A DNA stretch of 64,000 bases from contig MARA01000008.1 in assembly GCA_001792895.1 (NCBI GenBank), positions 186,001 through 250,000 on the forward strand, read 5' to 3'. Shown here piece by piece: positions 1 through 64,000 of the stretch. This stretch comes from Lentinus brumalis (taxonomy: Eukaryota; Basidiomycota; Agaricomycetes; Polyporales; Polyporaceae). The notes beneath the pieces were generated by a model, which saw nothing but the letters and a program-made list of their open reading frames with translations, was not told the origin of the DNA and did no database searches. The translations under genes were made by a program, and so were the position numbers. The first letter of the stretch is position 1; the number at the start of each line of letters is the position of its first letter.

Positions 1-234
1 CCTGGACACGACTAGTGACCAGGTTTGTGGGGTAGTAAAGTCGCATCTGTGGATCAATCTGTTGTGGGCGTCGTGATGGGATCTCTGATGGGATCTGATT
101 AGTCACCCATTGTCTAGACGCTTATTGACCGCTCTGTTTGTCGGTTGTCTGACAGTGACTCTTCGACTCAAGTTTGCGTCTGGGTGCCAGGGAGAATGCT
201 TCGTAGGTGAGTCTGTGGTCGACTAGCTGGGTCG
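1..234. other. left flank of the transposon, no gene seen
   Basis: I see no coding frame or known element here. The last bases run into the target duplication of the DNA transposon at 235. The sequence is ordinary host DNA in composition. Confidence 0.5.
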
Positions 235-242
235 GTTACGGT
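235..242. repeat. 8-bp target site duplication, left copy
   Basis: GTTACGGT directly abuts the left terminal repeat and is repeated exactly at 7065-7072 after the right terminal repeat. Confidence 0.92.
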
Positions 243-277
243 AGGACCCCTGCATAAGCGCTAATAACTTACACCCC
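243..277 (+). repeat. left terminal inverted repeat, 35 bp
   Basis: It begins AGGACCCCTGCATAAGCG and ends in AACTTACACCCC. It matches the reverse complement of 7030-7064 at all 35 positions and diverges immediately after. Confidence 0.95.
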
Positions 278-413
278 GGAACCTCCAAAAATGGGCCCGG
301 AGGGCCCGAAAACTTACATGCCAAACTCCAAAAAGTTGGGTCTGGGAGGCGCAACTTACACCCCCAAAAAGCACCCTCGAGAGACCAACTTACAGGCATC
401 GGACCTCCAAAAA
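266..413 (+). repeat. left subterminal repeat array of the transposon
   Basis: Two short motifs alternate about every 35-45 bp. AACTTACA lies at 266, 311, 353 and 387. A C-rich/A-tract motif (CCTCCAAAAA or a one-base variant) lies at 282, 326, 361 and 404. Such subterminal arrays are commonly transposase binding sites in class II elements; that role is inferred here. Confidence 0.8.
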
Positions 414-572
414 GTGTCCCATGAGCACGCACATGGAGCAACGTCCGATCAGCTTCGGGCGTTCCCACGTGGTACATACCTGATCCGTCTGCGCATACCG
501 AACACCTTGGGAAGTCATCTTCCTTCGATATGCAAGGCTCGGCGCCGACCTTATGTTGGCCCCGAAAAGGCC

Positions 573-579
573 ATATATA
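573..579 (+). promoter_or_regulatory. probable TATA box of the transposon gene
   Basis: A TATATAC-type element lies about 155 bp upstream of the start codon at 733, between the subterminal array and the gene. This would place initiation near 605. It is a sequence match only. Confidence 0.45.
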
Positions 580-732
580 CCCAGCCGCCCACATAACACG
601 CTGCGTCGTGCCTGTAATGTACCATAGAGCTTGCAGTAATAATTACATGTAAATCATCTCGACCAGCGAGGATGTCAGACGGCCACTGAAGGCTCCCCAA
701 CACCCACTGTCCACAATCGCAACCACGATCCC

Positions 733-3700
733 ATGGACCCCGACTCTATTGTCGCCCCACCCAACCTACTCTCTGCATTCCAAGTCCCTGGTGATCGTTC
801 TGTTGCCCAACTTCTCGCTTGGCCGAACACTCCTCCTCGCCCACGAAGTCACAAGTATGATATCCCGGCACTACATTGGTTCTCGGACAAGGAACCGACA
901 CTCCACATCCTTGATTCTTCTGAGATACTGCTCCCTTCGTCGCAGAACTGCGTTGCGTTGGACTCAAGACTTCGGGAGGCATGTACCAACGGAGCCCGCT
1001 CGGTACAGCATCCAGTCAAGAACGACGTCTATCTGCCGTTGTGGATCGTCCGTGTTTGGAAGTGGGGAGATGGTCTGCTTCGCGCACAGGAGGTGTGGAG
1101 GGATTGCTTAGGTTGGGTTGAGAAGGCCGGAAAGCGGGAGAAGTGGGGAGAAGAGATGGCGGCAAGGATTCGCGACACTGTGTTGAGTTGCCCACAGATG
1201 ACCGGTTTCGCAATCCTGCAGAACGGAGGGGTCAGCTCGTCAACCTTGGCGAAGAATCTCTTGTCAAATGCATGGTTGAATGACGAGAGCATGAACTGTC
1301 TCCTAGATGTCTTCACACACAACATGCGGTCGTCGAACACGAGTCCCGCGACGTCCACAGCCTCTATCTACCTCCGTACCTCGCTGAAGAATCCAAATTC
1401 AACGACTCACCAACATTACGCCAACAAGCTCGCATCAGGTGCTGTCCACAAACTTTTGATGCCGTGCAATATCCGGAACGTCCACTGGATTGCTGTCGAG
1501 GTTGACGTGACTGCGAAGATCATCAGTATCGGTGACTCAAGCCCCAAGTTCTCCCGGGGCGACCTACCTGGTTTGCTTGCCGAGATTCGGGGATTCCTGG
1601 CTCCTGTCTACCCGAATGCGTCTTGGAGAGTCAATCAGTCGGCTCTTGAGACCGGACTCCAGGTTGACGGCACATCGTGCGGGATCGCAAGTTTGAACGC
1701 GATCGAGCGGCGTATCTTCCCCGACGCTCCGGCATGGTCACCATCTGCACCGGGCTTCATGCGTGCAGCCTACTTCGAGCGCTGCGTGACGTTAGGGTCT
1801 CAGGTGAGTCTGATTATACTGAAATGGCTGCACTGACCGTGATACTCATGCGTGTTGTCAAACCAGCATCAGCACGACTCTCTTCACAATGATCGACCAC
1901 CTGTCCCAGACGTGGAGGATCAGCAACTGACTGTCGAGGCCAACGGTACGTACCAACAGCGCTGATGCTGAATCATCGGCTGTGTATCAAGCTGACATGA
2001 CGAAACATACTTAGGCACCTGTTCCACAACCGACATACTCCCAAGCAGTTCGGACTCAGGGAGCTCCGCCGGGCGTTCGGAGGCTGCATCGGCCTCTGAC
2101 CCTGAATCCGGAGACGACTCTGACAGTACAGGCCAGCCCGAATCCCCAAAGCCCCAGCGTTGCAACACGAATACGTCAAAGAAGTCGGTCCCGTCCGTGC
2201 ACCGTAAGCCGCATGCCCAGCCTCCGACAAACAAGATGAGCGCATCTGCAGAGACCAAGCCCAAGGGAGGTTTGAGGAGGGACGCAGTCGTGAGTATATA
2301 ATGGATCTCATGGGTTCAGAATGCTGACGACGAACCTATACCCTTGCAGCCCACATGGTGGTCAGATACTGGGTTCAAGAGCTTCAGGAAGAAGATCCTC
2401 CGCATGGATCCGAAGGCCGACTTCAGCTTGCATGACAGGAAGGTTGTCGTCTGCTCGCGGTGCTACAAGCCGGTGCCGATGCGCGTAGCAAATCAAGTCG
2501 ACCGGTTCGAGAGCCACCGCGACGGGAAGAAGTGCCTTGATGGCGATGAAGTACCGATCAACCCGGGGCAGACATTCCTGTCGGGGTGGCTGAGCAAAAC
2601 ACCTCAGGGGATCAGCGTCTCGACCAGCAGGACAGAAGTGCGCACCCTCGCGGACGAAGTAGCCTGCCCGGGCATAGGCTTCGACAACAACCCACGCATC
2701 CCACCGTATCTCAGACGGACTGTCGTACCCTCGGGCGGGGCACCCCGGCGAGAGGTGCTCACGCTGGAGGTTCTCCGCCAGCACAAAAAGACGTCGGGTG
2801 AGGGGGACGTACATGCGCTCACGGCCAAGGAGGTCAAGGATCGTGTGCTTGCTGCAGAGCGGACACAAGCACGATGGCTCAACCATCACACCACCGGCAC
2901 GGTCACCTCGCCATTCTGCCTCCGGCGTGCTCAGATCTCACGCACAGGAGATATCTGCCCTTGCGCCAAATGCCTAGGTGTCTTGCGGCTCAAGGTCTTC
3001 CGTACTGCGATCAAGAAACGCCCGCCGAAGCCCGGACGTTCAATACATACGCCAAAGGGGTACCGTAACGAGGTTGTCGGAGCATCCTTCTTCCGATTCC
3101 TTGACGTCGAAGAGCTATTGACAATGGTAAGTACGCACTAAGTCGCTGCCAATACACATTGAAACTGAAACCTTTGGTCTTTAGCCAGCGGATCAGTTTC
3201 CGTGGCTTGAGTTTGCCCAACGGGGTGTGGCTGGTCGCTACAAGGATCGCGGAACATTTATTGGGATGATGAAGACAATCATGAGGGTGGAAGAGCGCTT
3301 GCATCAGGGGAAGGAGCTGAAGAACATACGCTATGACGCATCATACGACGACTTTTGCACGCAGATGGCGCTTCTATCGCCGCGATGCTACTCACTTCTT
3401 CAAGCAGAGTGCGGAGGACGCACTCTGCGGAGCATGCAGTGAGCTGATTCACATTGCGTCTAACGGTGAACATCAGCTGATGGGAGCGTCAGACAACATC
3501 GTGCAAAAGCAGGGAAATTCCAACCAGGAATCGTCGATGCGAACTTCGACGCAGCTGTAAGGTGGGCGGAAAGCCTAGGCTGGAATGGTCCGTTCATCTT
3601 GGCCGTCGATGATACGAAGGTCACTGCGGCGCTGCGCTCCTACCAAGACGGAGGTCAGTGGTGCCTGGGAGGCCTTCATGGGGTGGTGCACACATTCACG

Positions 3701-6700
3701 ACCTATGAAGAATTGCTGGAGCTCTCACGCATTGATAAGGGGGAGATAGCAGAGAAGGTATTGCTCACCTGCTGAGTACAAAAACTCGTCACTCACCCCA
3801 TGTCATAGGTACGCGCGTGGCTCTTGATCATCCCTGTGATCGGCGTGCCTCCCCGGCTTGTCGCGACCATGGCACTTCGGAGCAAGGTTGGCCGGCCGCA
3901 GCTGCGTTCGTGGCACGAGGAGGTCTCTGCCAAGCTGTCTTCCCGGAACTTGCACATTGTGTCGTACAATGTTGATGGCGTCGAGACCGAGCGGGGTCTT
4001 ACCCATGACATCCAGAGAGACGCGTTTGCGGAGGGCATGTCCCACGCGTGGACGTTCCGGCACCCATGCGACAATCAGCCACCCCTCATACTCAAAGTCC
4101 CGCTACTTGCGAACCGCAAGCCATGCATCATGTCATCAGATGGGAAGCACGCCAAGAAGAACTCGCGCGGAAGCGCTATCTCTGGCGCACGGGTACTGGC
4201 CATGGGTCGCTACCTCATCCACTACGGGCAACTTGCCACTCTGGCACAGGGCGAGGACTCACCGCTGATGAAGTCGGACATTATCGGGGTTGACAAACAA
4301 GATGATCGGGCAGCGGCTCGTCTCTTCTCCTCCGCAACCGTCGACTATGCCCGGGTTGTGATGCCCGACGAACTTGGGCTGGCGAGTTACTTGTTCATTG
4401 TCGGCGAGGTCTTGGACGCCCAGCAGAATCGGCACCTCGGCCATTGCGAACGAGTCAAGATGCTGTGGCGGGCGCGGTTCTTTCTGGATGGATGGCGTCA
4501 GCACATTCTGGACCACCCTCACTACGCAGCACCTACCCACTTCATCACCCGCGAGCTCTACGATATCCTCTCGATCTTCATCAACGCGATGTTGTGCCTC
4601 ATCCTCACACATCGCGACTTCTTCCCCGACGTCCCTCTATTCCACTGGCTGAACTCGACAGAGCCCTGTGAGCACTTCTTTGGGTGTGCGCGCAAGATAC
4701 AGAAGGACTTCACCTTTGTCGAGTGGCTCATCATGCTTCCGAAGATCGCCATCCTCATGGCGGGAGAGTTGCGCAACAAGATGAAGGGTGCTCAGGAGAA
4801 GGCATCTGCAAGCCGCTACGGCTATCATCATTCCTACTTCCACTCGCGCGGGGTGAACCTCTCGAACCTCGCCTCATTCCCATCCGATGACGAGTTCCAA
4901 TTGATGATTGACGTCGCACACGAGGAGGCGCAGAACCTCCTAACGCTGCTTGGAATCGAGGTGGCTGCGTCGGCAGTGGTGGATGAGGAAGCTTTGACGG
5001 CCGCTCTAGAGTTTCTGTCGAACGATCCACCGTCCGAGCCCGCAGCTGGCGAAGGGGACCAGTCTGTTGCTGACATGTTGGAGCAACTTCTCCGCGAGGA
5101 CGGCGGCCAGTACAGGCGTCACGAGGACCCTGTTGGAACGGACGAGCCACTGACGGATCTTGGCATACAGAGCATCGCCACGATCATACACGATCACCTG
5201 AGACTGTAAGTCGTCGTGCATGTACGTCAACGGGATGGCACTCACAAATATGTTACGCAGTCAGAGCATCGTGGATGATATACCGGACCCCGGTGAAGAC
5301 GAAAGTGCGGCGGTATATCGCGCTCATATTGCAGAGGTGCTCCAGACCATCAACAACGAGCTGGAGCTGAGAGCAGATGCAGAGAGCCACACGAGTCAGC
5401 ATGTAACCGGTGCGGTCAACCCCGGCGGGGCCGAGAACCTTCGACACACTCACCATGCAGACACGCCTCCAAGTCACGCAGCGAAAACCACCTCGATGGA
5501 GCGCGATGCAACCGAGCCTGCCATGGTTTGTGACCTTCTTTGCTCTCCACCTCGGTACATACGCTGATGCCCAAAACGAACACGTCAGGTTACGCAAGAC
5601 CAGGGAACTGATAGGCCGCGGAAGACTTACTCGGAAACCATTGAACGCCTGCGAAAACCGCTGGATTTCGGAACGGCGCGAGCTTTCAACTTCACTGCGC
5701 TCGTCGATGAGCGCAAGCGACACGAGACTGATGAAGCACGCAGCGCCATTGCTTACCGCTTCAAACACGCAGTTGCTAGCGGCGCGCTTGAGTCTTTGGA
5801 CCGCGCCGGAAGTCAGAGCGACTCCAACCCCGCTCTCGCGGGTGATAGCTCGGAGCTGAAAGCGTCGCTTGTGTCTGAGATTACGCGCGTGATGTCGTCC
5901 TCGTTCAGCGGGAAGGGCGATGGCCGTGGGACAGCGTCCGGCGTCGAACGAAAGGAGCGGTGGGAGGGAGGTGGACAGCCCGCAAGCGCAGACGGCGAGC
6001 CTGAGAATGCGCCAACGACAGGTGAGAGCTCCTGCCTGCGGCTGACCACATCATGAGGACTGACCATGTCCCGATGTTAGCGGACAGGGGGATGGCCCCG
6101 AGAATCCGAGTCTACAGAGACATCGATGCTCGATCGGCATTCACGCTCAAATTGGGAGGGATCTCCCACTTCCGGCCCCTCAAGCACGGATCCTGGGTTG
6201 TTGTCTGTAGAATGGGGAAGCTCTATATCGGGCAGGGTGAGTTCATAGTCAGCATGTCGACACAGAGAGACAGGAAAGCTGAAAATCGACTTTAGTCAAG
6301 GTGATTTACGTCAAGGGCGGGGGACAACGGCCTACGCACAATTACTCGCCTGAGTGCGCGGACGTGAGCAAGCTATCGCGCCTCGTCGTCCTCATGTACA
6401 CGGACATGGGCATGGGGGATATGTCCATCCTGACGCCTCTCACTGTATCGCTTGGCAACGGCGATATGGCTGACTCCCCGACCTATCTTTTCCTTCGACA
6501 GGAGGAGCTCGTCACGTCTCTGGACGCGCTATGCCCAAACCCCATTGAAAACACAATGCCTATTCGACCGGGCTTATCGATGCTCACAGTCAGCTCCAAG
6601 CTCACAGATCCATTTTTCAACTTACAGGGAAATGCAGCGGCGATCGCGAAGGCTGTGGAGACCTTGATCAAGGACTCGAGGAAACGGCGTAAGCCTGGTG

Positions 6701-6774
6701 AGGACCCAGATGTCGAGGGAGAGCTGGATGTCGAGGAAGAAGAGACGGTCGCACACAAGAGGAGGAAGCTTTGA
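733..6774 (+). CDS. Ulp1 protease-zinc finger-P-element-like transposase fusion (1,816 aa, 11 exons)
   Basis: Exons: 733-1803, 1867-1945, 2015-2289, 2350-3126, 3185-3438, 3493-3757, 3809-5205, 5261-5525, 5589-6021, 6081-6236, 6296-6774. All introns are GT-AG (51-69 bp) and the exon sum is 1,817 codons with no internal stop. Residues about 180-320 form a Ulp1/C48 SUMO-protease-like domain: WLND at 181, H251, D268, Q310 and C316 in a TSCGIAS box. A BED-like finger follows (C510-x2-C513-x17-H531-x5-C537), then a CPCAKC cluster at 678-683. The RNase H-fold transposase has LAVDDTKV (D858/D859), SYNVDGVETER (D963), DGKHAKKN (D1018) and CEHFFGCAR (E1195). The tail (about 1,600-1,816) is novel to me and ends in basic, NLS-like KRRKL. 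The protease may process the polyprotein or act on SUMO-like targets; this is inference. The exon 5/6 junction is the least certain splice. Confidence 0.85.
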
Positions 6775-6915
6775 GCTGTACTAGTGGTAGCAATGTGCAT
6801 GTGAGCGAGCGGCGGTCGTGCACTGAGTCGATAGCGAAGACGAAGTGAGGGTTACTACTATGACCGTATCAGGGAGGCCTACAGCTATTTCGGGGAGCGC
6901 CCGGCGGGCGCTTGG

Positions 6916-7008
6916 AACTTACATCCCGGGAACCTCCAAAAATGGCGGCCTCGGAGCCAACTTACACGCCGACCTCCGAAAAGTAGCCCTCCGGGGGACC
7001 TCCAAAAA
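6916..7008 (+). repeat. right subterminal repeat array of the transposon
   Basis: AACTTACA lies at 6916 and 6959. CCTCCAAAAA-type motifs lie at 6933, 6973 (one mismatch) and 6999. They point in the same direction as the left array rather than inverted. The terminal repeat itself supplies one inverted copy (TGTAAGTT at 7034). Confidence 0.75.
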
Positions 7009-7029
7009 GGGGCAAAATGAGGCCGGCCG

Positions 7030-7064
7030 GGGGTGTAAGTTATTAGCGCTTATGCAGGGGTCCT
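7030..7064 (-). repeat. right terminal inverted repeat, 35 bp
   Basis: It is the exact reverse complement of 243-277 and is followed at once by the second copy of GTTACGGT. Confidence 0.95.
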
Positions 7065-7072
7065 GTTACGGT
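7065..7072. repeat. 8-bp target site duplication, right copy
   Basis: GTTACGGT is identical to 235-242. Confidence 0.92.
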
Positions 7073-7099
7073 CCCAGCTCGCTTGCGGCAACGAGCGAG

Positions 7100-7500
7100 G
7101 ACGAGCGGGCTTTAGCCCCGAGTTGAGCTCCACTCATGAAGTATAGTCTAGTTGTATGCTGATATGATTTGGTTGGACCACTGGAGGGTGTCCAGTTCGA
7201 CTGGCTGGTGTCAGTCACAGTCGCTCGTGGTGGCCAGCGAGCGCGGACGAGCCGGCTTGTTGGTGACCGGCCATGCTTAGCTGGATCAGTCCCGGACCAC
7301 CCGGGATCGCTCTGCGGCCAGAGCTCAGACGAGCGGGCTTTAGCCCCGAGTCGAGCTCCACTGTAGGATGGTATAGTTGTATTGCTGATTTGGTTGGACC
7401 ACTGGGTTCGACTGGCTGGATGTCAGTCCCGATCGCTTGCGGTGGCGAGCGAGCTCAGCCGGCGAGCGGGCTTTAGCCCCGAGCGAGCGAGCGAGCTCCG
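7100..7500. repeat. diverged tandem repeat right of the transposon
   Basis: The 19-bp core AGCGGGCTTTAGCCCCGAG recurs at 7104, 7332 and 7465. GATTTGGTTGGACCACTGG recurs near 7165 and 7386. Each core contains a small CGGGCT-TT-AGCCCG hairpin. The unit is irregular (228 and 133 bp between cores). No coding potential is evident. The repeat lies outside the transposon's duplication, so it is host DNA or an older element. Confidence 0.6.
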
Positions 7501-7714
7501 TTTAGTCGTATGCTTACTCGGGATCGGACATATTATTAGCATATCGTCGTGGGCAGGTTTGCCCGGAGGGCCGTACGTATAAATAACTCTACTCGATGAA
7601 CATGGTACAGCAACGATAGCGATGTGAGATAGTGTGATGCGTGCGACAGACTTCTAGTAGATGAGTGATATCCGAACAGCGTAGAATATTCGTACAAGCC
7701 TCAGACCAGTCCGA

Positions 7715-10700
7715 CTAGGGCTGCCCACTCCGCGGCTCCTCCAAATCCACCAGGATACCACTGTCCTCCCCAATGTCCAAGTCATCGTCCTCCCTCCACT
7801 CGTCAATGATATCTTTGGTCTCCTGCACCAATGCCTCGAGCGCCTCCGCTCGCGACCACGCCCGAACCAGCCCCTCCGCCTCCGAAAAATCGCCCATCTC
7901 ACCCGTCGAGTCCATTGACGATACGCTCGCGAGCGGTAAGATCGGGTATCCCAGCATCGCCTGTGCTATGCGTATCCGCCGCACGGTCATCCGCACGAGC
8001 ACTGGGGACTCGACCACCATCTCGCGTGCCAGGACGAGCGCACTGCGTCCTCCAAAACTACTCCGACGGCCACCAGGGGAGAAAGATCGACGCCCGCCAG
8101 ACTCTCCTGAGGGTGAGATCGGCCGCACCGGACCTAGATGGACAATCTTGGGCCCGGACTCGCGTGCGGCGCGGCGTGAGGGCGTGAGTGGACTCGGCAT
8201 GAGCATGTAACCCGCTTGGCGGTCCTCCGACCGGCGTGGAGTTGAGGACTGCATGCCGAACTCGTCAAAGTTGGGGAGAGATACGGAATTCGTGAATAGC
8301 CCCGAGCTGCGGGGCGTCGATACTGCGCTGTTGGGCTCTCCCGCAAGGAAACTCCTCCGCGGCTTCGAGAAGATGTTAGAGACTGGTCGGCTTCGCGACC
8401 GACTGGGTGTCCCAGGGAAGGACGCGCTCATGGGTAGAAGGGGGCTGACAGGGCCTCCGCCGTTGCCTCCACCGCTGGCCGTGAGCTCTTGATGCAGCGT
8501 GGCAACATTCTCCTGCACGAACACGCGCATTTGCAAGGCGAGCGGGTTGCGCCGGAGGCATAGCCATTCCACAAGCGACCAAGTCATGTAATCCACGATG
8601 CGTGGGCGCCGCTGCGAGCGCATACGGGATGTGGATGGCATCATAGACGGCGTGAGGAAGGGATTGTCGTCACGGTCTCCGAGGTTGAACGTGCTCGTCT
8701 TAGGAGAGTGGGTCGGGGACGGAGGCTCCGAGTAGCCCGGACGAGAAGGTACGGCGAAGCCCGCGTCGCCGTCTGCAAGTGCTTCCCTCAGGATACCGCC
8801 AATATGTCCCCATATGCCTGGTATGGCCGCCGACAGATCTTGCTCCGCACGAGTCACGATAACTTTCAAAATTTGTAGCGCTACGACGAGCGCCGTCGCC
8901 GGTTTGGGATCCGGTGTGGATGTGATTGATCGACGACTGTCCGTGGACTTGCGGCGCTCGACACTGGGAATTGACGTCTTGGACTCGCTCTTCATGTAGT
9001 CGGCGCGTTGAATCACCGCCAGAACATACACTAGAAGGCGCATCCAAGCCTTCGAGTAGACGTCTCGGCGCCACTTCTCCGCCCATTGGCTATCGTTCGC
9101 AATGTCGACGGACGTCTTCATGCGTAGGACGAATGGGAGGATGACTCCGGATAGATACTCGAAGGTCGCTTCCCGTTTCTCCAGCTCCGCGACGACGTCC
9201 GCACCAACGGCGAGGAGGGCCTTGTCGAGCAGGTTAAGCAAGCTTCCTCTGACCGCGAGGGCCCATAGAAGGTTCTCCGAAGCTGCAACCTCGCATGCTT
9301 CTAGGCCAGCACTGCAGTACTGCGTCACAAGCAAGCGAGCAAAAGCAGGCTGGTTCGCGTAGACAGTATCTGCGGCCAGTGTCGCAAGGACATCGAATAT
9401 GCCAGAAAAGTCGACAGTAGTCATGTACGAGGAGATGATGGGCGCAACATCTGTGAGAAGGGTGACAACTTCTTTGAGATCGGGGTGGGTCGGGCGGATG
9501 AGCACTGCGCGGACGTAGTCGGCAAGGAAGGTTGCGACGCGTGGGACGCTCGACCGGGAATCCTTGAAGATCACCTTGACAAGCTCCAAGACCCGCTGCG
9601 ACGCCAACGATGAAAGTGAGCCGCCGGCTCGTGCGTAGGCGACGACTAGTGAGAGATAGTCCAAACGCATAGCCAGGAGGTCGCTAGGGACAGAGGCTTG
9701 TGAATGGTTGGCCTGGTTCAAGCCTGCCTGAGATACGGTATTGGAGCCAAGTTCCTCCACTAGAGACGCACTCTCGGCGGCCTTGGCCTTGACCACGCCC
9801 TTGTTAAGTAAGATAGAGCCGAGAGCACTGATACCATCCTTGAGAACATGACGAGCTGACGCGGACGCGTGGTACAGGTCTGGGCCCAGTAACATGAGGA
9901 ATCGCATGAATTGTTGCGCCCGGAGGATGGTGGGATTGTGAGCGATCACCGTGAGGAAGAGTCGAACGAGGTCATCCAAACCGAGTCGTTTGCTGTCGAA
10001 TTCGTCCGGAACGTCCACAGTTACCTGATTCTTGTCCTGTGTGCTCCTATGGACTGACGCGAGGAACGCCTGAGGAACCTTCTCCGCGATGGTCACCATG
10101 ATCGCCTCCTGCTCCTCCAGCTTCGTGAGCGCACTGAGGGCAGCTACCTCGGGATGGGTAAGAGGGGCAGGGCCCTTCAAGGTGCTGAACAGAGTGAACA
10201 CATTGTGACATATGGCACCTCCATCCGCGTCGGGCAGCGCTATCACGTTCGACAAGACGTCGCAGGTCTGGAAAATGAAAGACTCCTGGTGCAGAGCGTA
10301 AAAGCGATTAACGGCGAACTCGATGATGGCTCGAATGCTGGGATGCGACTCAGCCTCGCAGTACACTTTGATCACTGCGGGCATAAACATCGTGTAGCCG
10401 CCGCCTGATGTGTATAGACGTCTGAAGCGTGTGCTAGCAATGAGGTAGTCTGCGACAAAGTCAGTGGCAGTCGACTGCACAAACCACTGGGCACTCACTG
10501 AGCATGGCTTGGGCAACGATCCCTCCATCATCGCCGTGCGCAAGAAGGATACGGTTGACGCCTTCCAGTAACAACGCAAGCTCTTCACGGTCGTTGAGAT
10601 GCCGAGACATGGAACGAAAGACCTGGTTAAGAACGAGTAGATGACTCCTAGCTAGCGTCAACGACAGCGCCGTCAATGCTGGGTTCGGGGGCGCTCGACC

Positions 10701-13700
10701 CTGGTCCTGCGAGGGAATGTACGCCGTGAGGGGGATGGCAGACTGTTGCATGTCGTCGAAGTTGACGGGGAGCACAAGAGTAGAGAGATTCTTCCGGAAT
10801 ACCTTGACGTCTTGCGCGTTCCGTCGAAGCATGTTGAGGAACAGCAAGTTCTGAGCTGTTCTGACCATAGTGACCCACACCACTGGGGCAGGGAGGGTGT
10901 CGAAGGGATCATAGTTGGTCTCCAAAGATGTCGGGAACATCGGCCCAGGCTGGGGCGCGTCGTTCCACCACAAAGATCCGGAAGGGAGGAGCAACATATC
11001 CACCTTCGCCCGACGAATATCCCGCATCGACATCTTGCTGACCTGGGGTATGAGCTTCGCGATGATCGGCATACTGTAGCCGTATCCGTGCAGAGGGTTA
11101 GCCGCGGCTGTCTGTCGCATGGCAGCCTTCAAGTAGCCAGCAGCATGATTCAGGATATGATGGGCGACACCTGGGGGCAAGACCGACTCGCAGTGGAGGA
11201 AGTCACGCAGCGTCGTGATCGCAGACACGAGGTCCCCAGTCTCCCCGGAGAGCTGATGGAAGACCGAACGAGAAATCATGGGTGGATCGTCGCGCATGAT
11301 GTCCAGTATAAGAGTCTTCGCCGTGTTGGCAACGACGAAGTCGCTATCCTTGACCATGGCTGCCAGACGAGGGAACAATGCGACCATGGTCGCAACGAAC
11401 ACGGGTCGTCGCTTGGCCTTCGACTGCCCACCCGTAGTGGAGTCCTTCCTGGATAAAGGTGACTCTCGTGGAGAAGATCTCGTCGGTGAGGGCTCCGGAC
11501 TCGGGCTGAGGCTGGGTGAGTCCAACGGCGCAGGATCAGCGTCAGAAGAGGAGCTCAAGGAATCAAGCTGCTGGGTAGGTAGACGCGTCATTGGAGTCTT
11601 GATCCATTCGGTCCTCGGGTCCATCTCGCCGCGCTCTTCAGCCCAGCCAACTTCTGACAGTCGTCGCCGCAGCTCCTGCGGCAGAACATGGCCCTTGCTA
11701 TCCTTGAAGTCGTTTGGGTCCTCCTCAAGCTCGAACAAGCTCGTTCCTATGTCGGTAGGCACGAATAGGATGGGTGGTCGTGTGAGCTTGAAGGGACGGC
11801 GGTAGTTCCGGTCCAGGATGACCTCCTGAGAAAGAAGCTGAAACCGCCAGCTGGCCATAGTGGCGACCCTTTGGATCGCTTTCCGGCGCATAGTAGCTTC
11901 GGGGCTTCGAAATATCGGGGATATAAGTTGTTCACGTCAGCCAATAATGATGAAGTGACACGCACTCAGACAAGTCCTTATGAATCAACCCGGCAAACTC
12001 ATCAGGGATCTTCTCAGCGCATTGCATGACGAGGAAACATGTCTATGACATGTTGATCAGTGTGTCCGTGTCGCACAAAGATCGCCGGAAGCATACCGGA
12101 GCGATGACATGCGAAGCAGTATTGTCAAGGTGTTGATACCACAGTATCGGGGCGAGCTGCATGTAGTCGTTCGGCTGCAGTAGTCCGGACACCGTCACCA
12201 ACAACTCCAGCGCCGTACTAATCTTCTTGTCGATGCACGACTGCAAGAGAGTGATCCGGTCTTCGAACGTATCTTGCCCTGTGTCCGCAGAGCCGCCTCT
12301 TGTCATGGCTCTCGACCGGGGCGAGTCAGTACCTGACGAGGCAACGACTGTCGTTCTGCGCTGGACGGACCATGAGTTCAAGCAGCGGCCGACATGCTCG
12401 GGCGACCTACCTTCCCTCCACCTCCTATACCTGCCTTCGCCTGCTGGTACAACGCCATGAGCTTCTTCAGCGTGACCTCTACTTCGTCCTCGTTAAGGCC
12501 TTCATCCGGGTCCGTCTCAGCGTTAAACAAGTAGGACGACGTCCAATTCACGACCGGTGGAAGCCACCCGGCTCTGTAACGCAAGTGAGCCACTAACCAT
12601 CTCATCAATAATATCACTTACGTTCTCAAAGATCGTGTGAGCAGCCGGCATTCGCGGAATAGCGTGCAGAACAGCAGCCTCTGTGAGGCGGGGATGAGGG
12701 TGTGCTGCTCCTGTTTGTATGTCAGCAAGTCGTTTGCCGCTGCGGCAATGTCCTGGACGTACCTTGGCCTCGATCAACACCCCGAGTCTTGTTTCTAAGG
12801 GTACGACGAACCTGGCCGTAGCTGCAAGCTGCCAGTGCTGTCAGGCAAGATTGTCGGCCTTGATGCGTAGTAGTGAGGCTTACAACCGCTGGCTCTTTAA
12901 ACTGTCGCACCCTGCGCAGATGCTGTATGAGCTCGACCATGATCATCATCTGGCCGTACCGCGCCTTCCCCTTCGCAGGTTCGGGGACAGCGCTCATGAG
13001 CAGCGAGCCTGCGCGCGATGCGCCAGGGTCAGTCATCAGCGCGACAGACATCATCTCCGGGTCGTGCGTCCAGAGCGCGGGATAGAAACGCGCGAGCGCG
13101 TAGAGCGCGCAGAGGTGGTTGGCGATCGTGAGGTCCTTCATGGATGCGGCGCAGGTGAAAATAGACTTGAAGAACGCCTTGGGACAGCTGATCGCAGCTG
13201 ACTCTAGGAAGTCGGAGAGCGGCGCACATGGGACCTCGGGTGGGTCTGTCGTGAGTCGCTGCGGACGTGTCAGGACGCTCTGCGCTACAGGCAAGCCAAA
13301 GCGTGATACACACATCGCTGATTGAGGGCAGTAACGTTGGAATCAGAGACTTCCGGAGGTCTTCCGGGAGTTCCTCGAGAGTGGGCATAAGACGAAGGAT
13401 CACGGACCACGCTCCCCGCGAAATCTGTCGAAGCAAAATATATCAACGACGCTACCACGACTACACCGAGTAAAGCACGCACAAGTTCTTTGAGTGAGTT
13501 TTCCACGCTCTGTCTCCATTTCCCGCCTTCCTGAACCCAGTGAGAGAAGTACAGAATCACATACTCTCGCTCCCTGCTTCCTCGCACACACAGCAGTTCC
13601 AAAGCCAGTCGTATAATGATGCTCTGGATTTCGCCGACGACGGCAAATGCGTCATCACGCATGGCTTCTACCTCGGGCAGGATGCGCGTGCGTAGCAAGT

Positions 13701-15487
13701 GAATGATTACATCGGCGTCTTCAACAGCTCGTCGGGGATCGCCAGTACAAGAGAGAAGCAGCGACACGGTGGAGTTGACAAACGTCTTGAGTTTGCGCCA
13801 AGTCATCGTCGTGAGTAAGGGGGACAGCATCGTCGTAGAGTCGGACGAAGACCAATACTCCTAGAGACGAACAGTTGAATTCGATGTGCTGCGGAGCTAA
13901 CCGCTGTTACTCACCTCCACCAGATGGTGCAGTGTCCACCGTCTGGACTGCTCCGAACCAACCTCTAGACAGCCGATCACGCTCTCAGCAACAATGATTT
14001 GTCTGATCATCTCGTCGCTGTCGCCCTTGGAGTGCCGTACACCATATTCCTTCTCCAAAGCCTGCTGTGTCGGCGTACCGCTTTGCCCACTCTTGATTGC
14101 GGTGATGTACCCAGCTACGGTGGCAGCTTCCGTGGCAGAGTCAGGAGATCCCCGCAGGGTCGCAAGTAAGGAGAAGAGCGACTGCAGAAGCGTCTGGAAG
14201 ATAGCAGGCGTCTCGAGTTCGAAGGTCTTGTCAGGCGCGAATAGCAGCGACGAGAGCTTCCCCAAAATACGCATGCGTGAGCGCGAGTATACCGAAGCCG
14301 CTTTACAACACCATATGCATCTGTCCAGTTCCGCCTGTGTTTGCGTGAGGCGTGGATATGACGAACGGTGACAGTAAGACCGACCTCATTTGAAGCCGCC
14401 TTCCAGGTCCTAACGGCGTACTCGAACGTCTCTACAGCCGTCTGTTGTTCAACGGCCACTTGCTCGTTGCTGTATGGTCCGAGGAACGGTACGAGTAGGG
14501 CAGCGAGCACCTGCGTTTCGCAAGGCAGGACCTTCGGTCGGTTGATCGACGTCGATGAGGTGAGAGTTCTAGCGATATGTGTGACCGTCGGGGCCGCACG
14601 GGAGCCCATACCCAGAGAAGCGACGCTCTGCGGACGTCTGAGCGCGTCACCAGTCATCTGTCTGATGTGCGAGGACTTGCCGGAAACCCCGGTCGTAACG
14701 GAGCTCGAAGAGGCGAGGAAAGGTAGATGAAGCGTCGAACCAAGCGTGTTGTGCATTGTCGGTTCCGTCTTGTGGGGTCGCACCGAGACGTCTCCAAAAC
14801 GCACCATCATGCAGGCCTTGCGAATCTCTTCCGCGAGGCGGCGGCCTTCGTCATGCGCGACGTCTCGCACTTGGTCGACGACATGGCGCATTGAACGCTT
14901 CTGTCCGAAGCGGTAGCCGCGGGGCGTAGATGGTCGTGAGGGAACAGCGGTACTTGGGGTGTCTGGTAGACCGGACGGAAGGGGAGGGGGAGTGGCAGAG
15001 CGAACGGACGAGGAGGATGGTACAACATGGGTGCGAATGGTGTCCCATCTGCGGCGAGATGGAGAAGGGGGAGGTACCTCACCGTCGTATGTCCCATCAG
15101 GAGGTGTGTCTCCGAGGTTGAGCGGTGTGATGTTCGCGCGAGCTTTGCGAGTGTCCGGACGGGCAGTCGGGGTGTTTTGGGAGGTCTCGGCGTGGCAACG
15201 TCCTCACCGAACGGCCAACTCTCATCCTGCGGAGACTGCACCGTGCCCTTCTCCGTCCATACTCCATTGGCAGTGTCCGCGAAGGGGTCGATGCCGTCCT
15301 CAATCTTCTCGGAGAGTGTGAGTAGGTTTGAGGACGCGGTTGATTGCTTCCGCCCGTGGGCATTCCCGCTCGAGATGGAAGCGGAGTCGGACTCCGAGCT
15401 GCTTCTCCCCTTTTTCAAAGAGTCTATGGAAAATAGCCTACGTGGTAGCGGCCTGCCTCCACTAGGTTTCTTTGCACCAGAAGACAT
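7715..15487 (-). CDS. very large HEAT/armadillo-type protein, possibly UNC80-like
   Basis: About 13 exons read from 15487 down to 7715. Clear exons are 15487-15242, 15185 to about 14390, about 14310-13915, 13860-13483, 13424-13314, 13258-12884, 12828-12763, 12710-12622, 12573-12411, 12360-12097, 12042 to about 11960, about 11904-10499 and 10449-7715. Phases agree across almost all introns; the junction near 14390-14310 is unresolved. The product is about 2,360 aa. The N-terminus is Ser/Pro-rich and disordered, the middle is helical and repeat-like, and low-complexity Ser/Arg stretches precede a conserved-looking end. No catalytic motif is visible. Size and layout recall the fungal UNC80-domain proteins, relatives of the UNC80 subunit of the NALCN cation channel (fungal channel relative Cch1). 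That assignment is memory-based and tentative. Confidence 0.8.
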
Positions 15488-16390
15488 GCCTGTACGGTAC
15501 GATCATCTAGTGCCGTTTCCGTGTCCGCGTGTACGAGATGAGTACTCACTCTGGCCCAGCTCCTCCCGTACTCTTCGTGAGCACCAGCACCTAGATAGCA
15601 AGCAAGAGAACGCTTCAAGCAGGTAGCATCCCAGTCGTGGAGGGTGAGTGATGGAAGACGAGGAGAGGCCTGCTCAGGCCGCTCAGCGCTGAGGCTGCCT
15701 GCTGCGTAGCGGTACACAGCCGCCCATTGACCAATGACAGGCGACCTCGCTGGCGCTAAATCAATACTTGTGCACTTACTCTTACTGATAAGTTACTCGA
15801 TCCGTCTTCCTGTATTTCTCCACTTACATGCGTTTCTCCTGCTGTTGTGTATGCATTGCCTCGCATGTGGTCCTGGATATCAAGTTGAACTTGCGTCTAT
15901 GCATACATGAGAACGATCACGTGAGCGTGGCGCAGAACTTTGAACGCCGCGACGCGAGGCTCGTGAGGGCTCGTGTGCACACTGCAGCGGCAGCCTTCTC
16001 GTGCTTGACGTGGCTCGTGTGGTTCGTGCTCCGTGTTGCACGTTCAAAGATCGTGCAGTGTCAACTGTCGACAGCTCGTCGAAGATGCTCGGTCGCGTTC
16101 ACATCAGCGAAAAGGTCACTCGCATATAGACGGCTATAGACGGAGATGACGACTTACAGGCAAGTATAGGGTTTTGCGGAGAAGGCTGAATAGGATACGT
16201 GTTTATAGGGTTTTGTTGAGGTCGGTGAGATCCTAGAGAGTCCTGTAGGATCCTATCGTGAGCGAATAAGACCGGGCAGGCGGCTCTAAGTACTATCTAT
16301 CAGCACTTCGCCCAGTTGGCCTAAGGAATACGGACCGAACTCGGCGTGGGCATTCGGAACCTTCGACCAGCTTCGACCTCGTGACCGGTG

Positions 16391-16424
16391 GACGCGTCAA
16401 CACGACGCGGGTTGTTGACGCGTC
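16391..16424. repeat. short inverted repeat with ACGCGT cores
   Basis: GACGCGTCAAC (16391-16401) and GTTGACGCGTC (16414-16424) are exact reverse complements around a 12-bp spacer. Each arm contains ACGCGT, the core of MluI cell-cycle boxes. Its role is unknown. Confidence 0.4.
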
Positions 16425-18021
16425 TGTACCTCCCAGGGTTGGCTTTCAAACATGAAGAGGTTTACATGATATAAGTAAGCCGTCATCATGATCCCATCGA
16501 TCCCCCTCATCTTGTTCTCCTTCCACCACCGTCTCCCTTCCCCTGTGACCCCGATTCACTCAGTCCGTGCAGCGGTGCCACCGCGGTACAACACTCCGAG
16601 ACAGGAGCACTGGTGATTACCATCGGTGAGTGTTCAGACTAGACTGACGGCTACGACAAGGTACGTGCGGCTTCGAGGCTCCTATGTCAGCTGAATTCGC
16701 AGTCACGGTAAGTACTTCATGCGTAGAAGAGTGAGTAACTTGCAATCCTCACCATAATCTTCTCTTCGCTCGTCTACGCCGCTAACACGCCGTCGAGTAG
16801 TCACATACTTTTCAGGCTGCGCGAAGTTGACATTGAGGAGGGTTGAGGGAAGTAAGTATTGATTGGTCGTTATGATTACGTAATTGTATTAGTAACTAGT
16901 CAATATGATCCATTGGTTCAGTACAGTCACTGAATGGTTCGAATAGTCGATATGAGCGTGAGCGGCGAGCTGAACCAACCAGCCTCAACAGGGTTCTATA
17001 GACCCCTGCCATGGTGCCCGCACTTCTCTCTAGACGTCTATCGCTCTCCCAGCGAGAGGCTACAGTTGCCTATCATTGCGTGCGCGCTCCTATATAGACT
17101 AATATGACTATCGACACTCCCGTGTAGTAAGTGGCCATCCGTCGACTAGCAAATATCGACCCGGTAGGCCTAGATAAACTTTTACATAGGCCTACAGGTA
17201 AGATGCACTTTTCCGCGATGCAGTCTGCTGTTTGACGCGACACTGACATCAACACTGCCGCAGGTGTGGACACCCTGCCTGGCCTCGCGGAGTGCAGCAA
17301 CTTCACCGGGGCGCCTTTTCAGCTTCACGAACATCACAGCCGAGATATGCGTACGTGCTCTTATTGGCTCACCTTTCTCGTTGTGACCAACTAACTTGCG
17401 GCGTCGCAGAACCCGTATATCGCAAGAAGTCAGTCCCCAGATACAGCAAGTAAGCTCGCCTGCTCCTGCTGCAGAGCCACCACTCTGTCCCTCCAGATGA
17501 AGTCACAGGACTTTGTATGGTATCAAGACCCTTCGTTGATCCGTGGGACGGCGCCTTGACTGAGTGAGTACGAGCACGGCTGACAGATCAAAGTTGCGAC
17601 GTTCTTCGTGTCGTTCAGGTCGCCCAGTGGCGCATATGAGCTTGTGTCTTCCTATCCGAAGGTAGGAAGAGATCGCTAGGATCCGTTGAAGTTCAATGTT
17701 CGTCGCCTCGGGCCTCCCATTGTCGCCAACCTGGGCTTCCCTTCCACTCCGTCGACGCCACTCGCAGCTTCGCATCACCATGTGCATCCCTGCCGCGGGG
17801 AGATGTCGCCGAGCACCCAAACAATATCAAGCTTGGTCGATGCACTTGTGCAAGACTGCCCCTCCCCCGGCGGAGAAACCCTCGACCTCTTTCGAATACA
17901 GCACGTTCATCTAGTACGAAGCTTTAATTCAAGACCAATCAATCCGCGCTCACTCTGCAGTCTGCAACACCGCGCCCTGGCTCTTTCACGGCAATGACAT
18001 TCCCGGTGCACTACCAGATAA

Positions 18022-18026
18022 TTCCC
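18022..18026. repeat. 5-bp target duplication, left copy
   Basis: TTCCC directly abuts the left LTR and is repeated at 24238-24242. Confidence 0.9.
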
Positions 18027-18296
18027 TGTAAGCCCGTTGCCGGACTTCACTGATCACACGCGGAAGTGAACAAGAACGAACTGCGTCGTTCAAGGAGAAG
18101 CTTAGTAGAGTACATGAGAGCGAGCATGCGATACTTACCTGCGTCGTTCAAGGAGAAGCTGAGGAACGACGCAGGCACGGCGAGCGTTATATAGTACCGA
18201 GAAAGGCAACTGTCAAGAGTCCGTAAAAGGCGAATGTGAATACCAAATAGGCAAGAGGTCGATCGAAGTCGTGTAACGCCTGGCGAGGGCGTTACA
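18027..18296 (-). repeat. 3' LTR of the Gypsy element
   Basis: It is 270 bp, begins TGTAAGCCCG and ends GGCGTTACA. It contains a 12-bp perfect stem, CCTGCGTCGTTC pairing with GAACGACGCAGG, and a direct repeat of part of that arm (CTGCGTCGTTCAAGGAGAAG). The only difference from the other LTR is at 18177. Confidence 0.97.
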
Positions 18297-18307
18297 CTCT
18301 TCCCCAT
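18297..18307 (-). promoter_or_regulatory. polypurine tract of the Gypsy element
   Basis: On the minus strand the sequence TTGGGGAAGAG lies directly before the 3' LTR, the expected place for plus-strand priming. Confidence 0.75.
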
Positions 18308-18429
18308 CCAACAGAATTGAGAACGGGGAGGAGGAAGCAATCGAAGCAAAGAAGCGAAATGAGATGGGAAGGCAGAATGAAGAGAGTAAGGGTAGGGAAT
18401 CGAGGGAAGAAAGGAAGAAAACAGTCCAT

Positions 18430-21400
18430 CTATGCGGTCTCCGGGTCCGTCGTCGCGTCCGTCGTGGCCTCCGTCGCGTCCGTCGTGTTTGCGGTCGAAG
18501 TCTTCGAGCCCGTCGTAAACGTCTTTGGGTCGACTCCAATAGAGAGGAGATAGGCGTCAAGAGCTTCGAGGTCCTGGACTTCAGAACCCTTGAGCCAGCT
18601 GTCATGACCGGGTCCGTACCCGCGCCATCGAATAAGGAACTGCCAGCCGCGTCCACGGCGACGACGGTCGAGGATGCGCTCGACGAAGAACTCCTCTTGG
18701 CCGGTGGGAGTGACAATGGGGCCAGGTTCCGAGTGCGTACGCGAGGGGAAGAGCGTGTCGTCATTCGGGATGAAAGGACGTAGAAGGGAGGCGTGGAAGG
18801 TCGGGTGGATGGAGGATTCGGGTGGAAGGTCCAGCGTGTAGGTGGAAGTCTCAGGGTGTGCGACAAGGACGGTGTGCGGGCCATCGAAGCGGACCATGAA
18901 TTTGGCGACACGATGGTCTCCTCGTTGCATGTAGTCGCGTCGACGGTGGAAGGTGGAGAGGAGAACCTGATCTCCAACTGTGTACGGGATCTCCGGATCG
19001 CGATGTGCGTTGGCAGCGACCGCTTGATGAGTCTTCGCGAGGACAAGGTTGTCCTGGGCCTCCATGACGTCTGTCTCGATGCGTTCAATGAGTGCCTTAG
19101 CACTCTCTCCCGCCGTATCGAGATCTGCGACCACAGCGTCAGTGAGAGGCCGCGAAATTGGAGGGAGAACACGCGGGTTAGCGCCATGACGTAGCTGGAA
19201 AGGCGTGAACCCGGTGGAGGCGTTCGGGGTGCTCATGATGTGGAAACGAATGAGCGGCAGAGCGCGGGACCAGCCAGTTTGGTTGCGTTCGACGTGGTAG
19301 CGCAGCATCTGGATAACCGTTCGGTTTGTGCGTTCGCTCGCGCCGTCGGTCTCGGGATGGAAGGATGTCGAGAGCTTGAGGTCGACACCGGTCAGGCGGT
19401 GGAGGGCCTTCCAGAAGCGACTGGTGAAAAGTTTGTCGCGATCTGAAATTATTTCAGCTGGCAGACCGTTCTCACAATACCAATGGATGAAGAACAACTC
19501 AGCAAAATCCTCCGCGCTCATGTCGTAGCGACAGGGCACGATTCGAACCTCGGAGTTGAGACGACATGTAAAGGTAACAATGCAGTCAAAGCCGTGGTCG
19601 GTAGGGAGACGGCCAATGAAATCGATCGTCAGCGAACTCAGCCGCAGTTCGGGAATGGGGAGCGGGTGAAGGGGACCACGGGGGCGACGAGGAGGGGTTT
19701 TGTTCCGTTGACACTTCTCGCAGCCAGGAACATAGAGCTTTTCGAGGTCGCGCCGCATGTGTGGCCAGTAGTATGAGTCGCGGAGGAGAGCATAGGTTTT
19801 GTCAGTGCCAAAGTGGCCCATGGAGTCGTGCGCGAGACGGTAGAGCGCCTCGCGGATGTCAGGGACACGGGGAATACAGAGACGGTCGCCGACGAAGAGC
19901 AGTCCATCAACAACAGAGACACCAGCGATAGAAAGGCCGTCGAGTTTACGATCCAGAAGGGCGGTGACGGGGTCGACAGAGTCGGCACAGAGAGATTTCA
20001 GGAGTTTGCAACACCAGCGGTCGTTGGTGTAACCAGAGCGGATACGATCGAGCCAGGCGGAGTCGGTGGACAAGGTGAGCGTCTGGACAGGGGCGACGGG
20101 CAAAGGAGGTGTGGCGGGACGGCAGACAAGTGAGCGAGAGGCGCGTCGCAGGAGTCGCAGAGCGTTCACAGAGTAGGGAGTATGAGCAGCGGGAGCGGAG
20201 GTCCGAGGTGGAGCGAGGACAGGAGGGGGCGCAGAGGGCGAGGGTGGTGGTAGGCGGGACAAAGCGTCAGCGACGGAATTATCGGACCCCTTGAGATAGA
20301 CGATTTCGAAGTCGTACTGTCCGAGGAATTCCTGCCATCGGGCTTGACGCCTAGAGAGGTGCTTTTGGTGAGTGAAGTTCTCCAGCGTGCGGTGGTCGGT
20401 GAACACAGTGAACGGTACGCCTAGAAGGTCAATTTGCCATTTCTTGAGAGCACGAACGATAGCGAGAAGCTCCTTTTCGTGTACGGGATAATTGAGTTCA
20501 GCGCCGGAGAGTTGGGCAGATTCGAAGGCAACAGGGCGGGCAGTCTCGAGAGTTTCGCCGTAGGAGAGCAGTGCACCGGTACAGAAGTCACTAGCGTCGG
20601 TGGAAACGAAGATGCGGTTGGAGCCAAGATTCAAGTGGTCGATCGTAGTAAGACATTCATGCGAAACGACAAGTTGTTTGACCGCCTCGAAGGCGGCCTC
20701 GTGCTTTGTTGTCCAGAGGAAATCCGCCTCAGCTTCCTTAGTGGTCAAGGGGTTCAAGACGGCGGTGTGCGACGCGAGATGTGGGAGGAACGCGGAGATG
20801 TAGCGGACAAGTCCAAGAAAGGAGCGGACGTCGCTAGCGGACTGGGGTGTAGGCCATTTGAGAACCTTTTCGATCTTCGAGCCGTCCGGAGCGACGCCGT
20901 CCTGCGAGATCCGGTGCCCAAGAAAGGTCAGGTCGGTGCAGAAGAGGTCGGTCTTCTTGAGGGAGCAATAAAGTTGGTTCGCGCGGAGGGCATCGAGGAT
21001 CGTCTTGACGTTCTGGCGATGCTCGTCTAGGGAATTCGACCAGATGATGATGTCGTCAAGATAAACGTGGCATATGCTGCCAATGAAAGGTCTCAGTGCT
21101 TGATACATACGACGCTGATGCGTGCTGGGTGCGTTACGGCACCCCTGGGGCATCACGGTCCACTCATAGAGGCCGAAAGGCGTCGTGATGGCGGTGTACT
21201 TGATATGGTCGGGGCGGACTCGAGTCTGGAAGAAAGAATTAGTCATGTCTAACTTCCCCCAGATCTTGCCGCGCGCGCAGTCGGAGAGGATCTCCTGGAT
21301 ATTGGGCAGAGGATGGACGTCGGGTACAGTGTTCTCGTTGAGAATGCGGTAGTCATTAACCCATCTAGGCAATGCAGTAGGGTCAGCTTTCGGGACGAGA

Positions 21401-23670
21401 AAACAGGGAGACGCGTATGGGGACGAAGATTTGCGAAGCCGCCCCGCAGCGATATGTTCGGTCAGTAGCGTTTTGAAGGCTTCGCGATATTTCTTGGGAC
21501 AGTCATACTGGCGGCGAACAATGGACAAGTTTGCGTCCTTGAGGTTGATCTCATGGAACACGTCCGAAGGGAGCTGATTCAAGTGAGGAATGTCCGACGG
21601 AAAACAGTCGGCAAACTCAGCTTTGAACTTAGCGTCCTCACGCTTGAGAGTCTCAGCAAAAGCCAACAGTTCGACGCGCTGTCGCACAGCAGCGACGACG
21701 GGGTGCGGGCCAGGAGCGTCAGGGATTGGGGTAACCTTGGGGATATTGAGCTGGACGTCCTGGATAAGGTCGCGGTGCTGGGCCAGACGGAGACGATCTT
21801 CGAGACGGTGACGTTCGCGGGTGGTGGAACGGCGGGCGGCGGGAGTAGGTACAGGAGGGACAGGAGTGGGAGCTTGAGGGTTGAGGACGTTCGTGGAGGT
21901 GCCGTCGATCCAAAGCGCACGACGATGTAAGTCGACAAGCAACTTATTTTTCGCGAGGAAAGGAACACCGAGGATTACAGGATAACAGAGCGAAGGGACA
22001 ATGATGAAACGCATAGCGCGAGAGGAATAGGTACCGCATGGAGAAAGTACAACAAATTTGCACCATTCTGTAGCCTCCCTACCCTCCCCTGCGAACGCAT
22101 CTGAGAACGGCATAGGTTGCGGGAGCTTGCGTCGGCGTAGGTTGTGCTTGATCACCGTGGCTTCGTCTACCAGGTTAACTGGGGCACCGGTATCGGTCAG
22201 CATGGGAACGTCCTCGGAGAGCGAGGACGAATCGATGCGGGCATGCCAGACGAGGTGGGGAGTGGTGGGAGGAGGACGAGGTGTAGCAGAAGGAGACGAA
22301 GGAGGGACGTACTCTGAGTCAGATCCCCAGTCATCGTCACTGTCCGTCCCAAGCGCGCCAACGAAGGAAGCGTAGACAGCAGCCACAGGGACGGGTTGGA
22401 ACGAGAGGTCCTCGTCAGAGTCGAAGTCGGTGTCTTGTGCGTCGTGAGAGATAGTTGACGCAGCGGCGACGGCCGTCGGCTTCTTGGTGGGGTTCATCGA
22501 GGACTTCTGAGCCTTCTGTGCGGCGAGAGCGTCCGCGGCCGTCAGCGTCTTGTAGGGACGAGCGGGCCAGTCGGGGCAGTCGCTGCGCATATGGCCGGCG
22601 TAGAAACGACGACACTTGTAACACCCCTTATGTTCCTTCAAGAGAGCGCGTTCTTGGTCGGTGAGAGCAGGGATGGGGGTGCGGAGATCACCGGAGGATG
22701 TCGTCGCGGACGCGGAGGAGGGTCCGCCGGAAGCGTTACGGGAGGGAGGACCAGGCTTGGTGTTGACTGACATCTTGGCGAGACGGGCATGCAGCGTCGA
22801 AAGTTCCTGGACTTCGGTGTCGCGCTTCGTCGTCCAGAGTCGATCCTCCTGAGCCATGGCCTTCTTCCACTTGGTGTAACTGGTTATGGCGAGGATCAAT
22901 TCGGTATATGCGTGGGCTTGGAGGCGATCAGATAGACGGGCGGTGATTTCATCGCGGAGAGAGGATGCCGTGAAATGTAGGGCGGTACCGGAGAGGAGGG
23001 TGTTCTTGGTTTCGAAGTCACGAACGAAGATCGCGAAGTTACCGCCCGGTTTCATCTTCATGGCAAGCATCTGGGATCGGATGGTGCGGTCCCAGTTGTC
23101 GTCCAAGAATTCCGTGCGGATCTCCGCGAGGAAGTCGTCCCAGACCATGGTCTTCAGAGTCGCCTGGTTCGTCGTCCACCACGCCTGTACAAGGGGGTCC
23201 TGGAAACCAGCCGCAACGAAAGAGACGCGGTCGGCAACCGCGGTGTTCTTGCTGTGTAGGAAGTATTGTTGACAACCCAAGTTCCAAGCAGAGACGGCTT
23301 CCGGGGTCAGAACGCCCGCCGAGAGGATCGGCGGTTGTTTCAAGACCGGATGCGTGACTTGAGCCTGGTTCGTTGTCATAGCGGGTGTATGCGTGGGGGG
23401 CGGTGGGGCGAAGATATAGGTGGAGTCTGAGGACGAAGAGGATGGAGCGTGGGATGATTTGAGAGCGGGAACGTGCGTGAAAGGCGGCGGGAAGACGTGA
23501 GGGTTGACTATATGCGTCCAGTCCGAGGGGGGTTGAGCCTCAGAAAGGATGGAGGTGGAAACGAGCGAGTTGGAGAGCGAGCGGGTTGGCGGATGAACGA
23601 TTGTGAGGAGGGGGTCCTCACCGAGTGCGTCCTCGAGGTCCGCCGACGCACGTGAAGAGAGTTCCGTCAC
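18430..23670 (-). CDS. Gag-Pol polyprotein of a Ty3/Gypsy chromovirus (1,746 aa)
   Basis: This is a single frame without stops. Order: Gag core (about 100-300); a CCHC knuckle near residue 349 (C-x2-C-x6-H-x4-C in CYKCRRFYAGHMRSDC); an aspartic protease with DTGAP near 492; reverse transcriptase with YLDDIIIWS near 869; RNase H (STDASDFCTGALLS); an integrase HHCC finger ending CEKCQRNK near 1316; an integrase core with IDFIG, SDRD and a downstream E; and a C-terminal chromodomain (EEFFVERIL...FLIRWRGYGPGHDSW) at about 1655-1710. The chromodomain presumably targets integration to modified chromatin, as in known chromoviruses. Gag and Pol share one frame, with no frameshift or stop between them. 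Upstream in-frame sequence offers no better start than 23670. The product looks functional. Confidence 0.95.
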   Translation of the reverse strand: MTELSSRASADLEDALGEDPLLTIVHPPTRSLSNSLVSTSILSEAQPPSDWTHIVNPHVFPPPFTHVPALKSSHAPSSSSSDSTYIFAPPPPTHTPAMTTNQAQVTHPVLKQPPILSAGVLTPEAVSAWNLGCQQYFLHSKNTAVADRVSFVAAGFQDPLVQAWWTTNQATLKTMVWDDFLAEIRTEFLDDNWDRTIRSQMLAMKMKPGGNFAIFVRDFETKNTLLSGTALHFTASSLRDEITARLSDRLQAHAYTELILAITSYTKWKKAMAQEDRLWTTKRDTEVQELSTLHARLAKMSVNTKPGPPSRNASGGPSSASATTSSGDLRTPIPALTDQERALLKEHKGCYKCRRFYAGHMRSDCPDWPARPYKTLTAADALAAQKAQKSSMNPTKKPTAVAAASTISHDAQDTDFDSDEDLSFQPVPVAAVYASFVGALGTDSDDDWGSDSEYVPPSSPSATPRPPPTTPHLVWHARIDSSSLSEDVPMLTDTGAPVNLVDEATVIKHNLRRRKLPQPMPFSDAFAGEGREATEWCKFVVLSPCGTYSSRAMRFIIVPSLCYPVILGVPFLAKNKLLVDLHRRALWIDGTSTNVLNPQAPTPVPPVPTPAARRSTTRERHRLEDRLRLAQHRDLIQDVQLNIPKVTPIPDAPGPHPVVAAVRQRVELLAFAETLKREDAKFKAEFADCFPSDIPHLNQLPSDVFHEINLKDANLSIVRRQYDCPKKYREAFKTLLTEHIAAGRLRKSSSPYASPCFLVPKADPTALPRWVNDYRILNENTVPDVHPLPNIQEILSDCARGKIWGKLDMTNSFFQTRVRPDHIKYTAITTPFGLYEWTVMPQGCRNAPSTHQRRMYQALRPFIGSICHVYLDDIIIWSNSLDEHRQNVKTILDALRANQLYCSLKKTDLFCTDLTFLGHRISQDGVAPDGSKIEKVLKWPTPQSASDVRSFLGLVRYISAFLPHLASHTAVLNPLTTKEAEADFLWTTKHEAAFEAVKQLVVSHECLTTIDHLNLGSNRIFVSTDASDFCTGALLSYGETLETARPVAFESAQLSGAELNYPVHEKELLAIVRALKKWQIDLLGVPFTVFTDHRTLENFTHQKHLSRRQARWQEFLGQYDFEIVYLKGSDNSVADALSRLPPPSPSAPPPVLAPPRTSAPAAHTPYSVNALRLLRRASRSLVCRPATPPLPVAPVQTLTLSTDSAWLDRIRSGYTNDRWCCKLLKSLCADSVDPVTALLDRKLDGLSIAGVSVVDGLLFVGDRLCIPRVPDIREALYRLAHDSMGHFGTDKTYALLRDSYYWPHMRRDLEKLYVPGCEKCQRNKTPPRRPRGPLHPLPIPELRLSSLTIDFIGRLPTDHGFDCIVTFTCRLNSEVRIVPCRYDMSAEDFAELFFIHWYCENGLPAEIISDRDKLFTSRFWKALHRLTGVDLKLSTSFHPETDGASERTNRTVIQMLRYHVERNQTGWSRALPLIRFHIMSTPNASTGFTPFQLRHGANPRVLPPISRPLTDAVVADLDTAGESAKALIERIETDVMEAQDNLVLAKTHQAVAANAHRDPEIPYTVGDQVLLSTFHRRRDYMQRGDHRVAKFMVRFDGPHTVLVAHPETSTYTLDLPPESSIHPTFHASLLRPFIPNDDTLFPSRTHSEPGPIVTPTGQEEFFVERILDRRRRGRGWQFLIRWRGYGPGHDSWLKGSEVQDLEALDAYLLSIGVDPKTFTTGSKTSTANTTDATEATTDATTDPETA

Positions 23671-23930
23671 GGAGCTGAGCGGTGATTCGTCTTCGTATGC
23701 GACAGATGGTTGACGGGCTGCGGAACGCGTTGTGAGGGACTGCGGGGTGGACGGGGGTCGACGGGAGAACGGCAGTTTGGGCGCGGAGACGGGAGGACGG
23801 GAGGAAGAGTGGTGGGGATGAAGCCGCCACGACGGGAGTTTAAGAGGACGGGTGGGAACGCCTAGAAGGTGGGGAAGCCTCTATGGCGTGTTCGACGTCG
23901 ACGTTCCAGAAGTGGGTATGCTCGCGGGTT

Positions 23931-23943
23931 GGGTTTGATACCA
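23931..23943 (-). promoter_or_regulatory. possible primer binding site of the Gypsy element
   Basis: On the minus strand TGGTATCAAACCC resembles the complement of an initiator-Met tRNA 3' end. It lies about 24 bp inside the 5' LTR, farther than the usual 0-5 bp, with a T-run between. Self-priming or another tRNA is possible. Confidence 0.4.
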
Positions 23944-23967
23944 GTTCGTCCGGTGTTCAAAAAAAAG

Positions 23968-24237
23968 TGTAAGCCCGTTGCCGGACTTCACTGATCACAC
24001 GCGGAAGTGAACAAGAACGAACTGCGTCGTTCAAGGAGAAGCTTAGTAGAGTACATGAGAGCGAGCATGCGATACTTACCTGCGTCGTTCAAGGAGAAGC
24101 TGAGGAACGACGCAGGCGCGGCGAGCGTTATATAGTACCGAGAAAGGCAACTGTCAAGAGTCCGTAAAAGGCGAATGTGAATACCAAATAGGCAAGAGGT
24201 CGATCGAAGTCGTGTAACGCCTGGCGAGGGCGTTACA
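23968..24237 (-). repeat. 5' LTR of the Gypsy element
   Basis: It is 270 bp and identical to 18027-18296 except for G at 24118. It is followed by the second TTCCC duplication. Confidence 0.97.
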
Positions 24238-24242
24238 TTCCC

Positions 24243-26300
24243 TTTCCCTATTATGCTAGTATTTAGTAAAGCGATTTCTGCGCGTAATCAGATAGCGTTT
24301 GACTCTGAATGTCTTACTGCTGACCGTTATGACTGTGAGCGCGGTACGCTGTCCTACCACTCTGGCAGGCCGATGCAGCAGATTCTCAAACCCGAGATGA
24401 ATCGCATCGCGTCTCCTTCGACAGAATTCGAACAAGTACTGCTGCAGCAAATGTGCATCATCAACAAACCTCAAGCGGTACTTACTTAACCTCGGTGATG
24501 ATCGCTTCCGGGGAATGCCGGACGCCCAGACAATCTGAGACGCACACACTGCTGGAGTAGTAACTACTAGTGGCTGTAGTGGCACTCTTGTCCTCCTCCT
24601 TCCTCTTGTCCTCGTCTTCATTGCGCTTTCCACACGATCTCTCACATCCCGCTGCGGTTGAGGCGCTGTCTTCCCGCTCCTCAACTGCTGGTCCTCTGTC
24701 AAGAACTGGACTCCCCACAAACGTCATGCTGCCCTGAAACCTGCTCCCGCTACATCCGCGGGCATCACAGTGGATGCCTCATAAACCGACGGTCACAGAT
24801 CTCTCTCTGGCGGCATCAGCGACATCGGCCCCGACGCAGTACTTAGCACGAACATGCCGTGGTCAGTACCTGTTGGTCCTGTTCAGTACCGAACCCGTTC
24901 CCCAGCCCTGCGACTCCACCTTCTCGACGAACTTCTCGACCGGAGGAGAGAGGACTTCTTGTACAACATGACCCAGGCCGCGCCATTTCTCGAGTGTCGA
25001 CCGTGCTCTCTGCTTATGGGGGACTCGAACGCATTCATCACGGTGAGTTGACTCGATCTCCCTTTGGTCTGCTCGTGGCCTGGGCTCGGCGTGTGCTGCG
25101 CTTCCGTTCCGTTGTGAACGGACTTGGACTTGTATTGCGGACTTGATATCTTCATTGGGGTGGGCAGCCGGAGAGCTCGAGTTGTCATGGACTCATGTCG
25201 CGCTTGCAGGTATGACAGAGCGCGCATCCATTCGCCTCACGTACTGACCTGCCCAAGCCTGCTAGCATACAGCTTGATACGTGCAGCCGCCTGTCAGTTC
25301 AATGAAATATGCACACGTACTGTTACCTCTAGCCCCCCCACCGCTCCCCACTGTCGCTGTCCCTCGGGAGGACGCTACTCCATCTCTGCATTTATGTGTG
25401 CACTGTACGTCTCTTTCTACCGTTGTAAGCATTTCAGTCATTGTTACCTTAGAGATAGCTGACTCGTGACCCGGGTAAAACCCCCTCCCTTCTATACCCT
25501 GAAACCACCAGCACCAGGGTCTGCTTGGCACCTCGCGTACGCACGCTGCAAATACATATATACGTACATATACCTGTCTTGCATCCCAACTTGAATTGAC
25601 TAACATGCTCCTACGGCTATCGGTACAGGCAAGTGACAGTCGTTGCGCGGCTGGGGTCTTTGTTTCATGTGGTTTGTGTTCGGTCTTGTTCGTGGTGCGG
25701 TTTGATGCGTCACCAGCTACTCGATGCTCCTGTAGCCAAAACAGCCGGGTTCCAGTCGGAATAGTGAGTGCTCGATTGCCCGCCTCGTGTGCGGACTTGT
25801 GCTAACCACCTTCGGGCGCAGGCTAGACATTTCCCATGACCTCCGCTGCACGGCGGGCGTGTATATGCGGCCTCGTACAACTCTGTTGTGCTGCTTTGCT
25901 CGGGGGAACCCTGACCGGTGGCTGGCAATTCGCTGCTTAGGTGAGTGCGTTCGGGGAAGCGTTCGGGAAGAGTAGGGACGAGCAAGTTCTCGCCTACCAT
26001 TGCGCAGCCGAGGGTGAGTCCGATATGTTCGCACCAGTAAGTACCGGGACGCGTAGGCGTCGCTAACGGTCTCACTTTTCCACGCCCACAGACCATCAGC
26101 ATGGCTCGTGGTTCTGGCCGTGGATGCCAATGGCAATGCGGTGCCATCATGGCCCGCGGGCCATTGTTTGGTCTACAAAGCCGTGGGCCATCGTTCTTTA
26201 TCCATTGTGCGCCGGGAATGGGTCGAGATGACCGAGCCAGACTGGCCCACAATACAGAAATCGGTGTTGAAGCTCCGACATACATCAGGAAGACCGACAC
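24243..26300. other. gene-poor stretch right of the retrotransposon
   Basis: Several short frames exist but none resembles a known protein. Closely spaced donor- and acceptor-like signals occur at 25040-25210 and 25620-26100, as in the stretch left of the element. No function is assigned. Confidence 0.4.
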
Positions 26301-26303
26301 CCG

Positions 26304-26417
26304 CTCTATTGCACTCTATAGGCAATATAGCGTTCATTGCGTCATTGCCACCTACCCTTTATATTGCACAATATTGCACCCACTACTTACTCTATTGCGC
26401 AACATAGTGCAATAGAG
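26304..26417. repeat. short inverted-repeat element, MITE-like
   Basis: CTCTATTGCA (26304-26313) and TGCAATAGAG (26408-26417) are exact inverted repeats enclosing an AT-rich stretch full of TATTGCA-like words. No target duplication is clear. Confidence 0.35.
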
Positions 26418-26739
26418 GCCTACAGAAATGTCCAAAAGAAGTAAGGTGCACTGCCTGTATAGTACATAATACTACTTAGATTGCGTACAGTGTGCACCAC
26501 ACACGAGGAGTAGTGAAAACTAGTTGTCATTGCAGAGTAACTAAAGTACATCATGAAATACGTTGCTAGTCGACAGACGACCGGAAAGACGAGCCATGGG
26601 CAGCCAACGGGCACAACCAGGGCCAGGCGACCAGGCGACCAACAGGATGAGGACCAGGTGGGCGAGCAAGAGAGGAACAGACCTGTACAATTGACAGAAC
26701 TAGGCAGGCGATGAGAACCAGACATGCCTCAAGAGCCGG

Positions 26740-27270
26740 GCGAGCATCGAGAACTGGGCAGGTGGCGAGAACTGGATGGCCGACGAGGACTAGACGCTGA
26801 CGAGGACGAGGACTAGACAGGCAATGAGAGACGGGATGGGCGAGGAGAGACAGGCGGGCGTCGAGATGGGCTGGGCGATGAGGACTGGACGGGCAAGGAG
26901 AGACTGGACGGGCGAGGAGAGACGGGATGGGCGAGGAGAGACGGGACGGGCGACGACGACTGGATGGATGAGGAGAGACGGGCGGGCGTCGAGAGCCAGA
27001 CGGGCAACGAAGACTGAACGGGCGATGAGGACTGGACGGGCAACCAGGACAGGACGAGCGATGAGATACAGGACGGGCGATGAGAGACGGGATGGGCGAT
27101 GAGAGACGGGACGGGCGATGAGAGACGTGATGGGTGACGAGAGACAGGCGGGCGACGAGAGACAGGCGGGCGACAAGAGACAGGCGGGCGACGAGAGACA
27201 GGCAGGTATTGAGAGATGGGCAGGTGACGGGAACCAGACGGGCGACGTGGACAGGCTAGGCATCGATGAG
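26740..27270. repeat. degenerate minisatellite, unit about 19-22 bp
   Basis: Variants of a unit like GACGGGCGATGAGAGACGGG repeat for roughly 500 bp. They create long open but low-complexity frames on both strands (repeats of Arg-Pro-Val/Ser on the minus strand). These frames are a by-product of the repeat, not a gene. Confidence 0.8.
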
Positions 27271-27746
27271 TGGTTTTGAAGGTGGACGGAGAAGAGTTTT
27301 GAGACGGGCAGACCTGCGTATGAAAGAGATGGGATCTACGAGGGTGGATGGGGTGACCTCGAGGTGGCTTGTGAAGGCGTGCTTGGGTGGGGTGTGGGGG
27401 CTTGAAAGCAGCAAGAGCATGGTGACTGGGACCAAGCAGGAGGGGGTGTAAATGAACGAGCAAGTGGAGGGAGATGGTGGGCAAAGACAAGGAGAGAGAC
27501 GAAAAAAACGACGAAGTCCGTCGCCCAGAGATAACAGAATCAGTCGGCGCCTGTAGCTCCGATGATCTCCGACTCCTTCCGAGGCTGCGGAGCCGTGTTC
27601 GGCGTCAAAACTCTGTGTCTCCGCTGTGAATCTGGTCTTGCTACAACGTGTTCAAATGCATTCGAGGACTTCATATCTTGGCTAACGGACCTCTGAACGT
27701 ATAGGAAGATGTTCAGCATGATGTTTTGGTGTTTTATATTGAGCCC

Positions 27747-27776
27747 ACTCTATAGCACACTATTGTGCTATAGAGT
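27747..27776. repeat. 13-bp perfect hairpin
   Basis: ACTCTATAGCACA (27747-27759) and TGTGCTATAGAGT (27764-27776) pair around a 4-base loop. The outer arm continues into GCAA and matches, inverted, TTGCACTCTATAG at 26309-26321. It may be one end of a non-autonomous element. Confidence 0.5.
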
Positions 27777-27863
27777 GCAACGGGCTGCAACGAGATTGGG
27801 CGACTGCAACGGCGTTTAGGCGCCGAAATGCGGTCTCCCTGATGTACCCCGCCCCGTCTGGCG

Positions 27864-27870
27864 TATATAA
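27864..27870 (+). promoter_or_regulatory. TATA box followed by CT-rich start region
   Basis: TATATAA is followed by about 100 bp of CT-rich sequence, the usual layout of strong basidiomycete promoters. The transcript it serves is not identified with confidence (see 28023-29560). Confidence 0.5.
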
Positions 27871-28061
27871 CCCCCTGGGTCTCCTCTGCCTTCCCTCACC
27901 AATCTTCTCCTCTTTCCTCTCTCTCCTCGCAGCTCCCCACATCAGCCCCTCCTCTCCTCGAACCACGCTCTTAGCCTCTTCCTCGCGACTCGCCACACTC
28001 AACCTCGACCGGATGCGGTCCTATGGTCGCAACCACCACACTAGTACGATCTGCGCTCCGT

Positions 28062-28089
28062 GCGAGACCGATAAGCTATTCCCACTACA
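28062..28089 (+). repeat. 28-bp direct repeat, copy 1
   Basis: It begins GCGAGACCGATAAGC and is identical to 29337-29364. Both copies are followed by a donor-like CAGT(A/G)AGT. Confidence 0.75.
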
Positions 28090-28989
28090 ACTCCTCAGTA
28101 AGTGCGCTCAACCTCGGTGCGTCGCGACCTGGCCTCCTGACGACTCCACACGGACAGGCCATGTCCGAGTCCGATGAAGACTACGACGACCTTCTACGGT
28201 CGCCCACCGTGACAATGCCTCGGCTCACCATTGAGCCGTTGAACTTCACCGCTCTACAGGCATCTCTACTGCCTCTTTCGCCGTCCCCACGAGCCTGGAC
28301 CCTTCCCGTTAAGCCGGAGCCGCTGCATATCTGCGAGGATAACCTGGCGCTGTACGGCTACCTGATGGGGTCACTCACATACCGAGGTCCTTCGTTTTGG
28401 ACCGATGGCGCGGCTCCCACCATCCTCCGATGCTGCTTTCGCAGAGCACCGCTCTTCTCACTCAACGCAGCCGTGGAGGTTGCCCGCGTATGCCCCTCTC
28501 CGCGCTTGGTAAGACCAACGGTGTCTACTGTCAGAGCGCATGCACTGGTGCAGGCTCATCGCGCAAGCCTCGCGCACACATGTGGTTGCATCCGCCGTTC
28601 TCGCCACAATGCCTGCTACCGGTTGTCGCCCAGTGGCCCGGTGCTGCACTTCGAGACCGTTCACAGAAAGCTGAAATGTTATGCCAGGTGAGTTGTGCGC
28701 CAGAAGTTTTGTACCACTTGTCGGTTGTTGACGAGCATCGTTCTACTAGCCGCCCTACCGACGAGCTCGACCCCACACTGCGCTGTGGACCGACGATGAG
28801 CTCCCAGTCGGGTTCTTCCACCAGATCCTCTTCGTCTTCCATGAAGGCAGGCATGAAGACCCAATCCCGCTCTTTCTTGATGAATAGAGCACGAGACCTA
28901 CATGTCACCCCAGACGAGTGTTCATGCGCCGTGTCACTGACACACCGCACGACATGGAGCAGATCCTCCACCTCGTGTGCCTACACACG

Positions 28990-29710
28990 ACCCTTTCCAC
29001 ATACACCCCATACCCCTTTGAACCTCGTTGCGCCCGGTCGATCTGGTCGTCGTTGCGCTCACGACTCTGGCCACATACATCCCATACCCCCTACGAACTC
29101 GACTGTGGCTATGACTCCCCACTTCATGCCGCTGCTTCTCCCAAGTTCTCCTGCGAATCAAGACGTCCCGCGCCGCAACCTGCAAGTCCGTGCATCCGCA
29201 TCGCTGCCCTCTTCCTCTTCCTCAGCGGCGCGCCTGAAAACATGTACAGACTGGCCATTGTCACCCAGCACCAACACGCAGAGGCAAAACCTAGGCTCCA
29301 TGCATACCTAGAGGAATACCCGCGCCCGCTAAACGCGCGAGACCGATAAGCTATTCCCACTACACAGCTTCAGTGAGTCCGCCCAACCGCCTCGCTGCAC
29401 CGCAATACCGGTGACTGACCATACCCCACTAACAGAGCATGAGCGAGCGCGCCGTTAACCACTACATCAGCGTAGAAGACGTCCTTACCGCCATTCGGTG
29501 GTCCGTACGCGAGAAGAAACTGATTGAATGCGATCACCTCCCAGAGACCGTGTAAGCACTGCAATCAGATTCATTACCGAGGATGGAGAGCAAAGGAGCT
29601 CGAGCACACCCTTCGTGCGCACTACTCAGTCACACTCGACATGGGCACGCACTGGCCAAGTCCCCCTCCCTATCTAAAGCGATTTTCACGTGTATTAAAA
29701 TAGCCTTGAA
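28990..29710 (+). repeat. dispersed repeat, copy 1
   Basis: It shares ordered blocks with the inverse of 63440-64000: CCACATACATCCCATA at 29071, GTGGCTATGACT near 29105, TGCAAGTCCGTGCATC at 29181 and CACGTGTATTAAAATAGC at 29687. Spacing between blocks differs by insertions and deletions. Confidence 0.65.
29337..29364 (+). repeat. 28-bp direct repeat, copy 2
   Basis: It is identical to 28062-28089. The downstream sequence is related but diverged. Confidence 0.75.
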
Positions 29711-30284
29711 AATCCACTTCCACTGTCGATTGTTCGGGAGGCTGCGAGCCTGAATGCTACGGGTATAGGAGTCCTTGTGTATGTGCATGACAAGACGGCG
29801 GGAATCCAACTTGCTGCCAAGCACAGTGATCCAAAATGTATTTGCCCGCACCTACTATATCCCGTTTGTGACATGCAGTGGTCGCCCATGGAACACTGCT
29901 GACTCGGACTGGGACGTCGTAGCGCGAGCTAACTGCTCCGAGACGACGTTGCGAACGCCACATGTACGAGCCACTTGTGCATTCCGATGTACCAAAACTG
30001 CTTACAAACAGTGTCGATCTAATGTATTGTGTGGTATTTGCCTGGTGAGCACCAAGAATAGACGAACTTGCTTCAACTTCGTGTCGGGCGCAAAGACGCG
30101 CCAGCGATTCAGTCAGCTAGGGTCAGGTCGATGACTCCCTGAGTAATCATCTCCCTTTGGGCGCCCACAGTCGGAGGCTCTGGTTTGGCGCAACTGGCAG
30201 CGGATGGGCATCCCGCGTTCGTCCATCGCGACCGAGAAGACCGCCGTCCCTTCTCAATGCTATGGATCTGACTCTCCATCCGCT
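29711..30284. other. intergenic, nothing recognised
   Basis: A plus-strand frame at 29775-30134 is Cys-rich but matches nothing I know. Its composition does not differ from the surroundings. Confidence 0.4.
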
Positions 30285-31554
30285 TCAATTGAGCCTATGC
30301 ACAGCAATGGGCGGTAAGGTACGGCAATTGAACGCGGCACTAGACGAACTCACCTTCAATGACTCTACGCCTGCCTTCAAGGTGTTCAGCTTCGACTCGT
30401 CGTTCGACTCGCCCATCTCGGAAACGGTAAAGTCACTCGATAAGGCCTTCGCTAGCTTGGCTCTCTTGGGTGACCTGAGTTCCACCTCAACCTGTTGTTC
30501 CTCCGCGTCGGTCTCGTCTCCTAAAGCCTCCGCTCGTCTTTTGCCCTTGTCAGGACGCCCCTCCGAGACACTTCCAGGCCTAGACGGATGGTTGAGAACA
30601 CTCGCTTCGCCAGGGATCAAAGACGAGCCCCGAGCAGGGACAGGCAAACGCGGTTGCACATGAGGAGGGTCGATATCTATGACATAGCGGGGCCCTTCGT
30701 CCCGCAAGTCGGTCTTGGCGGATAGCGGTGCAATTCCTTGCGCTTGCAAGACGGCTGATAGACACTCTGCTGTGAGCGTATTGCTGAAATGCGGACGACG
30801 TCACTACTCACCGAGAGGTCTGTAACGGAAGACGAAGGTGTTAAAGCAGCCCTCAGCGGGATGGAGTGGAAGAGCTTCCTGCATAGCTCCGGGTCTACCA
30901 ATTGAGACTTCTTGACTAAGGCTACGCCGAAGCTCAGAAGGTGCGAGGCTTCGGGCTCGACACACGTACCTGACTTGCTGCGCACCCATCGTCTTCATCC
31001 TTTCACTGATCGCTCCTACGTCAGGCAGAGTCCATGCCTGGAAGGGTATGTCCCGAGTGCCCGGATACCTGCGCTCGAGAGCCACCACGATAGTCCCCAA
31101 ATCGGTGGTGTCAGCTGAAGACCCGTCATCATCTATCACATGGGAGAGGTCAGTCGGTGCGCATCGCAGCGCTCAGAACCACCGGCGTACCAGTCGTTAG
31201 AACCTCCGCGAATCGATATTGCCTTAAGGTCGTCTCCGAGGTTCTCAGCCCGTCTCTCTTGGAAGTTGACCCCGGAGCACACAACGTACGGCCACCAAAG
31301 CGACCATCTAATGTGATCTCCATTGAGAAGAAGCTTTGCTCCACGAGGTCAGAACAGTGGATAGAAAAGCACTGCATATCAAGGCATGTTGTCAGTGAAG
31401 CGGCGGTTTGCACATCAACGCAGGGACACACCTTGTCAGTTTCAATGGGAACGAAACACGCTACTCTTCGACCGCCATTCTCCAACTTCACCTGGTACTC
31501 TTGGAGAGCATCGCCCTCAGAAGCTATCCAGACTTCGTAGCCTTTCCGACGCAT
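30285..31554 (-). CDS. DUF7918-type protein (353 aa, 5 exons)
   Basis: Exons: 31554-31432, 31371-31191, 31132-30970, 30921-30812, 30769-30285. All phases agree. The start MRRKGYEVWIASEG, then LQEYQVKLENGG...VACFVPIETDK, then a block containing DGRFGGRTLCAPGS and LRTSETTLRQYRF, then FNTFVFRYRPL and LQAQGIAP, follow the layout of a family very abundant in mushrooms and usually listed as DUF7918. The N-terminal part is predicted beta-rich; the tail is low-complexity with an acidic stretch and SPKRAKLAK, a possible nuclear signal. Function is unknown. It often forms large multigene families in Agaricomycetes. Family assignment is by recollection of the sequence pattern. Confidence 0.8.
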
Positions 31555-31774
31555 CTAGTCTGAGTGGTACGTGGCAGAAAGACGGAAGAAAGCCCTGGGA
31601 ACACAGACCGCGAAGGATTTATGGGGCGTTTCAGCGGTTGATCGGCGACCTGGGAAGTCTGTTCGGCACGAGCGCAAGCGAGCGATCGAGATAGCGATCG
31701 TATTGGGAGGTAGTGCCAGACGGATAGGGTATTATCATGGCATCGAGGCAACCTATCATACGCATATGCACGCA

Positions 31775-33197
31775 CTATGAGGCGTCTGAGCCAATCCGTT
31801 CCTCGAACTTCCTCAGCAGCAACCTCTCCACCCAGCCGCCCTTTGGGAATGGCTTCTCCCACTGGTTATGTAGGTGAACCGAGAACACCTTCTTGAGTGC
31901 GTTGTCGAGCCCACCACCTTCTTCTCTGCCGTACCCCATCGTCCATCGGCCGTCGGAGGGGTCGGAAGCAAAGGGATCCGGCAGTCGGTTGTCGAGTCGA
32001 CACGAACGCGCGTCGGAGAAGCAGAAGGGCAGTACTTTGAAGGGAGGAATACCTCCAGCAATGAGTCGGCGACGAAGCTTGAGGTAGAGAGTTGCACCCC
32101 AATCCGTCGTGCCTTTGCGCGGCGGAGGCGAGTGTGTCATGACGTGGAACGCCTCGCAAAGGTAGGGGGAGTGTTTCCGGAAGTGCATGAGCGCGCCATT
32201 CATCGGAACATACTTCTTGTCTAGAGTGACGCAGTCAGAGTGTGGTACGGACGGACGAGACATAGCGAAGTTCGCAGGAACGGAGGTTCGAAAGTTGAAT
32301 GAAGCACTCACCATAGCAATCCCACTGCGTCACGAACTCGTGCTCCAGCAACGGCGCCAGGTCCCGCGTGAGCAACGAGTCCATATCGATCCACACGCCC
32401 CCATACGCCCAAATGACCAACAGCCGCACCAAGTCCCCGTCAATCCACGCCTTCGCATCCGTCACCTGCAGCAGCTCGCTCCCCTGCAGCTCCGTCCCAC
32501 GCGCGAGCTCCTCGTAGTCCACCACGCGCAGCGCAAACGCGTCCGGGTACCGCTCCAGCCACTTCTGCAGGATCGCGTTGTGCGAGAGGTCCCCGTTCGA
32601 CCACAGCACGAGGCGCGAGCGCGCCGTGTCCTGCGTCGCGAAGAACGACTTGAGCATCCACTCCTGTCGCGCGTCAAACGGCGCCAGGTCCGTCCGCCAG
32701 TACGTGTGGTACTGCACGCGCTGGTCCGCAGGGATGCTGCGTGCGGGGGCGGGGCGGTCGAGCGGGAGGATCGTACCCGCGAAGTCGTAGCAGTCCATGC
32801 CGAACTGCAGCGAGGTCCCTGCATGCACCTCCGTGTGCTTGGGCCCGTAGAGCGCGTCCGTCACGTTGTAGGATGGGGAGACGGCGCGGGGGGAGAAGCA
32901 GCCGGCGAGGGGGCCCACCGTCAGCACCTCTTGCTTGACCCATGACCGGTTGTAGAACGCAACCTCGATGTGAGGCTCCCAGTACAGCAGTCCGACGATG
33001 ATGACGAAAAGACTGAGGGGTATGGCAACCTTCAATAGTGCGAGTATGCCGCGCGGACGGAGAAGATGGCGTGCCTCGAAGTCTGAACGTCGTGGCACGG
33101 AAAACAACGTCGGGCTGGGAGCTCGATTCCGGTATCGCAGGGTAGGGCTACTTGAGCGCGAGGAGTGTAGGGGGATCTCCTCTTCGTAGTGCGACAT
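31775..33197 (-). CDS. GT32-type glycosyltransferase, DXD motif (443 aa)
   Basis: Exons are 33197-32312 and 32220-31775; the phase-1 intron is 91 bp. A short Ser-rich cytosolic tail is followed by one hydrophobic anchor (about residues 50-72, ALLKVAIPLSLFVIIVGLLYW), giving a type II Golgi/ER protein. The catalytic region has YGGVWIDMDSLLTRDL, the sugar-binding DXD motif of the Gly_transf_sug/GT32 family (Och1-like and inositol-phosphoceramide mannosyltransferase relatives). It continues with MNGALMHFRKHSPYLCEAF. Substrate cannot be told from sequence. The gene appears complete. Confidence 0.88.
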
Positions 33198-34111
33198 GGT
33201 ATCGGGGTAAGGAGGACTGAGAGCCCGAGAGTTTGCTGTGCGGGTAACTTGGGCCGCAGCACTATGTAGCGAGCCCGCAGCAGCGTGGCCAAGGCCAAGT
33301 CAATTTCTTCGGGTATGCAAGAGGGCTAGCAAAGCGACAAGCGGCAGATAAAATTCAGAGCATCAGGTCGACTTCGTGGTCGGAGGGAGAGCAGCCATGT
33401 CGGCGACGGCAAGTCGAGAAGCAGCTTCACGCTCAGGCTAGCGCACTCTAGACGCGCCAACTCATGCAGTGTACTCACACATCGAATCTGTAGGCTGACA
33501 AGACCACACGGGATGCATTCTGCTCGACAACGACTACTACGGATACATGCAACGGCAAGAAAACATATGTTCAGGAGGGGGTCCCGACAGACAGAGGTGA
33601 AAGGAGTAAACGGTAACCGTATAATAGTCAGACGGCACGGCGGCGGTAGCAAGTGCGAAAAATAAAAGACATGACGGACAGCAGCGCAGACGGTCCTCGG
33701 CACGGTCGCAATGGCGTTGGCAGACGTATATGTGTATGTGGAGAGGGGTGTGGTGTCAAGTATGCGTGTGAAAGGTATGCTGACGAGCTCGAGCGGTGGT
33801 GGTGATGGTAGGAGGAGCGCGAGCAGGTAGCAGAGCGTTGGTGTTGACGTTGATGTTGCAGGTGTTGTTCACGGCGTACGGTATGCGATGCGAGCGGTCG
33901 AGGCGAAGACAATATGATACAAAGATCCCCTCTTGTTGTTGCGATGAACCCAAAGCACCCGAGGCGAGTCGAAGGCAGAAATCGTGTGGTCCAGCCGGCA
34001 GTTCATCCATCCCCGCACTCTCCCTCCACTCCCCTCCTCTCTCCTCTCCCGGACACTCCTCCTCTCACCAAGCAGCGTGAAGACGCGAGAGGCAAGCATA
34101 AACCAGGCTAC
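33198..34111. other. intergenic, 3' side of the helicase gene
   Basis: It holds the GT32 promoter (immediately right of 33197) and the presumed 3' UTR of the Dhh1 gene. No other gene is supported. Confidence 0.4.
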
Positions 34112-34333
34112 TCATCGCTGCACGGGTACACCACGGTACCCGTTCTGGTATGCGGCCTGCTGCTGCGGAATAGCGGCACCGCCGTTCAAGCGTTGTTGAG
34201 GACTGCTCTGGTATACAACCTGGGGGGGTCCCTGGCGTGCCTGCGCCGATGCAGCAGCCTGTGCGGGTCCTGGTCTCGGGCCATTGGGAGCCGCCGGTGC
34301 CGGTTGGGGCTGAGGCTGCGGCGCTGCCTTCGC

Positions 34334-34369
<36 letters not shown>

Positions 34370-35808
34370 TTGCGGCTCCTCCTCGGCAGCACCCGTCGGG
34401 GCGACGTAGAGGCCCTTGTCGATTTGCTGGGGGATCGGCTGGATCTCAGTCCCGAGCTCCTGCTCGATCTTGTACAGGTTGAAGCGGTCCTCGTAAGTGA
34501 CCAGGTTAATCGCAAGACCGAGGTGACCAAAACGTCCCGAACGGCCAATGCGGTGGAGGTACGTCTCCGAGTTCTTCGGGAAGTCGAAGTTGATGACGAC
34601 GTTGACCGCCTGGATATCGATACCACGCGTGAGGAGATCTGAGCACACCAGGTTGCGGCAGACACCGTTACGGAAGTCGTGGAAGACGCGGTTACGATGC
34701 GACTGCAGCATCTTCGCGTGCGAGTAGAAACACGAGTAGCCGAGCTCTGTGACCTTCTTGGCGAGCAGCTCGACGCGGTTTGTAGAGTTACAGAATATGA
34801 TAGATTGGTTGATTTGCAGCTGCACACGGGAGTGGGTTCGGCATCACGCGACCGGTAGAGTGCAAAACCACGCACCTTCGAGAATAGTGTATTGAGACAG
34901 TGCACCTTCTGCCGTTCCTCGACATAGGCGTAGTATTGTGTGACACCGCGAAGGGTGAGTTCGTCCATAAGGTTAATCTCGTAGGGGGACTTCATGTGTT
35001 TCTCCTGCAGCGCAGTTCGGTACGTGTTCTCGGTATGATGCGAGGGTAAAGATAACGCACCTTGAAGTCCTTGACAATCATCGGGAAAGTCGCGCTGAAC
35101 AGCATAACCTGGCGGTCCTTCGGAAGATACGACAGCAGCTGCTCCATGACGGGTGCGAACTCGGGCGAGAGGAGCTTGTCCGCCTCGTCCATGACGAACA
35201 CAGGGCACTCGCTGAGGTCCGCGACGCCCTTACCGGCAAGATCGAGTATACGTCCTGGCGTACCAACGAGCACGTGTACGACCTCTGACAAACGCATGAT
35301 GTCGTCCTTGAGCGTCGTTCCTCCCGTTGTCACCATGACCTGGACGCCCATATGCTTCCCGAGCGTCTTGCACACCTGTGCCGTCTGCAGCGCGAGCTCG
35401 CGGGTGGGGACGAGGAGGAGCGCCTGGATCTTGTTCTTGTTCACGTCAATCTGCTGTAAGGAGGGTATGACGAACGCCGCGGTCTTGCCCGTGCCGTTCT
35501 TGGCCCGCGCGAGCACGTCGCGCTTCGTGAGTGCGATGGGAATGGCCTCCTCCTGGATCGGCGACGGCCGCTCGAAGCCTGCCTCGAAGATGCCCATGAG
35601 CAGCTCCCGGCGGATGTACATATCTTCAAATTCGACGCCTTTCGTGGCGGTCACATCTTCCGTCTGCGGGCGGTAGTCTTTTGGTGGCGGGCGCAGACCT
35701 GCTTTCCAGGAGTCGGCGTGCCTGCAGTCACGTTAGCTGCGGTAATATCGGGACAATGGGATAGCACACGCACGAGGTGGATGAGGAGGGGCGGGCTTGT
35801 TGGGACAT
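34112..35808 (-). CDS. dhh1: ATP-dependent DEAD-box RNA helicase Dhh1/DDX6 (510 aa)
   Basis: Exons: 35808-35774, 35721-35061, 35004-34876, 34819-34112; introns 52-56 bp and phases close. The protein has the full motif set: the Q-motif region ([13 protein letters not shown]), [28 protein letters not shown] in [14 protein letters not shown], then [22 protein letters not shown] and [13 protein letters not shown]. It matches the Dhh1/DDX6 subfamily, the P-body helicase that promotes decapping and translational repression of mRNA. The C-terminus is a Gln tract of about 12 residues plus a Pro/Gln/Ala-rich tail, longer than in animal DDX6 and typical of fungal Dhh1. The small first exon encodes [11 protein letters not shown]. 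Confidence 0.96.
34338..34377. repeat. CTG/CAG microsatellite in the Dhh1 tail
   Basis: About ten CTG units followed by TTG units encode the poly-Gln stretch on the minus strand. It is likely length-polymorphic. Confidence 0.85.
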
Positions 35809-37255
35809 TGCGATTGGAGTGGGGTTGGGGGATGGTGATTGGGTTAGGGAGTCAATATGCGGGGTGAGCTGGATGGGTGTCGAGGGTTGCGTGAGTGGAT
35901 TTGCACTTTGTCTAGCACAGAGCTGATCGGTCGGGGACGCCTATCGAACAGAGACGTGTGTGGGGAGCGATAGGGTCGTCGGTGCGGATAAATCAGAGGC
36001 GGCGGCGGGTGGCAACAGCGAGCAGGGATGTTGTATGTGGTCAGTGGTCAAAGGGCATCAGCTCGCTTTTTCGCGACGCAAGCGTTGCCCGTCTCTCTTT
36101 CCCACGCGCATATTTAAGCGATACTGATACGTGGCTTATGTGCAGCAATGCGCACAATACCACCTTGCAGCGAGCAACCGTCATCCCAGACGACCTGAGA
36201 AGAGCAGAGACACAAGGATCTCTGTACAGCGGTCAAAGGAGCGCACGCAGTTGTACGGAACGCCAGGGGCGTCTTTCACACCTGCCTTCCAAGCAAGCGG
36301 CACATAAGTATTTGTGTTTCAAGTCCCACCCTCGTCCAGACAGCACCTTGCGCAACCTTCCGCGTTCCGCAACCTGTATTGATCAACCGACCCATTCGGC
36401 GCTGGGAAGAAACGTTACCCAGGTGGTTAACCACACTGATACTTATACCGAGTGAGCCGTCAATGAACCGCTCGGTACATCCCGAAACGGCCACGTTACT
36501 GAGACAACCCCAACACGAGTTGTTTGTGATCATGTGTGCAATGTATGGGGTCGCCGAGCACCCCGCGGCCGTAGTAATCACACCTTTGCGATGGACGGCA
36601 ATATCCCTGGCCATGGGCAGTTCTTGTCACCCGCCAAGCTTCCACACGCGCGAGAACCGAGAGTCAACGCCACCAAGAAGTGAGTCCATTCTTCCTCCCG
36701 CACGACATCCAGCATCCTGAGGTTCTCTCGAAGCAGACTGTTCTGGTAAGCTGTCCGGGAGAGTCTCGGCCTCATTAGCATGGCCTGAGTCGCTGTGCAA
36801 ATTGTCCTGACACTGAAGGTGCTATGACCTGTAGCGTGCGGTGCAGGTTCCATAGAAGACTGGGAGGCGAAACTAATCTATGATATTCATGCCAGTGCAT
36901 ACCTATAGTTCTAACACATCATGCCGCTTCCCAGACGGTGCTTGAGAGACCTCTGTTTTGCGGAGGTCGTTGACGAGATCTGACGCGACGAGGGGCGTAC
37001 CTCCTTCGGAGCCAATTCCTCCGAGATCCCCAGGAACCAAAACATTCACCAGGACCGTCCTCATATCGACACCATCGACATCTCATGATGGCAGGATTCT
37101 CAGCATCTCCTATAGGAGGAATTGCAAGCCAGTACTTGAGCGACAAGACAAGTCGCCGGGATGAACAGCGGACGGTCACGATGTTCACGCGCGTCCGCGA
37201 AGTACGCCTCAACTTCTCGCTCGTCCACAGCGTGGGTGGCCATGTGGTGCAGGCT
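35809..37255. other. intergenic, nothing recognised
   Basis: It contains the Dhh1 promoter side (35809-36100). Short frames at 36276-36720 and 36919-37434 lack recognisable features; the latter is antisense or out of frame to the HNH gene end. Confidence 0.45.
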
Positions 37256-38688
37256 TCAACGGTCAACAACATCGACGGGATCGTCACAGTCATGGAGCTT
37301 GGAGCCGTCCGCAGAGAGCGCGATCTGCGGGTTCTTCGCCTTGTAGGCTGCCGCGAGCCTTCCGATACGCACCGTATCAGGGTGCGACTGGACCCAAGTG
37401 TCAGGTGGGTCCTCAACCTCCTGACCTGTACCATTCATTGTGTCAGCAGGATACTAGGAACGGTCGGTCGTGCGCATAGAAAGCGACACGTACTGAACTT
37501 CGGGAAACGCTCCTTCCAGCCCTCCTCCCACTGCTTCTCGTCATAGCCCTCCATGTAAGTAGCAACCGACTCGCTGGATGCAGTCGTAATTGAGGGTGCC
37601 AGCGCACGAGCAGCCGCACTGTCACTGGAACCCTGCTTCGCGCTCGAGTTCAACTGCGCAGCTACTGCCTTGACCACGTCGCGGATCGGAACTTCTTTCC
37701 CCACCCATCCCGGCGCACCGCGGAGGATAATGGCATATGCGAAACGAGCATACACGAGGGTTGCGCTGGTTCGCTCGTGTATCGTAACCGGCCTCCGGTG
37801 CAGCAGGTCTGTGTAGTCGCTTTCGACATTCGACAAAGAATACACCAGATATTCCCTGGTAGAAGCGTTGATTGGGTAGAACACGAAGCCGCCTCGATCA
37901 AAGCACAAGTGTACGTCGCTGCGCAGCGTGACTCCGTTAGCCGTATCATCAATCCCAGCCTTCGCGTTGAGGCAGTGATAAGTCGCGCGGTTGCCGTCGA
38001 ACCAAGCCTGTTCTTCCTTGGGCACGTAACGGGCGGTCTGCGTAGCTAAGGAGTCCATAAGGCTCGGTGTTTATTAAGCTTAGATTGATGTTACCAATGA
38101 GAACGTACAGGCGAGGAACTTGGTCAATACGCAGCCTCCGTCGAAGACCTTCACCGCAGTCGACATCGCTGAGGCAGGTCTTCCAAATCGCTCCTCAAGA
38201 GCCGATCGCGCCACTGCCGTCTCCTCGCGCGCCCAATGTTCAGGGATAGACGTCGGGAGAGTCCAAGCGGCGAACGCGGTAACAACGGGGTACTTGTACA
38301 TGGAACCCAAGTGTCCAGCGAAGTGGTAGTAGTATTGCGCTTGCACCAGGAGCCCCTCGCGCTCCGAGACTTGGACCGGGTTGTCGCCGTTGCGGCTCGA
38401 GGATAAGAAGCCTTCGCGGTTGTTCGTCAGGACACGACATGCGTCGAGGGCGAGGCGCAAGTCGACACCGCCCCTCTGCGGTTCGCCCTCAGGAGTATCG
38501 ACAGGATCCAGAGCAGGCAGCTGCAACAGAATGCATCTCTCCTCGTAGCCAGGATGCAAGATGTCGACAATTCCGTAGAGCCGAATCTCTCGCTGGGTTG
38601 GTGGTCCCAAGGGATCTCTGATGGCCATCACACCGTGGGTCTGAGCGGGATACTGCAGCAGAGGTCGTCGTGATGGTAGAGAGCACAC
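37256..38688 (-). CDS. HNH_2-type endonuclease-like protein with altered first His (433 aa)
   Basis: Exons: 38688-38109, 38045-37494, 37425-37256; phases agree. The N-terminal half is variable and contains IRLYGIVDILHPGYEERC. The HNH region reads DGGCVLTK..., TARYVPKEEQAWFDGN and ANGVTLRSDVHLCFDRGGFVFYP, the usual order of the fungal HNH_2-like proteins. In that family the first motif normally reads A-H-(L/I)-(V/I)-P; here it is A-R-Y-V-P, so the first catalytic His appears to be Arg. The Asn/Val and last His (SDVH) are kept. A second Met at 38628 is an alternative start. Such proteins form large families in mushrooms and their role is unknown. Nuclease activity is doubtful in this copy. Confidence 0.75.
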
Positions 38689-39779
38689 TTGCGTCCCGCG
38701 CGCTCCTGGCCAACTCCAGCTTCAAGAGGTTCAGAGGGCATGAACGACACAGCATTTGCGGCAAATCTGCTACTGCGTGTCACTGTGTGGTTATTCGAGT
38801 GCGTGGCGCACGATTCGATATTACTGTCGGTGTTCGGAAATCGTGGGGGTTGGATGTATATGGGGACCTATAGGAGAGATTAACTATTCGATATAAACCG
38901 AGACGATCGCGAGATGAGAGACCAAGAAGCAAGACCAAGACCAAGAGAGACTTCAAACCAGATTTTGTCCCATTCCACGAAGATATGTAAGTATAGGATG
39001 GGGGATGATGTGGGCATCGGGGCCATGACGCGCAGACCGGTTACCGGCAGCGTCAGCAAGAACAAAAGGGGGCCATTACGGATATGGCGGCAAGACGGAG
39101 GAGGAGCAATTAATAGGTGGTGTGCGGGTCGAAGGCAGCGTGATGCGATACGTATAAAAGCTGCAGACACAAAACAAAACACGTTCACGGACCGTCGATG
39201 TGGAGAAATCCAGAAATAGATGCGATCGCACAGAACGCGACGTGACATGCAACGATCGAGAGTAACTAGTAAGAGTGAAAGAAAGTGGGTAACAGTCTAG
39301 CGTGTAGCGTCGAGAGATGGATGGGAAAGTAGTGTCAATGATTCACGTCGTAGTCCATGCGGATGATGCGGGGATGAGGGATGGGATAGCTATAGCTATA
39401 TGCATATGCGTAACGTTCTGACCCGCTCGGGGCGACAAAGTCCGTATCGGTGTCCACGACGAGAAAGCTGAGCATAACCGTGTCTGTAACGTAGGCGTAG
39501 GCTGGCATGATGAGCGAGCAGCATCCCAAGAAACCAAAAGATCAATCATACAATCAAGCACACAGACAGATATTTGGGGGAATCAGGATCGAACGTGCGG
39601 CACGCACAAGATAGACCGCGAAAGAAGCCCGGGGCTCTGCGCTTCGCGAGTTCTCCAAACCTTCGTGTACCCATCTCCGGGCCTCACGGGTTCCTGGTGC
39701 TCGCACTGGCACTCGCCAGACGCACATCAGCTGTCACCACATCTGACCCAGCCAGCGCGTGCATCCTCGACTTCTCAAG
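38689..39779. other. intergenic between HNH-like and Ser-rich genes
   Basis: It contains the HNH gene promoter side and the 3' side of the next gene. A small AGCTATAGCTATA-type repeat lies near 39390. No gene is supported. Confidence 0.4.
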
Positions 39780-42366
39780 TCATGCCGTCAGAGCCGCAGG
39801 CTGCACATGCGCGTGGCCAGCCCCGAACCGCCTCCAGAACTTCCACTTCGCGCCTCGCCTCTTCCCGCTCTGCCCGTCGCTGTTACTCGTGACGGCGACA
39901 GAGACCTTCGACGTGTCCGCGCCCGTGTCCGGTCCGCCTTCGTCCGACGCTTCAGAATGTGGCGGGGTGGGCAGGCCGCCTGGGATCAGGGACGGGCTAG
40001 TTGATGGGGACGAGGACGACCCATACGTGCCCTTCCCATCCCTAGCATGCGCAGCGGGGGCTTGTGAGAGCGCCGGATGCGACATCGGCCGTCCAGTCGG
40101 TGTCCAGCCCGGGCCTCGTGAAGACAGCAGCGGCGCCGACGTACTCCGCGTCCTCTCCGCCGTCCGCGAGGAAAACTCGCGGTTGGACAGAAGCGCCGAC
40201 TCGTTCGCCAGCCCCTGATAGGAGGGCTCGAGAGGGGCAGGCAGCGACGATGGATCGTCCGTCGAGGGCATGATGACGAGGTCCGCAGCAGCGGCGATCC
40301 AAGCGCGTCTCGACGACTTCGCGAGCTTCGGAACGGCGCCTACGCTCGCACTAGTGGTCATGATTGGGGGAGCAGCGCTTGTGGTAGACGTCGTCGGCGT
40401 ATCCGCGTCGAGGGCGCCGCTGAGTACGACGTCAGCGACTGTCCAGTCGCCATAGTCTGCCACGCCGGGCTCCGTGCCAACGCTGTCGCAGAACGTGGAG
40501 GCCTGCATGACATAGGGACGCGCACGTTCAAGCGGACCTGGGGTACCGCCCGCCCCGGACGCGCCAAAGGATTGTATGGGTGGGAGCGTAGATGCCGAGG
40601 ACTGGAAGTGGAAGGAGAGGAGGAAGTTCTCCATGCTCTCCACAAGTTTACGTCTCGCGCCGGCCGGGGCGTTAGGATGCGGGGCAGGGAGCAAGTGGAT
40701 GATAAGAGCTTTCCCAGGAGGCGCGGGCATCAACTGGGCAAGCGAGAGAGACTCGCCGCTGTGATAGGGAGGCGTCGGGGGCATGTAGACTGAGCTCGAA
40801 CTGCGGCTGAAAGCATTGAAGATCGACTGTGGGCGCAAGCGGTTACTCGAGGGGGAGGCACGCATGGTTGCAGGTGTGGCCTGTACGGTTGACGTCAGGA
40901 AGGGACGCGAGATTGTGGTCACGAGGATGGAGTTCTTGAGCAGCGCCTTGTCCGAGACCTTCTCCGGCATGAAGTTGATGAGGACGTCGAACGGCCGCTG
41001 TGACGGATCCGGGGGCGGGAGCGTGCCTGAGCCTCTTCGACTGAGAAATGAGCCGACCATCGAGGAGGGCCTAGATGAAGGCCTGGAAGGGGTAGACTCG
41101 GTCGAGAGATGGGCAGATGAGAGGTGCGTTGAGGAGCTGCCTGGAGAGGTAGGCGTGCTCTGGGAGCCGAAGCGGGACATGGAGGGTGGAATGAGCTCGC
41201 CGTGCAGGTCAGCCTCCTCAGATAGTTCGAGCACGCCTCCGCCGCCGTGTTTCCTCCAGGTGCGGGCAACGCGCTCTCCCCACTCAAGAACGTTGACAAA
41301 GCGGACGGCCCCGGCATCTTCGAGTGCCAACGGGGCTGAGAGACGGAGGACGCGCACGGTGGGGATCACGATTCCGGGGATTTCTGGAGGATTGTGGGTG
41401 GCAAGGATGACGAGGGACTTGGCGAGATGGCGGGATTGTAGGAGGGGCGCCAGGTCCTGGAGAGTGGGGGCTATCCGGCGCTCAGTGAGTATCACACAAA
41501 GAAAGAGAACGAACGTAGTGGAAGGAGAAGTTCGCCCGCCTGCCGGGCAACCGCTATGATATGAGCCTGGCCAACGCGTTCTGCCCAGGCTGTAATGCGG
41601 CGCCAGCGAGCGCGTGTGTGAGGCCCCTGAAGTGCTCGGAGCTGCTCAACGTAGTGCAGCTTATTCAAGGCGCCGCTCGAGCCGGCGGAGGAGGGCCACA
41701 GGCATTGAAGAGAGGAGCGTATCGGGGCGCATGGTACTTCTGAACCACTGGCTACTCCTGCAACACCCCAGGGATGGATGCGGCTGGAAAGTGCGCGATG
41801 CACATGGACATACGCACAGGCGAGAGGTATGTACGATCGCGCACTTCCCAGAGGGCCGAAGAGCCTGCGACGTTGAGCGGCACACCTCCCAGCAGCCAGG
41901 TGCAGAACGGTTGGATTGGACGAGGCGGCAGAGAGAAACAGCGCAGTCGAGCACTCCCACCCCTCCCCCTCGACAAGACCGGGTACTCACCTCCGAGGAC
42001 AAAGAGGACGTTGCGGCGCTGAAGCGCGGTGGCGGCGAGCAGCGCGTCGATCCTGAGGAACCAGGGCTCACCGAGCGCGGCGGCTGACGCTCCAGCGAAG
42101 GGGTCGAGGGGGAACCTAGGCTTGAAGCGGGGGCGGTGGGAGCCCGAGAGCTTGCTGGAGGATGGCACGGCGGCCATGGCAGCAGCGAATGAGGGCGGGC
42201 AGGACGGACCACGGCGGTGGGAGAGGACGAGAGACGTGGACGGAGAGGAGGAGGAGGAGGGGGAGGAGGAGGAGGAGGAGGAAGAGAACGAGGAGTGGGC
42301 CGAAGTGGAACGGCGAGCAGGCTCTGGCGTCATATCCTCCTGGGCTGATTCCGGTAAGCCGGCCAT
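39780..42366 (-). CDS. uncharacterised Ser/Pro-rich protein
   Basis: The first exon (42366-41991) starts MAGLPESAQEDMTPEP, has a Ser run encoded by a GAG/CTC microsatellite, and ends VLFVLGG before a GTGAGT donor. The last long exon (about 41495-39780, about 570 aa) holds LQDLAPLLQSRHLAKSLVILATHNPPEIPG and FDVLINFMPEKVSDKALLKNSI, then low-complexity sequence, and ends in KRRGAKWKFWRRF. Between them, coding segments near 41730-41540 (MRPDTLLSSMPVALLRRLERRL and LNKLHYVEQLRALQGPHTR) are in different frames, so either an unusual intron or a 1-base shift lies near 41665. I do not recognise the family. A basic, aromatic C-terminus could be membrane- or nucleic-acid-associated. Confidence 0.6.
42240..42295. 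repeat. GAG/GGA microsatellite encoding a poly-Ser run
   Basis: GAGGAGGAGGAGGAGG-type repeats on the plus strand correspond to Ser codons on the minus strand in the first exon of the 39780-42366 gene. Confidence 0.8.
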
Positions 42367-42399
42367 CGCGTCTGTCGGCTACGGCTGCGGCTGAACCTG

Positions 42400-45300
42400 G
42401 TCACTGTGGTCAGCCTCGGTCGGCGGGGGCAGGAGGAGCAGATGTGCCTGCTGGTGGTCTGTGCGCTGGTCCGTGCGGGGTCGGCGGGCATCCTCTGCTC
42501 GTCTGTTCGTATACTTAAGTACTTTAGAGCGAGGATGGGTCGCGAGGAAGGCTGTCAGGGCGGCTTACGTCTATGGCGTATTGTCATCTTCCATCCGGCC
42601 GCTGATGCCCAGATTGCTCCGTTCGATCTCAATCTCCCGCCGTCAACCCTCCGGAGCGCCCGCCGGACCCTCCGCTCGCCGTCCGTGCTGCAGGGACTCG
42701 CAAGGACAAGAATGCGCTAGTCGACGTCCCATCCGCGCTCTATCTCCGTTGCATGATATCCCTGTGCGATACGGGACTCGCACTCGCATCCGCGAACCAC
42801 ATCCTCGCAATGCCTTCGCACACTGGGCATCTTTATGGAGTCGTGGGTACGCATCATCCCACTACTATCGCATCCAGTTCAAGTTGCGCACAGACTGAGA
42901 CATACATATACGGCTAGACACCGATGCGGCCTACCAACCATGGTCCTCAACCACACATACCCCTTTCGGACCTGCCTATCTTCGCGCGTGGGATACATCG
43001 TACAGCACAGATCCCGCCGCAAGTATTCTATGACAACCTCCCACGAGTCACCAACCAGTCCTGACGAAGTCGCACCTGCACGAACCGCTCGCCTACCCAC
43101 TCTCTAACAGACTCTGATCGTCAGCCTCGGGCGTACCGATGAGTGAGCCACTCAATACGCACATACGTCCGAATCGTACTCATCCTGAATCTCGAGAATC
43201 CACCGGCTGCGCACGGCGTCGGCTTGACGCAATGGATTACGAACATTCCTCTTTACTTACAGGGGAAAGATAGCGTCGGCTCCGGATCCGCCCTGTGATC
43301 TTTCTCAGCGGATGCGGGATGCTATCAGACCTAACGACTTCCCGGACAGAGCCCAGCACCGCCGTAACCCGTTTCGCGGCTTCCTCAGATGCGCCGAGGC
43401 AGACCCCTCGCACGGCCGCCTACAGGACGTCTTCTTCCTCGACCTATGGGGTATACGTGTCCCACTATAACCCACAGGGCCACTCGGTCGTGGTCCTCTC
43501 CGCGGGTCTCTGTGCAACTTGCGCAATGATCACTCTCCTCGGCCGCGGCGTAACACGGCGACCACAGGCTACGGCCACAGCCACACCCGCAATCCGACCA
43601 TACATCGCTTGCGGGCTCTCTCACCTCGCCTCGCCCGACGTACGAGTTGCAGCCCGATATGGCCCATCCTCCGAGGATCCCAGCGCTGGTCGTCCCTGTC
43701 GGTACGAATCGGCGGTGCCCGAGCGAGGCACGAGATTCAGGCCTCAGGAGCGACTGCAATGCAGAGCCCCACTCCATCGATGCATCCGCCGCCGCAAGTA
43801 AAACGTGAAAACGGGCCATCGACACCCCACCCTCCGCACTCAGATTCCCGCTTGGGACTCGACGAGTGGCTACGTCCGGTAAGCCCCGATCGTGGTTTTC
43901 CTCAGATTTTTATACAATGAATGAGCTCACACCGCACGGCGCGCAGATATCGGCTGCATCTACGCACGTCGCACGGTGCGCCCATTCTTGCATCCCGCAT
44001 CCCGCATCTGACGTACACAGCGACCCGACGGCAGTCGCAGTGGGGGCACCAAGTACGACAGGCCGCCTCCGACTCTCCGAGAGCCCCGCAGTCTGACTCT
44101 GACTTGCGCTGCGACAAGGCGTCCGGTAAGCCCTCGGGCCACTGCGCCCCGAGTATTGCCGCACGCTTACGAACTTGAACATCGCCAGAAAGAAGAGCTC
44201 ATGTCATCAGTGCACGGTCCAGGGTACGCGGTTGTGCAGATACCACCCGCTGTAACACGCACTGGGACGAAAGACCCCTCGCACACGCGCAGCTTCTTCA
44301 TCCCACCCAGGGCCAGGCCGGGATAAGCATCGAGAAGTACTGGAAGTAGTCCATCTCGCACACGCATGTTCCGTACCCAGCGACCCGACGACGCTTCTCC
44401 AGCCCCGTACGTCCTTGGAGACCGAGACCGGGATCACCGCACGATGCATAGGCCGACAGGTGGGGGCAGGTGGACCGTGGCAAGGGTTGACTCAACTTCG
44501 CCCTTGCATGTATGCAATCCCGGCATGCCATCGTATGCGCATGCGTACCCAAACGGGGGTCCAGGGCCGCAGGGCGATTTGAGTCTTGACTCTCGAGCTC
44601 GGTTCCCGATATCTCCATGTCACTGCGTCTATTCGAACGGCTAGTACGGTGTGCGCCTTACGAACGAACTATCAAAGTTGGTCCGCCAGCGCCGGCATCG
44701 GAACCGGCTGCTCGTCAAGACGCAAACCCTACGCAAACGGCAAACGGCGAATTCAGCGACCAGCCTGCGAGCTTGCGTCGGTGATGTGGTCGTCCGTGTC
44801 CCCGGACTGCGCGTAACTTGTAAATCTACGGCGAACCTATAGCTCGAATTTCCGCACTCCTTCGCGATGGGTCTCGCAAAGGCGACATGTTCTGATACGG
44901 CTCGTTGGCCGCACCCGTACTTTCCCTCTACATCCTCTTCGTCGTGCATACACTCGCCCTGCACCATCACCTCCCGCATTAACCTCTTCTCCGTGCGTGT
45001 GGCACCAGCCTCGGACCGCTCGAATAATTATACCCTTCTGTCTGTCGTAAATGCCGCCCGAACTCCGAAGAACTGCACTGCGCACAAGCTCGCCGCGTAC
45101 CCGCGAAGGCTATCGCTGTGCACCAAATCAATGGCAAGCTCAAGGTTTGGCTCGCAGGCCCGCGCTCGCGCAGCGTGTCCCGTCTTCTCTCTTCTTCGAC
45201 ATTGAATATTGAGTATTGAATATTCAAAAGTGCCCACGTCTCCGAATAGCTGCACTCTTGTTCTAGGTTCCAGTCCTTATCCTTAGTATTCTTATCCTCG

Positions 45301-47075
45301 CCGCCCGTCTGCAGATTCTTCGGCCGATCCAGATATTTATTCACGCTTCACGCAGGCTATTCTCATCCGCCTGGCATGCCGCTCGGAATAGCCGCGCCTG
45401 AACTCAGTCGCACATGGGCCAAGCATACATATTGATAATGAGAGAACTGCAGCCGTGTGCAGGACCGCGCACGAACGCACACAGTTACAGTATGTGTCAT
45501 GTCATTGCGCATGTGCTAAGCCTATGTGAGGCCACCACTCCGTTGTCACGCACTGGGGCCACCGAGTCCCGGCGACGGCCCGTCCGGAGTCTCTGGACAT
45601 TTGTATGGCGGACAGGGGACTGCGGTCTCCGAAGTTGATAGATCCTGCATGTCGCAGGCCCACCTAGCTGAGCTCCATGCATGCCGAGACATACAGCTTC
45701 GCGCGGCGACAAGGCGGGTCGGCTCGTCTCAGTCGGTCCAGTGGGAAGAGTTTCGCAGAGACCTTCGCAGCGCACGAGTCAGAACTTAGAAGGTGATCAA
45801 TCATTGTGACGGCCTGAGGTAGACCGATGAAGATGGAGCGCGTCCGTAAGGACCTAAGCAAGTCCGAACGTTGCCCGCGAGTTATCCATATTGGCCAATG
45901 GCGGCAACTTGCACAGTGGAGGAGCTGCAAACACTCTTGGCGCGCAGATCCATGTTGCGAACGTCTGGGCACCGGTCAACATTCAAACATCGCTCCCAGC
46001 TCCCAGCTGCCCATTATCGTCATGCATGCAAGACAGTAGTGAAGACAGAGGACGTCCAGGACAGCCGAGCACGAGGACCTCGCCAAGCGTACCTCGTCAG
46101 AGTCCCGTCACCGAGGATGACCATGGCAAATGCATATCGGGCAACGTCTATACGCCCCCCACCGATGAGCGAATTGCGGCTGAATGAAGAAACTAGCAAC
46201 GCCCTTGTCCGCACATTCAGTCATCCCCACCCCGTATCGAGCAGCGACGTTGCAGCATAGGGTTGGCCAAGCCAGTCGCGGAGCTGACGGTCTGTGGAGG
46301 AATGGCTCGATCCTTGCTTCTGGACGCCCCCTCCCCAGCTTCCGAGTCCCAGCATGCAGCACAGTAGCACTAGGGCCACTCCGACAATCGTCGAAGTCTC
46401 CTTGCTCTCGGGTGTCCCCTCGACGTAGAAGACGTAGCGGGTGGCTACGAGCTCCGAGACACAGCTGGGAAGCCTGGCGGAGCGGCTTGGGAGAGGCAGC
46501 TAAACTGCCCATCTGGCCATGGGGGATGCCATTGCCACCGGACGCCCGATCTGTGTTCCGTACAGCATGCCGCCTGGCAGGGAACGCCGCGGCATGTCCC
46601 CGATGCCAGGCGCCAGCATGCTTGGTGCCAATGGACGTCTCCGACATGCCATCATTGCCATGGTCGACACAAACGAGGAAGGCGCGAGTCTTCCTTCGTA
46701 GTGCCAAGTATGCAAACAGCGACGTCATTATTCCTATCGGACTGGCGTTGCACCGGGCATCGTACGCTCCTCAAGACTGAGGCTCAAGTGGCATCAAGAG
46801 TCGTTCCATGCATTCTCCCAAGGAGCCCCGCGACTTGCATGCTTCGCGGGAGCCTCGACGTCTCAGTGCCCACTTCCTCGCAGTCAACGGCCCGCACGAT
46901 GCATTATGCACCCAACACATGTTTGGCAGATGTACTTACCTTTCGAAACCACAGGTTGAGAACGCGGCACAAACTTTAGGCTTGGCAAGGACCGGGCAAG
47001 GCAAGTGCATGAACGTGAGGCGGTGGGGGGAAGTATTAGGCCTATAGCGCTGGCCACGCGCCAGTACAGTGGGGA
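42400..47075. other. 4.7-kb gene-poor region
   Basis: Many overlapping short frames occur on all strands, none with recognisable domains or convincing splice structure. The longest, at 46108-46728 (minus) and 46184-46780 (plus), overlap antisense and look random. A 12-bp palindrome TTGAATATTCAA lies near 45219. I see no terminal repeats. It may contain decayed elements or non-coding transcripts. Confidence 0.5.
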
Positions 47076-47911
47076 TTAGAATGGAAGCTTGGAGTACGAA
47101 ACCGGCCGTGCAGGGCTGACGGGGCTTGGCGTCTTGCGCCGGTACGTCTGTAGGAAAAGATGTTCGCGTCAGCATGCACGTATTCGTATCACGTATATCT
47201 CGTCATCCTGCGAGCAATACGCGATCGCTCCCCATGAGAACAGAGGGTAATCGACATGCATGATGCACGAATAACGGCGCAATGAGGCAGAAAGGAGAGA
47301 AGGACGAGGAGGGGTAGTAACGACCGACAGTAGCCGGTCGTCACAGTTGGAGCAAGCTTGAACCGAGCACTCACCGTGCGGAATCGCTCGATGCGAGCAG
47401 CCATGTCCTTCATGAGCATCTTGCGCTCCCAGGTGCGCTTCTCGAGCGTGCGCTCCCACTTGTGGCCCTTGAACATCCGCTTCCTGCCTGCGTACAGACG
47501 GTTGCCCACGTCTGCGCCCTTGACCTCCTTCTCCTTGAACTCTCCCTCCCACTCTACCTCACTCAACCACCATGACTTCGACGATTCCGCCACAGGTGCC
47601 ACCGCGTCCGACGTGGGCGTTGAGGCGGGGATGGGTGTGGACGCAGAGGCTGCCGCGAGGTCCTTCGGCGAGAGTTTCGGACCCGGAGGAAGGAGGTGCA
47701 GCATGCCGCTTGCACGCGCCTGCTTCACGAGGTCAGCTTGTCTCCGCAGCGAGTACTTTGCTGGTGCCCATCGTCCCGACTCCGGGTTCTTGTGCGGGAG
47801 GAAGGGGTTCAGGATTTTTGGCCGTGCGGTCGAGGCTGTCGGTTGTGCCTTGAGCACTGGCGCAAGTTCACGGACGCGGAACTGCTTTACTGCCTGCAGT
47901 GCCGCGGACAT
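47076..47911 (-). CDS. mitochondrial large-subunit ribosomal protein mL59 (202 aa)
   Basis: Exons are 47911-47375 and 47147-47076, separated by a 227-bp intron that is long for this genome. The conserved core is NPFLPHKNPESGRWAPAKYS followed by LRRQADLVKQARASGM...LLPPGPK, the mL59 (yeast Mrpl25-related) signature. A basic C-terminal half (GRKRMFKGHKWERTLEKRTWERK) follows, and the short last exon gives TYRRKTPSP...SKLPF as the end. It acts in the mitochondrial 54S subunit. The start at 47911 faces the SEC62 gene 302 bp away, suggesting a shared divergent promoter. Confidence 0.88.
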
Positions 47912-48213
47912 CGTAGGTGGGTGGATGGCGGACAGGACAGCGTCCAGCTCAGGCTGAGCGTCCCGCGAAAGCTACGCTGACATAAGCGGATATTTCCCGA
48001 TATGGGAAGCCAGCCAGCAGTCAGCCTCACTGACGAGCGTGCCAGCTCAACGTGCGCACTGTCTCTCTTTCGTTCTCCGTCTTCGCTGCCTCGGACTGGT
48101 CTCCCCCTACGTTACGTTCCTGTTTAGTGCGTTCACTTTCTTTGATTCTTGCTGGCCGCGGGCAGCGACGAGATCAGTGATTGACCAGCGGATGTGGGCG
48201 CAGGTTACTCGCC
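47912..48213. promoter_or_regulatory. divergent promoter between mL59 and SEC62
   Basis: 302 bp separate the two start codons. CT-rich tracts on each side are the expected initiator regions. No clear TATA box is present, as is common for housekeeping genes. Confidence 0.55.
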
Positions 48214-49154
48214 ATGGAGCAACAGTCCAAGGCACCGCAGGACATCCGGAATGTTGTCAACTTCCTGCGAGGCAGCGCGGCGGGCATAAAGGTCCGCGTC
48301 GGCGTCCTCAATGGCAAGCGCATAGACTACTTCAAAGGTGCGTCCCCGTCCCCTCAACCATGTCCACCCCGCAGGCCTAAGCCACGTACAGGCAAGAGCG
48401 CAGTCAAGGCCCTCACGTCGCCCGCGTACGCGAAGCTCAAGAACGTCCCCAAGGTCACGAATGAAGAAGAGGCCCAGTCGCTGCTCCTCTCGATCATCCC
48501 CTTCGCGTTCTTCCTCCGCGTCGAGCGCGGCGCGCCCTCCGGCTCGGCAGCCTCCTCCCCAAAGACGCTCCAGATCACACAGATGCAGACGTTCGTCCCC
48601 ACCGACTACTACGCGTGGTTCTACGAGGGATCGCAGTGGACGACGTATCTCGGAGGCCTCGCCATGGTCGCCGTCCTCCTCGCGGGCGTCATGTTCCCCC
48701 TCTGGCCGCCCATCATGCGCCTCGGCGTGTGGTACCTCTCCATCGGCGTCCTGGGCCTCATTGGTCTCTTCTTCGCACTTGCCATCGTGCGACTCATCTT
48801 CTACATCATCACTGTCATCGTCGCAAGTCCGGGTATCTGGATATTCCCCAAGCTGTTCGCGGACGTAGGATTCGTGAGTACTCCGTCTTCGTTCGATGTC
48901 CCGCTTCCGTGTCAGATGGGTGGCTGACATCGATTTGTGCACAGGTTGAGTCGTTTATTCCGCTGTGGGAGTGGGACCTGCCGAAGAAAAAGACGAAGAA
49001 GAGGCGGGTCGAGAAGGCGGAGAAGGGCAAGGGTGTCGCAAGCGGGGAGACGTCAGCTAGCCCTTCGCCGCGCATCGAGGAGCTAGCAGACTCCGGCGAC
49101 TCGCGCCCTTCCAGCAGACAAGCACGCGTGGAGGAGGTGCCTGACGAGGATTGA
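48214..49154 (+). CDS. sec62: Sec62, ER protein translocation component (271 aa)
   Basis: Exons: 48214-48337, 48392-48873, 48945-49154. The start MEQQSKAPQDIRNVVNFLRG leads into the cytosolic N-domain (KVRVGVLNGKRIDYFKG, SPAYAKL). Two adjacent membrane segments follow (about 145-168, LAMVAVLLAGVMFPLWPPIM, and about 172-200, SIGVLGLIGLFFALAIVRL), then a cytosolic Lys-rich tail (PKKKTKKRRVEKAEKGKG). This is the Sec62 plan. Sec62 works with Sec61/Sec63 in post-translational import into the ER. The C-terminal acidic end (VEEVPDED) is species-specific. The gene appears complete. Confidence 0.94.
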
Positions 49155-49597
49155 TGTCCGTGTTCTGTTATCTGTTCGTGCAGGGTTCGTGCAGATCGTG
49201 TGGCGTCGGGAACCTAATCCGCTGTATCTATGTGCGAGCTCGCTTCTCTCTCTCTCCATCATAGGCTATCTTTATTTCACCATTTGTGCAATCACGAAGG
49301 AGGAACCAACGTTTTGGCGGATGGCGCGGTTAAGCAGATGAAGCAAGCTTAAGGTGACAGACTTTGGACAGACTCACGAATACAGAGCGAGGCGCTCAAT
49401 AACGTGAAGTCGACTCGGAACCCAAGTACTGCTGCGACTGCGACAGCCAAGCTATTTTCCTGCGGTTATCGGACCTCATTCCATCCTACGAAAGTTCCCG
49501 CACGCAGATTCGCATTCATCGGTACGTCGTCCGAGGTATCACACTCGAACTAGTATCTGTGCTGATCTGCCGCCAGCATCGGCGACATCGAGGAGAG
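49155..49597. other. intergenic between SEC62 and the F-box gene
   Basis: It holds the SEC62 3' UTR and F-box promoter; nothing else is seen. Confidence 0.4.
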
Positions 49598-50915
49598 ATG
49601 CCACCTTTCGTCCCGCCGGAAACTGTGGACCATATCTTGAGCCATATGCAGGCCCACCGGGGAACTCTGTGCTCTTGCGCACGCGTATGCCAGAGCTGGT
49701 TGCCGATCGCCAGGTTTCACCTCTTCTCCTGCGTCAGCCTCCAGTCTGTTCCAGCGTACGATTCGTTCGTCCGGGGCGTCCTCCATTCAAGCGATATGCG
49801 GCGGTACCTTTCAACAGTGCGCAGCGTCCTTCTCTGTCATGATATCCCCCGTGAGCTGCCAATAAGGGAGCATGCACATCGACTCTTCCTGCTCGAGTTC
49901 TCGGGGCAGTTACCTGTCATGGATCATCTGTCCTTGATGAATCTGGATTGGAGTGCAGATATTCCACGATGCAGCGAGCCTCTTCTGCTGTCGACCTTCC
50001 CATCCCTGACGTCCCTTGCCCTAGTCGTTTGTTCTCTGCCATCCTTCAGCTTCCTCCGCCGCACCCTCACAGCAATCCCCTCCCTTACAGCCCTGTATAT
50101 TCACGAAGTAACCTGGCGTGAGACAGAGGCAGTAGGGCCCAGCACATGTACATGGACTCGACCAACCCTCGCGAACTTTTTCTTCGAGTACTCCTTCTAT
50201 ATGCCTTGCACCGACCAGCTCCTGCTGTGGCTCTCCCAGACACGATCGCAGTCTTCCATTTACAACCTGCGCTTTCATCCAGGACGCCACGCGCCACTTA
50301 ATGCCCACGTACTCAGCCTGACCGAGCGGATATTCTTGAAAGTCATTGCGCCACACATTAAATATGCGTCGCTCACTCCCATCGGTGCGTCTTACAAGTA
50401 TGTCGGTTGACGTGGCTTAGCATGCTCACTACCAAGTGCCACCGTCTAGTGAACGTTGCCCAGTGCACCTGGAGTAATGTCTGTAAGCTCCTCGTTGATG
50501 CGACCCGCTATGGTACTCGGTGGGCAGACCTCTTCGGCCTGCTGAGAACCACCCCCGCCTGCGAATACTCCAGATAAAGATCAATAGCTCGCACGTCAAC
50601 ACCAGGAATCCGCCGGAGGCGTGTATTGAGGACCACGAAGTCAAGGAATTAGACTCAATTCTAGGTCAAGAGAGACAGAAGGCCCTCGAACGGGCGGAAT
50701 TCCTCGTAATTGTCTCTGAAAGGGATGCGACGGCCTCAATCTTTGCAGAGCTCATAAGACGGCTCCCGACGCTGCATGGCAGGAAGGTTCTGGCTATGGA
50801 GGTCGAGGGTGAGCACTCTCTTCCTGCATGGTCAATATACTTGGTGCCTATCGTGGTCTGCCCCCTAGTGCGCAATGTCGTAGATGCCCCTTCCGATAAA
50901 AAGCCGAGGGCTTGA
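49598..50915 (+). pseudogene. F-box-like protein gene with an apparent frameshift
   Basis: The start MPPFVPPETVDHILSHMQAH and RVCQSWLPIARFHLF form a typical basidiomycete F-box, followed by LRR-like hydrophobic repeats (DHLSLMNLDW, SLTSLALVVCSLPSFSFL). After a donor near 50382-50390, coding resumes as LTTKCHRLVNVAQCTWSN at about 50427 and runs to LLRTTP. There the frame slips within CCCCC at 50552-50556, and the expected continuation RLRILQIKINSSHVN is one base out, ending at 50915. One extra C would restore it. The intron also fits only with a poor donor (GTCTTA). Either the gene is mutated or the assembly has a homopolymer error. The product would recruit substrates to an SCF ubiquitin ligase. 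Confidence 0.65.
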
Positions 50916-51092
50916 GGACGTGCAGAGCAGGCTATGAGAGTGCAACTCGTTTTATCATATACTAGCGAAGCTGCCTCCCGCTGTATGAGACAGCTGTGCA
51001 TTATGAAGGCACTGTACATCGACTGCTGGTCCCTCTGTACTCTCAGATGATGACGAAGGGACGTGTGACATTCAGCGCGACACTTACAACGA

Positions 51093-51660
51093 CTACGAAA
51101 GATCAGGCATCCGTCGCACCACTTTGCCCTCATTCTTGACGTGCTCGCGCAGTTTCTCCAGAACGCTCGAGCCCTCCCACCGTGCTGGCGGTGCTTTCTT
51201 CCCCGTAGCCCAATAGTAAATGTCCCAGTCCGGCTCGTCCATCAACTATCCAGCGCGTCAGCAACCTCAGATGCGACCATTCGGCGGGACCCCGCGCGCA
51301 CTCAGAAAGAATAATGCGCAGGTGAGACGGACGCACCTTGTCGAACTCCCGCAGCTCCTCCTCTGTCATGCTCCCCAGCCGCTCCTTCGCAAACGTGCTC
51401 AACAGCAGGTCGCTCTCCAAGGTGCCCCGCTTCCGGCTCTGGTACACAAGCCGCGCGCGCATCTTGTCTACGCTCTCGCCCGTGCGCGGCAGCGGTGTCG
51501 GCGCAGGCGCGTCGGGCGGGGACGTCGTCTTCTCCAGGTGCTCGGGTGTGTTCGGGAGGAGCCACGGGTCAGCAGAGCGGCGTGCGCTCGTCGAGAATGC
51601 GCGCGTAGTGCGTAGAGACAGTGCGCATTGTCTGGAGGCAAGCCTGAGCATGGTCGACAT
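51093..51660 (-). CDS. sdh5: succinate dehydrogenase assembly factor 2, SDHAF2/Sdh5 (158 aa)
   Basis: Exons are 51660-51337 and 51245-51093; the intron is 91 bp. The N-terminus [20 protein letters not shown] is Arg/Ser-rich without acids, a mitochondrial targeting signal. The core has [31 protein letters not shown] and, across the intron, [17 protein letters not shown], the strongly conserved signature of SDHAF2. The protein acts in the matrix, promoting FAD attachment to the SDH flavoprotein. I take the Met at 51660 rather than an upstream one at 51792 because the upstream extension lacks targeting character. The gene appears complete. Confidence 0.94.
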
Positions 51661-52048
51661 GGGATGAGCGGAGGGCGTGGAAGAGGGGACAACGTCGAGA
51701 GTCCGTAGCTGAGCCGCGCGCGGGCGGATCGGCACACGGACCTGCCGTGTCCCTCCGCCGGTAGCGCTCCGATCACGGATGTATAACCACAACGCTCAGG
51801 CTCTACCAACTCGACCAGACTTGTCGCGCTCAGCAAGCAACACCATCGAGTTCGCTCAATCTGCCTTCTGATAACATGCTCGAGACTCGGTCGCAGATCG
51901 TCAACAAGGTCCAATGGGATGTCGGAGGAGACTGGCATACTTACTTATTTCCGAAGCATACATGTGGGAAACTCCCCTAGAATCCCCAGCCCGGATGCAA
52001 ATCCAGTGTCAACAGCAATGTTATATAAGCCCATAGGGACTCCTCGGC

Positions 52049-54084
52049 ATGGCAATTCATCACAAGTATCGATTGATCCCCAACGTGCCATCCATGGTGA
52101 GTTGAAGAGTTATGGACGACGCCGTATGATTCATCTGTTCTGACAATAATTCAGCTCAGAAGCTGCCAGAAAAAGCCGTACCACTCGACTTGGCGACGAC
52201 TAGACAACGAGTTCCCTGACTGGCGAGAGTTCCACCGCACATGGTGGGGGTCGGCCGGAAGGACGCGGTTCGACGAAGTTCGCTCGAACCCCGAAACCGA
52301 GCAGTTTCTCTATGTTGCACCAGACAGCATCTTCGCCGCTCTGACCGCATGTAGGCAGCCGTCCGGGGGCATGCTCGTGCGACGTGACTACGAGGAATTA
52401 CTTGCCCGCATTCGCAAAGGCTATCGGGACGATCGGGCAGGAATAATCCTGGTCGGACTGCCTGCCTCAGGTATGTAGCTCTATTGCGCTATCACGGCAC
52501 AGTTTGCTGACGTCGAATCGCCAGGGAAGACATGCTTCAATATTTTCGTCCTCTTGGAGTGCATGGTTCAGCGTCAAACCGTCCTATTCACCACTGTCGA
52601 CTTAGAGACGTATCTCGTCGATGAGCTTGGCGTGTGGATGAAGCACACCCAGGATGTCCGCGCAATTGACGATCTCCCTCCCTTCGACCTCTTCGTTCCT
52701 ACGAGCCGTGTGTGGTCGATCGTTGACGCATACTGCGGCCGGTACAGCCCGCCGTCCCAGCTACTTGGATTAGCGTGTTTCGCGCTATACCCCATACCAT
52801 TGCCACGTCAAGACGACTTCAGGCGGTGGTTCATTCGCTTTCGCTCGCCACCGCTAGTGTTGACGATGCGACCTTGGCTTGATCAGGAACTCCTCTCGCT
52901 GTGAGTTGTATCTACGACAGACGCTTGGATGATTACGGCTGACTCAATCATTCCACAGTATCCTGAATGACATCGATCTTGGGCCAGCGCTGGCTAGATA
53001 TGTGACGGCGTGGGCGACAAGCCTTCAATGCGTTGAGGAAATACGTTCTGTCGCTGGTCCTGTCCCGCGCGACATTTTCGCCTATCTACAGGATCCCGCG
53101 CGTTGCCTACAGGATGCGAACAGATCTGTCGATGTCCTATTGGCTGGTCCATCTCTGGGCTCCTTTACCATCGACTGGAGCTCGATAACGACCTTCGACA
53201 CGCTTCTGCTCGTCAAACCGTTAGATGTACACTGTGCCAGCATACACACCGATTTGTGCGCGGTGGACTTTAGGTCCACAACTGTCGCTGCCGCCGTGCT
53301 GGCCCATGCACGAGTCCCAGACTACCTGGTCGCCGAGCAAGCCTTCAGACGTGCGAACGAATCTGTCGCCACCAACGCTCTTTCCGCGTGGGCGTTCGAA
53401 GCTTTGGCTATCCTATCCACCAGTGGTCACATACCACCCGAACGTTCCCGAGCGTCCATGGACCTACAACTGAGACTTCACCCCATGTCCCGCGACCCAT
53501 CGTCCACGGACACGCGTCCCAGATTCGTATACGGGAACTGCGAGCACGACGACGTGCTCACGATCTCCCCCGAAGGGTTGACACTCCAACCGCAAGGGAA
53601 CAACGCATTCATACAGCAAGCACCGGCAGCCCCGACGGGATGGGGTCGGCTATCACTTCCCATCTACCCCCGCGAAATCACGACGTTCACCAACCTCGCA
53701 CGGGACGTGTCTGTGGACCCGACGCGCTACTTCGTCTCTGCACAGCGCGACCACCCGTTCTTCGACGCCGTCTTCTTCGCACCTTCATATGATCCGACAC
53801 CCCCATATTCTAGGAGCGTGATCATCTGGGTGCTCCGCACGGGATTGGCCAAGGTCGATGGCGACGCAGCGGCGTCCAGCTGCGATCTCTTGTGCACTCT
53901 GCAAACGAAGGTCCTTTCTATGGGTTTCTTCCCGGTGCTCAAGTATGTCGTGGTCGTACCGCTGCAGGTTCGCCAGAGCGTTGTGTGGGAGTTCCCTCCA
54001 GGTTGGGAAGATGATGCGCAGGGTGAGGTGTATGTGCAGTTCCTAGACCCTCTAGGGTCCGGAGGGGAGCGTGGTCCAATGTAA
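52049..54084 (+). CDS. Crinkler/RHS-like P-loop NTPase with C-terminal nuclease-like domain (about 621 aa)
   Basis: Exons: 52049-52096 (uncertain), 52155-52470, 52525-52900, 52959-54084; phases agree. Residues about 112-124, GIILVGLPASGKT, form a Walker A motif interrupted by an intron. The middle region (for example DLPPFDLFVPTSRVWSIVDA, LTMRPWLDQELL) follows the pattern of NTPase modules in mushroom Crinkler/RHS-like proteins. The C-terminus HPFFDAVFF...VIIWVLRTGL...LCTLQTKVLSMGFFPVLKYVVVV resembles the restriction-endonuclease-like fold that often ends such proteins, though the usual Q-x-T core is not exact. A TATA-like TTATATAAG at 52020-52028 lies very close to the proposed start, so the first exon is doubtful. 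Role unknown; the family is expanded and mobile-looking in mushrooms. Confidence 0.7.
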
Positions 54085-54489
54085 ACGTAGGGCGATACAC
54101 GCTCTCCTACGCCTTCCTGGCACATGCACCGCGCGCAGAGCTTGATTTTCTCCGTCGCCGTATGTAATTGCCAACCATGGTCGACGCGGGGATGAGGCCT
54201 GAGGGGAGGGTTTGGTAGTGGAAGAGGCGCGCGTGTCTCTTCAGTATTAGCGCTCCGATCGCATGCTATTAACCACATCGGCTCCTGAGCTGTACAAACT
54301 CATTCGACGTATATTATCCTACCGTGCGAGAGTAACTCAACGCACAGTCTAAGGGCCCCACGCGCGTTGACTCTTCAAGCTTCAGCTGCGGATAAAGTCT
54401 GAATAATTTCTCGGCTATACAGTAAGTACCCTAGACCCCATGATTACAGATGCATACAAACATCGGTCCACGCTGCCCTCCAGTCCTCG

Positions 54490-55010
54490 CAGGGTCCAAT
54501 AGCTGTACATACACCTCTCCTTGCACATCCTCTTACAAACCTGACGACTCCCATATCACGGTCTGACGGACCAGTTCGAGTACCACCACTGCGACATACT
54601 TCAGAACTGGGAAGAAGCCCATGGATACGACCTTCCTTTGCAAGGTGCGCAATAGATCAAAGCTCGACGCCGCCTCGTCCCCTTCGACCTTCATCAACCC
54701 TGTGCGAATCACCCAAACGATCACGCTCCCTTTCCATGAGGTCGACAGATCGAAAAAGACCGCGTCGAAGAATGGATGGGCGCGTTCCGTAGAGACGAAG
54801 TAGCGCGTCGAATCGACCGATACGTCGCGTGCAATGTCAGCGAACGTCGTGATTTCGCGGCAACTCATCGGAAGGCACAGGCATTCCGGATCCGACCAGG
54901 ATTGAGGGACGCATGCGACGGCCCCAGAAGGAGATACTGTCAATCCCTCGGACGCAAGGTGGTTAATCTCAGATACGCGCCTGTCAACGTAGACAATTCA
55001 CGAGTGGATT
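54490..55010 (-). pseudogene. truncated inverted copy of the NTPase gene's 3' end
   Basis: On the minus strand this region reads SEGLTVSPSG..., CREITTFADIARDVSVDSTR, YFVSTERAHPFFDAVFF and LLRTLQRKVVSMGFFPVLKYV, closely paralleling the last about 170 residues of the gene at 52049-54084. Only this C-terminal piece is present, with no start codon context or N-terminal NTPase. The copy faces the parent, 0.4 kb away. Paired copies in this arrangement suggest a local inverted duplication followed by decay. Confidence 0.8.
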
Positions 55011-57518
<2,508 letters not shown>

Positions 57519-58115
57519 GTCTAGCGCAACGTGTCAGAGGCTGGGCGGTCGTGAAGAGTGTGTCGTGAGGGTCGGACGCGGGGGGTCGTGAGGGTCGGGC
57601 GGACGGAAGAGAACAAGGACGATTAGACGCTTTTGGGCAGTCTTTTCTGGGCGGCAAGCGAGAGCCCGGGGGCGGGAGAGCGAGCGGGATGCTGGCGACG
57701 ACGAGGGCGACGCTGTTCGTGTTGTCAGCCCGCTCGAAAGACGAAAATTGGCAATGGATGGACGCGGCGGAAGATAACGAGCGTCGGATGATGCTGAGTC
57801 CGCCCTCGTGGGCTGCGCGCCACCTCCCCAAGCGGAGTCCGTCGGGCTTTCAACGCCTCCCCGGGTCCTCCCCTCGCAGACATCGGCTGATTCCTGGCAT
57901 GTATTGCAGTCGTATTCAAATGCAGCAGATTACATCGCGTGGTACATGTACGACGGGAGAAGCAGGAAGCGTGTGCGGGTATAGCGAATGAATGTGGAAA
58001 AAGTGCGTGTTCTACAGAGTTCAGTCGGTGTACAGTTAATGGCACACAGAGTATCCAACAGAAGAGGTATGGGTCCGTGACTGGTGGCGAATGTGCAAAG
58101 AAAGTGCGAGGGGGC
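57519..58115. other. PP1 promoter region and 3' flank of the PH gene
   Basis: CT-rich stretches on the minus strand just upstream of 57518 are consistent with PP1 initiation. No gene is supported. Confidence 0.45.
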
Positions 58116-60887
58116 TCATGAGGCAGTCGCCCCGGCAGGATCAACACGACGTGCACGCCGCCGACGCCGCCTGAGAAAATGAGACGATTCAGCAACACGG
58201 TCCCGCAACACGCTACAGCCAATCACTGCACTCACCTAGGGAATATCGGACCCCTCGGCATCGGACGTTCGTCGAGATCAAGGGCAACGTTCGTCCCCAT
58301 CTGGATGCCCTGCATTCGCCACGCCGGCGTGAGCAACATACCCATGACGCCACCGATGTCCACGCACCTCTATCCAATCAATCACCGCAGCGACGTCCTT
58401 CGCCTGTAGCAAGAACTGCTCGCCCTCCATCCTCACCCGAATGACGTTCCTCCGCTTGTGGTAGTCGCTAGCCAAACCACTCTCCGCGTGCTGCAACGAG
58501 TACTGGCGGATGAGGTCTTTCGGATCAGGAGTGTAGGAGTCCTCCTTCAGCTTGTCCTTGTCCTTCTCCGCGCCAGCGTGCTCCCGCCTGCTGCTGTGGT
58601 GTGTAAGGAGACGACTGCGCGAAAACCGGGATCCGCTTTCCGAGGACGCAGACGATGAGGCGGAGGTAGGTGATGGACCAGTGAAAGAGGTGGGCGAGGT
58701 AGACGTAGTGGAGTGTGAGACGGTAGAGGGCGCGTTGGACAGCCTTGACGAGCCGAGCGTGTCCATAGAATGTCGCGAGGTCGCACTCGAAGACTGACGA
58801 GCACTCTCAGAGCGCGAGTCCATGCTAAGCCGCGTCCTCGAGCTGTTGGCGCTGTCCGTCCTCAAGCGGTCCACGCTCTTCGACCGTTCCTTCCGCAATA
58901 TTCTCGACGCGAGCCCAAGCTTCGACTTCGTCGGCGCCGGTGACGGGGAGGGCTCCCGCCTACCGGGTCTGTCAGGCGCCGGCTGAGTCGGCGTGTCTTG
59001 ACATGCAGGAGACTCCTCCAGAATCTTCGGTATCCGCTCGTCCGTGGACTCCCTCTGCCGCTCCCGTAACGCGCTCACCCGGACTCCGGTCGACGTGACC
59101 GCTGTGATGCTCACAGAAGTGCGATCGCCCACACCCACTCGGTTCTCCCACCACTGTTCAATCGCACCAACCCCGGACGCGGGAGGTGGGCTCTTGTACA
59201 CGCGGAACGCGGTGCCCTCGAGCACACAGTACACCCGTCGCCACTTGCGGTCCTTGGACTGCACGCCCGGCTGGCTGAACTCCATCTTCCTCGGCATGAC
59301 CCCACTGAGGTAGATAGAGTTCGAATATGGAGGCAACTGTTCGCGACCTTCCTCTTCCAGTGGCTGAGACAGCGGCGGGCCGCGTCTCCGGAAGAGTGGA
59401 TCGGGATACGGTGGCGGATCGGAAGAGGGCTCGTAGACAGGAAGTGAGCAGCGGCGCCTGAGCATGGGCGACGTGATGACGTCGTCCGGAGACTCTGCGG
59501 TTGGTACAGGCTCTTCCGCTCCCGCAGCGGGAGCTTGTCCGTCCAGACCAAGTGTCTGAGCCTTCATGGGCGCAGTCCTGGCAAGCTTCGGGGAGAAAAC
59601 CTTGCCCTTGTCTTTCCGCGTCATGGCACTGAGATCCACCATACTCTTGGAGGCTTGGTGGTACAATCCGGGACGCGGGGAAGCAGGAGTGGCGGGCATC
59701 GGCACCAAGCGCGGCTGAGGCACACCGTCGATTGCCCGCGCCTTGCCGTTGGGGCGGTAATCGTTGGGGCGTGGGGTGCGCAATGGCGAGAATGCGGGTT
59801 CCGGGGACTTAGAACTGAAGTAGTCGACAGGTGAGACCGCCGGTGGGTGTGGTGTGCGCGGGGTACTGGAAGTAAGACCGGCGTCTCCAAAGGAGACGCT
59901 GAAGCCTGAGACATCCACCTGAGGGAGGCGGGACGGACCTGCAATACAAGACGTAGGCGGAGGAGAAGCCTCATCGTCCTCATCACCGCTTTCCTCCGAA
60001 CCCGCATCATGTCCATGCCCGTCCGCATTGTCGTCACCGTCTTCCTCGTCCTCTTCTTCCTCGAGGCTGGCATTCTCGTGGTCGGCATCTTGATCCGCGT
60101 CACTAGGACCCTGCATCGGAAGTGCAGGAATACTGCGGAGCGGAGCCGTCGGCCGGGCGGGTCGCGCAGGCTGAGCCGGAGTCGGCGGTGGGAGGGTGGG
60201 AAGGTTCAAAAGAGGCATCGGAGGCTGTCGGGCGACCAAGGATGGGGTGAGCCGAGCACTTCCTCCTGCCGCATACTGAGCCATCAATGGCGGGGGAAGC
60301 GTCGCCAGACGGGGCGCGATGGCCCGACGGGCCCGACCGTCCATCGTCGCTGATTGCGCTGTATTGCCGTTAGGGACCTCAGAACCGGAGCTTGCAGGAG
60401 AAGGGAGCGTCTGGGCGCGTGTGTGCATAGAACGCGGGCTGGACGCGTCTATGACCGTAGCAAATGGGGCAGAAGTATTGATGTTTGGTAGGCCGTCGAT
60501 CGCGCGGGGAGGCGCAGTCAAGGGAGTGTCGGTGAATTGCGACGAGTTCCGAAGGTTGGATGGACTTCGAAGTGATACATGACTCGGGGAATCCTCACCG
60601 GAGTCTCCGCTGTGGTCGAACGAGTGGTGGTGAGCCCGCACCTCGACTTTGGCGAGCGCCTTGGAGCCGAGGTCCATGGACCGAGCAGATCTCGCGTAGG
60701 CCGTGTCTCCGGAGGCCCTGCTTTCGCTCTTGCGGCGAATATTGCGGAAGGTGGACACTTTCTTCAAGAACTGACTCGTCCGCACCTGTGAGCCGTCGAT
60801 GAGATACCCCGGGCGTGAACTGCAGCGGAAACTTACGAGCAGTTGCGGCCGCCCCTCCTTCGTGGCCGTTGTGTACGTTGTAGACAT
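58116..60887 (-). CDS. PH-domain protein with long disordered regions (865 aa)
   Basis: Exons: 60887-60837, 60785-58368, 58309-58236, 58170-58116; phases agree. An N-terminal Ser/Pro-rich half includes an acidic run ([21 protein letters not shown]). The PH domain starts near [20 protein letters not shown] and [22 protein letters not shown]. It is split by a roughly 200-residue Ser/Arg-rich insert and resumes at [20 protein letters not shown] and AVIDWIEGIQ. The tail is a basic run [10 protein letters not shown]. This plan matches the basidiomycete PH proteins related to yeast Skg3/Caf120. It is likely membrane/phosphoinositide-associated, possibly in cell-wall or polarity signalling; that is inference. 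Confidence 0.85.
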
Positions 60888-62408
60888 GCAGTTGTCGAGG
60901 CGTTGGGTCCGTCCTGCAAGCGGTGGTAGACGACAAGCAAGACGGCGGAGACACAGAAAACAGAAGGGAAATGGGGCTGGGTGGAGGAAAGACCAGGCTT
61001 GCCATTGGTTCAGCCGCGCAGTCTATATTAAGCGACATTGTCGGGAGCTACGACGGAGTTTGGATCAGGGTCGCCCCGCCACCAGCTGCCTGAGAACATC
61101 AGACTCCGCACAACTCCGTCCTACGGCAGCGGGCGGCAACATAGCTCGTCCATAGATAGATCATGACAGCGACGATGACGTTGTGAGTCATGCCTCGATC
61201 TGCGCAGACTTTCACGCCTCGACGTCCGTCGCGTGCGTGTCTGTGTCCTCAAAGTCTGGACATCGCAGTCCCCGGAAGGTCAGACTCCTCGCGCATCGAG
61301 ACCGACATTGACAACCTCGATACCTTCAGTGTTCAGTACCGCGTGCCGTGGCACCCCGGCGGCACCAAGGGAGCTGCTTTGAGTCAAAGAAAGTCAGCTG
61401 GCGGACTAAGTTCAAGTGCACCCACTTGCCGGTCGCGCTTGGTGAGCACTGCGCACGGCAGGCCAGGAGCAGGGCTCACCCGTCATAGTCGTTTCCGACT
61501 CACCCGAGACAAGCCCCATGTTATCACGCCGCGCAGGGCGTTACCCAACGGTCGGTACTCGAGTCCCCATGACTCGAGCGCCGTCTGTCCAGGCAGATGA
61601 ACAACAGAGGTATGTACTTGCGGGAGTAGCGGGAAGCAAAAGCTAGTGCGCATCCTTCTATGTCCTGGAACCCCGCAGTCCTTTGCTGGGCCTTATGTGA
61701 TTACGATTGCTATGCTTTGACTTTTCAGGCGAACTCCTGGTGGTAAAGGACATTCACGCAGCCACTGTCCACATCATGAGAAGCCCGCGGCTAGTACACC
61801 AGCGGACGCCTCTTCGAAGTCAGTATGATCACTATCTCGATCTCTCGGCAGAAGCCGCTGGTCCATAGCCGGGATCGGCCGAGCGGGGCGGCTCATCTAC
61901 TTCTAGGTGTGTAGCAGCTTCCACACGCTCTCATGAGTCCAGGATGATCCAGTATGACCGCCAGGATGTCGCCCGACATCATCGCCAATCGGGCCAAGGT
62001 TATCGACGGCCTGGTTTTGAACGGTCAATTTCGACTTCGACTGTGCTGGATTGAAGCGCTCGTGCGGAGGCCGCTTCAACAGGACCGGGACGAGCTGCAA
62101 AACTGGGCGACGAACACAACCGCCGGCCTCGTTTCGAACTCGTCTGCCATCGGGTGGGCTGGATCGAAAGCCGCCGTCCCGTCCCGCCTGTCCCTCATAC
62201 TATGCATGTGCGTAATTGACGGACACTGGCTGTTTTACGAATAACGCGGCCCGACGTCGTATCCTGCGATGCGCGTCGGCTATTACCTCATTTGTGAGGG
62301 GAAGAGGCGTATATAAGGGCATCATCATACGCTGCCCAGTCCACCCCGCTCAACATCACACACACCATACCGCACCAAACAAGCTCCACCACCACCACCC
62401 GCGCAATT
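60888..62408. other. intergenic region upstream of the HAD gene
   Basis: Mostly unremarkable. A TATATAAG at 62310-62317 lies 92 bp before the HAD start codon. Frames at 61190-61600 and 61954-62244 have no recognisable features. Confidence 0.45.
62310..62317 (+). promoter_or_regulatory. TATA box of the HAD phosphatase gene
   Basis: TATATAAG lies 92 bp upstream of the start codon at 62409, followed by CA-rich leader sequence. Confidence 0.65.
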
Positions 62409-63202
62409 ATGATCATGAGCAAGGTCGGACCGTTCGAGACTATCTTCTTCGCCGACGCCGTCCTCTTCGACATGGTGAGCACACAAGTTCCGTCCCCTTG
62501 CTTTCCAAGTTCTGCATGCTGATGGGATCTCAAAGGACGGAACGCTGACCGACTCCATCTCCGCCGTCGAGGCCGCGTGGGGCCTCGCTCTCCTCAGCAT
62601 TCAGGACAACGTCATGGTCGAGGATACAGTCGATGGTGATGCCGACGAGAACTGGCGGTCCACCCGCACGCAGGCGCAGTTCGACGCCTGGCAGTTCGAG
62701 GCGTGCGCCATCGACCGCGCCGTCCGCGTTCTTCCTGGTGTGAAGAAGCTCATGGACTCTCTTCCCGAGGGACGCTGCGCCGTCGCCACCTCCGGCGCCA
62801 AGACTTATGGTACGTCGCTTTCAACCGAAATACTATAGAGCCTTCGAGGCTGACTGTGTCGTTTCTCCAGCCCACGGCTGCATGACCCGCGTCGGCATCA
62901 CCCCTCCTCCCGTCACCATCACCGCCGACGACAAGCGTCTCAAAGCGGGCAAGCCCGCCCCCGACCCCTTCTTCCTCGCAGCGAAAGAGCTCGGCTTCGC
63001 CGCGCACCGCTGCGTCGTCTTCGAGGACTCGCCCTCGGGCATCAAGGCCGGCGTGGCCTCTGGCGCAATCGTCATCGCGCTATGCACGAGCCACGAGCGG
63101 TCGAAGATCGCGAAGTGCGGCGCGCACTTCGTTCTCGACACCATGGAGAGCGTGAAGGTCGAGGTGGAGAATGGTCGTCTGAGGTTCATTGTACATCAGT
63201 GA
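62409..63202 (+). CDS. HAD-family phosphatase of the glycerol-3-phosphatase/DOG type (223 aa)
   Basis: Exons: 62409-62474, 62536-62809, 62871-63202; introns of 61 bp, phases agree. HAD motifs are complete: DMDGTLTDS (nucleophile Asp, created at the first splice junction), VATSGAKTY, GKPAPDPFFLAAKELG and VFEDSPSGIKAG. The family (yeast Gpp1/Dog1 relatives) removes phosphate from glycerol-3-phosphate or 2-deoxyglucose-6-phosphate. Between motif I and LPGVKKLMDSLPEGR only about 60 residues remain, where relatives have a larger helical cap domain with an ATHGKR-like stretch. Here that segment is replaced by MVEDTVDGDADENWRSTRTQ-type sequence. Substrate choice may therefore differ. The gene looks otherwise intact. 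Confidence 0.88.
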
Positions 63203-63440
63203 TAGTGAAACGGTCTGCAGTGGGACTCGAGCCTCGGAGCGTGGTGCGTCCCGGAGGCGTGATACTTACCTTGAGCGCTGTAGCAATGAATGAGCTGCTG
63301 CCACCTCGAGTGTGGCCGCGCTTCCAACATCGTCTCGTCGCAGAAGGGAGCTGGGGGCCCGTCGCATTTTTCAAGTCATTCACCTTTCCAACACTTCCAA
63401 CACACACAGGTTTGGAGGCTCACAGCTGAGCTACTAATTA
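63203..63440. other. 3' flank of the HAD gene
   Basis: No gene is seen. The 3' UTR is presumably here. Confidence 0.4.
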
Positions 63441-64000
63441 GAGTATGCAATTGGATTCCAACGCTATTTTAATACACGTGGAGATCACTTTAAATATGGG
63501 GAGGGACACGGATTGTCCGATGCTTAGGCGCGTCTTGGCAGACTGACCATTTCCTCGATGTCCGGAGGTCATCCTCGGCAACATTTGACTTCGCCGCGAG
63601 AAGGGGCAGAATAGGAAGGGGAAGTCAGATGCACGGACTTGCATATCTTGAGTCGCAGCATCGAGGACATCGCGAGAACGACAAATAAGACGGTAAGAAG
63701 CCGCTGTTAGACATCGCCTTGACAGACGTGAAGAGGAAGGGAAGGCGAAGTCGAGCAGGAAGTTCAACGATGTGGGCGAAGCAGATGATGGGACAGGCGT
63801 ACGCGCTGCGCATTTCTCGCGGCGGGTGGTCGGGGGAGCGGGACGATGTGGAGAGTCATAGCCACTATCGGTTTCATGAGGGATATGGGATGTATGTGGT
63901 AAGATTCGTGAGCGCGATGACGGCCAGATCGACCGTGCGCAAGGAGGGGTCGAAGGAGTATGGGATGTATGAGGAGATCGTAAGCACGACCACGGTCAGT
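63440..64000 (-). repeat. dispersed repeat, copy 2 (inverted, runs off the window)
   Basis: Read on the minus strand it contains, in the same order as 28990-29710, CCACATACATCCCATA (63899 down), GTGGCTATGACT, TGCAAGTCCGTGCATC (63643 down) and CACGTGTATTAAAATAGC (63480 down). An internal CATACATCCCATA-type repeat is also present, as in copy 1. The copies differ by large indels. The element continues beyond the window. Confidence 0.65.

What the first reader, a model, noticed from the sequence alone, without database searches (positions are those of the whole stretch)
243..7064. Intact Ulp1 protease-transposase fusion transposon with P-element hallmarks in a fungus
Directly seen: 35-bp perfect terminal repeats, exact 8-bp target duplication, and one gene whose 11 exons sum to 1,817 codons without a stop. 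From family knowledge: H251/D268/Q310/C316 is a complete Ulp1/C48 site, and LAVDDTKV, SYNVDGVE, DGKHAKKN and CEHFFG resemble the DD(D)E and D..H..KN blocks of P/THAP9 transposases. Joining a SUMO-protease domain to a P-like transposase in one polypeptide is unusual, and the C-terminal 200 residues match nothing I know. Inference: the protease may cut the polyprotein or strip SUMO to escape host control. Completeness suggests recent activity.
Basis: partly seen in the sequence, partly recalled or inferred. Interest (0 to 1): 0.88.

Follow-up and report, generated by a model that had tools for sequence, protein, structure and literature searches.

The report
Fungal P-type transposon with SUMO protease
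A complete-looking jumping gene in a mushroom-forming fungus appears to make one large protein that joins a cutting enzyme of the fruit-fly P-element type to a SUMO-removing type of protease, and a related protease unit also rides on an unrelated kind of jumping gene in that genome.

The parts
235..242 (.). left target-site duplication GTTACGGT
243..277 (+). left terminal inverted repeat, 35 bp, begins AGGACCCC
   Evidence: the AGGACCCC end recurs in the other family members examined
266..413 (+). left repeats (AACTTACA at 266, 311, 353, 387; ACCTCCAAAAA at 281, 403), candidate transposase-binding sites
   Evidence: the binding role is inference
733..1803 (+). exon 1: N-terminal extension (residues 1 to about 135-175) and Ulp1/C48 protease (to 357; H251, D268, Q310, C316)
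1873..1945 (+). exon 2 (acceptor at 1866 also possible)
2015..2289 (+). exon 3: Ser/Asp-rich linker
2350..3126 (+). exon 4: start of the transposase part, conserved Cys positions
2452..2535 (+). C2HC (BED-like, name recalled) finger motif, residues 508-535
   Evidence: pattern scan; fold and DNA binding not tested
3185..3438 (+). exon 5
3493..3757 (+). exon 6: first catalytic Asp in LAVDDTK (D856 or D857, codons 3608-3613)
3809..5205 (+). exon 7: RNase H fold with D961 (3974-3976), DGKH motif D1016-H1019 (4139-4150), mainly helical insertion domain, E1193 (4670-4672)
5261..5525 (+). exon 8
5589..6021 (+). exon 9
6081..6236 (+). exon 10: start of the conserved C-terminal region
6296..6774 (+). 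exon 11: C-terminal region, basic tail KRRKL, stop at 6772-6774
6916..7008 (+). right repeats (AACTTACA at 6916, 6959; ACCTCCRAAAA at 6932, 6972, 6998)
7030..7064 (-). right terminal inverted repeat, 35 bp
7065..7072 (.). right target-site duplication GTTACGGT

Best explanation
This is an autonomous-looking cut-and-paste DNA transposon of the P superfamily from a mushroom-forming fungus. Its single predicted gene encodes a roughly 1,815-residue transposase with an N-terminal extension plus Ulp1-type protease, a Ser/Asp-rich linker, a C2HC finger motif, an RNase H catalytic core interrupted by an insertion domain, and a conserved C-terminal region. Shown here by sequence and structure comparison: the ends, the 8-bp duplications, the P-type fold (on a relative), the signature residues, the Ulp1 fold with its catalytic residues, and the age of the fusion. 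Inferred: the transposase binds the subterminal repeats, excises the element and inserts it with an 8-bp stagger. Also inferred, and less certain: the protease removes SUMO from the transposase itself or from host repair or silencing proteins at the transposition site, keeping the complex active or stable.
For: TIR and TSD. 7 of 7 two-ended elements carry perfect 8-bp TSDs. P fold. Signature: D367 in 39 of 39 rows with a residue there, D422 and H425 in 40 of 40, E599 in 50 of 50 (P0007 numbering), after strand 361-366, after strand 418-421 and in helix 596-608, compared with the description in PMC8230255. Ulp1 fold. H251, Q310 and C316 invariant in 6 of 6, D268 in 5 of 6 (the sixth lacks that stretch). 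The fusion is found in Ganoderma adspersum and Trametes pubescens proteins and in elements A/B and C58. Constraint on Ulp1 between the window and copy A: codon-position divergence 0.36/0.30/0.62, dN 0.42, dS not computable.
Confidence: 0.75

Rival explanations
1. The transposase belongs to another superfamily with 8-bp duplications (KDZ/Zisupton or hAT) and only resembles P.
For: Zisupton and usual hAT elements also make 8-bp duplications (PMC12730594 passages); a KDZ transposase occurs in this genome.
Confidence: 0.05
2. Ulp1 and transposase are two neighbouring genes (or are split after translation), not one functional polypeptide.
For: P0069 begins after the Ulp1 part. The DDE_1-type elements have Ulp1 and DDE_1 in separate open frames.
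Against: An open spliced frame with good splice signals. Independent annotations fuse them in Ganoderma and Trametes. Element B is collinear over residues 8-1812.
Confidence: 0.13
3. The protease acts on ubiquitin or NEDD8 or on the element's own polyprotein rather than on SUMO, or is a passenger with no role in transposition.
Confidence: 0.25

Closest known systems
Drosophila P element transposase (PDB 6P5A/6PE2) and THAP9
   Same: RNase H core with the D/D/E and [C/D](2)H signature, a domain inserted before the catalytic Glu helix, 8-bp duplications, short perfect terminal repeats (31 bp in P; 35 bp here).
   Different: No THAP domain pattern; an N-terminal Ulp1 module of about 355 residues; a C2HC finger motif; a conserved C-terminal region of about 200 residues; 12-14% identity in the structural alignments.
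P-1_MLP, P-2_MLP, P-1_PSt (P superfamily in rust fungi)
   Same: P superfamily in Basidiomycota; the Melampsora copies have 8-bp duplications (PMC3164196 passage).
   Different: Rusts, not Agaricomycetes. Sequences not held here, so relatedness was not tested; the passage seen mentions no protease.
Ulp1-bearing transposons: Ginger1, Mutator-like elements of plants and animals, CryptonF/CryptonS of oomycetes
   Same: A C48 protease is carried by a DNA transposon, in Ginger1 as part of the transposase (PMC2836005 and PMC3212892 passages).
   Different: Other transposase or recombinase types; in Ginger1 the protease is C-terminal, here N-terminal.
Ulp1 + DDE_1-type elements in the same genome (L037, L039 and others; the label pogo-like is recalled)
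   Same: Homologous N-terminal extension plus Ulp1 module upstream of the transposase.
   Different: DDE_1 transposase; 26-nt ends beginning CTGTACC flanked by 2-bp repeats TA or GA.
TET/JBP-carrying fungal transposons
   Same: An accessory enzyme shared among unrelated transposon superfamilies in fungi (PMC12730594 abstract and passages).
   Different: A dioxygenase acting on methylcytosine, not a protease.

Membership tests
P superfamily of DNA transposons | DDE triad on b1, b4 and a4 of an RNase H fold | tested here: met
   VDDTK in strand 257-265, D367 after strand 361-366, E599 in helix 596-608 of the P0007 model; E599 conserved 50 of 50; VDDTK or ADDTK in 7 of 7 rows covering it in A1. 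Naming the strands b1 and b4 is my assignment by order; no residue-level structural alignment was available
P superfamily of DNA transposons | [C/D](2)H motif right after b5 (as described in PMC8230255) | tested here: met
   DGKH, D422-H425 directly after strand 418-421, the last clear strand before the helical insertion; D and H in 40 of 40 rows covering them. That 418-421 is b5 is my assignment
P superfamily of DNA transposons | overall fold including an insertion domain before the catalytic Glu helix | tested here: met
P superfamily of DNA transposons | 8-bp target-site duplication | tested here: met
   window copy and 7 of 7 elements with both ends, window included
P superfamily of DNA transposons | sequence homology to known P transposases | tested here: inconclusive
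   No P-type transposase family for the window protein; one of 50 members matches Tnp_P_element at E 0.056; profile A2 finds no P chain; Repbase not available
P superfamily of DNA transposons | N-terminal THAP domain (present in Drosophila P and THAP9; not part of the signature string) | tested here: not met
   C2CH pattern absent from the window protein and from 5 relatives scanned, 3 of which are partial; no THAP Pfam match
P superfamily of DNA transposons | GTP-dependent strand transfer | not testable with these tools
   needs protein
Ulp1/SENP (C48) proteases | His-Asp-Cys triad and oxyanion Gln | tested here: met
   H251, D268, Q310, C316
Ulp1/SENP (C48) proteases | Ulp1 fold | tested here: met
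Ulp1/SENP (C48) proteases | Pfam PF02902 above gathering score | tested here: not met
   17 bits against 20.7 for the window exon; relatives P0062 and P0064 carry PF02902, L038's module scores 20.9
Ulp1/SENP (C48) proteases | cleavage of SUMO precursors or conjugates | not testable with these tools
   needs an enzyme assay
KDZ (Kyakuja-Dileera-Zisupton) | PF18758 transposase domain | tested here: not met
   no match for the window protein nor among the 14 families listed for 50 family members
hAT | hAT-type fold or family match | tested here: inconclusive

The most novel reading that the evidence does not exclude
Mushroom DNA transposons share a dedicated cassette, an N-terminal extension plus Ulp1-type protease, that has moved between unrelated transposase superfamilies (P-type and DDE_1-type), much as TET/JBP genes have. 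It would be a transferable tool against SUMO-dependent control of transposons.
Probability: 0.45. Interest if true: 0.75.

Novelty: new variant of a known kind. Interest (0 to 1): 0.62.

Why it matters
It ties a set of unannotated mushroom-fungus proteins to the P superfamily, which I found described in Basidiomycota only from rusts. It also shows a Ulp1-type protease fused to a P-type transposase and conserved over long divergence. A related Ulp1 module on two unrelated transposase types in one genome makes the suspected role of SUMO or ubiquitin removal in transposition (raised for Ginger1) directly testable, with ends, autonomous copies and short non-autonomous substrates at hand.

Tried and rejected
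KDZ/Zisupton was my first expectation from the 8-bp duplication and the fungal host; it was dropped because no KDZ match appeared while KDZ is easily detected elsewhere in the genome. A sequence-profile link to P transposase in the PDB failed. Folding the left end as single-stranded DNA gave nothing unusual (z -1.1). A dN/dS value for Ulp1 could not be computed (NG86 returned no dS, YN00 failed). In the search with the C45 short element, 8 matches covering only about query bases 26-94 (C60, C44, C102, C80, C48, C78, C56:263828, C13:1344456) were not followed. Three left-end places without a right end (C51, C82:1765392, C65) are outside the 7-of-7 duplication count; C65 also has a second bare AGGACCCC. 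The VIA list does not exclude folds it does not show (note). Literature: the ten searches (seen as listings with starts of abstracts) in the held open-access library showed no paper on a P-type transposase joined to Ulp1; papers not held and Repbase were not seen.

Full report
What is there. The element runs from 243 to 7064. Its 35-bp ends are perfect inverted copies and it is flanked by GTTACGGT on both sides. Near the ends lie repeats: AACTTACA occurs 8 times in the 64-kb window against 0.62 expected, all inside the element, 7 in its outer parts (2 of them within the terminal repeats) and 1 in exon 11. ACCTCCRAAAA occurs 5 times, all in the outer parts. One gene on the + strand can be spliced from 11 exons with GT..AG introns of 51-69 bp into an open frame of 1,814-1,818 codons.

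Is it one gene? The whole-length search returned three long proteins. Ganoderma adspersum (1,566 aa) and Trametes pubescens (1,529 aa) begin with the Ulp1 part and run through the transposase; Phanerochaete sordida (1,123 aa) begins after it. Element B of the same genome aligns collinearly from residue 8 to 1812. Alignment breaks fall at or near 7 of the 10 predicted intron positions (473, 732, 817, 1371, 1459, 1603, 1655); the intron at 905 is missing there, those at 357 and 381 lie within one alignment, and a further break at 112 is the frame break named below. Splicing itself is not observed.

Family in this genome. At the ends of contigs C56 and C126, which overlap by about 10.5 kb at 99.4%, two copies lie head to head. 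Copy A is flanked by GCAGAGGC (left on C56, right on C126). Copy B sits inside A's terminal region, about 150 bp from A's end, and is flanked by CCTATTAC. A and B are 99.9% identical. This nested insertion is the best sign of recent movement; it assumes that the two contigs belong together. One of the two copies has a frame break in the Ulp1 exon, and the two contig ends disagree on which. A third lineage at C58, 36% identical in the transposase, has Ulp1-like sequence in the same order inside AGGACCCC ends with duplication ATCATAAC. Its Ulp1 region contains stops when read straight through, which may be introns or decay, and shows the Asp and Gln..Cys motifs but not the His motif in that frame. 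Short non-autonomous copies with the same ends lie at C82, C45 and C13. Of 10 left-end places examined (9, C65), 7 have both ends, and 7 of those 7 have perfect 8-bp duplications.

A shared module. The window's Ulp1 exon also finds modules at C126:1254264, C13 and C35 (27%, 28% and 25% identity), with His, Asp, Gln and Cys all in place in the three. Downstream of the C126 and C35 modules is a DDE_1 transposase (PF03184, E 2.8e-6 and 1.5e-5); at C13 only a piece matching the first part of that protein follows. Searching with the C35 proteins places such a transposase sequence and a Ulp1 module side by side on one strand at 7 loci: C35, C126, C13, C57, C60, C108 and C78. The Pfam domain itself was scored only at C126 and C35, and the transposase match holds stops at 5 of the 7 (C126, C13, C57, C60, C78). 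Of 10 Ulp1 places, one (C51) has no listed partner and two are the P-type elements at C58 and the window. Of 11 transposase matches, C66 and two small C13 fragments have no module. L037 and L039 have perfect 26-nt inverted ends around both frames, flanked by TA and GA. Profile comparison (8 P-type against 3 DDE_1-type sequences, a single pairwise comparison) links the two groups both in the catalytic part (E 2.9e-15, probability 98.5) and in the N-terminal extension (E 5.2e-6, probability 85.9); reversed controls gave 0.23 and 0.32. Sharing the extension argues for one module passed between transposon types rather than two separate captures of a plain Ulp1, though capture of one host gene by both cannot be excluded.

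How it probably works. By analogy with P, the transposase recognises the terminal region, cuts, and inserts with an 8-bp stagger. Each of these steps is inference from fold and footprint. The protease most likely removes SUMO near the transpososome, from the transposase or from host repair or silencing proteins. The Ginger1 paper raised a related role for Ulp1 and OTU domains (PMC2836005, passages). Self-cleavage of the polyprotein is possible but has no support here.

What is known. P elements in Basidiomycota are known from rusts (PMC3164196, passage). Ulp1 in DNA transposons is known from Ginger1, Mutator-like elements and Cryptons (PMC2836005, PMC3212892, passages). Accessory enzymes shared by unrelated fungal transposons are known for TET/JBP (PMC12730594, abstract and passages). 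I rate it a new variant of a known kind.

Noticed in passing
L037:2095-6599 (C126:1251095-1255599), L039:2584-7167 (C35): DDE_1-type transposons with a homologous Ulp1 module upstream, perfect 26-nt ends beginning CTGTACC and 2-bp flanking repeats TA and GA.
   Followed up: partly
L037:53-1426 (-), C126: KDZ transposase ORF (PF18758, E 2.6e-41) beside the Ulp1/DDE_1 element.
   Followed up: no
L034:4638-5056 (C82), L036:4826-5328 (C45), L038:7218-7560 (C13): Short non-autonomous elements with AGGACCCC/GGGGTCCT ends and perfect 8-bp duplications.
   Followed up: partly
C56 end / C126 start: The two contig ends overlap in a palindromic arrangement caused by the head-to-head nested pair; probably one locus split by the assembler.
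   Followed up: partly
window 7102-7483: A 21-nt unit CGAGCGGGCTTTAGCCCCGAG three times in the right flank of the element.
   Followed up: no
P0017, P0018, P0020-P0023, P0026: Short (313-325 aa) annotated pieces of this transposase in seven Trametes, Cubamyces and Lenzites records; gene-model fragments or possibly retained genes.
   Followed up: no
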